From Meiothermus sp. (lineage in GTDB: Bacteria; Deinococcota; Deinococci; Deinococcales; Thermaceae): DNA of 64,000 nt. The translations under genes and the position numbers were made by a program. The stretch's first letter is position 1, and each line of letters starts with the position of its first letter. Of the stretch, positions 1-64,000 are shown one piece after another. The notes beneath the pieces are model-generated. The model saw nothing but the letters and a program-made list of their open reading frames with translations, was not told the origin of the DNA and ran no database searches. The stretch covers positions 807,803 through 871,802 of the forward strand of contig NZ_BPIJ01000002.1 of the NCBI RefSeq assembly GCF_026004055.1, given 5' to 3'.

Positions 1-54
1 CAGGAGCTAGCGGCCCGGCCCGAGATTCAGGAAGCTTATCTGGGAGGGCACTGA
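1..54 (+). CDS. C-terminal tail of a LivF-type ABC ATPase (partial)
   Basis: The window opens inside a reading frame that encodes 17 residues and stops with TGA at 52-54. The tail contains ARPEIQEAYLGG. Branched-chain amino acid ABC ATPases of the LivF type usually end in a motif like DPEVRRAYLG, so this is probably the end of such a gene. If right, it is the cytoplasmic ATPase of a Liv-type amino-acid importer whose other genes lie upstream of the window. Only the tail is visible, so any related LivG/LptB-like ATPase remains possible. Confidence 0.55.
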   Translation, partial: QELAARPEIQEAYLGGH

Positions 55-103
55 GCATTAGCCCAAAGCCAACCGCCGAAGGCTAAAAGCTGAGGAGCAG
101 TCG

Positions 104-439
104 ATGAAAGCCAAATTTGCCCATAGCGCCCTTTTACCGGCCATCGAAACCCCTGCGGCATTGCTGCGGCCTTTTGCGGGGGAAAAGCTAATGCTACTCC
201 GGGCCGAGGGGAAAGCCGGCGTAGCCCTCCCGGCCCATGCCCACCCGCACGAGCAAATCACCCTGGTATTCTCCGGGCGGATGCGCCTGCGGGTGGGAGA
301 AGAATGGCTCGAGCTCGGCCCCGGCGACCTTGTTCACGTACCCTCGAGCGTCGAGCACGAGGCTTTTTTTATCGAAGATAGCGTGGTGTTTGACGCCTTT
401 CATCCGGTACGGCAGGATTTGCTGGATAAACTCAGGTAA
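104..439 (+). CDS. Small single-domain cupin protein
   Basis: This is a 111-residue protein with one cupin fold. Residues about 44-62 carry the first cupin motif (PAHAHPHEQITLVFSG, with two histidines and a glutamate as likely metal ligands). Residues about 77-92 carry the second motif (GDLVHVPSSVEHEA, with the last ligand histidine). A GAGGAG lies a few bases before the ATG. Single-domain cupins of this kind bind a metal and act in small-molecule metabolism or sensing, but the substrate cannot be read from the sequence. It follows the LivF tail by 50 bases on the same strand. Confidence 0.75.
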   Translation: MKAKFAHSALLPAIETPAALLRPFAGEKLMLLRAEGKAGVALPAHAHPHEQITLVFSGRMRLRVGEEWLELGPGDLVHVPSSVEHEAFFIEDSVVFDAFHPVRQDLLDKLR

Positions 440-517
440 GGGTTAAGACCTCCAGAGGGCCCTGTCATGTTGCCGATTGGACGGTTCCGTACAGTACACC
501 CAACAGGAGGTGCCATC

Positions 518-871
518 ATGCACAAGTTTTTGTGGGTGGGCTTGGGGGTTTTGGGATTGTTGGAAATCTTCGCGGCCTGTCAGAACAACTCGGGCCCCAA
601 CACCGGACTACCCACCTGTCCGACCACCATCGGCATTGAGGGCTTTGCCTATAAGCCTTCCAGTTGCAAAATCGGGGTAGGGCAGAGCGTGACCATCTTG
701 GCCAGTGCCACCCACCCCCTGCGGGGCCTGGGAACGGGCAACCCCATCCCGGCTACCCCGACCACGGCAACCGAGAGCTACACCTTTAGCACCGAGGGAA
801 CCTACGAATACGAGTGTGCTACCCACGGTGCGCAGGGTATGAAAGGCTCTATTACCGTGGTGGGCCCCTGA
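518..871 (+). CDS. Plastocyanin-like cupredoxin lipoprotein
   Basis: The start at 518 is chosen because AGGAGG at 505-510 precedes it and it places a lipoprotein signal (hydrophobic stretch, then FAAC) at the N-terminus; an upstream in-frame ATG at 467 lacks both. The product has about 117 residues. The copper site of a type-1 cupredoxin can be seen: a histidine in SATHPLRG, then Cys, His and Met in YECATHGAQGMKG near the C-terminus. It is probably anchored in the membrane and carries electrons outside the cytoplasm. The partner is not identifiable here. Confidence 0.75.
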   Translation: MHKFLWVGLGVLGLLEIFAACQNNSGPNTGLPTCPTTIGIEGFAYKPSSCKIGVGQSVTILASATHPLRGLGTGNPIPATPTTATESYTFSTEGTYEYECATHGAQGMKGSITVVGP

Positions 872-891
872 AAAGCCGATACAATCGGCCC

Positions 892-1431
892 ATGCAGGCC
901 GAAGTGACCACCTACTACCTCGAGATGTGCTCCCCCAACGAACTGCGGCCCAAGCACGTCCAAATAGAGGGACTTCAAGTTATCAAAGCGGAAATCCCCA
1001 GCGCCGAGCTGCAGCACTTCTTGTACCGTAGTGTTGGCGGCAACTGGTACTGGTACGAGAAAGCCCACTGGACCTACCAGCAGTGGTGGGCGTATGCCCA
1101 GAACCCCAACCTGCACACCTGGGTGGCCTACTTGAAGGGCACCCCGGCGGGCTACTTTCAGCTCGAGGTGCAGCAGGGGGGCAACGTGGAAATCGTCTAT
1201 TTTGGCCTGCTGGAGCAGTTTGGCGGGATGGGACTGGGGGGCTATCTGCTGACCTGTGCGCTCGAGGAAGCTTGGCGCTTAGGCGCCCGGCGGGTCTGGG
1301 TACACACCTGCTCGCTCGATAGCCCGGCGGCCCTGCCCAACTACCAAGCCCGGGGGATGCGGCTGTACAAAACCGAAACCGCCATCCTGGAGATACCCGA
1401 TCAGACCCCAGGCCCCTGGGACGGCGCTTAG
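892..1431 (+). CDS. GNAT-family N-acetyltransferase
   Basis: The ATG at 892 begins a 179-residue protein; an earlier in-frame start would run back into the cupredoxin gene. Residues about 85-150 fit the GNAT fold, with the acetyl-CoA-binding segment GLLEQFGGMGLGGYLL and the following HTCSLDSPAALPNYQARGM typical of the C-terminal half. It should transfer an acetyl group from acetyl-CoA to an amine, but the acceptor is unknown. It ends four bases inside the convergent DUF1232 gene. Confidence 0.75.
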   Translation: MQAEVTTYYLEMCSPNELRPKHVQIEGLQVIKAEIPSAELQHFLYRSVGGNWYWYEKAHWTYQQWWAYAQNPNLHTWVAYLKGTPAGYFQLEVQQGGNVEIVYFGLLEQFGGMGLGGYLLTCALEEAWRLGARRVWVHTCSLDSPAALPNYQARGMRLYKTETAILEIPDQTPGPWDGA

Positions 1432-1814
1432 GCTGGGGGTTCGCAGGTCTCGCCGAACCACTCTCGAGTCTTTTGCCGGGCCTGCTCCTTGACCGCCGGG
1501 GTGATGTAAGCCGCTACCGTACTCACCGCCACCAGCAAAACGCTCAGATCGTCGGTAAAACCCACCAGCGGCGCTAGGTCGGCCACCAGGTCGAAGGGCA
1601 ACACAAAGTACACCAAAGCCCCGATGATGGTGCGCTTGGCCCAGGCGGGGGTCTCCGGGCGCTCTAGGGCATAGTAGAGCCAGAGGGCTTTTTCCACCAC
1701 TTCGCGGCCCGCCTTACGGGCGAAGCGCCTGAGCTTGTGCCAGAAATCGGCCTCGCTGTAGCGCTCGCGCAGGTCTATATCGATGGTGTCAAATTTTTGA
1801 ATTTCGTGCTTCAA
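1428..1814 (-). CDS. DUF1232 (YkvA-type) membrane protein
   Basis: I chose a TTG start at 1814 because a GGGAGG-type ribosome site (about 1820-1826) lies just upstream, giving 128 residues. The core (about residues 60-100) carries two hydrophobic stretches and the YFVLPFDLVADLAPLVGFTDD signature of the DUF1232/YkvA family, whose members are small membrane proteins of unknown role. Its 3' end overlaps the acetyltransferase gene by four bases in convergent orientation. Confidence 0.75.
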   Translation of the reverse strand: MKHEIQKFDTIDIDLRERYSEADFWHKLRRFARKAGREVVEKALWLYYALERPETPAWAKRTIIGALVYFVLPFDLVADLAPLVGFTDDLSVLLVAVSTVAAYITPAVKEQARQKTREWFGETCEPPA

Positions 1815-2078
1815 CGGCCACCTCCCCACTCGACAGACGCCCCAACCCCAGCCAACCCTGGGTAGCCCTAATGGTAGCAAACCTACAGACCCAACACGCC
1901 CCCGAAGATTAGGTTTTTTGGCTTGGTGAAGGAGAACCATTCCCTTCACACCAGGGCCTCGAGGTGTATACTTCGCTCTGTAGTTTTGCTACCGAGCTGC
2001 TAAGCCAGGCCATGGGCAACGCTCCCTTCTGGGCTTCCCGGCGCGGCGGTGGCGTGCTCGAAAATAGGAGGTCAAGGT

Positions 2079-3668
2079 ATGAAATATCGGCTGTTAGGCA
2101 TCTTGGCTCTGGGGCTTTTGGGCAGCCTGGGCATGGCCCAAAAAACCCTGGTGTTTGGCTCCAACGGGGAGCCTGTTAGCCTCGAGTCGGGCAATATCAC
2201 CGATGGAATTTCCATCTATGCCCAGCGGCAAATCTACGACACCCTGGTAGACTTCAAGCCGGGCTCCACCGACCCCCAAGCAGGTCTGGCGATCAGTTGG
2301 TTTGCTTCTTCAGATGGCAAAACCTGGACTTTCCGGCTGCGTCAGGGGGTCAAGTTCCACGACGGCACCGACTTCGATGCCAGCGCAGTGGTGTTCAACG
2401 TTAACCGCTGGTGGGATCCCAAAGATCCCAGCCGCATTAGCGGGGGCGCCAACTACGAAATTTGGGGCGAGCTGTTTGGTGGCTATAAGGGCGACAAGGG
2501 TAGTTTCCTGGCAGGGGTGAGCGCAGTAGACAAATACACCGTGCGCTTTACCTTCAACAGCCCGGTACCCTACTTCCCGGTCGCCATCGGTTCGGGTTAC
2601 TTTGGCATTGCCAGCCCCGCTGCCATTAAGGCTGCCGGGGCCAAGTACGGCACGGCTGCTGGCGGCGCGGTGGGGACGGGCCCCTTCAAGGTCAAGGAGT
2701 GGCGACCGGGCGACCGCTTGATCCTGGAAAAGAACACCAACTACTGGAAGAAAGGCCTGCCCAAGAGCGATGGCGTGGTGTTCCGCTTCATCAAAGACCC
2801 CGCTGCTCGTCTGGCCGAGCTCAAGGCCGGCTCCATCGACTTCACCACCGACATCCCTCCATCCAACCTCAAAGATCTGCAAAGCGACCGCAACCTCCGT
2901 GCGGTTTTCCGCCCCAGCTTCAACGTGGGTTATCTGGCCCTGAACCCCAGCTACAAACCCCTGTCCGACGTGCGGGTGCGCCAGGCCATTGCCATGGCCA
3001 TCAACAAAAAGGAGATTGTGCGGGCATTCTGGGGCGACCTGGGCGTAACCAACGGCCACTTCCTGCCCAGCAGCTTCAAAACCTACTACTCCCCCAAAGT
3101 GACCGACTACGAGTACAACCCCGCCAAGGCCAAGCAGATGCTGGCCGAGGCCGGCTATCCCAACGGGTTTGACCTCGAGTTCTGGTACATGCCAGTTTCG
3201 CGCCCCTACTTCCCCACCCCCAAAGAAATTGCCGAAGCCATGGGGGCCGATCTCTCGGCCATTGGCATTCGGGTGAAATTCCAGACCAAGGACTGGGCCA
3301 CCTACCTCAACGACCGCCGTAACCCGCCCGGCTTCCAGGCCTACATGCTGGGCTGGACGGGCGATTATGGCGACCCTTCCAACTTCTTCGACCCCCACTT
3401 TGCCTCTCCCATCTCCGACCTCTTCGACAGCGCCGGCAACAAGCTGGACATTAAGGAGCTCAACGAGGTGTTGGCCAAGGCAGCCGCCAGCTCCAACCAG
3501 GCCGAGCGCGTCAAGCTTTACCAGCAGGCCGACGAGATCACCTTCAACCTGGCCTTGCGCATCCCCATCGTGCATAGCCAGCCCCTCATTGCCCAGCGCA
3601 CTTCCATAAGCGGCTGGGTGCCCAGCCCGCTGGGTAGCGAGTCCTTCGAGGACATCGTTAAGCGCTAG
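2079..3668 (+). CDS. Peptide/nickel-type ABC substrate-binding protein
   Basis: The ATG at 2079 has AGGAGGT at 2066-2072 and begins with a Sec signal peptide that ends near GMAQ. The protein has 529 residues and shows the SBP_bac_5 family features: early YDTLVDFKPG, then DGKTWTFRLRQGVKFHDG, and LSDVRVRQAIAMAINK in the middle. Such proteins capture peptides, or sometimes sugars or opines, and deliver them to a DppBC-type permease. Permease genes follow after a strong terminator, so the binding protein may be made in excess over the permeases. The ligand cannot be named from sequence. Confidence 0.9.
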   Translation: MKYRLLGILALGLLGSLGMAQKTLVFGSNGEPVSLESGNITDGISIYAQRQIYDTLVDFKPGSTDPQAGLAISWFASSDGKTWTFRLRQGVKFHDGTDFDASAVVFNVNRWWDPKDPSRISGGANYEIWGELFGGYKGDKGSFLAGVSAVDKYTVRFTFNSPVPYFPVAIGSGYFGIASPAAIKAAGAKYGTAAGGAVGTGPFKVKEWRPGDRLILEKNTNYWKKGLPKSDGVVFRFIKDPAARLAELKAGSIDFTTDIPPSNLKDLQSDRNLRAVFRPSFNVGYLALNPSYKPLSDVRVRQAIAMAINKKEIVRAFWGDLGVTNGHFLPSSFKTYYSPKVTDYEYNPAKAKQMLAEAGYPNGFDLEFWYMPVSRPYFPTPKEIAEAMGADLSAIGIRVKFQTKDWATYLNDRRNPPGFQAYMLGWTGDYGDPSNFFDPHFASPISDLFDSAGNKLDIKELNEVLAKAAASSNQAERVKLYQQADEITFNLALRIPIVHSQPLIAQRTSISGWVPSPLGSESFEDIVKR

Positions 3669-3685
3669 ATCTCGGGGGTTTTTTA

Positions 3686-3711
3686 GGGCGTAGTTCGCTA
3701 CGCCCTTTTTT
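3686..3711 (+). terminator. Rho-independent terminator after the binding-protein gene
   Basis: A perfect 8-bp stem (GGGCGTAG / CTACGCCC, 3686-3693 and 3698-3705) closes on a stable TTCG tetraloop and is followed by six T residues. It lies 18 bases after the stop codon at 3668 and before the permease gene at 3799, where it would limit read-through and set the ratio of binding protein to permease. Confidence 0.9.
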
Positions 3712-3798
3712 GTTTGGCTCAAAGGGCAGATGGGCCAGTGGTAGGCCTTCACAACCTTAGCTCTGGCAGATATTATCTGAAGGCCAGGGATCTAGCGC

Positions 3799-4803
3799 AT
3801 GTGGGCTTATACAGGAAGACGTTTGTTGGGCATCATCCCGGTGCTGTTTGGGATCTCGTTGTTGGTTTTTTTATTCCTGCACCTAATCCCCGGGGATCCG
3901 GCGGTGGTGATGCTGGGCGAGCGGGCCAGCCCCGAGCGGATTGCCGAGCTGCGCCAGAAGCTGGGCCTCGAGCGCCCTTTGTGGGAACAGTACCTGTTGT
4001 TTGTGGGCAACTTGCTACGCGGCGACCTAGGCACCAGCATTTTCAACCAACTCACCATCAACGAGCAGTTGGCCCGCCGCTGGCCGGCCACTTTTGAGCT
4101 GGCCATTGCGGCAACCCTGTTTGCGGTGGCAATCGGGATTCCCTTTGGCATCCTGGCTGCTGTGCGTAAAAACTCGCTTGCCGACAACCTGGCCACCTCC
4201 TTTTCGTTGCTGGGGGTCTCGCTACCGGTCTTCTGGCTGGGTTTGTTGCTGGTCTACTTGTTTGCGGTCAACCTGCAGTGGTTGCCGGCGGGGGGGCGGC
4301 TTTCCATCGAGACAGATGCGTTGTTCAAGCCCATCACCGGGTTTTATGTGTTGGACGGACTTTTTCAGCCTCGGAGCTTGTGGGATGTGGTGCGGCACCT
4401 GATTTTGCCGGCCGTGACCCTGGGCACCATTCCCCTGGCCATCCTGACCCGCATCACCCGGGGTGCCATGCTCGAGGTACTCTCGCAGGACTATGTGCGC
4501 ACCGCCAGGGCCAAAGGGCTTTCCGAGCGGGTGGTCATCTGGCGCCACGCCCTCAAAAATGCCCTCCTGCCTGTTGTAACCATCATCGGCTTGCAGTTTG
4601 GAACCCTTTTGGGGGGCGCTATCCTGACCGAGACCATCTTTAGCTGGCCCGGCATCGGAAGCTGGATTTACGAAGGCATCCTCAACCGCGATTACCCGGT
4701 GGTGCAGGGAGGGGTCATCTTTGTGGCCTTGGTGTTTGTGCTGGTCAATCTGGTGGTAGATCTGTCCTATGCCTTGCTCGATCCAAGGATTCAATACCGA
4801 TGA
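3799..4803 (+). CDS. ABC transporter permease, DppB type
   Basis: The 334-residue protein has an N-terminal transmembrane helix, the family opening (LGIIPVLFGISLLVFLF) and several further helices. The cytoplasmic coupling loop is visible as ARAKGLSERVVIWRHALKNA, followed by GGAILTETIFSWPGIG, the classic DppB/OppB ending. It forms half of the membrane channel of a peptide-type importer with the gene that follows. No ATPase genes (DppD/DppF) follow, so the transporter must borrow ATPases encoded elsewhere. Confidence 0.9.
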   Translation: MWAYTGRRLLGIIPVLFGISLLVFLFLHLIPGDPAVVMLGERASPERIAELRQKLGLERPLWEQYLLFVGNLLRGDLGTSIFNQLTINEQLARRWPATFELAIAATLFAVAIGIPFGILAAVRKNSLADNLATSFSLLGVSLPVFWLGLLLVYLFAVNLQWLPAGGRLSIETDALFKPITGFYVLDGLFQPRSLWDVVRHLILPAVTLGTIPLAILTRITRGAMLEVLSQDYVRTARAKGLSERVVIWRHALKNALLPVVTIIGLQFGTLLGGAILTETIFSWPGIGSWIYEGILNRDYPVVQGGVIFVALVFVLVNLVVDLSYALLDPRIQYR

Positions 4804-4864
4804 GCAATCTTGTTCAACCCCAACCCTCCGATAGCTTTGAAAGGTGCTTTTTGTGCGAGGTGGT

Positions 4865-5746
4865 ATGGCCCTGACCCAAACCTCCAAACGCCCCAGTGAA
4901 ACCCCCACGGCCCTCGCTGTTCGGCGCTTTATGAAGTCGAGCTCGGGCAAAATCGGGCTGGTGATGGCGGTATTCCTGATTTTGCTGGCGCTGTTGGCCC
5001 CGGTGTTCAGGCCCTACAACCCCGCCACCGACCGCGACTACATCAACCGTTTGAAGCCTCCTTCGGCCGAACGGATCTTTGGCAGTGACAACCTGGGACG
5101 CGACGTGTTTACCCGGGTCATTCACGGCAGCCGAATCTCGCTTCAGGTGGGGCTTTTTGCGGTGACACTTAGCCTGGTAGTGGGAACTTTACTGGGGTTG
5201 ATGGCCGGTTATTTCCGGGGTGGTTTGGAGGTGGTCATTGGTTGGCTGACCGATATCTTGCTGGCTTTTCCCAGCACGTTGCTGGCCATTGCCATTGTGG
5301 CAGTGGTGGGGCCGAGCCTGACCAATGCCATGATTGCCGTAAGCATTACCCAGATCCCGGTTTATATTCGATTGGCCCGCAGCGTGGTGCTTTCGGCCCG
5401 TGAACTCGACTATGTGCAGGCTGCTACGGCCCTGGGGGCCCCCAGCCGGCGGATTCTGCTGCGTCACTTGCTGCCCAATGCCCTGCCTCCCATTATCGTG
5501 CAGGCCACCCTTTCCATTGGTACGGCTACGCTCGAGACCGCTGCACTGGGCTTTTTGGGCTTGGGGGCGCAGCCGCCTGCGCCCGAATGGGGAGCCATGC
5601 TCTCGGATGCCTTCCGTGGGGGCTATGCCCTTAATGCTCCTTGGACCATGGTCTTTCCCGGACTGTTCATCATGCTTACGGTGCTGGCTTTCAACCTGCT
5701 AGGCGATGGTCTGCGCGATGCGCTCGACCCCCGGGCCATAAAGTAA
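4865..5746 (+). CDS. ABC transporter permease, DppC type
   Basis: I chose the ATG at 4865 over a GTG at 4844 because GCGAGG lies four bases upstream. The 293-residue product has an N-terminal helix, the DppC-type segment FGSDNLGRDVFTRVIHGSR at about 70-90, and the coupling loop QAATALGAPSRRILLRHLLP. It ends in the family motif ETAALGFLGLGAQPPAPEWG. It pairs with the DppB-type permease 61 bases upstream. The next gene is on the opposite strand, so the operon ends here without ATPase genes. Confidence 0.9.
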   Translation: MALTQTSKRPSETPTALAVRRFMKSSSGKIGLVMAVFLILLALLAPVFRPYNPATDRDYINRLKPPSAERIFGSDNLGRDVFTRVIHGSRISLQVGLFAVTLSLVVGTLLGLMAGYFRGGLEVVIGWLTDILLAFPSTLLAIAIVAVVGPSLTNAMIAVSITQIPVYIRLARSVVLSARELDYVQAATALGAPSRRILLRHLLPNALPPIIVQATLSIGTATLETAALGFLGLGAQPPAPEWGAMLSDAFRGGYALNAPWTMVFPGLFIMLTVLAFNLLGDGLRDALDPRAIK

Positions 5747-5796
5747 AGCGCTCCTTAGCAGAGCGCGATAAAGCATCTGTTATCCACGGGGAACGA

Positions 5797-7158
5797 TCAG
5801 TATTCGGCCAGATATTGCTCGAGCTCCCACTGGTGTACAGCAATGCGGTACGAGTTCCACTCTACCTGCTTGGCGTGCAGAAAATCCCGGTAGATCTGTT
5901 CGCCCAAGGCGCCCCGCACCACCCGATCTTTTTGCAGTGCTTCCAGGGCCTCGCGCAGAGTTCCGGGCATCTCGCTGACCCGATACTTGCGCCTATCCCG
6001 TACCGAAAGCTCGTACACGTCGCGTTCGATGGGGGGTGGGGGGGTAAGGTTGCTCTCGATGCCCTCGAGGCCCGCGCCCAGAATCACCGCCAGGGCCAGG
6101 TAGGGGTTGCAGGAGGGGTCGGGAAAGCGGAACTCTGCCCGGGTGCCCGCGCCGCGCCGTTTGGGAATCCGAATCATGGCACTGCGGTGCGAGACCGACC
6201 AGGCCACACTGGTAGGAGCCTCATAGCCAGGGGTCAGGCGCTTGTAGGAGTTGACCAACGGATTGGTGATGGCGGCCATGCCCTCGGCGTGCTCAAAAAG
6301 ACCGGCGATAAATTGCAGAGCGGTTTTGGAGAGCTGATGGGGCCAGGCCTCGAGCTTTCCTCTGGGCTCATAAAAAGCATTCTCGCCGTTTTTGAAGAGC
6401 GAGAGGTGAAAATGCAGGCCCGAGCCGTTGATGCCGGCAATGGGCTTGGGCATGAAGGTGGCGTGCAGTCCGTGGTTGATGGCAATGCGTTTGGCCACGA
6501 ACTTAAAGGTGGTCAGATGATCGGCGGCCTGCAGGGCATCGGTGTATTTGAGGTCAATCTCGTGCTGGCCGGGGGCGCCTTCATGGTGGGCGGCCTCGAG
6601 CTGTAAGCCCATCCTCACCAGCATGTCCACCATATCGCGCCGGGCTTCCTCACCCTTGTCGGTGGGGGCTAGGTCGAAGTAGCCGGCCCGGTCGTAGGTG
6701 TGGATGGTGGGGCTGCCTTCGGGGCTGCGATCAAACAGAAAAAACTCTACCTCACTCCCCACGTATAGGTTATCGAAGCCCTTTTTCTGAGCCCGCTCGA
6801 TCTGCCGTTTGAGCACCTGCCGGGGGTCGCCCTCGAAGGGCTTGCCATCGGGGTAGGCAATATCGCAGATCAGGCGGGCCACGGGGCCTTTGGTGGTGGG
6901 CTCGAGTTCCCTGGGGTAGATGACAAAGGTGTTGTAGTCCGGCTTCAGCAGCATGTCCGACTCTTCGACCTCGGTGCGGCCAAAGCCCTCGATGGAAGAA
7001 CCATCGAACATGATCTCGCCGTCCAGCGCTTTCTCGAACTGGGTGACGGGTAGTTCGACGACCTTGTTGATGCCCAGAATATCGGTAAACTGCAAACGCA
7101 AGAAACGCACCTGATGATCCTTGAGTTCTTGCAGGATGTCCTGCTTGGTTCGTGCCAT
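5797..7158 (-). CDS. glnA: Type I glutamine synthetase
   Basis: This 453-residue enzyme makes glutamine from glutamate, ammonia and ATP. Its N-terminal beta-grasp domain (about 1-100) contains LQFTDILGINKVVELP and MFDGSSIEGF. The catalytic domain carries EVEFFLFD, the metal-binding HHEGAPGQHEID, and NGSGLHFHLSLF, and near the C-terminus GTRAEFRFPDPSCNPYLA. The adenylylated-tyrosine motif of enteric enzymes (NLYDLP-like) is not seen; the matching region reads RRKYRVSEMPGTLREAL, which points to the GSI-alpha type that is not adenylylated. It stands alone, convergent with the permease gene. Confidence 0.95.
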   Translation of the reverse strand: MARTKQDILQELKDHQVRFLRLQFTDILGINKVVELPVTQFEKALDGEIMFDGSSIEGFGRTEVEESDMLLKPDYNTFVIYPRELEPTTKGPVARLICDIAYPDGKPFEGDPRQVLKRQIERAQKKGFDNLYVGSEVEFFLFDRSPEGSPTIHTYDRAGYFDLAPTDKGEEARRDMVDMLVRMGLQLEAAHHEGAPGQHEIDLKYTDALQAADHLTTFKFVAKRIAINHGLHATFMPKPIAGINGSGLHFHLSLFKNGENAFYEPRGKLEAWPHQLSKTALQFIAGLFEHAEGMAAITNPLVNSYKRLTPGYEAPTSVAWSVSHRSAMIRIPKRRGAGTRAEFRFPDPSCNPYLALAVILGAGLEGIESNLTPPPPIERDVYELSVRDRRKYRVSEMPGTLREALEALQKDRVVRGALGEQIYRDFLHAKQVEWNSYRIAVHQWELEQYLAEY

Positions 7159-7227
7159 GGATACAGCATACCGTCAGGGTCAAGGCTTTTGACAAGTAAA
7201 TGGTTGGGTTGGCGACATGGCTGCAAT

Positions 7228-7260
7228 CGCGTGGGCCCTTTTGGTGGGAACCGTGATGAG
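7228..7260 (+). repeat. Half copy of the CGGTTCCCAC palindromic element
   Basis: The bases GCGTGGGCCCTT..GGTGGGAACC followed by GTGATGAGG match the right half of the 85-bp element seen complete at 19836-19920. No clear left half is present, so this looks like a decayed copy. It lies in the 300-base divergent region between glnA and the barrel-like gene at 7460; I see no other gene there. Confidence 0.6.
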
Positions 7261-7459
7261 GAATCTCCCCCGTATCCCCAGACCCAACATCGGCTTATGC
7301 CAATGAGGAGGGTTTCCAAACCGATGCGCAGCCTTAGCAGCACGGTGTGTATTGGATTCTGATTAAGGCAATTTGTGATCCATCTCAGTCAAAGGGCGTG
7401 TGAAGCCACTATCATTGGGCCGTTTGGGGCGCTATGCGTCGCAAAATTTAGGAGGAAGC

Positions 7460-8209
7460 ATGAAGAAAACCTTACTAGCGCTCATGGCTTCGTTGGGAAT
7501 TGGCAGTGCGGCCCTCGCAGATGGTTTTTCCATCACCGGGAACCTGCAGTTTGTGCCCGATTTTGGCCTGGTGGGCGGGCAGTTCATCACGCCCTACCGC
7601 AGCTACCGGGGTACGGCGGTCAACTACACCCTCAACCTAACCGACAACATCGTAGCCGGAGCCAGCCTACGCCCGGGCTTTTTTGCCGGCCAGTTTGTCC
7701 TGGCCAGCCGCGCCGGGCTGGTGGGGGTAGCCAAGCTGAACGAGTCCAATACGGGCTATGTGGAAGGGGCGGTTCGTTTTGGCTCCAACCAGATTATCCT
7801 GCCCGGCCCTTTCAGCTTCGACTTCGACGCAGGGGGGGAAATCTTCATCACCCAGCGCCTGGCCGATGCAGCGGTGCTGTATGGGGGTGCGGGCCTGGAT
7901 GCCACCCTGGGGGTGGTGCCGGCGGTCACTTTGAACGCGGCTGCTAATGCCTATGCGGGCCTGAAGCTGGAACTGACCCGCGACCTCAATGCTTACCTGG
8001 AAGGGGGGCTTCGTTATCCCTTTGGCCTCAGCCTGGGCTATGACGTAACCGCTTCGCTCTATTACACCGTGACGCGGGGTTTACGCCTGGGTGTGTACGG
8101 GGGCTACGCCAATCCCAGCGGTGCGGCGGGGGCCTGGAAGCTGGGTATTGCCGGTGAGTGGACGGAAAAACCCGAAACCCTAGGTACCCCGGGCAACTAC
8201 CTGCCCTGA
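7460..8209 (+). CDS. Exported barrel-like protein of unknown function
   Basis: The ATG at 7460 is preceded by AGGAGG (7450-7455) and starts a signal peptide that ends near ALADG. The mature part (about 230 residues) is made of short alternating hydrophobic and polar strands rich in Gly, Tyr and Ala, for example NYTLNLTDNIVAGASLRPGF and SLYYTVTRGLRLGVYGGYA. That pattern suggests an outer-membrane beta barrel, which fits the double-layered envelope of Thermaceae. I do not recognise the family. A strong terminator follows at 8231. Confidence 0.6.
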   Translation: MKKTLLALMASLGIGSAALADGFSITGNLQFVPDFGLVGGQFITPYRSYRGTAVNYTLNLTDNIVAGASLRPGFFAGQFVLASRAGLVGVAKLNESNTGYVEGAVRFGSNQIILPGPFSFDFDAGGEIFITQRLADAAVLYGGAGLDATLGVVPAVTLNAAANAYAGLKLELTRDLNAYLEGGLRYPFGLSLGYDVTASLYYTVTRGLRLGVYGGYANPSGAAGAWKLGIAGEWTEKPETLGTPGNYLP

Positions 8210-8230
8210 AGTAAGCCGGGCGACCTGTCG

Positions 8231-8252
8231 GCCTCCCTTTTGGGAGGCTTTT

Positions 8253-8254
<2 letters not shown>
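8231..8254 (+). terminator. Rho-independent terminator after the barrel-like gene
   Basis: A 7-bp stem (GCCTCCC 8231-8237, GGGAGGC 8242-8248) with a TTTT loop is followed by a run of T. It sits 22 bases after the stop codon at 8209 and touches the 3' end of the convergent sugar dehydrogenase gene. Confidence 0.85.
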
Positions 8255-9356
<1,102 letters not shown>

Positions 9357-9483
9357 GACCCCAGTGTAGCCAAGCGTATCCTGAGGCCGATGTGTGTGGG
9401 CTACAAGTTGGGTTTCAGGCGTCTGAGGGGCGTTTTGTGAGGGGAACTTGGGTTCTGGCGATATACTCAGCACGGAGGAATCC

Positions 9484-10974
<1,491 letters not shown>

Positions 10975-11058
10975 GTTGTGCCCTGGTCTTTGACCTGCGC
11001 CCAGTCCTTTCATACCCTGGTCACACCCAGGTGCTAGGATTGAGAACGGAGGGAATGT

Positions 11059-11397
11059 ATGGATTTCAAAGAACTGGCCAACAAGGCCCGCGAGGCAGCG
11101 GAGAACGCCCTCAAGCAGGCCGAAAGCAAATTCAACGAAGTAAAGGCCAACCTCGACAAGGACGGCGACGGGGTGCCGGATCAGCTCGAGGGGGTCATGA
11201 ATCAGGCCAAACAAGCCGCCGAGCAGGCCAAAGCCAAGTTTGAGGAGCTCAAAGCTAACCTCGACAAAGACGGCGACGGGGTACCCGACCAGCTCAAGCA
11301 CCTAAGCGAACAAGCCCGGCACGCTGCCGAACAGGCCAGGGCCAAGGCCGAGGAGCTGGCCAAGGCCGCCCAGGAGCGCCTGGGCAAGAAAAGCTAG
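11059..11397 (+). CDS. Small helical protein with two DxDxDG calcium-type loops
   Basis: This 112-residue protein has no signal peptide or membrane segment. It consists of charged, Ala/Lys/Glu-rich helices around two near-identical loops, KANLDKDGDGVPDQL at about 29-43 and 65-79, exactly 36 residues apart. The loop matches the thrombospondin type 3 or dockerin-type calcium pattern DxDxDG. The second unit ends in a run such as AAEQARAKAEEL. I do not recognise a named family. Calcium binding is an inference from the loop sequence. Confidence 0.7.
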   Translation: MDFKELANKAREAAENALKQAESKFNEVKANLDKDGDGVPDQLEGVMNQAKQAAEQAKAKFEELKANLDKDGDGVPDQLKHLSEQARHAAEQARAKAEELAKAAQERLGKKS

Positions 11398-11425
11398 AGT
11401 GCTCTTCGCATATACTGATACCGGA

Positions 11426-11476
11426 TTCAAAAAGATAGTCTTCAGAACAAACGACCCTGGGGGCTATCTTTTTGAA
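11426..11476 (+). repeat. Inverted repeat with 13-bp arms (terminator-like)
   Basis: TTCAAAAAGATAG at 11426-11438 is repeated exactly in inverted form, CTATCTTTTTGAA, at 11464-11476. It lies just after the small Ca-loop protein gene and could act as its terminator, with T runs on both strands. Confidence 0.6.
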
Positions 11477-11569
11477 CCCTAGAGCACACCCCTCCCTGAC
11501 GGTCGGCGAAAAAAACGTCTCCCTTCCAAGGGGCGGTATCGCCCTCCGCTACGCGGATAACTTTGGTCG

Positions 11570-11603
11570 GGTTAGTTTGTCACCGTTCGGTGACAAACTA
11601 ACC
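11570..11603 (+). repeat. Perfect 16-bp palindrome with 2-base loop
   Basis: GGTTAGTTTGTCACCG (11570-11585) is followed by TT and then its exact reverse complement CGGTGACAAACTAACC (11588-11603). It lies in the gene-free stretch. It lacks a T run, so it is not a standard terminator. Confidence 0.8.
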
Positions 11604-11715
11604 GAATCTGGTATTAGTGGTCTGGTAACTAAATTTCCGAAGTTTTGTACCGCACCCCGAATACATCGTTGTAGAGATTCCATCCCACTTCGGCCCCCGA
11701 GATGGCCTAAAAACG

Positions 11716-11738
11716 CCCTCCCTACCGCGTAGGGAGGG
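11716..11738 (+). repeat. Intergenic hairpin CCCTCCCTA/TAGGGAGGG
   Basis: A perfect 9-bp stem (11716-11724 with 11730-11738) closes on CCGCG. It has the same style as the next hairpin at about 11792-11852. Confidence 0.7.
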
Positions 11739-11791
11739 TGGGGGAGGGTATCAGGCAAGGCCCGCAATCCGCTGCGTGAAGGGCCAGGTCA

Positions 11792-11860
11792 GCCACCCCA
11801 CCTGGCCTCCCCTACGCAGTAGGGGAGGGAAGGGACGAAGCGGGGTGGGGTGCTTTTTGC
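11792..11860 (+). repeat. Compound intergenic hairpin ending in a T run
   Basis: The inner stem pairs CCTCCCCTAC (11806-11815) with GTAGGGGAGG (11819-11828). An outer, imperfect stem pairs CACCCCAC with the later GGGGTGGGGTG, and TTTTT follows. It may be a terminator-like repeat. No adjacent gene explains it. Confidence 0.6.
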
Positions 11861-12114
11861 ATGACCGTACAGGCAAGACACCGAAGGCCCAGGTTTACGA
11901 GACACGGCGCGTTCTGAAGGCTAAACCCCATACTGCGTATTTTGTTACCAGAGCACTAAGAATCTTTTGCCCTGGACTGAACAGTGGCCACCGGGAAACT
12001 CGAAACCCAAGCACCCGTGGCCCACGCCCCAGTGCGTAACATGCGTCTGCCAGGGAATGGCTTATGCCATAGCCACAACGTGGCTAACCTGGCCCAGACG
12101 CAACGCAGACAAGC

Positions 12115-12136
12115 GTGCCTCACCTTGGTGAGGCAC
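12115..12136 (+). repeat. Perfect hairpin GTGCCTCACC/GGTGAGGCAC
   Basis: Two 10-bp arms are separated by TT, within the right part of the expanded GCTCTTC element and close to the 3' end of the DUF4388 gene on the other strand. No T run follows directly. Confidence 0.7.
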
Positions 12137-12232
12137 GTCTGCTTGTCCCTTCTCGTTTTCGTGGGCGGCCACGTCTGTGAAGAGCGCAGAAAAACCCCCA
12201 GTCCAGGGGCCCGAATGGCCCCTGGATCTTTT

Positions 12233-12991
12233 TTACAACGACGGCCAGACCAGTACCTCCTGCCCGACCCGCAGGTTGTGGAAAAACAGAGCATCGGAGG
12301 AGAGCAAAAGCTGCGGCCCGGCGTTGCTTTTGGCCTCGATGGGCATCTGCAGGATGCGTTCTTCGGTGCGAACTTCAACCTGCCTGAAGGAACCGTAATA
12401 GCTGCGCCAGGCTCGGAGGAGATCGGTATCGAGGCGGGCTGCGCTCGAGCCCTCCAGGCGGCCTACCACCAATCGAACCGTGCGCGGGGTGCGGGCGGTG
12501 ATCTGTACTAGCCCCAGCCGGGCCAACCGACTTACGTTGAGATTGACCACCTCGCTGGCGATCCCACTGATGGCTGCAAGGTCAAAGAGGCTGATGGGCT
12601 TGTTCATGTGCCTGAGCAGCTCGAACTCGTCGGGCGAAAGGGTGAGGTGAGTGGTGCGGTTGGCATCGGTAAGCTGCACCTGGTCGAAGGGGCTCAGGTC
12701 GAGGCGGGCATCCAGGAAGCGGATGGCCTCGAGCAGGTAGTTATCCAGGGAACCCTGCAAACTCGACTGCTTGGCCCGCTCGCCCTTCAGGTAGCGAAAC
12801 CTGCCCTCCTTGAGGGCCAGAATTTCCAGCAGCCCGTCCTTACCTGTTTTGCCCCTGTACTGGGCGTGTACCGGCTGGCCCCGCTCGAGGTACACCTCGC
12901 CCCCGGGAACCTTGAAGGCTCCCGTCTGTCTAGCTTGCGAGAGCAACTGCAAGATTTCGAGGGGGCCTAGAAGTTCGAAGGTACCATCCAT
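12233..12991 (-). CDS. DUF4388-containing protein
   Basis: The 252-residue protein opens with a DUF4388 (PATAN-like) domain at about 1-95, visible as MDGTFELLGPLEILQLLSQA, GAFKVPGGEVYLERGQPVHA and then GLLEILALKEGRFRY. The middle (about 110-165) looks like a small winged-helix region that includes LIS-type helices and NVSRLARLGLVQI. The C-terminal part is not recognised. DUF4388 domains are often found in response regulators and gliding or polarity systems, so a regulatory role is likely but unproven. It stands alone. Confidence 0.75.
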   Translation of the reverse strand: MDGTFELLGPLEILQLLSQARQTGAFKVPGGEVYLERGQPVHAQYRGKTGKDGLLEILALKEGRFRYLKGERAKQSSLQGSLDNYLLEAIRFLDARLDLSPFDQVQLTDANRTTHLTLSPDEFELLRHMNKPISLFDLAAISGIASEVVNLNVSRLARLGLVQITARTPRTVRLVVGRLEGSSAARLDTDLLRAWRSYYGSFRQVEVRTEERILQMPIEAKSNAGPQLLLSSDALFFHNLRVGQEVLVWPSL

Positions 12992-13267
12992 AGGCTTACG
13001 GGCTAAACGTCTGCGGTGGGAGGGAAAGAGGTTTGGTGGCTTTGTAGGGCTGCTGACCCGGTTAGCCGGGGGGCTCGAGCGGTAAGGACAAAAGGTTGGA
13101 GAGACGGGTGGTGGGTTACCTCGAGGGGTTTTGAGAGGGGATCAGGCCGGGTCACACAGAGTGTTGAGAAGACGCTTGCTCGAGGTAGCCCACGCATCTT
13201 GAGGATAGAGGTTTTTGGGAGTATCCGTGGTGGATTTGACCGGCAAGCCGTTACATGAAGGGGGTCG

Positions 13268-14059
13268 TTAGGATGCGGCCTCGAGGGTGCGCTGCAGCAA
13301 GGGCAGGTAGCTCGAGCCAAAAAAATGCACGTGTACCAGCAGATAGTAGATCTGGTAGCGCGGAAGCGCCTGCTCCACCTCTGGGGGAATGGGATAAAGC
13401 GTGCGGTAAAACTTCCAGAACTGGGCCGGAAAGCCGCCGAACAGGGTCATCATGGCCAGGTCTACCGCCCGTTCGCCCCACCAGACCGAGGGGTCGAGCA
13501 GGGCCGGGCCGCCCTGGGCATGCAGCACATTGCCCTGCCACAGATCGCCGTGGATCAGGGCCGGGCCCTCTTGGGGCAAGGGCTTTTTGAACAAGGCCTC
13601 AACCCGGGGCAAAAGCGGCCCCAACGTATTCCGGGTGGCTTCCAGCAGGGGCTGGATGCGCTTTTCGAGCCAGAAGGTTTGCCAGTCCTTGTGAGTGCCG
13701 CTCGGTAGCTCAAAACGGCCCAGAAAGACCCGGTCGTCCCAGCCATAGGTCGGGGGGCGCAGTTGGTGCAGACCGGCCAGCATCCGGGCCAGCTTTGCCC
13801 AGTCTGGCTCGCCCGGCGGCAGGTATTCCATGACCAGCCCCTCGTGGCTGGCCCAGTACACCTCGGGGACGCGAATACCCGCTTGGAAGAGGGCAAAAAG
13901 CCCCCTTGCCTCGGCCTGGAACAGGCCCGCAGGGGGGCTGGGGTGGGTTTTGACCACGTAGGGCCCGGCCCGCCAGACCTGGCCCATATCGCCGCCCGAA
14001 AGGGGCTGGAGGGGGTATTCCTTGAGCCGGGCCTGGCGCAGCAGTTCAGCGGGGTGCAT
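13268..14059 (-). CDS. Fructosamine-kinase family protein (protein deglycation)
   Basis: I chose the ATG at 14059, which overlaps the end of the phosphatase gene by 14 bases; the product has 263 residues. The fold is kinase-like: YVVKTH for the ATP lysine, the catalytic loop LIHGDLWQGNVL at about residue 180, and DPSVWWGERAVDLAMMTLFG as the metal-binding DPxxxxG equivalent. Bacterial members phosphorylate ribulosamines or erythrulosamines on glycated proteins so that the sugar falls off. Adjacent LMW phosphatase genes are a known partner, as here. Confidence 0.85.
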   Translation of the reverse strand: MHPAELLRQARLKEYPLQPLSGGDMGQVWRAGPYVVKTHPSPPAGLFQAEARGLFALFQAGIRVPEVYWASHEGLVMEYLPPGEPDWAKLARMLAGLHQLRPPTYGWDDRVFLGRFELPSGTHKDWQTFWLEKRIQPLLEATRNTLGPLLPRVEALFKKPLPQEGPALIHGDLWQGNVLHAQGGPALLDPSVWWGERAVDLAMMTLFGGFPAQFWKFYRTLYPIPPEVEQALPRYQIYYLLVHVHFFGSSYLPLLQRTLEAAS

Positions 14060-14494
14060 GGGTTTGCAAAAACACCTCCAGCGCCTCGTCCAGCATCCGG
14101 TAGACCTGCTCGAACTGCTCCAGACCGCCATAGTAGGGGTCGGGCACCTCGCCCCCGCCGTTCAGATCCAGAAGCAGCCGGGCCTTGCCTTTGTGTGCCG
14201 GGAACATGCGCTCGAGGGTGTGCAGGTTATCTTGATCCATTACGAAGATGTGGTCGAAACGCTCCAAGTCCTCGGCCCGTACCTTGCGGGCGGTGTGGGG
14301 GAAAAGGGCATTGTACCTGGCTAGAACCTGCTCGGTGCGCGGGTCGGCGGGCTCGCCCTGGTGCCAGCCGCCGGTGCCGCAGGAGTCTACCTCGAACTGC
14401 CCTTCCAGGCCGCGCTCGCGCAGCTTTTTGCGCAGGATGCCCTCGGCCATGGGGCTGCGGCAGATGTTGCCCATGCAGACGAAGAGCACGCGCG

Positions 14495-14498
<4 letters not shown>
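14046..14498 (-). CDS. Low-molecular-weight protein-tyrosine-phosphatase family
   Basis: This 150-residue cysteine phosphatase carries the P-loop VCMGNICRSP (Cys 8, Arg 14) at its start and the general acid in DPYYGG near residue 120. Its start overlaps the glucosidase stop by four bases and its 3' end overlaps the fructosamine-kinase gene. Enzymes of this type encoded next to fructosamine-kinase homologues act on ketoamine or sugar 5-phosphates, making substrates for the kinase step. A protein-tyrosine role remains possible. Confidence 0.9.
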
Positions 14499-16084
<1,586 letters not shown>

Positions 16085-16095
16085 ACAAAGCTCCT

Positions 16096-18006
16096 TCAAA
16101 GCCGGTGCTGCGTAAGCCACAGCCGGGCATAGGGCCAGAGGTAGGCCGGGGCGGGGGCCAGGGTGATCTGGTCGAAAGGCTGCACGATGCCCTCGGCCTG
16201 CAGGGTTTCCCAGGGCAGGGCCTGGTCTTGCTCGCTAAAGTTGTAGACCTGTACCAGGGTGCCCTCGGGGTGGGCTCGTCGGAGCACCAGCAGATGGGGG
16301 TTGGGCTGCCAGAGGGGGCGGGTGGGAAAGGCCGCGTGGAGCTGCGGGATGCGGGCCCTGGCCTCCAGAAGCCCTTTGATGCCGTGAAAGAGGCGGTGTT
16401 CGACGGTGCCTTCCTGATGGCGTCGCTCGGCCTTGGCCCAGTCCATCCGGGGCCGATGGAGCCAGCGGTTGTCGCCTTTGTGGGCCGGTTCCTCTGTGTA
16501 GTTATAGTCGTTGAGCAGGCCCAGCTCGTCGCCCATGTAGATCAGCGGGATGCCCTCGCCGTAGCCGATGAAGACCGCATGGGCCAACAAGAGGCGTTCG
16601 ATGGCCAGGTGAACCAGCCGCGGGTTGCCCGACTCCAGCGCGGCCTCGAGCCCCGCCAGGCTGGCCGCACTGCCCGAGGTGCGCCGGTCGCCGGTAAGGG
16701 GGTTTTCCTGAAAGGGCATCCCCCGGGCAAAGGAACCGGGGAAGTCGCCCTGGTAGAAGTCGGCCAGGAAGCGACGGTGGGCGGCCCCATCCAGCCCCAC
16801 AGCGGCGGCGTCGGTGTCGGAGATGGCCCAGCCGATGTCGTCGTGGCAGCGCAGGTAGGTGGCCCAGGCCGTCGTGGGGGGCTTCTGCGGGAAGCGCTGG
16901 AGGGCCTGGGTGAAGAGGCGGGTGTCGCGGCTGGCCAGGCTGCTCCAGATTTGCACCATCAGGGTGTTGTGGTAGGCCAGCTCCGAGACCTTGCCGTAGT
17001 GCCTCCCGGTACCCAGGTAGGCAATCAGGTCTTCGGGGGCCACGATGGCCTCGGCCTTGAAGGCCACCGCCGGGGCCCCGATGCGCACCGCCGCCCTCAT
17101 GGCCTGGGTGAGGGCGTGCACCTCGGGCTGGTTCTGGCAGTGGGTACCCAGGCGCTTCCAGGTGAAGGCGATGGCATCCAGCCTAAAGACCTCCACCCCT
17201 TTGTTGGCCAGCCACAAAATCAGGTCGAGGTACTCCAGAAACACCTCGGGGTTGCCCCAGTTCACGTCCCACTGCCAGCGGTTGAAGGTGGTCCAGACCC
17301 AGCCCCCCAGCTCGTCGTCCCAGGTGAAGTTGCCGGGGGCGAAGTCGGGGAAGACTTCGGGCAGGGTGCGCTCAAAGGCGTCGGGGATCGTGCGGTCGGG
17401 GTAGATGTAGAAGTAGGCGCGGTAGTGGGGGTCGCCCTGGCGGGCGGCCAGGGCCCAGGGGTGTTCGCGGGCCACGTGGTTGAGCACCAGGTCTAAGCAG
17501 AGGCTGAGGCCCTCCTGCCGCAGCCGGGCGCAGAGGGCCTCGAGGTCGTCCATCGTCCCCAGGTCGGGGCGCACCCGGCGGTAGTCGGCCACCGCGTAGC
17601 CTCCGTCGTTCTCGCCCTCGCGGGGGAGCAGGAGGGGCATCAGGTGCAGGTAGCGGATGCCCAGCTCCTTGAGGTAGGGGATGCGCTCGGCCACCCCCCG
17701 CAGGTTCTCGGCGAAGCGCTCGGTGTAGGCGATGTAACCGTGCATATGGGGCTTTTGGAACCAGTCCGGGGTGTGGATGCGCAACAGATCCAAAGCCTGC
17801 AAATCCGGGGGGCGCTCGGCCAGATTTTTACCGATTACCCGAGCCACCCGTTCGGCCACCAGAGGAGCCTCCGGGTACACCGCTTGCAGCCCCTCGAGCA
17901 GCTCGGGCAGGTAGCGCTGTATGCGGGCCTGTAGGTCGGCAGAGCGATACTTGTCTAGCGCTTCAATCTGGCTCGCGAGGCCCCGGAAGAAGAGTTGATC
18001 GTCCAT
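16096..18006 (-). CDS. Amylosucrase (GH13)
   Basis: The 636-residue enzyme should split sucrose, add the glucose to an alpha-1,4-glucan and release fructose. An N-terminal helical domain (about 1-95) precedes the barrel. Conserved features are [35 protein letters not shown] (region I), VFRLDAIAF with the nucleophile Asp (region II), FKAEAI with the acid/base Glu (III), and the amylosucrase-specific CHDDIGW (IV). The ATG at 18006 is preferred, although a TTG seven codons upstream is possible and neither has a strong ribosome site. It leads the operon with the glucosidase, phosphatase and fructosamine kinase. Confidence 0.9.
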
Positions 18007-18251
18007 TCGCCCATGTATTCTACGCAATCCCTGGGTGCATAAAGCACAAAGCGGGTTTTGCAGCCAAGCCCACGTTTCTTAAGAATGTAACGCTCCAGAG
18101 GGCTATTTGTGAGTTCGGTTAGGGCTTTCTGAGCCGACTTGGGGCTGTTTCTTAAGCTGCGGTTAATCCAGAAAAGTAACGGCCACAAGTCCTTGTACTT
18201 TGGGGCTAAGGGGTTGCTTGTACCTCGAGCAGGCTCACGGGAGGAAGACAG

Positions 18252-19832
18252 ATGCAACGAATGAAGAGGCTTTCGCTGCTGGGGGTTGTGGGGCTTCTTT
18301 TGGGGGCCTGTGGAGGCGAATACACCGATAACCCCACCCCCGATAGCTCCAATGGCCCTTTTTTGGCCGAGCCGCTCAGTAAGCACCCCACCAACCAGCC
18401 CCTTACGCTGCTCTCGCGCTATGTGGTGGTGAGTGAGGATAACGGACGCCTGCGGGCCAACTACGGCGGCCTGCGCTACTGGCCCCGCCAGGCCGACCAA
18501 AACCGTAACCCCAACAACCCCAACCAGGCTTCCGGGCCGCGCTTCACTCAGTATGCCGGCTGGGACATCCTAGATGCGCCCGGTTCCAGCTCCACCCGTG
18601 CGGACTGGCTGCGCCTTTACCTGACCCGCGAGGCCACGGTGGTGGTGGCCTGGGAGAACGCTGCGCTGTGGCTTGCCGGCTGGCAAAAAGGGGAGACCAC
18701 GGCTGCCGACGGTAAGAAGTTCAACACCTTTACCCGCACCTTCCGGGCCGGTGAGGTGATCCTGGGTTCCCCCGAAGGCAAGGGAGAGTACTGGGTGCTG
18801 CTGGCCGAGGGCAACGGGCAGCCTTCGGCAGAACCCGCCCTGCCCACTGGCATTAGCGAGCGGCCCGTGCCCAACACCACCTGCCCCACCTGGCTGGACA
18901 ACCTCTGGGTGGCCAAGGGCCCCGACGGCCGCAACTACCCGAGCTGGCATCCCCAGATAGACCCCGTGTACTGGTGCTACTACCGCCACGACCACAACGC
19001 CGACCCCGGCCTAATTGGCTACCAGGCTCCATTCCTCTACACCGCCCAGTACACCAACAACCAGCCCGAGCGGGCCGAAGGGTTCAAGGGCTTTGCCATT
19101 CGCGATGGCGATATCGGTTGGTACATCAACATCCACTCCGAGACCAGCACCGACCAGCGGGTCTGCGCCCGCTTCCACACGGTGGTGGTGGTGGCCACCC
19201 GCTGGCGCACCGGCGAGAAGCTGGCCGAGCTCAACTACAAGGGCGACTTTGGGGCCTCGAGGCAGAACCAGGGCGACAACCCCTTCTTCACCAACACCTG
19301 CACCGACCCCCGTACCGGCCAGCAGGTGAACCAGGAGCAGATCGGGCAGCAGCTCCAAAGCAGCACCCGGGCCTCCAAGCGCATCCGCATTGCGGCCCAA
19401 AACTCGGGCTACGAGCAGTGGGACGGGGGGCTGGTCAAGGCGCTGGGCATGGATTTCAGCGGCCCGGGGATGGGCATCGACATCCAGAACCCGGCCAGCG
19501 CCTGCAACAGCCTCAACTGTACCGAGCTGGTCACCAACAACTCCTCCAGTACCCGCCGCACCCTGCAAATCATGAACCTGCGCCTGCGCTACAAGCCCGA
19601 GTTAGACCCCGACGGCGACGGATACTTTGAAACCAACCTCTACGGCGACGGCCCCTATATTGCAGGCGACCGCAACTCGGGCACCGGCCCCCTTAAGCAA
19701 TACCTCAAGCCCGGTACGGATTTGCGCCTAGACGGCTTCTTCACCACCGAGGACGCCTGGCGGGGGTTGTATGTACGCGGCGGTAGCACCCAGGACGTGG
19801 AGCTCGAGGGGGCTTTGGGCACGGTGAACTGA
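18252..19832 (+). CDS. Large exported lipoprotein of unknown function
   Basis: GGAGGA at about 18240 supports the ATG at 18252. The 526-residue protein begins with a lipoprotein signal (GLLLGACGG, lipobox Cys about 20). The mature part is rich in Asn, Thr, Trp and Gly, with paired Cys motifs (TTCPTWLDN, VYWCYYRHDHNADPG, FTNTCTDPRTG, NPASACNSLNCTE) that suggest disulfides, and one calcium-type loop, DPDGDGYFE, near residue 455. I do not recognise a family. It probably sits at the cell surface. A palindromic repeat follows three bases after the stop codon. Confidence 0.65.
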   Translation: MQRMKRLSLLGVVGLLLGACGGEYTDNPTPDSSNGPFLAEPLSKHPTNQPLTLLSRYVVVSEDNGRLRANYGGLRYWPRQADQNRNPNNPNQASGPRFTQYAGWDILDAPGSSSTRADWLRLYLTREATVVVAWENAALWLAGWQKGETTAADGKKFNTFTRTFRAGEVILGSPEGKGEYWVLLAEGNGQPSAEPALPTGISERPVPNTTCPTWLDNLWVAKGPDGRNYPSWHPQIDPVYWCYYRHDHNADPGLIGYQAPFLYTAQYTNNQPERAEGFKGFAIRDGDIGWYINIHSETSTDQRVCARFHTVVVVATRWRTGEKLAELNYKGDFGASRQNQGDNPFFTNTCTDPRTGQQVNQEQIGQQLQSSTRASKRIRIAAQNSGYEQWDGGLVKALGMDFSGPGMGIDIQNPASACNSLNCTELVTNNSSSTRRTLQIMNLRLRYKPELDPDGDGYFETNLYGDGPYIAGDRNSGTGPLKQYLKPGTDLRLDGFFTTEDAWRGLYVRGGSTQDVELEGALGTVN

Positions 19833-19835
19833 GAA

Positions 19836-19920
19836 CGGTTCCCACGAATAGTCCCTACAGCGGTTTTTGCTGTAGGGACTCCAATACGAGCCACCGCGTG
19901 GGCCCTTTGGGTGGGAACCG
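19836..19920 (+). repeat. Palindromic element with CGGTTCCCAC ends (copy A)
   Basis: The outer arms CGGTTCCCAC (19836-19845) and GTGGGAACCG (19911-19920) are exact inverted repeats. Inside lies a perfect 11-bp hairpin, GTCCCTACAGC (19851-19861) with GCTGTAGGGAC (19869-19879). It starts three bases after a stop codon. Other copies are at 25317, 36017 and 60563, with a half copy at 7228. Confidence 0.85.
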
Positions 19921-19983
19921 CGATGAGGGCGTTTGCTGCGCTGCCTTGCCGACCAGGGCCCACGGGTGGCAAATTGATGAAGC

Positions 19984-20718
19984 ATGGCCATACAACGCCT
20001 CGACAAAGTGCTGGGACACCTAGGGGTGGGCACCCGCAAGGAGATACACAAACTGGCTCGAGCGGGCCTGGTTGCCGTTGATGGCGAGGTCATCACCGAT
20101 GCAGCCCACAAGTTTGACCCCACCCGCTCGCGCATCGAGGTAGCCGGCGAGACCCTGGTATATCAAGCCTTTTTTTACCTGATGCTCAACAAACCCGCGG
20201 GCTATATCACCTCCACCAAAGACCCCCACGGCACCCCCATCACCGCCCTGCTGCCCGAGGAGTGCCAGCGAAAGGACTGGATGCCGGTAGGCCGCTTGGA
20301 TCAGGACACCGAAGGGCTCTTGCTCCTGACCACCGATGGAGAGCTGTTGCACCGCCTGACCCATCCGCGTTGGAAGGTGGCCAAGCGGTATTATGTCGAG
20401 CTTGCCGCCCCGGCCACGCCCGAAGACGTAGCGGTATTTGCGGCGGGAACGCTAAAGCTCGAGGGTGAGGCGCTGCAGCCTGCCCAACTCTACCTAAGCC
20501 CCGACCCCCATAAGGTGGAGCTGGTCATTCACGAAGGCAAGTTTCACCAGGTCAAGCGGATGTTCGCTGCTCGGGGTAATCAGGTGACCTATCTCAAGCG
20601 TGTTGCTTTTGGGCCCCTCTTGCTCCCCCCCAACTTGCCTACGGGGGAGTCCCGCGAGTTATCGCCTGCGGAGGTTCAAGCGCTGTATGAAGCCGTGGAT
20701 TTGCCCATGCGACGATAA
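19984..20718 (+). CDS. RsuA-family 16S rRNA pseudouridine synthase
   Basis: The 244-residue protein has an N-terminal S4 RNA-binding domain (RLDKVLGHLGVGTRKEI, about 5-60) followed by the RsuA-type catalytic domain. That domain contains YLMLNKPAGYITSTKD, GRLDQDTEGLLLLTTDG with the catalytic Asp, and RRYYVE-like KRYYVELAAP. It should isomerise a uridine in rRNA, most likely in 16S by family resemblance. Related RluB/E/F enzymes act elsewhere, so the target site is not certain. Confidence 0.85.
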   Translation: MAIQRLDKVLGHLGVGTRKEIHKLARAGLVAVDGEVITDAAHKFDPTRSRIEVAGETLVYQAFFYLMLNKPAGYITSTKDPHGTPITALLPEECQRKDWMPVGRLDQDTEGLLLLTTDGELLHRLTHPRWKVAKRYYVELAAPATPEDVAVFAAGTLKLEGEALQPAQLYLSPDPHKVELVIHEGKFHQVKRMFAARGNQVTYLKRVAFGPLLLPPNLPTGESRELSPAEVQALYEAVDLPMRR

Positions 20719-20757
20719 AGGGTAGGCTTATTGCGATATTTGCTCTAGGCTAGAAGC

Positions 20758-21201
20758 ATGTACGACCTGCTTCTCTCCATCCACAACATTGCCCGATGGC
20801 TGGTGCTGCTGGCGGCGGTTTATCTGTTCTACCGAAGCCTGAGTGGGTTCAGGCTTGGTTCCTACGGGCCGGCCGACCGCCGGGCCGGTCAGATTTATAC
20901 CGGCTTGATGGATGTGCAGTTGTTGCTGGGCATTTTGCTGTTGGTTTTGAGCCCTCTGGTACAAAGCGCCCTGGGCAATGTTAGCGCCGCCATGCAAAAC
21001 AGCCAGACCCGCTTCTTTATTGCCGAGCACTGGGTGCTGATGCTGGCGGCGGTGATCCTGGCGCATGTGGGCAGCGCCCGGGCCCGGAAGGCCGCCGATG
21101 CCAGGCTCAAGCAGCGTCAGGCCCTGATCTGGTACGGGCTTAGCCTGGCCCTGGTACTGCTGGCCATTCCCTGGTGGCGGCCCTTGCTGCGATTGGGCTA
21201 A
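20758..21201 (+). CDS. Four-helix membrane protein of unknown function
   Basis: The 147-residue protein has four hydrophobic segments at about 8-24, 48-68, 88-106 and 122-140. Histidines lie within or beside the helices (SIHNIARW, AEHWVLML, ILAHVGSA), an arrangement that could hold heme as in small cytochrome b-like proteins, but no family is recognised. It follows the pseudouridine synthase by 39 bases on the same strand. Confidence 0.6.
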   Translation: MYDLLLSIHNIARWLVLLAAVYLFYRSLSGFRLGSYGPADRRAGQIYTGLMDVQLLLGILLLVLSPLVQSALGNVSAAMQNSQTRFFIAEHWVLMLAAVILAHVGSARARKAADARLKQRQALIWYGLSLALVLLAIPWWRPLLRLG

Positions 21202-21307
21202 AAAGGCCGATTTTCCTGCAAAAACCCTTATTGAAGCTTTTTTCTTAGCAGACATTTGTGAGGCTGTAGCCTGGGCCAAAACGATGGTGGCGCATTCGAG
21301 GTGAAGC

Positions 21308-22705
21308 ATGATTGCAGTCATTCTTTCGGGTGGGGCCGGCACACGCTTGTGGCCGGTCTCGAGGGAACAGTACCCCAAACCCTTCATGAAGCTGCCCGAC
21401 GGCCAAAGCCTTTTGCAAAAGGCTTTTCTGCGGGCGGTGCGGGTAGGGGCGCGGCGGGTGCTTACCGTTACCGGGCAGGAATACCACTTTAGCGCGGCCC
21501 ACGAGTACCAGGCCCTAGGGCTCGAGGTAGAGACCGCGTTTGTAATCGAACCGCTGCGTCGCAATACCGCTCCCGCCATCGCCGCTGCGGCCCTCTGGGT
21601 GGCCGAGCAGAATCCCGACGAGGTGATGCTGGTTCTTTCGGCCGATCACCTTATTTTGCGGGAGGAGACCTTTGCTCAAGCCGTGGCCCAGGCCCAGACT
21701 ATCGCCCAGCAGGGTTACCTGGTCACCTTTGGCATAAAGCCTACCTACCCGGCCACCAATTTCGGCTACATCGAACAGGGTGTGCCCTTGCAAAGTGGGG
21801 CCTACCGGGTGGCGCGGTTTGTGGAAAAGCCCGACCAGGAAACCGCCCAGGCATATTTACAAACCGGGCGCTACTACTGGAATGCGGGCATTTTTTGCTT
21901 CAAGGCAGCTACCTACCTCGAGGCCTTGCAAAAACTCCAGCCCCAGATGTACGAAGCCATGGTGGTCTGCTGGCAGGGTAGCGAGAAGGGAAACCCCACC
22001 TATCTGGACGCCCCCCTCTTCAAACAGGTGCCCAGCGAGTCGGTAGACTACGCGGTGATGGAGAAAGCCGAGCAGGTGGCCGTGGTGCCTGCCGACTTAG
22101 GCTGGAGCGATCTGGGCTCGTGGGATGCAGCCGCTTTGCTGGTTCCGCCGGATGCCGCGGGCAACCGGGTGCTGGGCGAGGCGGTGTTGCTGGACACCAC
22201 CCACACCTTTGTGCAGACCGAGGATCGTCTGGTTGCTGCCATAGGGGTGAGCGATCTGGTGATCGTAGATACCCGCGATGCCTTGCTGATAGCCCGGCGC
22301 GACAAAGTGCAGGACGTAAAAAAGGTGGTGGAGCGGCTTAGCCATTCCAACCACGATGCCGTGCGTCGCCACCGCACCATCCAGCGGCCTTGGGGCAGCT
22401 ACGTAACCCTGGAAGAGACCCAGGGCTTCAAAATACGCCGGGTAGTGGTCAGGCCGGGCCAGGCTCTTTCTAATCACCTGCACTACCACCGCAGCGAGCA
22501 CTGGACGGTGTTGCGCGGCACCGCCCAGGTTTGGCTAAACGACCAGGTGCAGGTGCTGCGCCCCAACGAGTCGGCCAGTGCCTTAGCCGGGGTGGCCCAC
22601 CAACTCCTCAACCCCGGACTGCTCGAGCTGGTCTTGATTGAGGTTCAAACGGGTGAATACCTGGGTGAAGACGACGTCAAGCGATTGGAAAGCCGGTTTC
22701 CATGA
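21308..22705 (+). CDS. Mannose-1-phosphate guanylyltransferase / mannose-6-phosphate isomerase
   Basis: This 465-residue bifunctional-type enzyme makes GDP-mannose. Its nucleotidyltransferase domain begins with LSGGAGTRLWPVSREQYPK and continues with VLSADHLI and FVEKPD. The C-terminal cupin (about 345-460) has QRPWGSYVTLE and the metal-binding HLHYHRSEHWTVLRG, matching the phosphomannose isomerase part. The two genes downstream, on the same strand, are nucleotide-sugar enzymes too, so the set probably feeds exopolysaccharide or cell-wall glycan synthesis. Confidence 0.92.
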   Translation: MIAVILSGGAGTRLWPVSREQYPKPFMKLPDGQSLLQKAFLRAVRVGARRVLTVTGQEYHFSAAHEYQALGLEVETAFVIEPLRRNTAPAIAAAALWVAEQNPDEVMLVLSADHLILREETFAQAVAQAQTIAQQGYLVTFGIKPTYPATNFGYIEQGVPLQSGAYRVARFVEKPDQETAQAYLQTGRYYWNAGIFCFKAATYLEALQKLQPQMYEAMVVCWQGSEKGNPTYLDAPLFKQVPSESVDYAVMEKAEQVAVVPADLGWSDLGSWDAAALLVPPDAAGNRVLGEAVLLDTTHTFVQTEDRLVAAIGVSDLVIVDTRDALLIARRDKVQDVKKVVERLSHSNHDAVRRHRTIQRPWGSYVTLEETQGFKIRRVVVRPGQALSNHLHYHRSEHWTVLRGTAQVWLNDQVQVLRPNESASALAGVAHQLLNPGLLELVLIEVQTGEYLGEDDVKRLESRFP

Positions 22706-22824
22706 GGCTCGGCCCGGGTCGTGCAATTTGAGGGTCGGTTGGACGGCCAATCTTTGTACACTAAACAACAGATAGCCGACGGATCAGGGTGTGTTTGGGT
22801 GTATTGCGCTGGGAGGAGCCGAAC

Positions 22825-24231
22825 ATGAGGGCAATGAAAGTTACCGTTATCGGGACGGGCTATGTGGGCATTACCACTGGGGTCACACTGGCCTATATCG
22901 GCCACGAGGTGACGTGTGTAGATATAGACCCCCAGAAGCTGGCCCTGCTGCGTTCGGGCAAGGCCCCCATCTACGAGCCGGGCCTCGAGGAGCTCATGCA
23001 CCTGGCCCGCGAACGGCTGAAGTTCACCGACGCCTATGCCGAGGCCGTGCCGAATGCCGAGGTGATCTTCGTGGCGGTGGGCACCCCCTCCGACCCCGAG
23101 GGCAACCCCGACCTGCGCTATGTGCAGGCCGCTGCCGAGGGTATCGGGCAACACCTGAGCCACAATTTCACCGTGATTGTCAACAAGTCCACCGTGCCGA
23201 TAGGCTCGGGCAACTGGGTAGAGTCGCTGGTGCGGGCTGCTTACGAGGCCACACACGGCAAAAAGGCCAGGGGCCACTTCGCGGTGGCCTCCAACCCCGA
23301 GTTTTTGCGCGAGGGCTCGGCCATCTACGACGCGCTCTATCCCGACCGCATTGTGGTAGGCACCGAGCAGCCGGAGGCCCTCGAGGTGCTCTATAACCTC
23401 TACCGCCCCTTACTCGAGCAAAGCTTCGCCGAGCCCGCCTTCCAGCCCCGCCCCGCTACCATGAAGGCCGTGCCGCTGATTACCGCCGACCTGGCCTCGG
23501 CCGAACTCATCAAATACGCAGCCAATGCTTTCTTGTCGGTCAAAATCAGCTTTATCAACGAAATTGCCAATCTGGCCGAGCGGGTCGGGGCCGATATCAC
23601 CCAGATCGCGCGGGGCATCGGGCTGGATAGCCGCATCGGCCCGCGCTTTCTACAGGCCGGTGTGGGCTGGGGCGGGAGCTGCTTTGGCAAAGACACCGCC
23701 GCGCTGGTCTCGACCGCCAGGGAGTATGGTCTCACCATGCCCATTGTGCAGGCCGCCCGCGAGGTCAACTACCGCCAGCGCGAACGCATGGTAGAAAAGC
23801 TCCAGCGGGAGCTGAAAATTCTCAAGGGGCGCACCATTGGGCTGCTGGGCCTGACCTTCAAGCCCAACACCGACGACCTACGCGATTCCCCTGCCCTGGA
23901 CATCGCCCAGCGCCTGATCAAGCATGGGGTGCGGGTGCGGGTTCACGACCCTATTGCCCTGCAACAAGCCCGGCAGCAAAACCCCACCCTGGCGGTGGAA
24001 TACTACGAAAGCGTGATGGAGCTGGCAGAAGACGCCGACGCTTTGGTGCTGGTAACCGACTGGGCCGTCTACCGCGAGCTCGACTGGGAGGGCATAGCCA
24101 AGCTCATGAAGAAGCCTTTGGTGGTAGATGGGCGCAATTTCCTGGACAAAAAGCGCCTGGCCAAGGCCGGCTTCCAGCATGTGGGGGTGGGCATGGGCGC
24201 CAACCCCCAGCTAATTACGGCGGAGGAGTAG
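22825..24231 (+). CDS. UDP-glucose/GDP-mannose-type 6-dehydrogenase
   Basis: A GGGAGGAG upstream supports the ATG at 22825; a second ATG lies three codons later. The 468-residue enzyme oxidises a nucleotide sugar to the uronic acid with two NAD. The N-terminal Rossmann motif is VIGTGYVGITTG, and the catalytic cysteine lies in GWGGSCFGKD. The C-terminal domain shows LLGLTFKPNTDDLRDSPAL. UDP-glucose is the likely substrate because a UXS-like decarboxylase follows, although GDP-mannose is possible given the gene upstream. Confidence 0.88.
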   Translation: MRAMKVTVIGTGYVGITTGVTLAYIGHEVTCVDIDPQKLALLRSGKAPIYEPGLEELMHLARERLKFTDAYAEAVPNAEVIFVAVGTPSDPEGNPDLRYVQAAAEGIGQHLSHNFTVIVNKSTVPIGSGNWVESLVRAAYEATHGKKARGHFAVASNPEFLREGSAIYDALYPDRIVVGTEQPEALEVLYNLYRPLLEQSFAEPAFQPRPATMKAVPLITADLASAELIKYAANAFLSVKISFINEIANLAERVGADITQIARGIGLDSRIGPRFLQAGVGWGGSCFGKDTAALVSTAREYGLTMPIVQAAREVNYRQRERMVEKLQRELKILKGRTIGLLGLTFKPNTDDLRDSPALDIAQRLIKHGVRVRVHDPIALQQARQQNPTLAVEYYESVMELAEDADALVLVTDWAVYRELDWEGIAKLMKKPLVVDGRNFLDKKRLAKAGFQHVGVGMGANPQLITAEE

Positions 24232-24369
24232 GCTAGTTGGTATGGGTTGGCTCGGCTCGAATGACCCCAAGCAACAAGCTCAATACCTACTCGAGACCTG
24301 GGCTGGCGGTGCACGGGGTTGAGCCAAAGCCGAAGAATCGAATTTAGCTTGGCAAGAAGGGGTTACAAG

Positions 24370-25293
24370 ATGCGTATTCTCGTTACCGGCGCGGCAGGCT
24401 TTCTGGGGAGTCATCTGGCGGAACGGCTGCTGCTCGAGGGCCACCGGGTGATCGGAGTCGATAACTTCAGCAGCGGCCAGCCCCGCAACATCGAGCTGCT
24501 CTCTAAGCATGCCGAGTTTCGCTTTGTCGAGGCCGATGCCGCCGAGCCGCTCGCAATTGAGGGCTCCCTCGACTGGGTCATGCACTTTGCCTCGCCTGCC
24601 TCCCCCCCCCGGTATCTCAAGATGCCCCTCCAGACCCTGCGGGTCAACGGCGAGGGCACCCGGCATCTGCTCGAGCTGGCCTTAGCCAAGGGGGCCAAGT
24701 TTTTTTTGGCCTCGACTTCCGAGGTGTACGGCGACCCCTTGGTGCACCCCCAGCCCGAAACCTATTGGGGCAACGTGAACCCCATCGGCCCGCGCGCCAT
24801 TTACGACGAGGCCAAGCGCTACGCCGAGACCCTCACGGTGGCCTACCAGCAAGCCCAGGGGGTTTCCACCCGCATCATCCGCATCTTCAATACCTATGGC
24901 CCCCGCATGGACGCCGAGGATGGGCGGGTGGTCACCAACTTTATCAACCAGGCCCTGCGCGGCCAGCCCCTCACCATCTACGGCGACGGCAGCCAGACCC
25001 GCAGCTTTCAGTATGTAGACGACCTGATCGAGGGCATCCGCCGCCTGATGGAGGTGGAGTATCACCTGCCGGTGAACCTGGGCAACCCAGAAGAATACAC
25101 CATGCTCGAGCTGGCCCAACTGATCCAGGAGCTAGTCGGCTCCAAGCTGCCCCTCGTCTATCAGCCACTCCCCCAGGACGACCCGCGCCAGCGCCGCCCC
25201 GACATCAGCCGTGCCAAAGCGCTGCTGGGCTGGGAGCCCCGGGTACCGGTGCGTGAGGGGCTGGCCCGCACCATCGCTTACTTTAGAGAATAG
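24370..25293 (+). CDS. UDP-glucuronate decarboxylase-like SDR epimerase
   Basis: The ATG at 24370 gives 307 residues of an extended short-chain dehydrogenase. The NAD motif is [12 protein letters not shown], the active site has TSEVYGDP and [11 protein letters not shown] (Tyr and Lys), and [14 protein letters not shown] is the hallmark of UXS decarboxylases that make UDP-xylose from UDP-glucuronate. It follows the UDP-sugar dehydrogenase that would supply UDP-glucuronate. A generic 4-epimerase is the alternative. A palindromic repeat follows about 25 bases after the stop. Confidence 0.82.
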
Positions 25294-25316
25294 CTGCAAA
25301 AAGGGCGTTCTAGAGG

Positions 25317-25400
25317 GCTTCCCACGAATAGTCCCGGCAGGGGTTTTTGCTGTAGGGACTCCAATACGAGCCACCGCGTGGGCCCTTTGGTTGGAAACGC
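25317..25400 (+). repeat. Palindromic element, CGGTTCCCAC family (copy B)
   Basis: The segment matches copy A closely (CCCACGAATAGTCCC, then CTCCAATACGAGCC and GCGTGGGCCCTTTGG), but both outer arms and the left arm of the inner hairpin have drifted. It lies between uxs and the convergent oxidoreductase gene. Confidence 0.8.
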
Positions 25401-25452
25401 AATAGAGAGGTCTTTGCTGTAGGTGCCACTTGCAGCGCGCCCTGTACAAGTG

Positions 25453-26421
25453 CTAGGGATACAAGAGTATTTTTCCCACGTTCGATCGGTTTTCCATCAG
25501 AGCGTGGGCCCTTGGCGCCTCTTGTAACTTGAAGCGCGCCCCCACCTCCAAGCGGATTGTACCTGCCTTGAGCAGTTCAAACACCGCTTCCACGCTGGGC
25601 CTGAGCAGCTCGGGTCGGCTGCGCCGGTAGTGGCCGCTGCTGTAGCCGATGACCGCTTTGGTCTGGCGGTGTAGGGGTTTGGTTTCAAAGGTTCCAGCCT
25701 GGCCACTGGCGTGGCCATAGACCACCATCCGACCAAAGGGAGCCAGGCACTGCATCCCCTGCTGGAAGACTTGGCCTGCGACCGAGTCCAGAATCAGGTC
25801 GGCGCCTTTTTGTTGGGTAAGTTCCAGCACCTGCTCGGCAAAGCTCTCGTAGCAGAGCACCTCATCGGCTCCCAGGTTGCGCACAAAAGCAACTTTGGCG
25901 GGGCTACCCACGGTTCCTATAACCCGCTGGGCCCCCAAAGCTTTGGCCATCTGAACTGCCAAGCTGCCCACCCCTCCCGCGGCCGCGTGTACCAGCACGG
26001 TCTCGCCCGGTTGCAGCCGCCCGGCCCAGGTCAGGGTGTTGTAGGCCGTGACCAGCGCCGTGAGCCCCGAAACGGCCTCGTCTGAAAGCTCCGAGGGAAG
26101 CGGATAAACAAGCACCGCTCTGGCCAGCACCTTTTCGGCATACGAACCCCCATCAGCAAAGGCCACCACCCGTTGCCCTACCTGCAAGCCCTCCACCCCC
26201 TCTCCCAAGGCTTCCACAATGCCTACCGCATCGAGTCCGGGGATGAAGGGCGGGGGTGAGCCCGCCTCGTAGCCGCCCCGCCGGGCCTGCACATCGGCGT
26301 AGTTGAGGCTGGTTAGGGTTGTACGGAGCAGTACCTGGCCTGCTTGTGGGGTGGGGTCGGGCACCTCTCGGTACAGGAGGTTCTCGGGCGGGCCATTTTG
26401 TTCAACCACGATAGCTTTCAT
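25453..26421 (-). CDS. NADPH:quinone oxidoreductase-like zinc-independent MDR protein
   Basis: The ATG at 26421 starts the family sequence; frames open further upstream do not resemble it. The 322-residue protein has the GroES-like N-terminal half with LTSLNYADVQARRG and the nucleotide-binding half with HAAAGGVGSLAVQMAKALGA. It lacks the zinc-binding cysteines of alcohol dehydrogenases. It should reduce quinones or enones with NADPH in the cytoplasm. It is divergent from trmH, with 32 bases between the two starts. Confidence 0.87.
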   Translation of the reverse strand: MKAIVVEQNGPPENLLYREVPDPTPQAGQVLLRTTLTSLNYADVQARRGGYEAGSPPPFIPGLDAVGIVEALGEGVEGLQVGQRVVAFADGGSYAEKVLARAVLVYPLPSELSDEAVSGLTALVTAYNTLTWAGRLQPGETVLVHAAAGGVGSLAVQMAKALGAQRVIGTVGSPAKVAFVRNLGADEVLCYESFAEQVLELTQQKGADLILDSVAGQVFQQGMQCLAPFGRMVVYGHASGQAGTFETKPLHRQTKAVIGYSSGHYRRSRPELLRPSVEAVFELLKAGTIRLEVGARFKLQEAPRAHALMENRSNVGKILLYP

Positions 26422-26453
26422 GCCGGTATTTTGACACGGTAGAATAACGCCTT

Positions 26454-27083
26454 GTGACGCCGGAACGCCTCGCCAAGATTCGCGCAGTGCTGGATAAGCG
26501 CCAACCCGACCTGACGGTGCTCTTAGAGCGGGTGCACAAACCCCACAACCTCTCGGCCATCCTGCGCTCCTGTGATGCCGTGGGGGTACTCGAGGCCCAC
26601 GCGGTTCCGGCCAGGCAAGGGCTTCCCGACCTGGAAGAAACAGAGCTAAACTTGAAGGGTAAAGCCTACAACGAGACCTCCGGCTCGGCGGCCAAGTGGG
26701 TGGGGCTACAGCTTCACGACGATACCACTTCGGCCATAGCCCATCTGAAAGCCCAAGGGTTCCAAGTGCTGGCAGCGCATTTTTCCGAGCGGGCGATAGA
26801 CTACCGCGAGGCCGACTATACCCGCCCAACCTGTATCTTGTTGGGCACCGAGAAGTGGGGGGTTTCGCCTGAAGCCGCTACCCTATCGGATGAACACATC
26901 CAGATCCCCATGATGGGCATGGTGCAAAGCCTGAATGTCTCGGTGGCTGCGGCGGTCATCTTGTTTGAGGCCCAGCGCCAACGCATACAGGCAGGTTTTT
27001 ATGAACAGGTACGCCTTTCGCTCGAGCAGTACCAGTCGGTGTTGGCTAGCTGGATAGCCCGGCACGAACGGGGTCAGGGTTGA
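26454..27083 (+). CDS. trmH: tRNA (Gm18) 2'-O-methyltransferase
   Basis: A GTG start gives 209 residues of a SPOUT-class enzyme. It closely follows the Thermus TrmH pattern, with [20 protein letters not shown] near the N-terminus, [15 protein letters not shown], and the knot motifs [12 protein letters not shown] and [20 protein letters not shown]. It methylates the ribose of G18 in the tRNA D-loop, which stabilises tRNA in thermophiles. No ribosome site is obvious, so a short or leaderless transcript is possible. Confidence 0.92.
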
Positions 27084-27116
27084 TACAACACTCCTTCCAC
27101 CCACGGCTAGATTAGT

Positions 27117-27212
27117 GCGCTCTTCACATATTTTGAGCCCTTCGACCCGGAGAAAACATTGTCCTGAACCTGAACAGTGGCCGACTGGAGGGACTACGTC
27201 TGTGAAGAGCGC
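27117..27212 (+). repeat. 96-bp element with GCGCTCTTCACA inverted ends
   Basis: The left arm GCGCTCTTCACA (27117-27128) and right arm TGTGAAGAGCGC (27201-27212) are exact 12-bp inverted repeats. The interior holds CTGAACAGTGGCC. Related copies are at 53013-53106 (reverse orientation) and, expanded, at 11399-12187. It carries no coding frame and lies between trmH and hpf. Confidence 0.8.
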
Positions 27213-27298
27213 GATGGGTGTCTTTTTGTAGGATAAGCGGCGCACTGCCCGGATAAAACCCTATGGCCCCATGTGCCCGGTATAAACCGCAACGTGGC

Positions 27299-27850
27299 CT
27301 AGGCTGTGGGTTCAATCAGGCCGTAGTTGCCATCGCGACGGCGGTAAATCACGTTGATCTGTTCGGTTTCGGCGTTGCGAAACACAAAGAAGTCGTGGCC
27401 CAGGGCCTCCATTTCGAAGGCTGCGTCCTCGGGGGTCATGGGTTTCATGGGGAAGCGCTTGGTGCGGACGATGCGGGGAGCGGCTTCTTCTTCCTCGAGT
27501 TCCGGCTGACCGGCCCCCACCATCACCGGCTCGGACACCATTCGGGCCCGCTGAAAATGGCGTTCTTTATAACGCTTGAGCTGGTACTCGAGGCGGTCAA
27601 TCGCCCGGTCTATGGCCGCATACATGTCGGGGTCGGACTCTTCTACCCGTACGATACCCCCCGGTACATTGACTTGAATCTCGGCCTTGGCCTTGCGCTC
27701 GACCCGCGCACCCTGGGCCATCGAGAGCACCACTCGAGCCTCTGCGTTGTCCTCGAAGTGGCGATCTAGCCGGGCCATCTTCTTGTCCAGGTAGTTCTTG
27801 AGGGCCTCGGTAATCTCGACTTGACGACCTACCAGCTTGTAGACGTTCAT
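27299..27850 (-). CDS. hpf: Long-form ribosome hibernation promoting factor
   Basis: The 183-residue protein has the N-terminal HPF/YfiA domain (about 1-105: LVGRQVEITEALKNYLDKKM, then DPDMYAAIDRAIDRLEYQLK) and a C-terminal dimerisation domain (about 125-180: RTKRFPMKPMTPEDAAFEME and DFFVFRNAETEQINVIYRR). The long form joins two 70S ribosomes into inactive 100S dimers under stress or starvation. It stands alone. The AT-rich GATAATAT near 27990 may be its -10 region. Confidence 0.93.
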   Translation of the reverse strand: MNVYKLVGRQVEITEALKNYLDKKMARLDRHFEDNAEARVVLSMAQGARVERKAKAEIQVNVPGGIVRVEESDPDMYAAIDRAIDRLEYQLKRYKERHFQRARMVSEPVMVGAGQPELEEEEAAPRIVRTKRFPMKPMTPEDAAFEMEALGHDFFVFRNAETEQINVIYRRRDGNYGLIEPTA

Positions 27851-28032
27851 GCTCGCCCTCCAATCACAGCCCGAGTTGGGTTTCCAGGCGGGGCTTCGGG
27901 AGTGGAGGCTACTCGGAAACCTCCACTGGGTTTGGGAGTTCCGAAACCGCGGTCTAGGCTTTCAAAATGCCCTTCCGGCCTGGTGTCCCTATATTATCAC
28001 TTCCCCATGAGGGATATTTGTCCAAGACCCCA

Positions 28033-28725
28033 TCACACCAGGCTGTACTTCCCCTCCCGCTCGTCGCGCACCAACTGCCCGGCCTTGAGCACCACCACCC
28101 GCTGGGGGTAGGCTTCTACCAGGTCGCGGGAGTGGGTGGCCATCAGCACCGTGGCCCCCCGGGCATGCACCGACTTGAAAATTTCCAGCACCGCCAGCGC
28201 ATTGGCCGGGTCGAGGTTGCCGGTCGGTTCGTCGGCCAGCAAAACCTGGGGATCACCCACCAGTGCCCGCGCAATGGCTACCCGCTGGGCCTCGCCCACC
28301 GAGAGTTCCTCGGGGTAGGCCCGCTTCTTGTGGACAAGCCCCACCTGGCGCAGCACGCGGGTGGTGCGGGTATCCCACTCGGTTTTGGGCACCCCCAGCA
28401 CGCGCAGGGTAAAGAGCAGGTTCTCTTCTACCGTCATTTCCTTCAGGAGCCGGTGATCCTGAAACACCACCCCAATCCGGCGACGGTGCAGCGCAATGCG
28501 GTCGCCACGCAGGGCCTTGAGGTTTTCGCCGGCAAAATACACCGCCCCCGAGGTTGGCTCGAGGCGCTTCAAAATGAGATTGAGCAGACTGGACTTACCG
28601 GCGCCCGAGTGCCCTACCAAAAATACAAATTCACCCTTCTTGATTTCCAGGCTTAGATCGAACAAGGCCTTGGTCTGGGTGCGGGGATACTCGAGGGTCA
28701 CCCGATGAAAGTGAATCATCGCCAT
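28033..28725 (-). CDS. ftsE: Cell-division ABC ATPase FtsE
   Basis: The 230-residue ATPase (or 228 from the second Met) has Walker [13 protein letters not shown], signature [15 protein letters not shown], Walker [13 protein letters not shown] and FtsE features such as VVFQDHRLL. FtsE works with the membrane protein FtsX at the division site to control peptidoglycan hydrolases. Normally ftsX follows at once, but here the next gene on this strand is hpf, 182 bases away, and no FtsX frame is present. A LolD-like ATPase is the main alternative. Confidence 0.82.
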
Positions 28726-28802
28726 TCAGGGTACAACAACGCACCCCCTTCGGTGCTATAACCCAACTTTTCCAACCGCCGAACAAAAGCTATGCTGCTA
28801 TT

Positions 28803-29945
28803 ATGCGACTTCCCATTGGCTTTCGTGCGGGCGCAACCCAGGCCGGAATCAAACCCTCGGGCAAGCCCGATCTGGCTCTATTGGTCTCGGGAACTCCGTG
28901 CAATTGGGCCTTTGTAGGCACCCTGAACAAAGCCGCCGCTCCTTGTGTGCTTCGGGGCCGTGAACTGCTGGCAAGCGGTCAGCCGCTACAGGCCATTGTG
29001 GTCAATGCGGGCAACGCCAACTGCGCTACCGGCGAACAAGGCTTCCGGGCCGACCGGCGAATGGCCGAACTGGCCGCAACCCAACAACACATCGCCCCCG
29101 AGGCCGTCCTAACCGGTTCAACCGGGGTGATTGGGCAGCCCTTGCCGGTGGAGAAAATCGAAGCGGGCCTGCCGAATATTCGCTTGGGCCCGGATATAGA
29201 CCCCTTCATGGAAGCCATCATGACCACCGACCTGGTGCCCAAAATGGCCGAAGCCACCCTCAAAAGCGGGGCTCGAGTGGTAGGCGTATGTAAGGGCAGT
29301 GGCATGATTGCCCCCAACATGGCCACCATGCTGGCCTACATCGTCTCCGATGCCCTGGTTTCCCAAGCAGAGCTGCGCCGGGGCTGGCAGGGGGTGGTGG
29401 ACAGGAGCTTCAATCAGGTTACGGTGGACACCGATACCTCCACCAACGATATGGCCGTGCTGATGACCAACGGCGCAGCGGGGCCCGTTGACCTGGGTGA
29501 GTTCTGGCAGGCGGTAGAACAGGTCGCGGTGGAACTGGCCCGCAAGCTGGCCCGCGACGGCGAGGGGGCCACCAAACTGCTCACGGTGAAAGTAACGGGG
29601 GCTCTAAGCGATGCCGAAGCCCGCAAAGCTGCGCTCTCGGTGGCAGCCAGCCCTCTGTGGAAAAGCGCCGTCTACGGCAACGATCCCAACTGGGGCCGCG
29701 TCATGATGGCGCTGGGGAAAGCGGGGGTGGCGCTCGAGGTAGACCGAGTTCGGATTGCCCTACAAGGCATTCCTCTTTATGCCGGACGGGTGCTGGACTT
29801 CGACCGGGCCCAGGCCAGCCAGGCCATGCAGGCCGAAGAAGTGCTGGTAGAGGCCGACCTGGGGCTGGGCGAGGGGCAAGGAACAGCCTGGGGATGCGAC
29901 CTGACCGAGGGCTATGTGCGAATTAATGCGCTCTATACCACCTAA
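28803..29945 (+). CDS. argJ: Bifunctional ornithine acetyltransferase / N-acetylglutamate synthase
   Basis: This 380-residue precursor cleaves itself before the conserved threonine in [13 protein letters not shown], yielding alpha and beta chains that move the acetyl group from N-acetylornithine to glutamate in the cyclic arginine pathway. Other signatures are [13 protein letters not shown] near residue 65, [10 protein letters not shown], and [15 protein letters not shown]. It is divergent from ftsE, with 77 bases between starts that hold TATGCT-like -10 sequences. Confidence 0.93.
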
Positions 29946-29999
29946 AATAACGCAAAAATAACGCAAAGATGCTAGACTACCTTTGGAGGTGAGCAAAAG

Positions 30000-30458
30000 A
30001 TGAAACGTTTGGCGCCCTTGATCGTGTTGTTTGCTTTGATGTTTGGCTCTCTAGGCAAGGCTCAGTCGGATGGCTTTGGCCTCTACTCGGGCTTCCCGAC
30101 CTGGATTGGGGTGCAGTATCAGGTTAGCAATTTCCGTGTAGGTGCGGGCCTTGCGTTTGCTGGGCTGGGCGCCGGAGCCGATTACATCGTTTTGGAGCAA
30201 GCAATCCCTGCTGCCCCGGGCTTCGATCTGAGCTGGTATGCCGGCGCGGGAGCCTCGGTGGGCTTTTGGACCTTCAGCGGGGTGGGTGGCCTCTACATCT
30301 TCCCACACGGCCTGGCTGGGATCGAGTATGCCTTCCCGGGACAACCCTTTAGCGTCTATGGTGAACTCCAGGTTGGCTTTGGTATCTTCACGGGCGGTGT
30401 GTCCGGGGTAGGCGGTCTGGACTTCAACGGACGGGCGGGCCTAATTTTCAGACCCTGA
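30000..30458 (+). CDS. Exported Gly-rich barrel-like protein
   Basis: GGAGGT at about 29985 supports the ATG. The 152-residue protein has a signal peptide that ends near GKAQS. The rest is a series of short aromatic and glycine-rich strands, for example TWIGVQYQVSNFRVGAGLAF and FSVYGELQVGFGIFTGG, and it ends in a phenylalanine-containing LIFRP. This suggests a small outer-membrane barrel. I do not recognise a family. It precedes a lipoprotein gene by 20 bases. Confidence 0.6.
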   Translation: MKRLAPLIVLFALMFGSLGKAQSDGFGLYSGFPTWIGVQYQVSNFRVGAGLAFAGLGAGADYIVLEQAIPAAPGFDLSWYAGAGASVGFWTFSGVGGLYIFPHGLAGIEYAFPGQPFSVYGELQVGFGIFTGGVSGVGGLDFNGRAGLIFRP

Positions 30459-30478
30459 GCTACTGCTAGGATGAAGGG

Positions 30479-31129
30479 GTGCGGTACGCGCCCCTTCTTT
30501 TGTTGTTGCTACTTTCGTCTTGCCAGCGGCCAGGGGATACCCAGCCGCCCCTGATCGGCATCACCCAGCCCAAAAGCGGGGTGCTTTCGCAGCGTTCGTT
30601 GCAGGTGCAGGGCTATGCCCTGGACGACGTGGGGGTGCAAAGTGTAAAGGCCGGCGGAAAGGAGTTGCTGTCGGAGGCCAACCGGGGCCAGAAGCTGGTG
30701 CGCTTTAGCTTCCGGGTGCAAGCGCCGCAGTCGGGGCAGGTGGAAATCCGGGTAGAGGCTACCGACACCAGCGGCCAAACCCGCACCGTTCGCCTGCCGA
30801 TGGTGCTGGATGCGCGCCCCCCGCAGATTGTGATCGAGCGAGCCGAGCGAGTGGTGACGGTGGTGAAACCGGCCAGCAAACGCACCCTGCCCGACGGAAC
30901 CGAGGAGGAGATTCCGGCCCGCACCGAGTCCAGTCTGCAAATTTCGGGGCGCGTGCTAGACGATACCGGGGTGGATCGGGTCACGCTGCAATACAACCGC
31001 ACTTTTAGCCCCCTATCGCTGCCCAAGGGCAGGGAAGTTAACTTTTACGTAGAGCTGCCGGTGCGCCGGGTCACCCTGATTGCCGTAGACGCGGCAGGCA
31101 ACCGCACCAGTGTGGATGTGAGTCGCTGA
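30479..31129 (+). CDS. Lipoprotein with two Ig-like repeats
   Basis: A GTG start with AGGATGAAGG before it gives 216 residues that begin with a short lipoprotein signal (LLLLLSSCQ). Two similar beta-sandwich units follow, marked by LQVQGYALDDVGVQSVKAGG and ISGRVLDDTGVDRVTLQYN, each ending in a phrase like ATDTSGQTRTV or AVDAAGNRTSV. These resemble bacterial Ig-like or cadherin-like modules of surface proteins. Its neighbour upstream is a barrel-like protein, so both may act at the outer envelope. Confidence 0.65.
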   Translation: MRYAPLLLLLLLSSCQRPGDTQPPLIGITQPKSGVLSQRSLQVQGYALDDVGVQSVKAGGKELLSEANRGQKLVRFSFRVQAPQSGQVEIRVEATDTSGQTRTVRLPMVLDARPPQIVIERAERVVTVVKPASKRTLPDGTEEEIPARTESSLQISGRVLDDTGVDRVTLQYNRTFSPLSLPKGREVNFYVELPVRRVTLIAVDAAGNRTSVDVSR

Positions 31130-31148
31130 GCTGCTTGACGGAAAAGGT

Positions 31149-32210
31149 TTATTGAGGGGGGTGGCGAGGGCGTAAGCCGCCCTGAGTCACCTCGAGCCAG
31201 CCCATTTGCAAAGCCTTGTGCCTAACCCGCTTCAAAAATCGGGGGTTCCAAGCAAACTCTTCGATAACCTCCTGCTCGGAAACCGGGCGGTCGTGGTGGG
31301 CCAGGTGGGCGACCAAAAGGCGGGCGGCGACCAAAAGGCGGTCTCTTTCCCGGCGAATCCGGGTAGTCAGCAACCCCTCTAAGGGCGAGAAAAAGAATGC
31401 CAAGGCAAAGCAGATTCCGGCGACCGTAGCCATCATGCCAGCAATCGAAGCATCGAGCCAGATGGCCAGCGCATAACCCGCCAGGCTCGAGACCACACCC
31501 ACCCCCACAGCCAGGCCGATCATGACCGGCAGGCGCTCGGTCAGCAGGTAGGCTGTGGCCGGAGGAATAATCAGAAAAGCCACAATCAAAATGGCGCCCA
31601 CCGACTGAAATGCCCCCACCGCGGTAAAGGAAACCAGGGTCATCAGCGCATAGTGCAGCACACCTGGCGCAAAGCCCAGCGCCGCAGCCAGGCCCGCATC
31701 GAAGGTAGCGAGCTTGAGTTCTTTGTAAAACAAAAGCACAAAGAGCAGGTTGAGCAGGGCCAGCGAGCCCATGATCAGCCAAGACTCGGGTATTTCGCGG
31801 CCCCCCAGGGTTAGGGTATTGAAGGGCGCATAGGCAATTTCGCCGTAGAGTACCGCGTCTAGGTCGAGGTGCACCTGACGGAAATAGAGCGAGACTGCCA
31901 ACACTCCCAGGCTGAACAAAGCAGGGAAGACAATACCGATGGCGGCATCGTTCTTGACTTTGCCGCTGCGGGTGAGCCACTCTACCAGGGTCACGGTGAC
32001 CAGCCCGGCCGCAGCGGCCCCCGCCAAGGCAACGGGGGTAGCCCGTTCGCCGCCGGAAAGCCAGTAGGCCAGCACAATGCCCGGCAGCGCCGCGTGGGAA
32101 ATGGCATCGGACATGAGGGCCATGCGACGCAACACCAGAAAAGTGCCCAACAGGGCCGAGGCCACCGAGACCAGGATGGCCGTAAGGGTGATGACTAGAT
32201 CGGCGTTCAT
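31149..32210 (-). CDS. Metal ABC transporter permease with winged-helix-like tail
   Basis: GAAGGT upstream supports the ATG at 32210; a TTG five codons earlier also exists. The 353-residue protein has about eight transmembrane helices with the ZnuB/MntB/TroC pattern (MALMSDAISHAALPGIVLAY, FDAGLAAALGFAPGVLHY). The last roughly 80 residues are soluble and look like a winged helix: PVSEQEVIEEFAWNPRFLKR, then KALQMGWLEVTQGGL. It is the last gene of the metal operon and pairs with the next permease. Confidence 0.88.
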   Translation of the reverse strand: MNADLVITLTAILVSVASALLGTFLVLRRMALMSDAISHAALPGIVLAYWLSGGERATPVALAGAAAAGLVTVTLVEWLTRSGKVKNDAAIGIVFPALFSLGVLAVSLYFRQVHLDLDAVLYGEIAYAPFNTLTLGGREIPESWLIMGSLALLNLLFVLLFYKELKLATFDAGLAAALGFAPGVLHYALMTLVSFTAVGAFQSVGAILIVAFLIIPPATAYLLTERLPVMIGLAVGVGVVSSLAGYALAIWLDASIAGMMATVAGICFALAFFFSPLEGLLTTRIRRERDRLLVAARLLVAHLAHHDRPVSEQEVIEEFAWNPRFLKRVRHKALQMGWLEVTQGGLRPRHPPQ

Positions 32211-32211
32211 A

Positions 32212-33366
32212 TCACTTACCTTCAACCGTTTTCGGTAAAACCCGCATGGCCTGCTCTAGTTCGTGGGCTTTCTGATGGCCTGTGGGCGTGAGCGCGTACC
32301 CGTTCTGGTTCGGTTCTACCCAGCCCAGCGCGCGCAGTACCTCGAGGTGCCGCCGAGCCACCGCCGCCGACTCGCGGCGGCGCAGGGCTAGGGTTTGCGG
32401 GCTGAGCTGCTCGTGGTTATACAGCACATGGGCATCCAACAGGAGGCGCTCGAGGTAAACCCGGCGGCGATGCTGCCGGGCACGGGCCCAGTCCCAGACC
32501 AGCCCGCGCAAAGGGGCAAAAAAAAGCGAAACCAGCAGAATCGCACTCATCGTAATCACCACCAGGGGGCCGGTGGGCAGGTTCTCACGGCTGGCCGAAA
32601 GTAAGGCTCCGCTCACCCCGGCCAAGGCGCCAAACAGCGCTGCCAGCCCAATCAGGGTGCTGAGCCGGTCGGTCCACTGCCGGGCCGCTGCCGCTGGGGC
32701 AATCAACAGGGCCGCCATCAAGACCACCCCCACCGTTTGCAACCCCACCATCACCGCCAGCACCGTTAGCGAGGTGAGGAGGGTACCCAGGCCGCGTACC
32801 GGCAAACCCAGGCTATGGGCGTAGGCCGGGTCGAAAGAGAGTAGTTTGAACTCTTTGTAGAAGAGGCCCACGATGAAAAGGGCCAGCCCCCCAAGCACCA
32901 TAAAGTTCAACACATCCGAGGCCACGATGGTAGCGGCTTGCCCGAAGATGAACTGATCCAGCCCGGCCTGACGGGCGTTGTTGCTATGCTGGATAAAAGT
33001 CAAAAGGGCCACCCCAAATCCAAAAAAACTGCTGAGCATCACCCCCAGGGCCGAGTCTTCGGGCAGCCGGGTGTGGCGCAACACGGCCAGCACCCCCAAG
33101 GAAGCCAGCCAACCGGCTAAGCCGCCGCCCAGGAGCAAAAGGAGAGGCACTTTGGAGCCCGTGAGAAGGAAGGCCAGGCAGATCCCCGGCAAGGCCGCAT
33201 GGGCCAGCACATCGCCCAGCAAGCTCTGGCGGCGGAGCACGGCAAACGCCCCCAGCACCCCACCCACCACCCCCAATAGGGCCGACCCTAGGGCCACGTT
33301 GCGTAGGGTGTAGTCGGTGAAGACATGGGCTACCGTTTCAAGCATATCGAGAACCAAGGGGTGCAC
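32212..33366 (-). CDS. Metal ABC transporter permease with DtxR-like C-terminal domain
   Basis: The 384-residue permease (377 if it starts at the ATG at 33345; neither start has a clear ribosome site) has the ABC-3 family pattern: LLGDVLAHAALPGICLAFLL and KLLSFDPAYAHSLGLP. After the last helix (about residue 285) come about 90 cytoplasmic residues with winged-helix features: LRRRESAAVARRHLEVLRAL, then GWVEPNQNGYALTPTGHQKA. Chlamydial YtgC-YtgR is a known case of such a fusion. It meets the other permease gene end to end. Confidence 0.88.
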   Translation of the reverse strand: MHPLVLDMLETVAHVFTDYTLRNVALGSALLGVVGGVLGAFAVLRRQSLLGDVLAHAALPGICLAFLLTGSKVPLLLLLGGGLAGWLASLGVLAVLRHTRLPEDSALGVMLSSFFGFGVALLTFIQHSNNARQAGLDQFIFGQAATIVASDVLNFMVLGGLALFIVGLFYKEFKLLSFDPAYAHSLGLPVRGLGTLLTSLTVLAVMVGLQTVGVVLMAALLIAPAAAARQWTDRLSTLIGLAALFGALAGVSGALLSASRENLPTGPLVVITMSAILLVSLFFAPLRGLVWDWARARQHRRRVYLERLLLDAHVLYNHEQLSPQTLALRRRESAAVARRHLEVLRALGWVEPNQNGYALTPTGHQKAHELEQAMRVLPKTVEGK

Positions 33367-33409
33367 ATCGTTTCGCGGTCGGTCATGGCTTTTTGCTTTG
33401 GGCTTTCAG

Positions 33410-34201
33410 CTACTTACTATGGACTATCGGCAGTGAAACCCCCCTCATCCGTTCGCCATACGTGCGCTTTAGGTTCTCAGGGGTAAAGGTCTCGCTCATG
33501 GGCCCGCTGGCAATCACCTGTACGTTGAGCAGGGTCAGGTAGTCGAAGTAAGTCCGCACGGTTTCCAAGTCGTGGTGCACCACCACCACGGTTTTGCCGC
33601 GCTCCTTGAGTTCGTGTAACACCCGCAGGATGGCCTCCTCGGTGACGGTATCTACCCCGGCAAAAGGCTCGTCCATAAAGTAGAGGTCGGCGTCCTGGGC
33701 CAGGGCCCGGGCCAAAAACACCCGCTGCTGCTGTCCGCCGGATAGCTGCGAGATTTGCCTATGGGCGAAATCCTGCATCGAAACCTGGGCCAAGCAGCGC
33801 AGAGCGGCCTCGCGGTGGGGCTTACCGGGCCGCTTGAACCAGCCCAGTTGGCCATAAAGCCCCATCATGACCACATCCAGCACATTGGTGGGAAAGTCCC
33901 AGTCCACCGAACCCCGCTGCGGTACATAGCCGATGCGTTTGCGGGCATGCTCCAGGCTCTGACCGAAAAAGCGAACCTGCCCCGAGGCTTTGGGTACCAG
34001 CCCCAGCACCGCCTTGATCAGGGTGGACTTACCTGCGCCGTTGGGGCCCACAATGGCGCATAACCGCCCCGCCGGGATTTGCAGATCCACATCCCACAGG
34101 GCGGGCTTCTCACGGTATAGGACGGTCAGGTCTTGCACGCTCAGCGGGCTTGGAGCGCCGGGTTCTGAGCGCTGGGGAGATGGGGTGGGATGGGGGGTCA
34201 T
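33410..34201 (-). CDS. Metal ABC transporter ATPase (ZnuC/MntA type)
   Basis: The 263-residue ATPase has Walker [13 protein letters not shown], the Q-loop phrase [14 protein letters not shown] that is typical of manganese/zinc importers, signature [17 protein letters not shown], and Walker [13 protein letters not shown]. It powers uptake through the two permeases downstream. Its start overlaps the binding-protein stop by four bases, which suggests coupled translation. Confidence 0.92.
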
Positions 34202-35142
34202 AGCTGCCTCCCGAGCAGTCCATTCACGATGGTGCGGATGTTGTGTTCCATCATGCCCACATAGGTTCCTTCGGGGGTGCCAGGGCTACCGGCGGCGTCG
34301 GAGAAGAGTTCGCCCCCTATGGCCACATTCCAACCCCGGGCCCGCACGGCGGCCACCACCGCCTCGATGGGCCGCCGGGGCACGCTGGACTCCACAAAGA
34401 TGGCGTGAATCTTGCGCTGCACGATGAAGTCGGCCAGCTCTTGCACGTTACGGGTGCCGGCCTCGGAGACGGTCGAAAGGCCTTGTAGCCCGCGCACCTC
34501 GAGGCCATAGGCGCGTCCTAAGTAGGCGAAAGCATCATGGGCGGTAATCAGCACCCGCTGCTGGGGTGGAACCCGGGCGATTTCCCGCCGGATAAAAGCC
34601 TCTAGCTGGGCCAAGCGCTTGCTGTAGGCCTCGGCATTGGCCTGGTAGTAGGCTGTCCCCGCCGGGTCTACCTTGCTCAAAGCATCGCGCACCTGGCCTA
34701 TGGTGAGCCTCCAGAGGCTTACGTCGAACCAGACGTGGGGGTCGTAGGCGTACTGGCCCTGAAAGCCTCCAGCAGGTTGGATTAGGCGCCCGCGCGGAAT
34801 GGCATCCGTAACCGCAATGGCTTTGGGCAGCCGTTCCAGAAGCTCTACCATTTTGCCTTCTAAGTGGAGCCCGGCATAGAAAATCAGATGGGCTTGCAGC
34901 AACTTACGCACGTCTCCCGCCGAAGCTTTGTAGAGGTGGGGGTCTACCCCAGCCCCCATCAGGCCCGTCACCCGCACGCGGCTGCCCCCGACTTGCTGCA
35001 CCAGATCGGTGACAAAGTTAACTGTAGTCACCACCCGAACGGGGGTCTGTTGCACCGGCTGGAGCTGGGCCATTTTGCCTTGCGCGGCAGCCACGGGGGC
35101 AAGGCTCAGCAGGAGGGCCATAAAGAGAAATCTACCGTTCAT
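34198..35142 (-). CDS. Metal-binding periplasmic protein (ZnuA/MntC/TroA type)
   Basis: The ATG at 35142 starts a signal peptide that ends near VAAAQ; the protein has 314 residues. Cluster A-1 metal ligands are visible: His in VDPHLYKAS, His in YDPHVWFD, His in [12 protein letters not shown], and an acidic residue in GELFSDAAG. No long His-rich loop typical of zinc-only ZnuA is present, which with the DtxR-type regulator favours manganese or iron. The start overlaps the regulator gene by 11 bases. Confidence 0.9.
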
Positions 35143-35848
35143 CCGGGTCTCCTTGGAGCCGCACCCACAGCACCTGGGCCAGGCTGTTGGGCAGTAAATA
35201 GCGCTCTTGGCCGACCCAGACGCGGCTGCCCTCGAGGGTGTGTTCCAGCAGTTGAACCGGGGCGCCGGGTTTGAGGCCGAGGTGGGCCAAAAGGTTGAGC
35301 GAGTCCTGATCCTGCGTAGCGACCCGGGCCACCCTGCCCGAAGCACCCGGCGCCAGCCCGGTTAGGCGGTGACTGGGGCTGCTTGGAGGTAGCTCGAGGG
35401 CCGCGCTGGGGATGGCGTCGCCGTGCGGGTCGTGGGTGGGGTGGCCCAGCCACTCAGCTATGCGCTGTTCGAAGGCTTCGGAGATGTGGTGCTCGAGCTT
35501 CTCTGCCTCGGCATGGACTTCCTCCCAGCCGTAGCCCAGGGCCTGATGTAAATAGGCCTCGATCAGGCGGTGGTGACGGAGCACTTCCAGCGCTATCTGG
35601 TAGCCTGCCCTGGTCAATCGCACACCCCGGTAGGCCTCGTAGTCCACCAGGCCCAACTCGGCGAGCTTTTTGAGCATCCCCGTAACCGAGGCGGGCCTAA
35701 CCTGCATCTGATCGGCCAGGGATTGGGTGGATACAGGCAGGGCATCCTCCAACCTACCCCCCTCGCCCCCGCCGCCCAGCAGCAGCACCTGCTTCAGATA
35801 GTCTTCCTGTGCTTCAGAAAGGGGCGTTCGCGTAGCTATTCTGTTCAT
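35132..35848 (-). CDS. DtxR/MntR-family metal-dependent repressor
   Basis: GAGGAG ten bases upstream supports the ATG at 35848, for 238 residues. The N-terminal winged helix contains STQSLADQMQVRPASVTGML and the metal-binding dimer domain contains HHRLIEAYLHQALG and HAEAEKLEHHIS. The C-terminal FeoA/SH3-like domain (about 160-235) includes LGLKPGAPVQLLEHTLEG. It is the first gene of the metal-transport operon and should repress it when Mn(II) or Fe(II) is bound. Two dyads that fit this family lie upstream. Confidence 0.9.
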   Translation of the reverse strand: MNRIATRTPLSEAQEDYLKQVLLLGGGGEGGRLEDALPVSTQSLADQMQVRPASVTGMLKKLAELGLVDYEAYRGVRLTRAGYQIALEVLRHHRLIEAYLHQALGYGWEEVHAEAEKLEHHISEAFEQRIAEWLGHPTHDPHGDAIPSAALELPPSSPSHRLTGLAPGASGRVARVATQDQDSLNLLAHLGLKPGAPVQLLEHTLEGSRVWVGQERYLLPNSLAQVLWVRLQGDPDER

Positions 35849-35891
35849 CGGTTCCATCTCCTCGCTGGATCGCAGCCCCAATGATTAAAGA

Positions 35892-35907
35892 TTTAGGTAT
35901 GCCTACA
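35892..35907. promoter_or_regulatory. Putative DtxR/MntR operator 1
   Basis: TTTAGGTATGCCTACA is a near-palindrome that fits the TTAGG-type operators of DtxR-family repressors. It lies 44 bases upstream of the regulator start, where it could block the operon promoter. Confidence 0.65.
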
Positions 35908-35924
35908 CATGGCAGCACTTCATT

Positions 35925-35941
35925 TTTAGGTAAAGCTAAAC
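35925..35941. promoter_or_regulatory. Putative DtxR/MntR operator 2
   Basis: TTTAGGTAAAGCTAAAC repeats the TTTAGGTA half-site of operator 1 and has a TTTAGC-like inverted half. It lies 33 bases further upstream, about three helical turns from operator 1, which fits side-by-side binding of two repressor dimers. Confidence 0.65.
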
Positions 35942-36016
35942 TTTTGTCAATGAAAAAGCCCCGGTTCCAAAGCCGGTCTCAAGGGCCGGGGAGCGCCGAT
36001 AAGTACCTGTCAATCG

Positions 36017-36100
36017 CGGTTCCCACCAAAAGGCCCACGCGGAGGCTCGTATTGTAGTCCCTACAGCAAAAACCGCTGTAGGGACTATTCGTGGGAACCG
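36017..36100 (-). repeat. Palindromic element, CGGTTCCCAC family (copy C)
   Basis: This is an inverted copy of element A: arms CGGTTCCCAC (36017-36026) and GTGGGAACCG (36091-36100), with the same inner hairpin GTCCCTACAGC/GCTGTAGGGAC. On the coding strand it begins two bases after the stop codon of the ATPase gene at 36103. Confidence 0.88.
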
Positions 36101-36102
36101 CT

Positions 36103-37671
36103 CTAAATCGCATTTTGGGGTGTCGTTTGTACCCCGGCCATGAGCAGGCCCAGCTTCTCTTCGGTGGCCTCTTTTGCCGGCAGTTCGCCCACAATCTGTC
36201 CCCCGTACATCACCAGGATGCGATCTGACAGGGCCATAATCTCCCCCAGGTCGGCGCTGACCAAGAGTACCCCCACGCCCTGGTCTCGAGCTCGCACGAT
36301 TTGCTCGTGCACAAACTCGCTGGCCCCGATGTCGATACCTCGGGTGGGCTGGGCTGCAATCAGCAGCCGGGGGTTGCGGGAAAGCTCACGGGCCACAATG
36401 ATTTTCTGCGCGTTGCCGCCCGAGAAGCGGCTGGCGCTCAGACTGGTGGAGCGAGGCCGGATATCGAAGGCCTCCATGCGCTGACGGGCGGTTTGTTCGA
36501 TGACCTCCTGGTTCAAGAAACCCCATGGCCCGGCGTAGGGGGGTTCGCTATGGTCGCCTAGGATCAGGTTCTCGGCGCTGGTAAATTCCATCACCAACCC
36601 CCGCTGGTTGCGATCTTCGGGAATGTGCGAGACCCCGGCCCGACGTATCTTGCGCGGGTTGCCAGGCCCCATCAAGTGCCCCAAAATGCGCACTTCCCCG
36701 GTGTAGGGCCGCAGTCCGGCCAGCGCCTCGATAAGCTCGGTCTGTCCGTTGCCCTGTACCCCGGCAATCCCCACGATTTCGCCCGCCCGCACGGTGAAGC
36801 TAACCTCCCGCACCAGCGGTTTTCCCTTGGCCGGGGCAACCGTCAGGTGCGAGACCTCGAGCACCGTTTCACCCGGATGGGCCGGGCCTTTTTCCACCTT
36901 GAGCTCTACTTCCCGCCCCACCATCATCTGGGCGATCTGGGGTAGGGTAGCCCCCGCGGTGGGAATGGTGCCGATCATCCGGCCATTACGCATGACCGAG
37001 ATGCGGTCGGAAACCTGAATCACCTCGGGCAGCTTGTGTGAGATAAAGATAGCTGCGTTGCCCTGAGCAGCGTATTCGCGCAAGAAGCGGAACAGGTCGT
37101 CGGTCTCTTGGGGTGTGAGTACCGCGGTGGGCTCGTCCAGAATCAGGATGCGGGCCCGCCGGTAGAGGGCTTTTAGAATCTCGACCTTCTGCCGCAGCCC
37201 CACCGGCAAATCCTCTACCCGGCTGCTTGGGTCGAGCTGAAACTCAAACTGCTGAATCAGGGCCTCCACCTCGTGGCAGGCCCTGGCCATGTCCAGGCCC
37301 AAGGAGGTGGTGGGTTCGTGGCCCAGAATGACGTTTTCCAGCACGCTAAAAGGCTCTACCAGGGTGAAATTCTGGTGCACCATCCCGATACCCAGGGCAA
37401 TCGCGTCGTGGGGGTCGCGGATCGTGCGCTTCACCCCATCAACCCAGATCTCTCCGGCGTCGGGGCGCTGGATGCCGTAGAGAATTTTCATCAGGGTGGA
37501 CTTGCCCGCCCCGTTTTCGCCCACCAGAGCATGCACCTCGCCCCAACGCACCGAAAAATCCACGTTCTGGTTGGCTTGTACCAAGGGGAAGCGCTTGTAG
37601 ATGCCCCGCATCTCCAGGGCGTTGCGCGGCTGAGTGATGACCTCCGTTGCGGGAACCGCGGCCTGGGCCAT
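36103..37671 (-). CDS. Double ABC ATPase of the BmpA-type nucleoside importer family
   Basis: The 522-residue protein has two ABC domains. The first has Walker [13 protein letters not shown], the marker [20 protein letters not shown] and [15 protein letters not shown]. The second has the degenerate [12 protein letters not shown] and a signature [16 protein letters not shown]. This layout matches YufO-type ATPases that power purine-nucleoside or BmpA-linked uptake. The permeases and binding protein usually sit next to it but are absent here. It lies 46 bases after the eRF1-like gene. Confidence 0.88.
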
Positions 37672-37717
37672 GGCGACCTCCGTAGTTCAACGGTAGTTGG
37701 CCGCCATTACCAAAGGA

Positions 37718-38881
37718 TTACCAACGAGGCAAACCGGCCAGACCGCCCAGCTCGTCGCGCAGGCGCTGCTCGGCCTGGCCCCGGACGAACTCGAGCCGGG
37801 TACCGTACTGCGCCGCCAGCTCGGGCAGCACCTGCTTGAGCTCCACCTCTTCCACCGGCTGGCCGGGGCAGTGCAGCTCGGCGGCCTGGGGACTGCTGCC
37901 CACCCAGCCCTCCGGGCAGCGCCAGACCTTGGCCTGAAGGCGCCAGGGTACCAGCACATACTGCAAGCGCCCCTCCTGCAATAGGCTCAAGATTTGCTCG
38001 AGGCCCCCCACCCCCTTCTCCTGCACCTGCAAGAGCAGGGCTTCTTCTTCCTGCCGCTCGACCTGCTCGAGGGTCTCCTTCACGGCTTCAAGAATCTCGG
38101 CTGCACTCGGCATCGAGGCGTGCAGCGGCGGCAGGGCGGCCACCACTTTTTCGGCTACCGGCCGGGGCAGGGCCTGGCGGGCTACCTCGGGCACCCCCAG
38201 CAGGATCAGCCGCTCCAGGCCGCGCTCGCTCATCTGCTGCTGCAAAATGGTGCCGGCCTCGCGAAAAAAGCGCTGGCTCCACTCATCCACCCGCCGCTGG
38301 AAGTGATCTTTGCCTGAGCCGCCCCGCGCCGGAACCCCCACCTCGCTGGTCGCGGGCGAGGCGCTGCGTCCGGGCGTGCCGGTGCGGTCTTCGCCCAAAT
38401 AGCGCCAGCTTTGGGTGTCGAGCGGCCTAAAAGCGTCGGCCACTTCTTCAATCCCGCCCAGGAAGACCTCAAAAAGCCGCAGGTGTTCCTGATCCATGTG
38501 CACCACGCCGTAGCGCGGGTAGTCCTCGAGCGCCAGCAGCAGCGGGGCCAGGTAGGGCGGACCCCAGTGGGCTTCTACCCCTGCCAGGGGCTCGAGCAAA
38601 GGCAGCTCGACTTGCAAGTGATAGTCTTCAAACAAATCTTCGGCCGCAAAAAGGGCGCGGATACGGCCCTGGGGAATGTAGTGCTGCAGGCGCTCGAGCA
38701 CCTTCTTGGCCAGGGTCTGCGGAACCTCCAGTCGCTCCATGGCTTCCTTGGCCCGCAGCACGTAGGCCTTGCCGCTGTTGTCGGGGTTGGCCGGGTTCAC
38801 GTCGAGGTACATAGAAAGCAAAGGCGCCGGATGCGCTGCGATGGTTTCTTGAAGATAGGTGATTTGCGCTTTATTCAGCAT
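37718..38881 (-). CDS. Bacterial archaeo-eukaryotic release factor-like (VLRF1/baeRF) protein
   Basis: The 387-residue protein fits the bacterial eRF1-like family. It begins with LLSMYLDVNPANPDNSGKAY, typical of the group, and has a mid-domain RGGSGKDHFQRRVDEWSQRF at about 186-205 in the place of the peptide-releasing GGQ loop. The glutamine of GGQ is not there (GGSG at 187-190). A C-terminal pelota/L7Ae-like part includes LLQEGRLQYVLVPW and ends with LPELAAQYGTRLEFV. Such proteins are thought to act on stalled ribosomes. The gene lies among universal stress protein genes. Confidence 0.75.
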   Translation of the reverse strand: MLNKAQITYLQETIAAHPAPLLSMYLDVNPANPDNSGKAYVLRAKEAMERLEVPQTLAKKVLERLQHYIPQGRIRALFAAEDLFEDYHLQVELPLLEPLAGVEAHWGPPYLAPLLLALEDYPRYGVVHMDQEHLRLFEVFLGGIEEVADAFRPLDTQSWRYLGEDRTGTPGRSASPATSEVGVPARGGSGKDHFQRRVDEWSQRFFREAGTILQQQMSERGLERLILLGVPEVARQALPRPVAEKVVAALPPLHASMPSAAEILEAVKETLEQVERQEEEALLLQVQEKGVGGLEQILSLLQEGRLQYVLVPWRLQAKVWRCPEGWVGSSPQAAELHCPGQPVEEVELKQVLPELAAQYGTRLEFVRGQAEQRLRDELGGLAGLPRW

Positions 38882-38992
38882 AAGCCTCCTTTTTGCCCGG
38901 CAAAATCAATCACAGGGCTTATAAGCTCAACTATGCGTGAAAGGGCCAGCCCGTTCATCTGGGGCTTTTGCACGGGCCATACTTATGCGGGT

Positions 38993-39439
38993 TCATTGGT
39001 GGGACTCGCTCATCCGCACCACCAGCACCGGCTTGGGGCTGCGCTGCAAGACTTTTTGGGTTACCGAGCCCAACAAAAGCCGATCCAGACCCGTGCGTCC
39101 GTGGGTGCCCATTACCACCAGGTCGTGTTCGGCCGCCTCCTCCACAATCACCTGGGCTGCACTGCCCTCCTTGAGTTTGCTTTGAACCGGAACCCCCAGG
39201 TACTCTGCAAACCCCTCGGCCCGTTCCAGGGCCTGCTTGCCTGCGACCTCGAGGTCGCGGGTCAGATCGGGGTAGTAGGGGATGGTCTCGGGCCCGATCA
39301 AAAGACGGGCCATCACTGGCTCCATCACATACAGCAGGGTAGCTTCGGCCCCTAGGCTTTTGGCCAGCTCGAGGCCTGCCTTAACCGCTGCCTCGCTGGG
39401 GGCACTTCCGTCGGTGGGTATCAGAATGCGTTTATACAT
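38993..39439 (-). CDS. Universal stress protein, single domain
   Basis: The 148-residue UspA-fold protein opens with YKRILIPTDGSAPSEAAVKA and carries the ATP-binding motif VMGTHGRTGLDRLLLGSVTQ (G-2x-G-9x-G[S/T]) near residue 115. ATP-binding members help cells survive starvation or energy stress. A clear AGGAGGCGC ribosome site precedes the ATG. It lies 111 bases upstream of the eRF1-like gene on the same strand. Confidence 0.92.
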   Translation of the reverse strand: MYKRILIPTDGSAPSEAAVKAGLELAKSLGAEATLLYVMEPVMARLLIGPETIPYYPDLTRDLEVAGKQALERAEGFAEYLGVPVQSKLKEGSAAQVIVEEAAEHDLVVMGTHGRTGLDRLLLGSVTQKVLQRSPKPVLVVRMSESHQ

Positions 39440-39543
39440 AGCGCCTCCTTGCTATGGTTCTACCAAGTATATGCGCCGTACACCGGAGCTCCACAAATGT
39501 ATGGGGTACTCCCAGGTAGAGCTTTAGCCCGCCCTCAGAGGCC

Positions 39544-40512
39544 TTAGCGTTCCCCCGGCGAGGGCAGATGGGTCTCGTCGGGGTGGGCCAAGGCCGGGTT
39601 GCGTACCAGCAAAATCGGTTGGCGGGCCTGATGGGCCACATCCTCAGCCACGCTGCCCAACAAGAACTTGCGCAAGCCGGTATGTCCGTGGGTACCCAGC
39701 ACAATCAGGTCGGTCTTCTCTTCCTCGGCCACCTCGCGGATGTACTCGCCGATCAGGTGCCGCCCGGCCTCGCGCAGCACCGTGCGGGCCCGCTTGTTGG
39801 AGCAGTGCTTGAGCGCTTCCCGCAGGATGAACGCGCCCTGCTCGCGCAGGCGGGCTTGTTCCTGGGCCAGTTGGGCCTGGAGCTGCGCCGGGTCGGCAAA
39901 CATCCAAGCCCGCCCAATGCTTATGTAAAGCTGGGTTAGGTCGGGCACCACATGGAGCAGGATTAACTTTGCTCTTAGGCTCTCGGCCAGGGCGTTGGCG
40001 TGTTGCAGGGCCAGTTCGCTACAGGCGCTGCCGTCTATGGCCACCAGGATGCGCTTAAAAAGGGTGGTTTTGGTCTCGCCCCGCACCAACAAAACGGGTA
40101 TAGGAGCCATACGGGCCAGCCGCTCGGCCACGCTCCCCAGCAGGAGCCTAGGCAGACCCGAGCGGCCATGCGTACCCATCACCACCAGGTCGCAGCCATG
40201 GGCTACCCCGACGTCTACCAAGGCTTCGGCCACCCCTGGGCGGCTTTCTGGCTCGGTGCTGGTGAGTTGGGTCAGGCAAGATACTTTCTGGCGCTGCGCT
40301 TTGCGCTCCCACTGCTCGAGCAAAGCCCGGCCTACAGTGCGAGCCCGCTCGAGCGCCTCCTGATAATCGTGCAGGTCGCGGTAGCGCTGCGGCTCAATTA
40401 CGTGCGCCAGGACTACGGTGGCCAAAAGCCGCTTGGCCAGGGCCAGTCCTACCGCTGCCGCGCGCTCGCTGGGGGGTGAGCCGTCTATGGGCAACAAGAT
40501 GCGCTTATACAT
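39544..40512 (-). CDS. Tandem-domain universal stress protein
   Basis: AGGAGGT six bases upstream supports the ATG at 40512. The 322-residue protein has two UspA domains. The first (about 1-150) has MYKRILLPIDGSPPSERA and VMGTHGRSGLPRLLLGSVAE. The second (about 155-315) has FKRILVAIDGSACSELALQH and VLGTHGHTGLRKFLLGSVAE. Both keep the ATP-binding glycines. It is the most upstream of the four co-oriented genes that include the second Usp and the eRF1-like protein. Confidence 0.92.
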   Translation of the reverse strand: MYKRILLPIDGSPPSERAAAVGLALAKRLLATVVLAHVIEPQRYRDLHDYQEALERARTVGRALLEQWERKAQRQKVSCLTQLTSTEPESRPGVAEALVDVGVAHGCDLVVMGTHGRSGLPRLLLGSVAERLARMAPIPVLLVRGETKTTLFKRILVAIDGSACSELALQHANALAESLRAKLILLHVVPDLTQLYISIGRAWMFADPAQLQAQLAQEQARLREQGAFILREALKHCSNKRARTVLREAGRHLIGEYIREVAEEEKTDLIVLGTHGHTGLRKFLLGSVAEDVAHQARQPILLVRNPALAHPDETHLPSPGER

Positions 40513-40753
40513 ACCCACCTCCTAAAGCCGACGCCCAAGCTTTTTTCTGAAAGAGGCCGTCAAAACATCGCCTCCAGCTCAGTTTGTTGTTTCAGAATAA
40601 GCCTCTACAACGGTTTTACCAAGGGGGGCTTGTCCTCGAGGGCTCCTTTCGCCTCTCCTACCCAATGCCGGGCGAGGTTGATAAGAACCGCTCAAAAAAG
40701 CAGTTGTGGCTACCGATGGGTGGGTAGCCGCATCGCAGCACGGATTGGTTTTG

Positions 40754-41059
40754 CTAGGACGCGGCAAAACCCTGGTTGCCGCCGGTAGCTCCCATAGAAA
40801 CCGGGTGGGGGGTGTAATCGGTCTCGGTGATGGTAAGACCCTGGGCTTTGGCTTCTTGCTCGAGCCACAAGGCCAGCAGCTCGTCGGAGCAGGGGTCGAG
40901 TTCCACCGCATGCGCCCCTGGCGTAAGCCAGATCAATGGGCCACAGCCATACGCTAGGCTGACCAACTCCCGCCGCAGATGCTCGGCAAAAGGACTCCCC
41001 CCCTCTACCCGTGCGTGGCTGTACACGGTAGTGCCATCGCTGAATTTCCAGAAGAACAT
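40754..41059 (-). CDS. Small hypothetical protein
   Basis: The ATG at 41059 follows GGGGGTGG and gives 101 residues without signal or membrane segment. Recognisable phrases are MFFWKFSDGTTVYSHARVEG, and ELDPCSDELLALWLEQEAKA. I do not recognise the family. The codon use resembles its neighbours, so it is probably real. It lies alone, flanked by about 240 bases on each side with no other gene. Confidence 0.55.
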   Translation of the reverse strand: MFFWKFSDGTTVYSHARVEGGSPFAEHLRRELVSLAYGCGPLIWLTPGAHAVELDPCSDELLALWLEQEAKAQGLTITETDYTPHPVSMGATGGNQGFAAS

Positions 41060-41296
41060 AACCACCCCCTTTCCCGAACTACCCAGTGCAATGAAGCCAC
41101 AGGGCCATCCCAGCCCGACCTAAACACGACGCAAGAGCATCGCTCGGGTTAGGGTATCCGGCAGTTTTAGTATGCCGACAGCGGGGAGGGAGATGTGTCC
41201 CGGGCCCCCTCGCTCTAAAAGCTTGGAGGGGTTGCTCGGTGGCGCTTGGATCTAGAATCCTTTATCGGGAGCCGGGCTGACGTAGAATCAAGCCCT

Positions 41297-42313
41297 ATGA
41301 GCTACCGCAGACTTGGAAAGTCGGGCCTGTTTGTTCACCCCATTGCCCTGGGTACCATGCAGTTTGGTTGGACTGCCGACGAGCCTACCGCTTTTGCCAT
41401 CCTGGATGCTTTTGTTGAGGCAGGTGGGAACCTGATCGATACCGCCGATATCTACACCACCTGGGCTCCTGGCAACCCCGGAGGGGTTTCGGAGGAAATT
41501 ATCGGACGTTGGCTCAAGAGCCGGGGGCTGCGTGAGCAGGTGATTGTGGCCACCAAGGTACGGGGGGCCATGGGGCCGGGCGGCTCGGAAGGGCGCAACC
41601 ACCCGTTGCAGCGCGAAGGACTGTCGCGGGCCTGGATTATGCGGGCGGTCGAAGACTCGCTACGCCGCTTGCAAGTGGACTATATAGACCTCTACCAGGT
41701 GCACTGGGTAGATAATCAGGTGCCCATCGAAGAGACCCTCTCGGCGCTGACCGACCTGGTACGCAAAGGCTATGTGCGCTACATCGGTTGCTCCAACTTC
41801 TCGGCCTGGCGCTTGATGCAGGCTTTGTGGGCTTCAGACAAGCATGGCCTGGAAAGTTTTGTCTCGATTCAGCCCGAGTATAGCCTGGCTCAACCTACCC
41901 GCATGAACTTCGAGCGGGAACTGGCCCGGGTATGCGAAACCTACGGCCTGGGGGTGATTCCCTATAGCCCCTTGGCCGGTGGCTTCCTGACCGGCAAATA
42001 CCGCCGCGACCAGCCCCTACCCCAGAGCGTGCGGGCCCAGGGCATTGCCGGCGGGCGCTTTACCGAGCAAAACTGGAAGATTCTCGATACGGTTCTGGAA
42101 ATTGCTCAACGAAATGGGCTGCACCCCGCTCAGGTCACGCTGGCCTGGCACCTCTCACGCCCTTTCATTACCGCACCCATCATCGGAGCCAACAGCGTGC
42201 AACAACTACAAGACCTGATGCCGGCGGCCCACCTGCAGCTTAGCCCGGAAGACATAAACGCACTGAATGAAGTATCGAGTTGGCCCCTTTCACGTACCGA
42301 ACGGGAGGTCTAG
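41297..42313 (+). CDS. Aldo/keto reductase
   Basis: The 338-residue TIM-barrel enzyme begins with [20 protein letters not shown]. The catalytic Asp and Tyr lie in [15 protein letters not shown], the lysine in VIVATKVRG, and the conserved [17 protein letters not shown] follows. It reduces carbonyls with NADPH; the substrate is unknown. A start at 41246 is possible but adds a tail not typical of the family. TAGAAT -10-like sequences lie at about 41253 and 41284. Confidence 0.88.
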
Positions 42314-42385
42314 AGCTTTCCTGCAAATACCGCTACGGCGTCGTGGCGCCGGACAGATTGCCTGGCAAGCCTACCCTGGCACGCT

Positions 42386-43507
42386 TCAGCGCCGGGGGCC
42401 TACCAGATACACCGCACCCCAGGCCTTGTAGCGACTCTCGAGCACATCCTGCTGAACCTCGCCGCTTTGCAGCCGGACGGTTCGGTACACCCGTACCAGT
42501 GCCCCCTCGGCGGCAAAATCAATCTGTCGGCGGTATCCGGCGGGCAGGGTGGCATCGTAGATGTAGCGGGTGGGCAAGGGAGGGGTGCGCCAGAGTATTA
42601 CCGGCCCCCGCCAGGTGACTTCGCGGTCTTTTGTGCCGAAGAAGCGAAAAACCAGGTTCTGGCCCTGGATAGAGGACTGGATGAGCAGGTAGGCAGGGGT
42701 ATCGTTTTTGAAGCGCAGATCCTTGGGCGGGGCGGTGGTGGCATCGAGGCCGGTGGGTTTGTAGTAGCCCACCTGGTAGCTGTGGGGGTGGCGCTCCACA
42801 ATCGGCAAACCGCTAAAATAGGCGGCCCGGAAGAGCGTGGTGCAGACCTGGCAGACCCCACCCCCCACATCCCATACGGTCTGGTTGCCTCGAATGACCC
42901 AGGCGTTCTGGTAGCCGGCAGCCCGGGTTACCGGCCCTAGGGTTTGGTTGAAAGAGAACACCGTGCCGGGGGGTATTTGTACCCTGTCGAACCGAGCAGC
43001 AGCCAGGCGGATGTTGTGAATCCGGCTGGGGGGCGAACCCGCAAAGTTGGTGTGCCCTTCGCCTACCAGCTCCACAATGCCACGCTGCCGCAGGTCGCGC
43101 ACGCTGGGCTTGGGTTGCTCCTTTACCACCGGTAGTACAAACGTGGGTTTGCCGGCCTCGAGCGCAGCCTGGTAGGCCTGCCGAACCAACTCAGCATCGA
43201 AGCGGTAGCCCAATTTTTGCACTCCAATCCAGCCTTTGTTAGGGTCGAAAACAAAACGGGCAGGACGAGGGGCACGGCTGAGCTGCCGAATCAGTTGTTT
43301 CAGCTGTTCCTCGCTTTGAACGGGGTAACGTTGAGTTCCGGTGTATTCTACCAGGCGTCCTTTTTCCAGCACCTGCTCACGCACTACCAAGACCGCATCG
43401 GGCCCGGCCCAGGCCAGGGAGCACAAACTGAGTGCGAAGAGGACGCTCCGCACGATGCCCTCCCCCAAAGGTAGTCCCAGGCTAAACCGACGAGATTTCA
43501 GAGGCAT
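42386..43507 (-). CDS. VanW-family exported protein
   Basis: I favour the start at 43507, which leaves a signal peptide ending near LAWAG; the product has 373 residues. The VanW core (about 150-300) includes FAGSPPSRIHNIRLAAARFD, then PGTVFSFNQTLGPVTRAAGY, and GGGVCQVCTTLFRAAYFSGL with two cysteines. A beta-rich C-terminal domain follows. VanW proteins were first noticed beside vancomycin resistance genes but are widespread envelope proteins of unknown function, so resistance should not be inferred. Confidence 0.85.
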   Translation of the reverse strand: MPLKSRRFSLGLPLGEGIVRSVLFALSLCSLAWAGPDAVLVVREQVLEKGRLVEYTGTQRYPVQSEEQLKQLIRQLSRAPRPARFVFDPNKGWIGVQKLGYRFDAELVRQAYQAALEAGKPTFVLPVVKEQPKPSVRDLRQRGIVELVGEGHTNFAGSPPSRIHNIRLAAARFDRVQIPPGTVFSFNQTLGPVTRAAGYQNAWVIRGNQTVWDVGGGVCQVCTTLFRAAYFSGLPIVERHPHSYQVGYYKPTGLDATTAPPKDLRFKNDTPAYLLIQSSIQGQNLVFRFFGTKDREVTWRGPVILWRTPPLPTRYIYDATLPAGYRRQIDFAAEGALVRVYRTVRLQSGEVQQDVLESRYKAWGAVYLVGPRR

Positions 43508-43541
43508 TACCAGGCACCCACGGTCTGGGCAGGGGTGCGGT

Positions 43542-43823
43542 TCAGCCACGCAACAGGCGTACTGCTTCCACAATGGCCTTGGTGTCGCCCTGGCCCTGGG
43601 CTAGGTCGGCCCGACACTCCTCCAGATAGGTCTCGAAAATTAGGTCGCCGGTGGCTTCTAGTGCGCTCCTGACCCCCGAGAGCAGGGTTAGAATCTCGCG
43701 GCAGTCACGGTCTTCTTCTACCATCTTTTGCAGGCCCCGCACCTGCCCTTCCAGCCGCTTGAGGCGGTTCAGTACACGGGTGCGGGCCTCGAGGTTGGGT
43801 TTCTTGTTTCCAGCAGCGCTCAT
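43542..43823 (-). CDS. CsoR-family repressor of the persulfide-sensing (CstR-like) type
   Basis: The 93-residue all-helical repressor has the family core RVLNRLKRLEGQVRGLQKMV. Two cysteines, Cys41 (EEDRDCREIL) and Cys70 (YLEECR), are 29 residues apart, as in both CsoR and CstR. Copper-sensing CsoR also needs a histidine four residues before the second cysteine; here that position is Tyr66. This pattern is that of CstR, which senses persulfides by joining the two cysteines. A matching dyad overlaps its own promoter and others lie upstream of sulfur and thiol-redox genes in this window. Confidence 0.85.
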   Translation of the reverse strand: MSAAGNKKPNLEARTRVLNRLKRLEGQVRGLQKMVEEDRDCREILTLLSGVRSALEATGDLIFETYLEECRADLAQGQGDTKAIVEAVRLLRG

Positions 43824-43824
43824 A

Positions 43825-43842
43825 GTATCCCTACGGGGTATC
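43825..43842. promoter_or_regulatory. CstR/CsoR-type operator 1 (autoregulatory)
   Basis: GTATCCCTACGGGGTATC is a dyad (read on the minus strand as GATACCCC-GT-AGGGATAC) located two bases before the repressor's start codon. A TTGGGA/TAGGAT promoter with an 18-bp spacer can be read on the minus strand, with its -10 adjoining the dyad. Confidence 0.75.
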
Positions 43843-43959
43843 CTACCTCAAGGACGCTATTCTTCCCAAGTTTTTTGGCATTTTGGAGCCCAGGGCGGCA
43901 TTATGAGGGCCTTCGGGTAACCTGCTATCGGCTTTGAACTACCAGCCGAATGCTACACA

Positions 43960-44772
43960 CTAATTGAGCTTTTGCAAAAGCTGCTCGAGCTGGGCCCGGT
44001 TGACGGGCCCCAGGTGGCGGGCCAAAACCTGCCCATCGGAACCAATCAACAAGGTGGTGGGCAGCCCGCTTACCTGAAAGGCTCGCTGCAAACCTGCACT
44101 GTCCAGGAAGACCCGCGCCGAAAGCCCGGTCTGCTGCAAGAAAGCCTGAATGGCCCCTGGGTCTTCTCCTGCGTTGAGGAGCACGATGGGATAGCCCTTC
44201 TGCTGGTACTCCACCAACAGCGGCATCTCGGCCCGGCAGGGAGGGCACCAGGTAGCCCAGAGGTTGACCAGCATGGGCTTGGGCAGGTCTGCAAAGCGTA
44301 CCTCGCTGGGGCGGGATTGGCCGGCCTCGAGGTACTGCAGCACCTGGGTCTCGTATGCGGGCTGGCCGGCCGATGGGGCCGGACGGGTAAGACCATACTG
44401 CACCCCTAGCGGCAACAAGGCCACGGCCAGCGAGGCCGTCCCCGGAACCAGCAGGCGGGTCGCTTCTCGCTTGAGCAAGAAAAGCGCCGCTAATGCCCCG
44501 GCGGGTACGCCTACCCACCAGTTCCAGCCCTCGCTACGGATATCCAGAACACCAAGCAGAGCAGCAAAAGCATTGGGCCAGGTAGACAGGTGCTCCACGG
44601 CGTAGCCCACTCGAGCCGCCAGCACCGCCACCAGCAATACCCACCAGGCTTTACCCTCCACACCCTGACGCGCGGCCAACCAGATAAAGGCAAAAACCCC
44701 CAACAGCAGGGCCAGATTGGGCCAGCTCAGGGCCAGGGGGCCAAGTAGCAAAGCATCTGGGGTGAGTTTCAT
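43960..44772 (-). CDS. Membrane protein fused to a TlpA-type thioredoxin domain
   Basis: The 270-residue protein has four to five transmembrane helices in its first 125 residues. Phrases such as LAARVGYAVEHLSTWP and WWVGVPAGALAALFLL resemble part of the Lgt fold. The C-terminal half (about 140-270) is a TlpA-like thioredoxin domain with LWATWCPPCRAEMP (Cys176, Cys179) and the cis-Pro in GLPTTLLIG. It probably reduces disulfides outside the cytoplasm. Its start overlaps a possible 44-codon frame by four bases. A CstR-type operator lies about 150 bases upstream. Confidence 0.85.
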   Translation of the reverse strand: MKLTPDALLLGPLALSWPNLALLLGVFAFIWLAARQGVEGKAWWVLLVAVLAARVGYAVEHLSTWPNAFAALLGVLDIRSEGWNWWVGVPAGALAALFLLKREATRLLVPGTASLAVALLPLGVQYGLTRPAPSAGQPAYETQVLQYLEAGQSRPSEVRFADLPKPMLVNLWATWCPPCRAEMPLLVEYQQKGYPIVLLNAGEDPGAIQAFLQQTGLSARVFLDSAGLQRAFQVSGLPTTLLIGSDGQVLARHLGPVNRAQLEQLLQKLN

Positions 44773-44903
44773 CGGCTATACACCACCCATCCCAAAAGAA
44801 GCAGCGCCATCCAGGGCATCAGGTTGCACAAAGACAAGCCTCGCAATCGGCAGGATAACCACCCGCGTAGACGCTCCACTCCGGCTCTTGCAATGGCTGT
44901 CAT
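44769..44903 (-). CDS. Possible 44-residue single-span membrane peptide
   Basis: An ATG at 44903 opens 44 codons that end in a TGA overlapping the ATG of the TlpA-fusion gene. The N-terminal half is basic (VERLRGWLSCRLRG) and the C-terminal half is a hydrophobic span (WMALLLLGWVVYS), which fits a small inner-membrane protein. It starts about seven bases after the predicted transcription start, so it would be the first codon region of this transcript. No ribosome site is visible, so it could be chance. Confidence 0.4.
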   Translation of the reverse strand: MTAIARAGVERLRGWLSCRLRGLSLCNLMPWMALLLLGWVVYSR

Positions 44904-44916
44904 ATTCACGTAGCGT

Positions 44917-44945
44917 ATTATACCCCAGGGGGATATAAAGCGCAA
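44917..44945 (-). promoter_or_regulatory. Promoter of the TlpA-fusion gene with CstR-type operator 2
   Basis: On the minus strand a perfect -10 TATAAT (44917-44922) and a -35 TTGCGC (44940-44945) are 17 bp apart. The spacer is almost filled by the dyad TATACCCCAGGGGGATATA (44919-44937 on the plus strand), so a bound repressor would block polymerase directly. Confidence 0.75.
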
Positions 44946-45039
44946 ACTTTGTCTTGCCCATCAACCCCGACGATGCTTAATCAGCGGAAGCCCGGGGTAT
45001 TGGACTGTTGGCCTGCAGGGGCAAGACCCGTGGCTTTGG

Positions 45040-45477
45040 CTAGCGCATTTCTACGGTGAGGGTAAGGGTGAGGGTGGCCCCACCCTCGAGCCGCAGGGTA
45101 AGGGGCACCTTCTGCCCTTCGACCAGGGGTCGGGGGTTCTTTTCGCGCAGCCCGTAGAGCATCAGGTGGTACTTGCCGGGCAGCGCCTCCAGCCGCCCCC
45201 GCGCGGGCACAATCAGGGCCTCTACCCGCTTCATGGCCGAGATGTCCTGGTGGTCGCCATGGCCGGCGTGGGTGGTCTGGTGGAACTCCACCCGGGTGGC
45301 GATGGGGGTGCTGGCCCCCACAATCTTGATGGGCCGGTTGGTGGGGTTGTAGAGCACCAGGTAGGCCGCGGTGATGTCGCCCGGCACCCGGCGCACCCAG
45401 CCCTGCTCGAGCCGCAGCGGCTGGGCCAGGGCCAGACCGCCTAAGAGGAATACCGCAATCCAACGCATAGTCTTCAT
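45040..45477 (-). CDS. PCuAC-family periplasmic copper chaperone
   Basis: The 145-residue protein has a signal peptide ending near LALAQ. The copper-binding pattern of the family is visible: His66, Met82, His104 and Met106, with the exact M-x21-H-x-M spacing. The first gap is longer than usual (15 instead of 10) and holds extra histidines (THAGHGDH). PCuAC proteins carry Cu(I) to cytochrome oxidase CuA or to other copper enzymes. Its ATG overlaps the stop codon of nosY by one base, so it belongs to the Nos-type operon. Confidence 0.88.
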   Translation of the reverse strand: MKTMRWIAVFLLGGLALAQPLRLEQGWVRRVPGDITAAYLVLYNPTNRPIKIVGASTPIATRVEFHQTTHAGHGDHQDISAMKRVEALIVPARGRLEALPGKYHLMLYGLREKNPRPLVEGQKVPLTLRLEGGATLTLTLTVEMR

Positions 45478-46232
45478 TATCTATCCCGCCTCTCAAAGCG
45501 CCAGGCGGTGCCCCACAAACCGAGCCCCACCGCCATCAACCCCACCGCTATCGGCAAAAGCCCCCCGGTATAGCCCAGAAACTCCTTGAGCAGGTAACCC
45601 GTCGGCCCCACCAGCACCGGGGCCCCTAGGGCGTACAGAAGCCCCACCCGAAAGAGTTCCAGGGGGTTCAGGAGCACCGCAGGCAGCAGGAAGCGTTCCA
45701 GGGGATATTCCCGCAGGGCCACCACCAGCCCGATCACCAGGGGGTCGTAGGCCAGCACCAGCACCCCCCAGGCCAGGAGGCCCAGCCCCAAAGCACGGGA
45801 GGGCTCGAGGCCCGCCCCTACCCAGCCCGCCCACGCCACCCAGAGCCACAGCAGGCCCAGCCCGCTCAGCAGCAGGAGCAAGGCCGCTGGCCACCCCAGT
45901 CCCAGGAGTCCCGCTGCCAGCGTCAGCCCGGACAGAACGGGCAGGCTCAGGCCCAGCCCTACCCCCAGCACCCCCGAAAGATAAAGCCGGGCCGGGCTTT
46001 GGGGCATACCAGCCCAGAAGGCCCAGTCCTCGCGGGGGGTGAGCAAGGGTAGCGTCAGGGCCAGCACAAAGGGGGGCAGCAAGAGCGCCAGCGAAGCAAA
46101 GAGCGAGACCACCGCCACCGCTTCGCCCCGGCCCTGGAAGGCCAGGGCCAGCAAAGGCAGCAAGCCCACCGGGGCAAAGGCCCAGGGGTTGCGCAGGAGG
46201 GCCTTGGTATACAGGGGCAAGAGGGCGTTCAT
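45477..46232 (-). CDS. nosY: NosY-type ABC permease
   Basis: The 251-residue protein has six hydrophobic segments and begins LPLYTKALLRNPWAFAPVGL. It shows the LTLPLLTPREDWAFWAGMPQ phrase at about 60-80, typical of ABC-2-like export permeases of the NosY group. With the NosF-type ATPase it should form the transporter that supports copper loading by NosD and NosL. The assignment leans on context: it lies between nosL (4-base overlap) and the PCuAC gene. Confidence 0.75.
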   Translation of the reverse strand: MNALLPLYTKALLRNPWAFAPVGLLPLLALAFQGRGEAVAVVSLFASLALLLPPFVLALTLPLLTPREDWAFWAGMPQSPARLYLSGVLGVGLGLSLPVLSGLTLAAGLLGLGWPAALLLLLSGLGLLWLWVAWAGWVGAGLEPSRALGLGLLAWGVLVLAYDPLVIGLVVALREYPLERFLLPAVLLNPLELFRVGLLYALGAPVLVGPTGYLLKEFLGYTGGLLPIAVGLMAVGLGLWGTAWRFERRDR

Positions 46233-46732
46233 CGTCCGTAGCCCGGCACCCAGGGCCGCTTACGTCCACGGGAGAGGAGTTCGTTCCAGCGCAGCTTCTC
46301 ACCGGCGTGCTGGGGCCTTTCTTTCAGGTAGGCTTCCAGGGCGGCGGCGCTTCCAAAGGCCAGCAGCCCCACCCCCATGGGGGTGCGGATGCGCTCATTG
46401 AAGAGGAAGTGGGCCTGTTCCACCTGCAAAAAACGGGCCTCCCTGCGCTCAGAGGCGGCAAAATCGGCCACATACATCTCCCTGGGGGTGGCCTGGGGGC
46501 CACCGTAGCCGAGCACGTGGTCGAGCAGGCAGCCCACGTCGTCGTAGGCGTATACCTTGCCGGTAGTGGTAACCATCTGCGCAGCGTAGCGGGCGTCCAG
46601 AAGGGTCATGTTGCAGTAGGGGCAGGCATCCACCCCTACCCGCAGGGGCCGGGCCGCCGCCAGCGCGGGTTGCAGCACGCCGGGGCCCAGGGGCAGGGCC
46701 AGCAGTCCTTTGATGAGGGTACGTCGCTTCAT
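46229..46732 (-). CDS. nosL: NosL copper-binding protein
   Basis: The 167-residue protein starts with a twin-arginine-like leader (KRRTLIKGLLAL) and carries the NosL copper motif DACPYCNM (Cys37, Cys40, Met42). The phrase YDDVGCLLDHVLGYGG and FNERIRTPMGVGLLAFGSA in the second half are also typical of NosL. NosL delivers Cu(I) for assembly of nitrous oxide reductase. No nosZ gene is in the window, so the client enzyme is unclear. It is not a lipoprotein here, unlike many family members. Confidence 0.87.
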   Translation of the reverse strand: MKRRTLIKGLLALPLGPGVLQPALAAARPLRVGVDACPYCNMTLLDARYAAQMVTTTGKVYAYDDVGCLLDHVLGYGGPQATPREMYVADFAASERREARFLQVEQAHFLFNERIRTPMGVGLLAFGSAAALEAYLKERPQHAGEKLRWNELLSRGRKRPWVPGYGR

Positions 46733-46789
46733 GGGGGTTCCTTGGGTGGGCCGGAGGCGAGTGTTTACCTCCAGCCCAGGTGTCGGGTT

Positions 46790-47437
46790 TTACTTGAGCA
46801 AGCCCGCGTGCTTGGCCAAGAGGCTCACCAGGTTCATCTCCGGCAGGGGGGCCAGGTCCAGCAAAGTCTGCCAGTCCAGCACGCGGGTGCGGCCCAGGTC
46901 GGGGGTGGTGCGGGCAAAGGCCATGGCCGCATCGGCGTTTTTGAAGGCCGCAACCTTGGCATCCATCACCACCCAGCCGCGCTTCTCGCCCCACAGGTAG
47001 ACGGCCTGGCGGGCAGGCAGCAGCCGCACGGCCTCGGGGCCTTTAGCGGGGTCGTAAAGCCCCCGGTCGGCCACGTAGAAGGTGCTGCCCACCCCGTCGC
47101 GCAGGCCGTAGACCCAGGCGTAGTTGACCATGCAGGCAATGGACTCAAAGTGGATGGCCTCCATCCCTTTTTGTGGTTCTTTGAGGGCAATCTGGCTGTA
47201 GGTCTGCTCGAAGAAGCCCGGAGTAAAGGTGCGGCCCATCCAGGCCCCCGGCGCGGGGGTCTTGATGGGCATCCCGCAGAAGGCGCAGGTGCCCTGCTCC
47301 CAAGGGATGGTTTTAGCCGGGATGGTCTCGAGGTTGGCGGCCATGGGCTGCATTTGCTGGGCCAGGGACTGCGCGAGCACAGTCGAAGCGCCCAAAGCCG
47401 AAAGCATCTTGATTACTTCACGACGGTTCTTGTGCAT
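46790..47437 (-). CDS. Second NosL-like copper protein
   Basis: This 215-residue protein has a leader with RR (KNRREVIKMLSALGAS) and a NosL-type motif GTCAFCGMPI (Cys51, Cys54, Met56). Later phrases, FESIACMVNYAWVYG and FYVADRGLYDP, also match NosL-like proteins, which often have a further cysteine or methionine. It overlaps the NosF gene by 20 bases and lies directly upstream of the shorter NosL. Two paralogues side by side suggest relay of copper or different clients. Confidence 0.78.
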   Translation of the reverse strand: MHKNRREVIKMLSALGASTVLAQSLAQQMQPMAANLETIPAKTIPWEQGTCAFCGMPIKTPAPGAWMGRTFTPGFFEQTYSQIALKEPQKGMEAIHFESIACMVNYAWVYGLRDGVGSTFYVADRGLYDPAKGPEAVRLLPARQAVYLWGEKRGWVVMDAKVAAFKNADAAMAFARTTPDLGRTRVLDWQTLLDLAPLPEMNLVSLLAKHAGLLK

Positions 47438-48056
47438 GGTTCACGCTGCCTTGTTCAACCAGCTGGCCGTTTTCCAAGCGCACGTAGCGTTCGGCCAGGC
47501 GCGAGATTTCTTCTTGCCGGTGGGCCGATAAAATCACCAGTCCGCCCATGGCGAGGTGGGTGGCCATCCAGTCTTGTAAACGCTCCAGACCCTCGCTATC
47601 CAGCGCCGAGGCCGGCTCGTCCAAGAGCCACAGGGGGGGGTAGCCCATCAGGCCGGCGGCCAGGGCCAGCCGCTGCCGCCAGCCCCCTGAGAGCTGGGCC
47701 ACCGGGCGCTTCAGGTGGGCCTCCAGGCCCATGCGCCGGGTGGCCTCGGCTTTGTCCGCCGGGGTGGCCCCCTTGAGCCGACGCGCCGCTTCCAGAATCT
47801 CTTCCACCCGTAAGGTGGGGGGAAAACTCAGGTGCTGGGGAATGTAGGCCCGTACGCGGGCCGCTCCCAGGCTTTGGGGGTGGTGCCCGAAGAGCCGCAC
47901 CACCCCGCCATCGGCTCTGAGCCGCCCGGCCAGCAGGCCCAAGAGGGTGCTCTTGCCGGCCCCGTTGGGGCCCAGGAGGGCCAGGCTGCCCGAGTTTAGG
48001 CGGAGGTTTACCCCTGAGAGCCGCCCCCTTTTGTGCAGGTCTACCACCTCAACCAT
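47418..48056 (-). CDS. nosF: NosF-type ABC ATPase
   Basis: The ATG at 48056 starts the ATPase; frames open upstream belong to nosD DNA. The 212-residue protein has Walker [13 protein letters not shown], signature QLSGGWRQRLALAAGLM and Walker B LWLLDEPASALD. It overlaps nosD by 16 bases and the second nosL by 20. NosF and NosY form an ABC complex that works with NosD in the maturation of the CuZ site of nitrous oxide reductase. Confidence 0.87.
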   Translation of the reverse strand: MVEVVDLHKRGRLSGVNLRLNSGSLALLGPNGAGKSTLLGLLAGRLRADGGVVRLFGHHPQSLGAARVRAYIPQHLSFPPTLRVEEILEAARRLKGATPADKAEATRRMGLEAHLKRPVAQLSGGWRQRLALAAGLMGYPPLWLLDEPASALDSEGLERLQDWMATHLAMGGLVILSAHRQEEISRLAERYVRLENGQLVEQGSVNHAQEPS

Positions 48057-49237
48057 AGGCCTCCCAACAGGCTCAACAGGGCCAGCCCCAACAGGCCGGG
48101 CACGATAGGGGTGGCCGGCGGCGAGGCAGGCCGGGCTTCCAGGTCGGCCAGGGCCAGCAGTCGAAGCCCCGGCACCCGGGCCTCGGCGGCCTCCCAGAGC
48201 AGAACCCCCGGCGAGAGGGCCAAAAGGCTCAGGTCGGGCTGGCGGGCGCTCAGGAGCGCGAAGCTGCTGCTGGGCAGGTGGGGGATGGGCAGGGGAACCG
48301 CCCGGTCGAAGGCGTTGCCCTGGAGCACCACCCTGGCCCGGGGGTCGTCCACCGCCACGTCCTGGAGGTTGCCCACAAAGGTATTGGCGGTGGCTTTCAG
48401 GGTGTTCTGGTCGGTGTCGCGGGCGAAGAGGAGGGCGGTGCCGTTTTCCTCGAAGCGGTTGCCGAGGAGCAGGGTCTCCCTCGAGTCCAGCGACAAAAGC
48501 CCGATGGTGCTCTTCAGGAAGCGGTTGTCCTTCAGCGTGGCCTTCCACTCCTCTTGCAGCAAAAGCCCGTAGCGCAAAGGCCCTACCTCCTGGGCAAAGG
48601 TGTTGCCCTCCACCCAGTTCTCGGCCCCGTGCATGAGGGCCGAGCCCACCCGGTTGCCCTGGCTGTGGTTGCCCCGGATTTGGGCCCGGTAGGTAAACAT
48701 CAGGTGCAGGCCGTAGCGTTCCCCGGCTTCCACCCGGTTGTCCTCCACCACCACCCGCTCGCCGTACTCCACATACAGGTTGTCCAGGAAGCCTCGGATG
48801 CGGTTGCCCCGCAGCACCACCCCATCGCTGCGGTAGGTTTGCAGGCCGGGAGCCGCCTGGGTGCCCACCAAATCGCAGTTTTCCACCACCGCTCGGTTGG
48901 ATTTTTCCACCCGGATACCGCCCGTCACCCCGTAGGCCCGCAGGCCCCGCACCACACAGCCCTCGCACTGGTAGAGCGCCACGGCCGCATCGGGCTCGTA
49001 GAACTCGTCCCCCTGGCCCACGTTTTGCACCTCGAGGCCCTCCACCACAATCCCCGGCGCCCTAAGGGTGAGCGCGGTGCCCCGGCCCCCCCCGTCCAGC
49101 ACCGCGCCGGGGCGGGCCACCAGGCGTACCCCGGGGGTGGTAATCGCCCAGGGGCCTGGGTACACCCCGGCCTCCAGCACCACGGTCTGGCCGGGGGGCA
49201 GGGGGGGTAAAGGGGCAGGAGGATGAAGCACCAGCAT
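48041..49237 (-). CDS. nosD: NosD-type periplasmic beta-helix protein
   Basis: The 398-residue protein is a right-handed beta helix: it has repeated turns such as VVRGLRAYGVTGGIRVEKSN, RAVVENCDLVG, and GVVLRGNRIRGFLDNLYVEY. A final hydrophobic span (about 375-395, PGLLGLALLSLLGGLWL) anchors it in the membrane. NosD is needed for copper-sulfide cluster assembly in nitrous oxide reductase. The N-terminus has no clear signal peptide (LVLHPPAPLPPLPPGQTVVL), so the real start may differ. Confidence 0.85.
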   Translation of the reverse strand: MLVLHPPAPLPPLPPGQTVVLEAGVYPGPWAITTPGVRLVARPGAVLDGGGRGTALTLRAPGIVVEGLEVQNVGQGDEFYEPDAAVALYQCEGCVVRGLRAYGVTGGIRVEKSNRAVVENCDLVGTQAAPGLQTYRSDGVVLRGNRIRGFLDNLYVEYGERVVVEDNRVEAGERYGLHLMFTYRAQIRGNHSQGNRVGSALMHGAENWVEGNTFAQEVGPLRYGLLLQEEWKATLKDNRFLKSTIGLLSLDSRETLLLGNRFEENGTALLFARDTDQNTLKATANTFVGNLQDVAVDDPRARVVLQGNAFDRAVPLPIPHLPSSSFALLSARQPDLSLLALSPGVLLWEAAEARVPGLRLLALADLEARPASPPATPIVPGLLGLALLSLLGGLWLRW

Positions 49238-49347
49238 AAAGACGCTGCGTGTTCAGCGAAGGGAGGGGTTGGAATTGGGTGCTCGGGTGGCCGCAGATTT
49301 AATCTGCCCGCGACCTTCGCAGGATACGAAGGTCGGAGGCCTTTCTT

Positions 49348-49722
49348 TCAGGCCTGGGGCGGCCCCCGGTTCAACAGTGGAAAGACCGCGCTCAGGTGCG
49401 GTTTTTGGGGTTGCTGTAGGTCTTTTGTGCCAAGGGGGCGGGGGGTGGGTACCGGCACCGCAACCCATGGCCCCACGGCCCCGTCACTGAAGCCGCCCAG
49501 GATACAAAGGGGGCAGTGTTGTTGGGGGGTATGGGTGTGGTTGGAGGGGGAACTGGGGGCCGATCCCGGATGAGAGGTGCACAAATCGGCGCCGGGCAGA
49601 AAGCTGACCGGAAGTACCTGGGTGCGGGGGTCACGCAATGCATGCTGGCTCGAGACCAGAAGCACCAGCCCCGCCAAGGCCCAGGCCAGGAGGGGGTGCC
49701 GGAGGGGGGCTCGAGCCGGCAT
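49348..49722 (-). CDS. DUF2946-like membrane protein with HCPLC motif
   Basis: The ATG at 49722 begins 124 residues with one clear N-terminal span ([20 protein letters not shown]). A Pro/His-rich stretch follows and then the motif [13 protein letters not shown]2946 proteins have this layout, with a single span and a C-x2-C near the middle, and are often encoded beside copper genes. It lies at the head of the Nos-type cluster, 110 bases before nosD, and its start faces the shared operator at 49775. The weak codon bias leaves some doubt. Confidence 0.5.
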
Positions 49723-49774
49723 ACCTGAAAAGCAGTATAGCCGCCCGCCCACAGGGGAAATTTGTCCCGGCTAT

Positions 49775-49799
49775 ATATCCCCAGGGGGTATGATATACT
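49775..49799. promoter_or_regulatory. CstR/CsoR-type operator 3 in the nos/trxB divergent promoter
   Basis: ATATCCCCAGGGGGTAT (49775-49791) has the CCCC-AG-GGGG centre shared by the other sites. A -10 TATACT for trxB follows at 49794-49799. The dyad lies between the DUF2946-nos cluster on the minus strand and trxB-TDT on the plus strand, so one bound repressor could control both. Confidence 0.75.
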
Positions 49800-49843
49800 C
49801 GGGAGTGACGTGGCCAGCGTATGCTGGTGAAGGAGACCTTGCC

Positions 49844-50782
49844 ATGAGCCAGACCTACGACGTGGTAATCATCGGGGGCGGCCCTGCCGGCCTCACCGCC
49901 GGCATCTACACGGGCCGGGCCAACCTAAAAACCCTCATCCTGGAGAAGGGCCTGCCCGGGGGGCAGATCGCCCAGACCGAGGAGGTGGAAAACTACCCCG
50001 GCTTCCCCGAGCCCATCAGCGGGGCCGAGCTTTCCGAGCGCATGGTGCAGCAGGCCAAGCGCTTTGGGGCCGAGATCGTGATGGACGAGGCCCAGGGCAT
50101 CGAGAAAACCCCCGAGGGCTTCGTGGTGCGGGGCTACGAGCAGGATTACAAAGCCCGGGTGGTCATCCTGGCCACCGGGGCCAACCCCAAAAAGCTGGGC
50201 GTACCCGGCGAGGAGAAGTTCTATGGCCGGGGGGTGAGCACCTGCGCGACCTGCGACGGTTTCTTCTACCGGGGCAAGGAAGTGGTGGTGGTGGGCGGGG
50301 GCGACGCCGCGGTGGAGGAGGGGCTTTTCCTCACCAAGTTCGCGAGCAAAGTGACCCTGGTGCACCGCCGCGACACCCTCCGGGCCAACAAGACTGCCCA
50401 GGCCCGGGCCTTTGCCAACCCCAAGATGCACTTCATCTGGGATACGGTGGTGGAGGAGATTCTGGGCGAGGAAACGGTGACCGGGGTGCGCCTTCGGAAC
50501 CTCAAGACCAACGAGGTCTACGACTACCCCACCGATGGGGTCTTCGTCTTCATCGGGCATGAGCCCAACACCGGTTTCCTGAAGGGTCTGGTGGAGCTGC
50601 GCCCGGACGGCTACGTGGCGGTGCGGGACGAAATCTTCACCTCGGTGCCGGGTCTTTTTGCCGCGGGGGATGTGGCCGACCCCATCTACCGCCAGCTTTC
50701 CACCAGTGTGGGGGCCGGCACCCGCGCGGCCATGATGGCCGAGCGCTACCTGGCTGAGCAGGAGCACGCCGCCGCGCACTAG
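49844..50782 (+). CDS. trxB: Thioredoxin reductase-like flavoprotein
   Basis: AAGGAGA upstream supports the ATG at 49844. The 312-residue enzyme has the FAD motif [14 protein letters not shown], the redox-active [10 protein letters not shown] (Cys134, Cys137), an NADPH motif [12 protein letters not shown] and the closing [13 protein letters not shown]. It transfers electrons from NADPH to thioredoxin. The gene shares an operator region with the Nos-type cluster and is followed after eight bases by a TDT exporter gene, which ties it to the sulfur-linked regulon. Confidence 0.92.
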
Positions 50783-50790
50783 AGGGGGTC

Positions 50791-51858
50791 ATGGAAGCCG
50801 CTCTTCCGGCGCAACCCAGCGTGCGCTATCTGAACCCGGCCTGGTTCGCCTCGGTGATGGGCACCGGGGTGCTGGCCCAGGCCCTGGCCCAGTTTGGCCT
50901 GGTGGGGCTGGCCTTGCCGGTCTACTGGCTGGCCCTTTTGGCCCTGCTGGCCCTCTTGGGGCTCTACCTGGTCAAGCTCCTACGTTACCCCCAGGCGGCG
51001 CTTTCCGACCTGCAGCACCCCCTGCTCTCGCAGATGCTGCCTACGCTGCCCATCGCCCTTCTGGTGATGAGCCTGGCGACCCGTGTCCTGCCCTTGGGGG
51101 ACTGGGCGCTGCCGTTGGGCCAGGGGCTCTTCTGGGTGGGCATGGTGCTCATCTTCGGGGTGGGGCCGCTGGTGGTGTTCGTGGTGAGCACCCGGCTCAG
51201 GCTCCCCCTCGAGGCGGCCAGCGGGGCCTGGTTCATCCCGCCGGTCTCGGCCCTGCTGGTGCCGATCACCGCCGGGGTCTGGCTCGAGACCTTCCCCCAG
51301 GCCTGGCAGCGGGAAGTCTGGGTGGTAAGCGGGCTTTTTCTGGGTGTGGGGTTCTTTCTGTTCCTCTTCGTGCTGACGAGTTTTTTGCAGCGGCTGTATG
51401 CCCACGGGCGGCTCGAGCCGCACCTTCTGCCTTCGGTCTTCATCGGGCTGGCCCCGGTGGGGCTGCTGGTGCTCGCGCCCTGGCGCTGGCTCGAGGGCGG
51501 GGCGCGGGTGGGCTTGGTGCCGGAGGGTTGGGTTTCGGCTTGGCCGGTGATGGGCCTCGTCATTTGGGGCTTGGGTCTTTGGTGGCTCTTCTACAGCCTG
51601 GCCCTGCTCTTGGATACGCTCTTGGTGGCCTGCCGCCGCGCGCAGTTCCACTTTGCCCCGGGTTGGTGGGGGTTTGTGTTCCCGCTGGGGGCCTTTACCC
51701 TCGCCACGCTGGCCCTGTCCAGAGGGCTGGAATCGGCCTTTCTGGGTGGTCTGGCCTGGGCGCTGTTCCTGCTCCTCGGGGTGTTCTGGCTCTGGGTGAT
51801 GCTGTACTCGCTTAGGGCCTGGGCTGGCCTGGGGGCCTTGCGACCGCCGAAAAGATAG
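50791..51858 (+). CDS. TDT/SLAC1-family exporter, SSU1-like
   Basis: The 355-residue protein has ten hydrophobic segments and the family phrases NPAWFASVMGTGVLAQALAQ near the N-terminus, ASGAWFIPPVSALLVPITAG in the middle, and FIGLAPVGLLVL. The family includes TehA, malate transporters, plant SLAC1 and the sulfite pump Ssu1. Because it follows trxB under a CstR-type operator, in a genome with sox genes, export of sulfite is the best guess. Other anions are possible. Confidence 0.82.
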   Translation: MEAALPAQPSVRYLNPAWFASVMGTGVLAQALAQFGLVGLALPVYWLALLALLALLGLYLVKLLRYPQAALSDLQHPLLSQMLPTLPIALLVMSLATRVLPLGDWALPLGQGLFWVGMVLIFGVGPLVVFVVSTRLRLPLEAASGAWFIPPVSALLVPITAGVWLETFPQAWQREVWVVSGLFLGVGFFLFLFVLTSFLQRLYAHGRLEPHLLPSVFIGLAPVGLLVLAPWRWLEGGARVGLVPEGWVSAWPVMGLVIWGLGLWWLFYSLALLLDTLLVACRRAQFHFAPGWWGFVFPLGAFTLATLALSRGLESAFLGGLAWALFLLLGVFWLWVMLYSLRAWAGLGALRPPKR

Positions 51859-51868
51859 GATGCTTTGC

Positions 51869-51897
51869 TTGACAAAACCTTCTAGATTCCTTTATAG
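51869..51897 (+). promoter_or_regulatory. Sigma-70-type promoter of the hydrolase gene
   Basis: TTGACA (51869-51874) and TTATAG (51892-51897) are 17 bp apart. They lie just after the TDT gene stop and 40 bases before the hydrolase start. Confidence 0.7.
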
Positions 51898-51936
51898 ATA
51901 GGGCTATCGTTGAACTGTCTGAAAAAAGGTGTGGGT

Positions 51937-52782
51937 ATGGGGCAAAACTTACTGGGGTTGTTGGCTTTTCTACTCCTGACTGGGATGGCGCAAACTTTCG
52001 AACCCTCTCCGCGGGTACACTATGTACATTTTTTGTCGCTAGACGCAACCAAGCCACTGACTGTGGCCGGACAATTGCGCCTACCGCCTTCCAGCGCCAA
52101 ACTCCCGGCGGTGGTGATTGTGCATGGGTCTGCAGGGGTAGATAGCCGGGGGAGTATGTATGCACAGGCCCTCAATAAAGCAGGGATTGCCACCCTCGAG
52201 ATTGATATGTGGGCTGCCCGGGGGCTCATTGGAGGGCTATCCCGGCCACGGGGGGTACCCGAAACCCTCCCCGACGCCTACGGGGCCCTAAAATACCTGG
52301 CTGAGCGGCCCGAGATAGACCCGGCCCGAATCGGCATCATGGGTTTTTCCTGGGGTGGGGTGGTTTCGATGCTAACCGCTACCGCACCCTATACCGAGCA
52401 GTACCTGGGCAAAACCCTTAAGTTTGCGGCTCATGTCCCCTTATATCCGGTTTGTTGGGTTTACAACACTGTACCTGGCTACGAGTTTCGTTCTTTCACT
52501 GGGGCTCCTGTCTTGATCCAAGCAGGGGAGCGTGATACCTACGACGATCCCGACACCTGCATCAAGCTAGTACAAATGGTGGGCAACCCTTCCATTACGG
52601 TCAAGGTCTATCCTGGGGCTACCCATGCTTTCGATAGGCTCGAGCCCGAGATCAGAGTCAATGATCCCTTTGCACACAAGGGCCGGGGTGGTGAGGTGAT
52701 CTTTACCCCCAACCCCGCGCTAGCTCAGGAATCGGTGCAGACCACTGTGAGCTTTTTCAAGCGGGTCTTTGGATTGCCCTGA
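51937..52782 (+). CDS. Exported dienelactone-hydrolase-like alpha/beta hydrolase
   Basis: The ATG at 51937 follows AAGGTG and starts a signal peptide ending near GMAQT; the protein has 281 residues. The nucleophile elbow is MGFSWGGVVS (Ser at about 138), the acid is in QAGERDTYDDPDT, and the histidine in PGATHAFDRL. The oxyanion region is IVHGSAGVDSRG. It should cleave an ester or lactone outside the cytoplasm; the substrate is unknown. It has its own promoter and is not obviously part of the trxB operon. Confidence 0.82.
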   Translation: MGQNLLGLLAFLLLTGMAQTFEPSPRVHYVHFLSLDATKPLTVAGQLRLPPSSAKLPAVVIVHGSAGVDSRGSMYAQALNKAGIATLEIDMWAARGLIGGLSRPRGVPETLPDAYGALKYLAERPEIDPARIGIMGFSWGGVVSMLTATAPYTEQYLGKTLKFAAHVPLYPVCWVYNTVPGYEFRSFTGAPVLIQAGERDTYDDPDTCIKLVQMVGNPSITVKVYPGATHAFDRLEPEIRVNDPFAHKGRGGEVIFTPNPALAQESVQTTVSFFKRVFGLP

Positions 52783-52926
52783 AGCTTATACAGGGGTAAG
52801 TTTTGTCGCCCTGCTGGCAGCACACTGGGCAAATAGGCAGTTCCTCAGCCCCCTTATCGTCAGCGCGTTGCTTTTGCAATGCTCCACCCTTTGGAGGTAA
52901 GCGCATCCCGTGAGTCGGGGCTAAAA

Positions 52927-52948
52927 GTCTCCCATCGGGAGGCTTTTT
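52927..52948 (+). terminator. Probable rho-independent terminator
   Basis: GTCTCCC (52927-52933) pairs with GGGAGGC (52937-52943), with one G-T pair, and a run of five T follows. It lies about 145 bases after the hydrolase gene. The rest of 52783-53227 holds the element at 53013 and an AT-rich promoter region, and no gene that I can support. Confidence 0.65.
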
Positions 52949-53012
52949 GAATCTGGTATTGCCCCCCCTCCTCCGAGGAAAGGTAACCGACTTGTTTGTC
53001 GCCTTTTATCCT

Positions 53013-53106
53013 GCTCTTCACAGACCTGGCCGCCTGGATGGGCGGCCATTGTTGTCTAGCACAAGGCTTTTTTGAGGTTGTATGGCTCAAAGTAGGCGAA
53101 GAGCGC
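53013..53106 (-). repeat. Element with GCGCTCTTC inverted ends (reverse copy)
   Basis: GCTCTTCACAGAC at 53013 and GGCGAAGAGCGC ending at 53106 are the reversed ends of the element at 27117-27212. On the minus strand the order is GCGCTCTTCGCC, then TTTGAGCC, AACAATGGCC and GTCTGTGAAGAGC, which matches the other copy part by part. It lies upstream of transketolase. Confidence 0.75.
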
Positions 53107-53165
53107 TCTAAACGATGGTCGAACAATTTTATAAGTATTAATTATCAAAATAGCCGAAACAAAAC

Positions 53166-53194
53166 TTGATGATATTGATTGGCGTTTATTACAC
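53166..53194 (+). promoter_or_regulatory. Probable promoter of the transketolase operon
   Basis: TTGATG (53166-53171) and TTACAC (53189-53194) are 17 bp apart, in an AT-rich stretch that stands out from the GC-rich surroundings, 34 bases before the transketolase start. Confidence 0.5.
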
Positions 53195-53227
53195 TAGCTC
53201 CAAGACCCGCCTTGTGAAAGGAGACAC

Positions 53228-55204
53228 ATGGAGACCCTTAGTGCCATCGAAACCCAGGCCATCACCGCCATCCGGATGCTGGCCGCAGATGCGGTGGAGC
53301 AGGCCAAAAGCGGCCATCCGGGCATGCCCCTGGGCATGGCCCCGGCGGCCTATGTGCTTTGGAGCGACTTCCTCAGGCACAACCCCACCAACCCTCACTG
53401 GCCCGACCGCGACCGCTTTGTGCTTTCGGCGGGGCACGGCTCTATGCTCCTCTACGCCCTGTTGCACCTGACCGGCTACGACCTGCCCCTAGACGAACTG
53501 CGGCGCTTCCGCCAGTGGGGCTCCAAGACCCCGGGCCACCCCGAGTACGGCCACACCCCCGGCGTGGAGGTGACCACCGGGCCTTTGGGCCAGGGCATCA
53601 GTACCGCAGTGGGGCTGGCGCTGGCCGAGCGCAAGCTGGCCGCCGAGTTCAACCGCGAGGGCCACACCGTGGTGGATCACTATACCTACGTGCTGGCCTC
53701 GGACGGCGACCTGATGGAAGGGGTCTCGGGGGAGGCCAGCAGCCTGGCCGGGCACTGGGGTCTCTCCAGGCTAATTGTGCTCTGGGATGACAACCACATC
53801 TCCATTGACGGCCAGACCGAGCTTTCCTTTGGTGAAGATGTGCTCGAGCGCTACCGGGCCTACGGCTGGCACACTCAGCGGGTAGATGGTGAAGACCTGG
53901 CCGCGCTGCGCTCGGCCCTCCGGGCCGCCCAGGTAGACGCCCGGCCCTCCCTGATTGCCGTGCGCACGGTGATTGGAGCAGGCTCGCCCAAGGCCGGGAG
54001 CCACAAGGTGCACGGCGAGCCCTTGGGAGCCGAGGCCCTCGAGGCCACCCGCAAGAACCTGAACTGGCCCCACTCCCCCTTCGAAATCCCCCGCGAGGTC
54101 TACGAGCACTTCCGGGCGGCCATCGCCAAGGGGCAGCGCCTCGAGGCCGACTGGCGGGCCCGCTTGGAGCGCTACGCCGCAGCCTACCCCACCGAAGCCA
54201 GGGAGCTACAGCGCCGCCTGAAGGGCGAACTGCCGCCCCTCGAGTGGGAACAGCTTATCCCCGGCTTCAGCGGCAAGTTGGCTACCCGCGCTGCCTCGGG
54301 CAAGGTGCTCGATGCCCTGGCCCCGGCCCTCCCGGAGCTCTTGGGCGGCAGCGCCGACCTCACCCCCTCCAACAACACCCAGGCCCAGGGGATGGCGGCT
54401 TTTTCGCGCGAGAACCCCACCGGGCGCTACCTGCACTACGGGGTGCGGGAGCACGCCATGGGGGCCATCCTGAACGGGCTCAACCTGCACGGGGGCTACC
54501 GTGCCTATGGGGGCACCTTCTTTGTCTTCTCCGACTACATGCGCCCGGCCATCCGGCTGGCGGCCCTGATGAGCACCCCCACCGTTTTCGTGCTCACCCA
54601 CGACTCGGTGGCCATCGGCGAGGACGGCCCCACCCACCAGCCCATCGAGCACCTGGCCAGCCTCAGGGCCATGCCGGGCCTCTGGGTGGTGCGCCCGGCG
54701 GACGCCCTCGAGACCGCCTACGCCTGGCGGATGGCCCTGGAACGCCAGAAAGGCCCTACCGCCCTGGTGCTCACCCGCCAGGCGGTGCCGGTGCTAGATC
54801 GGGGCGGCCTGGGCGGCCCGGAGGGCACCCTGAAGGGTGGCTATATTCTCTCCGAACGCTCAGATGCGAAGGCGGCCATTGTGGCCACCGGCAGCGAGGT
54901 GGCCTTGGCCTTGGAAGCGCAAAAGCTGTTGGACGAGGAGGGCATCCCGGTACGGGTGGTGAGCCTGCCCTGCTGGGAGGCTTTCGAAGCCCAGCCGCGC
55001 GAGTACCGCGAGACTGTGCTGCCCCGGCACCTGCCCACCCTGGCGGTGGAGGCGGGCAGCAGTTTTGGCTGGGAACGCTACGCCGATGCCGTGCTGGGGA
55101 TTGACCACTTTGGGGCCAGCGCCCCCTACCCGGCAGTCTACGAGAACCTGGGCTTTCGCCCTGGGTCGGTGGTGCGGGCGATGCTGGAGCTGCTGGGCCG
55201 ATGA
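53228..55204 (+). CDS. tkt: Transketolase
   Basis: AAAGGAGA supports the ATG. The 658-residue thiamine-diphosphate enzyme moves two-carbon ketol units between sugar phosphates. Visible signatures are [20 protein letters not shown], the TPP/metal motif [20 protein letters not shown] followed by DDN, and [20 protein letters not shown] in the pyrimidine domain. It starts a close-packed operon of eight genes. The company of an aldolase and a CbbY-like phosphatase points to sugar-phosphate metabolism. Confidence 0.94.
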
Positions 55205-55902
55205 AGCGCGTTCGGGTACATCCCCTGCCCCTGGAGGCCCTTCCGCCCGCCGAGGTGATGCTGGTGGTGGACGTCATCCGGGCTACCAGCACCGCCGTGA
55301 TGTTCCTGGAGGCCGGAGCCCAGGCCCTCTGGCTCACCGCGGGCCTCGAGTCGGCCCGCGCCCTACGGCAAAACGGCGAGCTTTTGGCCGGCGAGGTGGG
55401 GGGGCTTCGCCCGGAGGGCTTCGACTTCGGCAACAGCCCGCGCGAGGCCGCCTTGGCCGAGCTCACGGGCCGTACCGTCATCCACGCCACTACCAACGGT
55501 ACCAAAGCCGCCCACAAGGCCGCCGGGCTGGCCCGCGAAGTGCTGCTGGCCTCGCTGCTGAACGCTCCCGCGGCCATCCAGCTAGCGAGTCGGCTGGGCT
55601 CGGACGTGGCCATCCTGTGTGCGGGTAAGGAGGGCCAGGTGGGTATGGACGACCTTTACACCGCCGGGGTGCTGGCCCAGGGGCTCCTGGCCGAGGGCTT
55701 TGAGCCGGTGGGCGACGGCGTGCAGATGGCCCTCCACCTGGCCCAGAAGCCCGCCCTGCCGGTGCTAAAAGCCTCCGAGGCCGCCCAGGCCCTGGTGCAC
55801 GAGGGGCTAGGCCAGGACGTGGAGTTCTGCGCCCAACTGGGCCTCTCCGAACGAGTGCCCCGGCTCCTGGAACGACGCGGCACCGCGCTGGTTTTCGCCT
55901 GA
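55201..55902 (+). CDS. comB: ComB-like 2-phosphosulfolactate phosphatase
   Basis: The 233-residue protein shows the ComB family motifs [12 protein letters not shown] near residue 23, [17 protein letters not shown] near 65 and [13 protein letters not shown] near 100. In methanogens ComB removes phosphate from 2-phosphosulfolactate on the way to coenzyme M; bacterial members can make sulfolactate, and many have no proven role. Its ATG overlaps the transketolase stop by four bases, so the two are probably translated together. Confidence 0.85.
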
Positions 55903-56037
55903 GGAAGCCCTGCCATCCCGACTTCCCACCACGAGCCACACGCCATGGTCAGATCTCCCACCCCACACGATAGACCACACCTTGAGTGGAAACCCCTCTT
56001 TCATCACAGATCACCAGCTACAAGCCGAGGTTAGACC

Positions 56038-56787
56038 ATGCAAGCACTCATCTTCGATGTAGACGGCGTAATCGCCGAGACCGAGGAGGGCCACCGGCTG
56101 GCCTTCAACCGGGCTTTTGCCGAGGCCGGCCTGGATATCGAGTGGAGCCAGGAGCTCTACGAGCGGCTTTTATGGGTCACGGGCGGCAAAGAGCGCATCG
56201 CCCACTACCTCTACCACTGCCCGGAGTGCCCCAAGCTCCTGGAGGCCGACATCGCCCGGCTCCACCGGCGCAAAACCGAGCTGTACAACCAAATCGTGGC
56301 CTCGGGTGAGGTGCCCTTCCGGCCGGGGGTGCTCAGGCTCTGGCGCGAGGCGCGGGCGCAGGGGGTAAAGCTCGCCATCGCCACCACCACCTCGCTGCCC
56401 AACGTGGAGGTGCTCTTGCGCCAGGCCGGGGAAGAGGTGCTGGGCTGGTTCGAGACCATCGTAGCGGGCGATATGGTGCCCAGAAAGAAGCCTGCTCCCG
56501 ACGTGTATATCCGGGCCCTGGAGAACCTGGGCATTGCGCCCGAAGAGGCTTTGGCCATCGAAGACTCCCAAAACGGCCTGATTGCCGCCCAGAAAGCCGG
56601 GATTCCCACCCTCATCACCTACAGCCACTACACCCGCGAGCAGCGCTTTGAGGGGGCCCTGGCGGTGCTGGAGCACCTGGGGGAGCCGGAACTGCCCGCC
56701 CAAGTGGTCGCCGGGCCGCGTAGCTGTGCGATGGTGGTCACCCTCGAGGTGCTGCGCGACTGGCACGGGAGGTTTGTGAGGGTCTAA
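56038..56787 (+). CDS. CbbY-like HAD phosphatase
   Basis: The 249-residue HAD-superfamily enzyme has motif I FDVDGVIAETEEGHRLAFN with the nucleophile Asp, a helical cap (about 18-90), motif II AIATTTSLPN, and motifs III/IV in KKPAPDVYIRALENLG and AIEDSQNGL. CbbY enzymes remove misfire products such as xylulose 1,5-bisphosphate near Rubisco. No Rubisco gene is in view, so another sugar phosphate is likely. The 135-base gap after comB is the only sizeable gap in this operon. Confidence 0.85.
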   Translation: MQALIFDVDGVIAETEEGHRLAFNRAFAEAGLDIEWSQELYERLLWVTGGKERIAHYLYHCPECPKLLEADIARLHRRKTELYNQIVASGEVPFRPGVLRLWREARAQGVKLAIATTTSLPNVEVLLRQAGEEVLGWFETIVAGDMVPRKKPAPDVYIRALENLGIAPEEALAIEDSQNGLIAAQKAGIPTLITYSHYTREQRFEGALAVLEHLGEPELPAQVVAGPRSCAMVVTLEVLRDWHGRFVRV

Positions 56788-56788
56788 C

Positions 56789-57091
56789 ATGGTGCGGCAT
56801 CTGATCGTCTTCAACACCGAGGCTTCCGAAGAGGGGGTGCGGGCGATGTTTGAGCAAGCCAGAGCGGTGCTGGGGCAGATACCGGGCGTGGTGGGTTTTG
56901 AGCTAGGCAAGGCGCTAGGCGAAGCGCCCCGCTACCGCTACTTGCTGGTGGTGGACTTTGCCCACGAAGGCGTAATCTCTCTCTACCGCGACCATCCACT
57001 GCACCAGGCCTTCGCCAATGCGGTCTTCCGGCCCATGGCCCCCGACCGCCTCACCACCGACTTTGTGCGGCTTTACCCGGAGGGTGCATGA
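56789..57091 (+). CDS. Dabb (stress-response A/B barrel) protein
   Basis: The 100-residue protein matches the Dabb ferredoxin-like fold: VRHLIVFNTEASEEGVRAMF at the N-terminus, then FELGKALG and the typical YLLVVDFAHEGVISLYRDHP followed by HQAF. Dabb proteins form dimeric barrels; some are enzymes and most have unknown roles. It starts one base after the HAD stop codon and overlaps the next gene by four bases. Confidence 0.82.
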   Translation: MVRHLIVFNTEASEEGVRAMFEQARAVLGQIPGVVGFELGKALGEAPRYRYLLVVDFAHEGVISLYRDHPLHQAFANAVFRPMAPDRLTTDFVRLYPEGA

Positions 57092-57375
57092 CCGCCGAGG
57101 TATTTCGCCGGATGCCCTACGCCGAGGCCCTGCCCCAGGCCCGGCGGATACTGGTAGACGGCTACGGAGAGGGGTTGGTGCTCCAGGGGACGGGCGGCTA
57201 CTACGGGCTTTACTACCTTTTTGGGGTGCTAGGCCTGCGCGAGCCCGTGCCTTCCCATCCCCCCGACTGGGTAGAGGGGCCTAGGCAAAGCCAGGAAGAC
57301 TTCAAAGAGCCCTACCAGATGGCTCACTGGCTCGAGGAGAACGGCTACAACCTTTTTGTGAACGAGAGCAAGTAG
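57088..57375 (+). CDS. Unknown small protein, paralogue 1 of a tandem pair
   Basis: The 95-residue protein has no signal or membrane segment. It shares the framework MPYAEALPQARRILVDGYGE, then LVL..GYYGLYYL, P..WVEGP..SQEDF and PYQMAHWLEENGYNLF with the next gene product, so the two arose by duplication. Aromatic residues are frequent. I do not recognise the family. The overlap with the Dabb gene (ATGA) and the short gap to paralogue 2 show it belongs to this operon. Confidence 0.75.
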   Translation: MTAEVFRRMPYAEALPQARRILVDGYGEGLVLQGTGGYYGLYYLFGVLGLREPVPSHPPDWVEGPRQSQEDFKEPYQMAHWLEENGYNLFVNESK

Positions 57376-57383
57376 GAGGAGGT

Positions 57384-57668
57384 ATGTCCGCTACCACCCG
57401 CGAGTACGACGAGCTCACCTACCTCGAGGCCCGCTCCAGGGCCATCCGGCAGATGGCCGATGGCTACGGCGAGGCCCTGGTGCTCAAAGATGAGCATGGC
57501 TACTGGGTGCTCTACTACTTCTACTGGAGCACCGAGCCCCCGCCCGAAGCCAAGCCGCACTGGATGGAGGGGCCGGTGCAAGACCCCAGCGGCTTCCGTC
57601 CGCCCTACGCGGTCAAGACTTGGATGGAGGAGAACGGCTACGAGACGTTCCAGAACGACCTGGATTAA
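57384..57668 (+). CDS. Unknown small protein, paralogue 2 of a tandem pair
   Basis: GGAGGAGG just upstream supports the ATG. The 94-residue product aligns along its whole length with paralogue 1: TYLEARSRAIRQMADGYGEA, then LVLKDEHGYWVLYYFYWSTE, PHWMEGPVQDPSGFRPPY and TWMEENGYETFQND. The N-terminus and the middle loop differ most. The function is unknown. The position directly before the aldolase gene suggests a subunit, chaperone or regulatory role in the same pathway. Confidence 0.75.
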   Translation: MSATTREYDELTYLEARSRAIRQMADGYGEALVLKDEHGYWVLYYFYWSTEPPPEAKPHWMEGPVQDPSGFRPPYAVKTWMEENGYETFQNDLD

Positions 57669-57674
57669 AGCCAG

Positions 57675-58508
57675 ATGACCGAGCCCCGCCTCAACCGCCT
57701 CTTTGCCCCCGACGGTCGCTGCTTGAACGTGGCGGTCGACCACGGCGTCTTCGGAGAGCTAGGCTTCCTGGAGGGCCTCGAGAACCTGGGCCAAGCCGTG
57801 CAAACCCTGGTGGAAACAGGCCCCGACGCCCTCCAGCTAGCCCCCGGGCAGGCCCACCTTCTGCAGCGCCTGCCGGGAAGGCAAAAGCCCGCCTTGGTGT
57901 TGCGCACCGACACCACCAACGCCTACGGTACCACCTCAGCAGGGTTGCTCTTCGCCGAGATGACGGAGGGGGTGGTTGAGCTGGCCCTGCGGCTGGACGC
58001 GGCCTCGTTGGTGGTCAACCTCCTGTGGCTGCCGGGGGAGACCGAGCTTTACCGGGATAGCCTCCGGAACGTGCAGCGGCTCAAAGCCGAGGCTGGGCGC
58101 TACGGGATGCCCCTCATGGTGGAGCCCCTGGCCATGCGGCCTGGCCGGGCTGGCTACGAAGCAGACGGGGACGTGAACCGGATTGTGCCCCTGGTGCGCC
58201 AGGCGGTGGAGCTTGGGGCCGATGTGATCAAGGCCGACTTCACCGAGAACCTGGAGGACTACCACCGGGTGGTGGAGGCGGCCTCGAGCCGGCCGGTGCT
58301 GGTGCGGGGGGGTGGGCGGGTGGACGACCGCGTCCTTTTAGAACGCACCTACCGGGTGATGGCGCAAGGGGCGAAGGGCCTGGTGTATGGGCGAAACATC
58401 GTGCAGCACAAGAACCCCCGGGGAATGGTGCGGGCCCTAATGCGTATTGTGCACGAGGGAGCCGCCCCAGAGGAGGCCGCGGCTTCTCTGAGCGGGGTCG
58501 GGGCATAA
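57675..58508 (+). CDS. DhnA/LacD-type class I aldolase
   Basis: The 277-residue TIM-barrel protein opens with RCLNVAVDHGVFGELGFLEG and has the Schiff-base lysine in GADVIKADFTENLEDY and a phosphate-binding glycine stretch PVLVRGGGRVDDRVL, then AKGLVYGRNIVQH. The family includes archaeal-type fructose-bisphosphate aldolase, tagatose-bisphosphate aldolase and the sulfofructose-phosphate aldolase YihT, so the exact substrate is open. It starts six bases after paralogue 2. Confidence 0.85.
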   Translation: MTEPRLNRLFAPDGRCLNVAVDHGVFGELGFLEGLENLGQAVQTLVETGPDALQLAPGQAHLLQRLPGRQKPALVLRTDTTNAYGTTSAGLLFAEMTEGVVELALRLDAASLVVNLLWLPGETELYRDSLRNVQRLKAEAGRYGMPLMVEPLAMRPGRAGYEADGDVNRIVPLVRQAVELGADVIKADFTENLEDYHRVVEAASSRPVLVRGGGRVDDRVLLERTYRVMAQGAKGLVYGRNIVQHKNPRGMVRALMRIVHEGAAPEEAAASLSGVGA

Positions 58509-58518
58509 TGGAGGGAGA

Positions 58519-59850
58519 ATGGTACGCCCCATAGAAGCCTACCGCGAGGCGGGGGTGCTCCCACCCGACGACCCCCTGCGCCTGCAGCTCCACAACGAGC
58601 TACACGCCCGGCCTACCCCGCGCATCCGCTTGCCCGCCTTGGTGTTGCAGGTGGCCGTGCGGCACGAAGGGGTGAGCCGGGAAGCGGAGCTCGAACACCT
58701 GCGCCGTCTGTCGGGCCTGGGGGAGCTCGAGCTCGACCAGCTTGCCGGCACCTACTTGCGCCTGCGCCTGCCGGGAGGTTCGCTGCGCTGGGAGCGGCAC
58801 ACCGAGTTCAGCACCTACACCCTGGTACAGGGCATGCCGAGCCTCGAGCCCAGCCCCGAGGTCAACCTGCTGGAACACCTGATTGTGGATCCGGCCTGGC
58901 TGAGGGGCATCCCGGGCCGCACCCTCTCGGCGGTGAAGCTGGTCATGCTCGAGGGGCCGGTGGAAAAAGCCCTGGAAATTGCCCGTCCCTGGTTTGGTGG
59001 AGGGCCGGTGGTGGCCTCGATGATGGGCCGGGGCGGGCATAGCTGCGCTGTCACCGACTTCCGCCTGCGCCCAAACGGGTTTGAGCGCATGGTGGTAGTG
59101 GCCCCCCCGGGCACCAGCGAAACCCGCGCGGGGCGTATTGCCGCCCGGCTTTTGGAGATGGAGGCCTACCGCATGATGGCCCTGCTGGGCTTCCCGCTGG
59201 CGCGGGCCCTGCGCCCCATGCTCTTCGAGTCCGAGCAGGCCCTGGCCCAGATTACCGCTCGCATCCGCGACGAAAATAAAGCCGATGCCGAGTTGCTGGA
59301 TGAGCTCGAGGCCCTGGCGGCCCGCGTCGAGCACGCCATCGCCGAGCACAGCTACCGCTTCAGCGCCACTGCCGCCTACCACGCGCTGGTGCAGGCCCGC
59401 CTGGCCGAGTTGCGCGAGACCCCCATCCCCGGCACCCAGACCATCGGGGAGTTCCTGCAGCGCCGCTTTAGCCCCGCCATGGCCACGGTGGAGTCCACCG
59501 CCGCCCGGCTTGCGGCCCTTTCCCAGCGCATCGAGCGAGCCGGGGCGCTCTTGCGGACCCGGGTGGACATTGCCCTGGAAACCCAGAACCAGGAGCTCCT
59601 GAACAAGCTCCGGCGCGGCCAGGAACTGCAGTACCAGCTCCAGCGCACCGTGGAGGGGCTCTCCATTGCGGCCATCTCCTACTACGTGGTGGGGCTTTTG
59701 TACTACCTGTTCAAGGCGGGCAAGGAGGCGGGCCTGCCCCTCTCGCCCGAGCTGGCCGCTGGGCTGGCCATCCCGGGGGTGGTGCTGGGGGTGTGGTGGC
59801 TCACCCGGCAGATTCACCACCGGCTGCTGGGGCGATACCAGGGGGATTAA
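58519..59850 (+). CDS. DUF3422 membrane-anchored protein
   Basis: The 443-residue protein carries the family mark LHNELHARPTPRI at about 24-36, a long helical middle with coiled-coil character (RIRDENKADAELLDELEALA), and two hydrophobic spans at about 375-395 and 410-428, near the C-terminus. Members are found in many proteobacteria and have no known function. It starts 10 bases after the aldolase gene and ends the operon. The location suggests a membrane link for the pathway or mere co-transcription. Confidence 0.82.
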   Translation: MVRPIEAYREAGVLPPDDPLRLQLHNELHARPTPRIRLPALVLQVAVRHEGVSREAELEHLRRLSGLGELELDQLAGTYLRLRLPGGSLRWERHTEFSTYTLVQGMPSLEPSPEVNLLEHLIVDPAWLRGIPGRTLSAVKLVMLEGPVEKALEIARPWFGGGPVVASMMGRGGHSCAVTDFRLRPNGFERMVVVAPPGTSETRAGRIAARLLEMEAYRMMALLGFPLARALRPMLFESEQALAQITARIRDENKADAELLDELEALAARVEHAIAEHSYRFSATAAYHALVQARLAELRETPIPGTQTIGEFLQRRFSPAMATVESTAARLAALSQRIERAGALLRTRVDIALETQNQELLNKLRRGQELQYQLQRTVEGLSIAAISYYVVGLLYYLFKAGKEAGLPLSPELAAGLAIPGVVLGVWWLTRQIHHRLLGRYQGD

Positions 59851-60095
59851 TCGGCCAGGTAGGGCAGTACCGCAGGGGCCATCACCCCCATCGGGAGCTC
59901 TGCTTTCCTGACATTTGAAGCCCCAATCCGCTCTAGCAAGCCAGCATCATCCCCAGCACTTTGGAGTCGGAAACCGTGCAGGGCGGCTAGTAGTTTGTGG
60001 GCCTTTCCCTCCTGAGGCGCAACGATGCACAACGTGAAAATAACCACCCAAGTAACGGTCAATTTCCACACCTTTTGCACAAAAATAGCCCACAA
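59847..60095 (-). CDS. Possible short secreted peptide
   Basis: A frame of up to 82 codons runs opposite the end of DUF3422 (four-base overlap). It holds a hydrophobic segment (KLTVTWVVIFTLCIVAP) that looks like a signal peptide, followed by about 50 mostly polar residues ending in GVMAPAVLPYLAD. Start choice is uncertain, codon bias is weak and no family is recognised. It may be a gene remnant or chance. Confidence 0.25.
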   Translation of the reverse strand: MWAIFVQKVWKLTVTWVVIFTLCIVAPQEGKAHKLLAALHGFRLQSAGDDAGLLERIGASNVRKAELPMGVMAPAVLPYLAD

Positions 60096-60106
60096 TAGGC
60101 CCCCGT

Positions 60107-60559
60107 ATGAACCTACTCGACTGGATTCGGAGCTGGGGCCGTAAACAACCTACAGAAGCCCCCGTGCTGGAAGCAAGCGAACAGCATTTCATGGGTCTGG
60201 ATGTGCAAGCGGTGATCAACGCCCACCTGGCCTGGCGCAAGCGACTCGAGGACTGCATACTGGGCCACTCCAACGAAGAGCTAGATATCGGAACCATCAT
60301 GCAGGATAACCAGTGTCTGCTGGGCCAGTGGCTCTACGGGCAGGGTGCCCGCAGTACCCTGGCCCTGCACCCCGAGTTTGCCGCTCTGCGCGAATCGCAC
60401 CGCATGTTTCACCTGTACGCTGCGCGTGTTGTGCAGACCCTGCGGATGCGGGGGGTGGAGGCGGCCCAGGTCATGCTCGAGACCGACTTCGACCGCCTCT
60501 CCAAGGACATCGTCTTCAACCTGGCTGCCCTCATGCAAAAAGAGCGCACCCTGCACTGA
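60107..60559 (+). CDS. Stand-alone CZB (chemoreceptor zinc-binding) domain protein
   Basis: The 150-residue protein is mostly one CZB domain. The four zinc ligands of the family are visible: His40 in INAHLAWRKRLED, Cys70 in DNQCLLGQWLYG, and His98 and His102 in SHRMFHLYA. CZB domains sense zinc, or react to hypochlorous acid through the zinc-cysteine, in chemoreceptors and diguanylate cyclases. Here no output domain is attached, so it must act on a partner protein. It has no signal peptide. Confidence 0.83.
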   Translation: MNLLDWIRSWGRKQPTEAPVLEASEQHFMGLDVQAVINAHLAWRKRLEDCILGHSNEELDIGTIMQDNQCLLGQWLYGQGARSTLALHPEFAALRESHRMFHLYAARVVQTLRMRGVEAAQVMLETDFDRLSKDIVFNLAALMQKERTLH

Positions 60560-60562
60560 GAG

Positions 60563-60648
60563 CGGTTCCCCCGAATACCCCCAACAGCGGTGTGTGCGGG
60601 TGGGGGTAAAACACGGGCCGCCGCTAGGGCAGTGTTTGTGGGGAATGC
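60563..60648 (+). repeat. Diverged palindromic element, CGGTTCCCAC family (copy D)
   Basis: CGGTTCCCCCGAATA, the loop region AACAGCGG, then ACGGGCC and a degenerate right arm GTGGGGAATGCG follow the order of copy A with many changes. Like the others it starts a few bases after a stop codon (60559). Confidence 0.55.
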
Positions 60649-60666
60649 GAAGAGCCCGTTTGACGC

Positions 60667-60693
60667 AAACACCCACCGGGCAGGTGGGTGTTT
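60667..60693. terminator. Two-way terminator hairpin
   Basis: AAACACCCACC (60667-60677) pairs perfectly with GGTGGGTGTTT (60683-60693) around a five-base loop, with T runs on both strands. It lies between the convergent CZB and TlpA genes and can serve both. Confidence 0.8.
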
Positions 60694-60714
60694 TGGGTGC
60701 TGCTGGAGTGCGGG

Positions 60715-61194
60715 CTACTCGTACCCGGCCAGGGCCAGGTCGTCCTTAAGGGACTCCACCTCAACCTTGCCGGCGTAGAAGTTAACCAGCTTGCCTTCGC
60801 TATCCAGCACAAAGGTCCAGGGCTGGCCCAGCACCTTGTAGCGGTTGGCTACTGCCACCGGGGTATCGCCTCCCGGCAAGGCCAGCAAGGGTAAAAACTT
60901 GGGGTAGTTTTTCATGTAATCCCGCACCACCTGCTCGGTATCGCGCGGCTCACGGCTGATCACCACAAAGGGTACCTTGTACTCCTGGGCTAGCTGGTGC
61001 AGTTTGGGGAACTCGGCCCGGCAGATAGGACACCAACTGGCCCAGAAAGTGATGACCACCGGCTTCCCTTTGAAGCTGGCCAGGGTGTACACCTTGCCCG
61101 CGGCATCGCGTAGCCGGAAATCCGGCGCTACCTGGCCCGGCGAAACGGCCAGGCCCACAGCCAACAAAACCAGCGTTGCTAACCAGCGTTTCAT
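60715..61194 (-). CDS. TlpA/ResA-type periplasmic thioredoxin
   Basis: The 159-residue protein has a signal peptide or anchor ending near AVSPGQ and a thioredoxin fold with FWASWCPICRAEFP (Cys55, Cys58) and the cis-Pro in GQPWTFVLD. It should reduce disulfides of exported proteins, such as heme-site cysteines of c-type cytochromes or the SoxY swinging arm. Its promoter region carries a CstR-type dyad at 61214, and the divergent neighbour is the sox operon. Confidence 0.88.
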   Translation of the reverse strand: MKRWLATLVLLAVGLAVSPGQVAPDFRLRDAAGKVYTLASFKGKPVVITFWASWCPICRAEFPKLHQLAQEYKVPFVVISREPRDTEQVVRDYMKNYPKFLPLLALPGGDTPVAVANRYKVLGQPWTFVLDSEGKLVNFYAGKVEVESLKDDLALAGYE

Positions 61195-61213
61195 GTTTCC
61201 TCCCAGCCCCTAA

Positions 61214-61230
61214 ATACCTATAGTGGGTAT
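61214..61230. promoter_or_regulatory. CstR/CsoR-type operator 4 (TlpA promoter)
   Basis: ATACCTATAGTGGGTAT keeps the outer ATACC and GGGTAT halves of the other sites, with a more AT-rich centre. It lies 20 bases before the TlpA start on the minus strand. It is the weakest match of the five sites apart from one half of site 5. Between the two operators (61231-61519) I see no gene. Confidence 0.55.
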
Positions 61231-61519
61231 TGCGCTTTGAATTAAATAGCAAACTCCAGCAAAACACAAGGGGCCTCCTTACAACATAGCCACCGCTGCC
61301 TCCGGGAGCAAACTCCTCGTTTGCAAGGCAAAAAGCTTCATCTAAGGGGAGCACCGAAGGTTGGGGGCTTTTGCGGTCGGCTTGCCCCAAGGCAGCCTGC
61401 CTAACCTACTTGGAATAATGGTTATAGCCAAGAAGAATAGCCGGGTGGATAGTAGACTACGGGACTACAGAACCACTCCAACGGCCTTTTCGCCTCAAAG
61501 ATTCAGTTTTGAACAAGGG

Positions 61520-61548
61520 TTGACGTTTATACCCCCAGGCAGTATTAA
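61520..61548 (+). promoter_or_regulatory. Promoter of the sox operon with CstR-type operator 5
   Basis: TTGACG (61520-61525) and TATTAA (61543-61548) are exactly 17 bp apart. The spacer TTTATACCCCCAGGCAG contains the ATACCCC half of the dyad and a degenerate right half, so the operator (61529-61546) overlaps the spacer and -10. The soxW start follows at 61576. Confidence 0.75.
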
Positions 61549-61575
61549 TGGGTAATCGAAAACCTTCGGTGGAAT

Positions 61576-62013
61576 ATGCTTCGATACATTTTGCTGGCGC
61601 TTTTAGGGTTGTTGGGCACAGCCAAGGCCCAGCGGGTGGATTTTGACCGCTGGTATCCCTACCCCCAGGCCAGCCAGTACGCCCAGTCGCACGGGCGCAT
61701 CCTGATGGTTTACTTCTGGAGCGAGGCCTGCCCCTACTGCGACCAGATGAACACCCATGTCTTTTCCGATGCGGCGGTCTCGAGAACCCTCGAGCGCAGT
61801 TTTGTGGTGGCCAGCGTGAACAGCCAGAGCCCCGAGGGCCGCGCTCTCAGCGCCCAGATGCGGGCTTTTGGTACACCCAGTTTTGTCTTCTTCGTACCCC
61901 AGAGGGGTACGTTGAAAGAAGCGGGGCGGCTATTTGGTAGCCGTACCCGGGCGCAGTTCCTGCAAGAACTGCAGCAGATCTGCGCCCAAATGGGAGGTGA
62001 AGGTTGTGGATAG
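61576..62013 (+). CDS. soxW: SoxW-type periplasmic thioredoxin
   Basis: The 145-residue protein has a signal peptide ending near AKAQR and a thioredoxin-like domain with YFWSEACPYCDQM (Cys52, Cys55) and the cis-Pro in FGTPSFVFF. SoxW proteins reduce SoxY or other Sox components and keep the pathway active. Two more cysteines lie near the C-terminus (QQICAQMGGEGCG). It is the first gene of the sox operon and overlaps soxY by eight bases. Confidence 0.85.
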   Translation: MLRYILLALLGLLGTAKAQRVDFDRWYPYPQASQYAQSHGRILMVYFWSEACPYCDQMNTHVFSDAAVSRTLERSFVVASVNSQSPEGRALSAQMRAFGTPSFVFFVPQRGTLKEAGRLFGSRTRAQFLQELQQICAQMGGEGCG

Positions 62014-62467
62014 AAGAACCTTTTTAAAAGCGTCGGCAGGGGCCGTTGCCGGGACGATGCTGGCCAACCAGTTGACCTCGGCCTTAGCCCAGGGCGCCCT
62101 CGAGGGCGAGGACATCACCAACCTCGAGAAGGGCCTGCAACAGGTATTGGGCAAGAGCTTCAAGGACTTGACCCCATCGCCGCAGGTCAAGCTCGTCGCG
62201 CCCACCATTGCCGAGTCGGGCGCCAACGTGCCGGTGGAGATCGAGGCCAGCCTGCCTGCCGATCAGGTCAAGGCCATTCACTGCTTTAGCGACAAGAACG
62301 CCAATCCCCTGCTCTTTACGGTGATTCTCAACGGCGTTTTGCCCTACTACGCAACCCGGGTGCGGGTGGCCGAAACGGCCCCGGTACGGGCGGTGGTCGA
62401 GACTAAAGACGGCAAGTTCTTGATGGCTTCCCAGTCGGTGCGGGTCACGGTGGGCGGCTGCGGTTAA
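62006..62467 (+). CDS. soxY: SoxY sulfur-carrier subunit
   Basis: GGGAGGTGA precedes the GTG start at 62006, which gives 153 residues with a twin-arginine leader (DRRTFLKASAGAVAG). The C-terminus ends in VTVGGCG, so the swinging-arm cysteine (Cys152) is the last residue but one, one glycine shorter than the usual GGCGG. SoxY carries the sulfur intermediates covalently on this cysteine and pairs with SoxZ. An upstream in-frame start would lack the leader. Confidence 0.93.
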   Translation: MDRRTFLKASAGAVAGTMLANQLTSALAQGALEGEDITNLEKGLQQVLGKSFKDLTPSPQVKLVAPTIAESGANVPVEIEASLPADQVKAIHCFSDKNANPLLFTVILNGVLPYYATRVRVAETAPVRAVVETKDGKFLMASQSVRVTVGGCG

Positions 62468-62478
62468 GGAGGCATGCA

Positions 62479-62805
62479 ATGGCGATTAATATCCTGGTTC
62501 GTTTCAACCCGGCCAAACCCAAAGCCGGTGAAGAAGTTCGGGTACAGATTGTGGTGCAGCACCCCATGGAACCTGGCACCCGTCGGGATGCCAGCGGCAA
62601 GCTGATTCCCGCCGACTACATCAACGAGGTGAATGTGCTGATGGATAACCAGCTCATCGCCCAGGTCAAGCCCGGCCCCGGTACCAGCGCCAACCCGCTG
62701 TTTGCGTTCAAGATGAAGGCCAGCAAGGCCGGGCAGCTCAAAGTCACCTGTAAAGACCTAAACGGCCAGACCGGCGAAAAAACCGCAGACCTGACCCTGG
62801 CCTAG
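62479..62805 (+). CDS. soxZ: SoxZ sulfur-carrier partner
   Basis: The 108-residue protein has the SoxZ immunoglobulin-like fold with VRFNPAKPKAGEEVRVQIVV, then HPMEPGTRRDASGKLIPADY, near residue 35, and a closing CKDLNGQTGEKTADLTL. It has no signal peptide and is probably exported as a complex with the Tat-carried SoxY. AAGGAGG lies just before its start, 11 bases after soxY. Confidence 0.95.
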   Translation: MAINILVRFNPAKPKAGEEVRVQIVVQHPMEPGTRRDASGKLIPADYINEVNVLMDNQLIAQVKPGPGTSANPLFAFKMKASKAGQLKVTCKDLNGQTGEKTADLTLA

Positions 62806-62814
62806 GAGGTTTGC

Positions 62815-63606
62815 ATGGGTCGCTTCTGGCGTTTGGTTGGGGCAGCAGTTCTGGCCCTCTTCAGCCTCGTGGTACTGGCCCAGGAAGAGGACGATCCGGT
62901 CAAAGAGGCCGAGAAACAAAAGAAGCAGCTCTTGGAGCAGAGCGGCGGCATTCTACCCAGCGACTTGTACGTGGAGCAGGGCGAGCAGCTTTTTAAAGCC
63001 AAGCGCGGGCCCAAGCAGGTGAGCCTCGAGGCCTGCGACTTTGGCCGGGGGCCGGGGAAGCTCGAGGGAGTAGTAGGGCGGCTGCCCCGCTACTTCTTCG
63101 ACACCCGCCGGGTAGAAGACCTCGACTCGCGTATCCGCACCTGCATGATCCGGCTCCAGGGCTTCCAACCCCAGGAAATCCGGCGCAGTGACGTGGTGGC
63201 CATTGCCTTTTACCTGGCCTCGCTCTCCAACGAGCAGCCCGTGACGGTGCGCCCCCTGATGCCCCAGGAGAAAAAAATGTATGAGCTGGGCGAGCGACTC
63301 TTCTACCTGCGGGCCGGCCCTCGGGATATGGGCTGTGCAACCTGCCATGTGAGCTACGTGGGCCGTCGGGCTGGGGTGCTGCCGTACTCCGACATCCTCA
63401 AGGACAAACGCGCCGCCAGCCACTGGCCGGCCTTCCGTTACTCCAACGACCAGGCCTGGACCATGGCCGACCGCATCCGGGCCTGCTACAGCAACCTGAG
63501 CATGCCCGCCCCCGACTTCTACTCCGAGCCCATCATCGCCCTGACTCTCTTCATGAACGTGCAGGCTCGAGGGGCGCGGATGGACTTACCTGGGTTCATT
63601 CGTTAG
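62815..63606 (+). CDS. soxA: SoxA, monoheme c-type cytochrome subunit
   Basis: The 263-residue protein has a signal peptide ending near LVVLAQE. It carries one heme motif, CATCH (174-178). The N-terminal domain, which binds a second heme in diheme SoxA, here has only Cys74 (EACDFG) and Cys110 (RTCMIR), which probably form a disulfide. The active-site cysteine that becomes a heme-ligating persulfide lies at Cys224 (IRACYSNL). With SoxX it joins thiosulfate to SoxY. Confidence 0.93.
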   Translation: MGRFWRLVGAAVLALFSLVVLAQEEDDPVKEAEKQKKQLLEQSGGILPSDLYVEQGEQLFKAKRGPKQVSLEACDFGRGPGKLEGVVGRLPRYFFDTRRVEDLDSRIRTCMIRLQGFQPQEIRRSDVVAIAFYLASLSNEQPVTVRPLMPQEKKMYELGERLFYLRAGPRDMGCATCHVSYVGRRAGVLPYSDILKDKRAASHWPAFRYSNDQAWTMADRIRACYSNLSMPAPDFYSEPIIALTLFMNVQARGARMDLPGFIR

Positions 63607-63615
63607 GGAGGTCTT

Positions 63616-64000
63616 GTGCGGCGATTCTACCTACCCACGTTGCTTCTTTTGCTTCTCGGCCTGGCCAGTGGCCAGACCGGCCCGTCCTACATCGACGCCG
63701 AGCTGCAGCGGCTGATCCAGGCCGGAGGCCAGAACTACGCCAATACCCTGCTCAAGCAGGCCCCCGACCAGGCCCTTTGCTCTATCCACCGCAACAAGCT
63801 GCCCGCCGAGGTGCTGGGCCCCTTCATCGAAGCGCAGCGGGCGAGTATCAAGTACCCCGCCGACGGCAAGCTGATGGGCGACTGGAAACAGGGCGAACCC
63901 ATCTTCAACACCCTGGCCCGGGGCAACTGTTTTTCCTGTCACATGGGCTCCCCCCTCAACATTGGGGGGAATGTGGGGCCCAGCCTGGAGAAGTACGGTC
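63616..64000 (+). CDS. soxX: SoxX c-type cytochrome subunit (partial, runs off window)
   Basis: GGGAGG precedes a GTG at 63616 and opens a frame that runs off the end of the window after 128 codons. It has a signal peptide (LLLLGLASGQ) and a heme motif GNCFSCHMGSP (Cys105-His109) followed by NVGPSLEKYG, typical of SoxX. The long region before the heme, including QALCSIHRNKLPAEVL, resembles the extended SoxX of some lineages. It forms the SoxAX cytochrome with the gene upstream. Confidence 0.85.
   Translation, partial: MRRFYLPTLLLLLLGLASGQTGPSYIDAELQRLIQAGGQNYANTLLKQAPDQALCSIHRNKLPAEVLGPFIEAQRASIKYPADGKLMGDWKQGEPIFNTLARGNCFSCHMGSPLNIGGNVGPSLEKYG

Follow-up and report, generated by a model that had tools for sequence, protein, structure and literature searches.

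Our results suggest, with a probability of about 0.88, that most of the genes at positions 53228 to 59850 of the window (the whole 64,000-nucleotide stretch of Meiothermus DNA analysed) form the accessory and regeneration arm, cbbT-comB-cbbY-Dabb-U1-U2-aldolase, of a chemolithoautotrophic Calvin-Benson-Bassham (CBB) system. The RuBisCO cluster of this genome is separate from the block, at 1.69 Mb on contig C1. Synteny with RuBisCO clusters, co-distribution and family assignments were computed directly, while every substrate and every partner named below is what we infer. The block comprises the following genes:

53228..55204, + strand: cbbT, transketolase (TIGR00232, match to T. thermophilus 2e6k, synteny)
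55201..55902, + strand: CBB-type comB paralogue (PF04029), candidate alpha-phosphohydroxy acid phosphatase, proposed substrate 2-phosphoglycolate
56038..56787, + strand: cbbY, predicted xylulose-1,5-bisphosphate phosphatase of the HAD type (similarity to R. sphaeroides CbbY)
56789..57091, + strand: Dabb protein (dimeric alpha/beta barrel, PF07876)
57088..57375, + strand: U1, small protein of an unnamed family, without family match, C-terminal tail NESK
57384..57668, + strand: U2, tandem paralogue of U1 (by similarity to it), C-terminal tail ND(L/V)D
57675..58508, + strand: DhnA-type class I aldolase (PF01791, DeoC/LacD), Meiothermus-specific member of the operon
58519..59850, + strand: DUF3422 protein (PF11902), neighbour judged to be outside the CBB system

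All eight open reading frames are real, on one strand and over the span given. The earlier note had described them as joined by overlaps or very short gaps, which fits every junction (tkt/comB overlap 4 bp, HAD-Dabb 1 bp, Dabb/U1 overlap 4 bp, U1-U2 8 bp, U2-aldolase 6 bp, aldolase-DUF3422 10 bp) except the gap of 135 bp between comB and the HAD gene. The promoter and terminator scan returned 0 and 5 sites, versus 0.7 and 5.5 expected, and Rfam gave no match within 52700-60200. The sox genes lie directly downstream of the block and count in favour of the CBB reading.

The gene order is kept outside the genus, which answers the refuting condition that the earlier note had set. The tkt-comB-HAD-Dabb-U1-U2 core is the same in Thermus and only the type of aldolase differs: the Thermus operon has a class II enzyme in place of the DhnA-type aldolase, which is found in eight Meiothermus with a RuBisCO operon, and the operon of G023 has no second aldolase. 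In Thermus and in most of the RuBisCO-bearing Meiothermus relatives, the syntenic block adjoins LysR and the genes glpX-cbbL-cbbS-cbbX-prk-rpe-fba. Moreover, U1/U2 were present in 25/25 Thermaceae with form I RuBisCO and in 2/25 without it (50 genomes, not independent of each other; Fisher p 5.6e-12). As to the exceptions, G015 carries U1/U2 with no RuBisCO found, its contig stopping 72 bp short of cbbX, and G004 has lost RuBisCO and carries tkt and comB fragments together with frameshifted U1 and U2. Note that the cbb genes of the Thermaceae are laterally mobile according to PMC13019369, and the co-distribution is therefore inflated. In G000, G010 and G014 the block lies apart from the RuBisCO cluster, so the co-occurrence is more than mere linkage. 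The DUF3422 gene is independent of RuBisCO: 17/18 Meiothermus genomes carry it irrespective of RuBisCO, as does G023, which rules it out as a pathway member. Thus, the earlier proposal of one conserved pathway unit holds once DUF3422 is taken out, the homologous block adjoining the genes for RuBisCO, PRK, CbbX and GlpX; likewise, of the uncharacterised families that were expected to gain a pathway context, the U1/U2 pair gained one, beside or with RuBisCO genes, but DUF3422 did not.

The earlier note had suggested that the set could handle sulfo-sugars or sulfolactate, or an unusual sugar phosphate. In a sulfo-sugar or sulfolactate pathway, the aldolase would cleave sulfofructose-1-phosphate like YihT and ComB would handle phosphosulfolactate. 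This candidate was discarded because of the synteny, the missing ComA and the relationships of the aldolase, and we regard it as scarcely credible. Although the two enzymes do belong to PF04029 and PF01791, the comB product scores under the equivalog cut-offs (NF010700, 258 bits with a cut-off of 332, the housekeeping copy reaching 421; TIGR00298, 83.9 bits with a cut-off of 175), and the profile search of solved structures with the aldolase returned MJ0400, LsrF and archaeal class I FBP aldolase as best matches and did not return YihT at E 0.01, only the broad Pfam family being common to both. The adjoining sox sulfur-oxidation genes would suit such a pathway, but inorganic sulfur is what they oxidise. 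ComA is the source of phosphosulfolactate, and it was found in 0/37 Thermaceae genomes; the block shows synteny and co-distribution with RuBisCO instead. In these genomes, an annotation as '2-phosphosulfolactate phosphatase' is very probably misleading. A heterotrophic operon for sugar-phosphate or pentose catabolism, merely present in the same strains as RuBisCO, is also quite improbable. Outside the Thermaceae, in other families of the order, orthologues of the aldolase do sit in sugar-catabolic clusters with a Gfo/Idh/MocA dehydrogenase, a PfkB/IolC-like kinase and a lyxose isomerase, but the aldolase alone is common to these clusters and the other genes track RuBisCO. In addition, cbb operons typically include genes for CbbY and transketolase, and loss of RuBisCO goes along with decay of the block.

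Another possibility could be that the core belongs to the CBB cycle and that U1, U2, Dabb and comB are passengers on a mobile cbb island, with no role in the cycle. The lateral mobility of the Thermaceae cbb clusters (PMC13019369) would permit this. Moreover, Thermus G024 and G063 retain RuBisCO but have a disrupted comB, which makes comB dispensable in these strains; the Dabb gene, like the second aldolase, is absent from the RuBisCO-bearing G003 and G009. We nevertheless consider it improbable: U1/U2 are strongly conserved and intact in nearly every RuBisCO genome, sit between cbb genes with junctions of 8 bp or overlapping, and are kept also in genomes whose block is not linked to RuBisCO, whereas G004, which has no RuBisCO any more, carries frameshifted copies.

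As an arm of the CBB cycle, the block opens with the transketolase (TIGR00232, 885 bits, over the cut-off), which would regenerate pentose phosphates. Its best solved-structure match is the T. thermophilus transketolase 2e6k, and relatives likewise have its gene at the start of the block. The HAD protein (HAD_2), previously called CbbY-like, bore this out: judged by its sequence it is CbbY, closest to the R. sphaeroides xylulose-1,5-bisphosphate phosphatase. It matches R. sphaeroides CbbY (PDB 4uar/4uas) over its full length (4uar, E 8.6e-59) and Arabidopsis CbbY (4uav, E 1.7e-43), with 202 bits to CbbY versus 80 bits to the next non-CbbY chain. The stretches TGGKERIA and TTTSLPNVE are common to both bacterial proteins, whereas the Meiothermus one is ~20 residues longer at the C-terminus. 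Its predicted function would be to remove xylulose-1,5-bisphosphate (XuBP), an inhibitory by-product of RuBisCO; CbbY and CbbZ of R. sphaeroides are discussed in PMC10212915.

In the tree, the comB paralogue (PF04029, 199.9 bits with a gathering score of 26.4) is set apart from the housekeeping copies as a diverged third paralogue, and genomes with it carry one additional comB compared with the others. The CBB-type copies of Thermus and Meiothermus formed a single group in 36% of bootstrap trees. The protein resembles the ComB/TTHA1438 2-phosphosulfolactate phosphatase family in its Pfam domain and in the motifs common to all Thermaceae copies, whose columns are invariant, but it is diverged and stands in a genome without ComA. 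No TIGR01449 phosphoglycolate phosphatase passed the cut-off in 61 genomes, with no Thermaceae match at E <= 1e-30. Since the Thermaceae examined have neither ComA nor a HAD phosphoglycolate phosphatase over the curated cut-off, comB may fill the CbbZ slot. Its most likely activity would then be to clear 2-phosphoglycolate, an alpha-phosphohydroxy acid, in place of CbbZ, a role we put somewhat below an even chance. HAD phosphatases are promiscuous, and another HAD subfamily may supply a phosphoglycolate phosphatase despite the TIGR01449 result. In the open-access literature, we found no report of a ComB acting on phosphoglycolate.

The Meiothermus aldolase is, by its sequence, a DhnA-type class I enzyme of the MJ0400/LsrF kind. 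It has the fold family in common with MJ0400 (ADH synthase), LsrF and the archaeal class I FBP aldolase, and D22 and K186 (the conserved Asp and the Schiff-base Lys) are invariant in 13 sequences and align to MJ0400/LsrF. In contrast, the match to MJ0400 reaches only about 78 bits, and at the 'MYPRG' site the aromatic residue of MJ0400 is not kept. A role as the sole FBP aldolase of the cycle was ruled out: wherever a cbb cluster was read as far as its end, rpe is followed by a gene for a 307-aa class II FBP aldolase. Because that enzyme is already encoded with RuBisCO, the DhnA-type aldolase would most likely act on ketose bisphosphates of the CBB cycle, for instance sedoheptulose-1,7-bisphosphate, a role to which we assign just under an even chance.

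The Dabb protein scores 48.7 bits to PF07876 (E 1.2e-12; gathering score 25). Its H4, Y66, H69 and H72 are invariant in 16 sequences and align with the same His/Tyr/His-x-x-His residues of olivetolic acid cyclase, although that relative is remote (E about 4e-7) and the Meiothermus protein has no polyketide context. It might be an enzyme whose substrate is a damaged or labile sugar phosphate, which we hold to be doubtful. U1 and U2 are tandem paralogues (~42% identical), U2 is always beside U1, and the U2 tail ND(L/V)D is kept in 18/18. Neither has a Pfam or NCBIfam match, and a profile search of the PDB gave a best E of 0.99. The AF2 model of U1 (pLDDT 90.7) found no confident relative in a fold search of the PDB (Foldseek best E 0.59, VIA Z <=3.6), which is not proof of a new fold. 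When the stop codon of the Thermus loci was read through to give a U1-U2 fusion, in which an intramolecular dimer was sought, the model had an uninformative pLDDT of 46; the mixed alignment of single and fused forms was set aside, as the U2-only rows aligned on the U1 half. U1/U2 could act as small binding partners of RuBisCO or of another CBB enzyme, with their conserved C-terminal tails making the contact, a possible but not a probable role.

Proteobacterial cbb operons (Rhodobacter, Ralstonia) carry cbbY and cbbZ. Like them, the Meiothermus block combines transketolase and CbbY with a ketose-bisphosphate aldolase, in an operon that would serve RuBisCO, with a red-type CbbX near it in relatives; unlike them, it is without CbbZ, has a ComB-fold phosphatase in its place, adds Dabb and U1/U2 and has a class I, DhnA-type aldolase. 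The Thermaceae CBB cluster itself is already published: Thermus brevis PS18 (PMC13019369, 2026) and Thermus sp. NMX2.A1 (PMC5015936) are described with the same LysR-glpX-cbbLSX-prk-rpe-fba and a nearby transketolase, and autotrophic growth of PS18 on thiosulfate via the CBB cycle, as well as proteomics for other cbb genes, is reported in PMC13019369. The main text of that paper names the transketolase KQ693_12605 and LysR KQ693_12565; hypothetical genes between the two go unmentioned there, as do cbbY, Dabb and phosphosulfolactate. Judged by synteny, this interval of PS18 would hold comB, a class II aldolase, cbbY, Dabb, U1, U2 and a PsiE-like gene.

Finally, we tentatively propose that U1/U2, Dabb and the CBB-type ComB make up an undescribed, Thermaceae-specific accessory module of RuBisCO and the Calvin cycle, in which U1/U2, as a pair of small proteins from a new family, would engage a CBB enzyme by their conserved C-terminal tails and a ComB-fold phosphoglycolate phosphatase would replace CbbZ, enabling the cycle at high temperature. 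XuBP formation increases with temperature in plants (PMC10212915). If our reading is true, it would provide a short list of RuBisCO-linked candidate proteins, which come from the one family of Deinococcota for which growth by the Calvin cycle has been shown, and from temperatures at which damage products of RuBP arise faster. It would also make testable the ComB-fold enzyme as a phosphoglycolate phosphatase, the binding of U1/U2 to RuBisCO, PRK or CbbX, and the reason for the unrelated second aldolases in Thermus and Meiothermus.

The eight plus-strand ORFs that the earlier note placed at 53228-59850 are all present as described. It had also claimed overlaps or very short gaps throughout; most junctions do overlap or are 1-10 bp long, but 135 bp separate comB from the HAD gene. 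The ORFs, all on the + strand, are:

First ORF: transketolase (tkt), family assigned by Pfam/NCBIfam
Second ORF: comB, PF04029 (2-phosphosulfolactate phosphatase family)
Third ORF, after the comB gap: HAD family gene
Fourth ORF: Dabb family gene
57088..57375: U1
57384..57668: U2
Seventh ORF: aldolase, PF01791
Eighth ORF: DUF3422, PF11902

Pfam and NCBIfam searches gave no match for U1 or U2, which are tandem paralogues of about 42% identity.

The host genome is Meiothermus-like Thermaceae, and the named relatives with U1/U2 are Meiothermus and Thermus. Thermus has the order tkt-comB-HAD-Dabb-U1-U2 as well, except that a class II aldolase of 269 aa separates comB from HAD and that U2 is followed by a PsiE-like gene. 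A divergent LysR gene comes next there, and beyond it glpX-cbbL-cbbS-cbbX-prk-rpe-fba; several Meiothermus genomes have the LysR/cbb cluster after DUF3422. From this synteny, the block is predicted to be the accessory arm of a Calvin-Benson-Bassham (CBB) cycle. In the window's own genome (G000), the LysR-glpX-cbbL-cbbS-cbbX-prk cluster lies at C1:1.69 Mb. Note that the PsiE-like gene, which encodes a small membrane protein and closes the Thermus operon (L074 7500-7940), is not in the Meiothermus version.

Form I RuBisCO, called with PF00016 at E <= 1e-60, was present in 25/50 Thermaceae genomes and the U1/U2 family in 27/50, including all the RuBisCO-bearing ones (25/25). The Fisher p of 5.6e-12 for these 50 genomes is not a calibrated probability, because they are related and cbb genes are laterally mobile. 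Two genomes, G015 and G004, had U1/U2 without a RuBisCO match. In G015 this is because the contig starts 72 bp upstream of cbbX, so the RuBisCO position is an assembly gap. G004 has no RuBisCO, only fragments of tkt and comB, and frameshifted U1 and U2 with cbbY still open, although single frameshifts may be assembly errors in this draft MAG; in its decaying operon (L070 5478-8878), cbbY and DUF3422 are intact. Since the block and the RuBisCO cluster occupy separate loci in G000, G010 and G014, linkage alone does not explain the co-distribution. Dabb occurs in 16/61 relatives, which are the U1-bearing genomes except G003, G004 and G009, and in Meiothermus the aldolase is present in exactly the Dabb-bearing genomes. 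Among the species recovered by a pattern scan of 84,980 genomes, a method that finds only close relatives, U1/U2 were confined to Meiothermus and Thermus. A second, far weaker RuBisCO-large match in G000 (78 bits, G000:C1:1380777-1381457) is probably a RuBisCO-like protein; many Thermaceae have such a weak match, whether or not they carry form I RuBisCO.

DUF3422 departs from this pattern, being present in 17/18 Meiothermus plus G023, and was therefore excluded as a member of the system. In G010 it adjoins LysR/glpX/cbbL (L112 3831-5180) with the tkt block on another contig, suggesting that DUF3422 indicates the ancestral location of the cbb genes in Meiothermus.

The HAD protein scored 202 bits against R. 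sphaeroides CbbY and 152 bits against Arabidopsis CbbY, with only 80 bits for the best non-CbbY chain. These scores argue strongly that it is CbbY, which removes the RuBisCO inhibitor xylulose-1,5-bisphosphate (PMC10212915), and the HAD protein would have the same phosphatase activity.

Thermaceae genomes carry one or two housekeeping PF04029 copies, and one extra where the CBB-type copy is present. The tree separates the CBB-type copies from the housekeeping clades; those of Thermus and Meiothermus may or may not form a single group. Against NF010700 (cut-off 332 bits), the window comB scored 258, a Thermus CBB copy 231 and a housekeeping copy 421; the CBB-type ComB nevertheless keeps the family residues IRxT, GE, GNSPxE, TTNGT and AGxxG...DD. 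A role in coenzyme M synthesis was ruled out, since ComA, the source of phosphosulfolactate, is absent from the Thermaceae genomes searched (0/37). The phosphoglycolate phosphatase model TIGR01449 had no Thermaceae match at E <= 1e-30, and none of the 61 genomes searched passed its cut-off. Since 2-phosphoglycolate, which the oxygenase reaction of RuBisCO yields, is the simplest alpha-phosphohydroxy acid, we propose that the CBB-type ComB may act on it, filling the slot of CbbZ, the HAD phosphoglycolate phosphatase of proteobacterial cbb operons. Against this proposal, other HAD phosphatases could serve the same function, and comB carries an in-gene deletion in two genomes:

L076 (G024), 3827-4280: comB with in-gene deletion
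L162 (G063), 10475-10890: comB with in-gene deletion

The deletion looks identical in these two RuBisCO-bearing Thermus (IRAT joined to TNGT). In L161 (G061), comB and cbbY also look frameshifted.

All 16 Dabb sequences compared share H4, Y66, H69 and H72, which align with the His, Tyr and HPxH residues that are catalytic in olivetolic acid cyclase; this is weak evidence in keeping with an enzyme whose substrate is an enolisable carbonyl compound. The AlphaFold2 model of U1 was confident (pLDDT 90.7, pTM 0.83) and had no confident PDB relative. Modelling U1 and U2 as one read-through fusion gave no information. The last five U1 residues are disordered in the model, and the C-terminal ends are conserved, NESK in 18/18 U1 and ND(L/V)D in 18/18 U2. 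Partner-binding motifs typically take the form of a disordered but conserved tail, and because of these tails we favour U1/U2 as putative partner proteins of a CBB enzyme.

Among solved structures, the operon aldolase is closest to MJ0400, LsrF and the archaeal class I FBP aldolase; its Asp22 and Lys186 residues are conserved without exception. It is a second aldolase, since each of the cbb clusters whose end was reached encodes a class II FBP aldolase; sedoheptulose-1,7-bisphosphate is our first guess for the substrate of the operon enzyme. Orthologues in other families of the order (56-60% identity) have Gfo/Idh/MocA dehydrogenases, a PfkB/IolC-like kinase and lyxose isomerase as neighbours, which suggests that the Meiothermus enzyme was recruited from a sugar pathway. 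These orthologue loci (L039 and L041-L044, from G040, G044, G048, G050 and G052), with sugar ABC transporter genes among the checked neighbours, appear to represent an uncharacterised sugar pathway. The Thermus operon aldolase is a different, class II enzyme.

The block lies just upstream of a sox cluster start (61576-64000) with thioredoxin-like and SoxY (PF13501) genes, then SoxZ/A/X-like ORFs named by reading of sequence only. These adjoining genes would be in line with the thiosulfate-driven autotrophy that PMC13019369 reports for Thermus brevis PS18. An SLAC1-type anion channel gene lies upstream of the block (50791-51858).

CBB genes in Thermus and Meiothermus have already been published (PMC5015936, PMC13019369). 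The main text of PMC13019369 (2026) names the transketolase and LysR genes bracketing the block; within that main text the terms phosphosulfolactate, Dabb, cbbY and hypothetical never occur. New here are the composition of the accessory module, the linkage of U1/U2 to RuBisCO, the CBB-specific ComB, the aldolase switch between Thermus and Meiothermus, and the exclusion of DUF3422.
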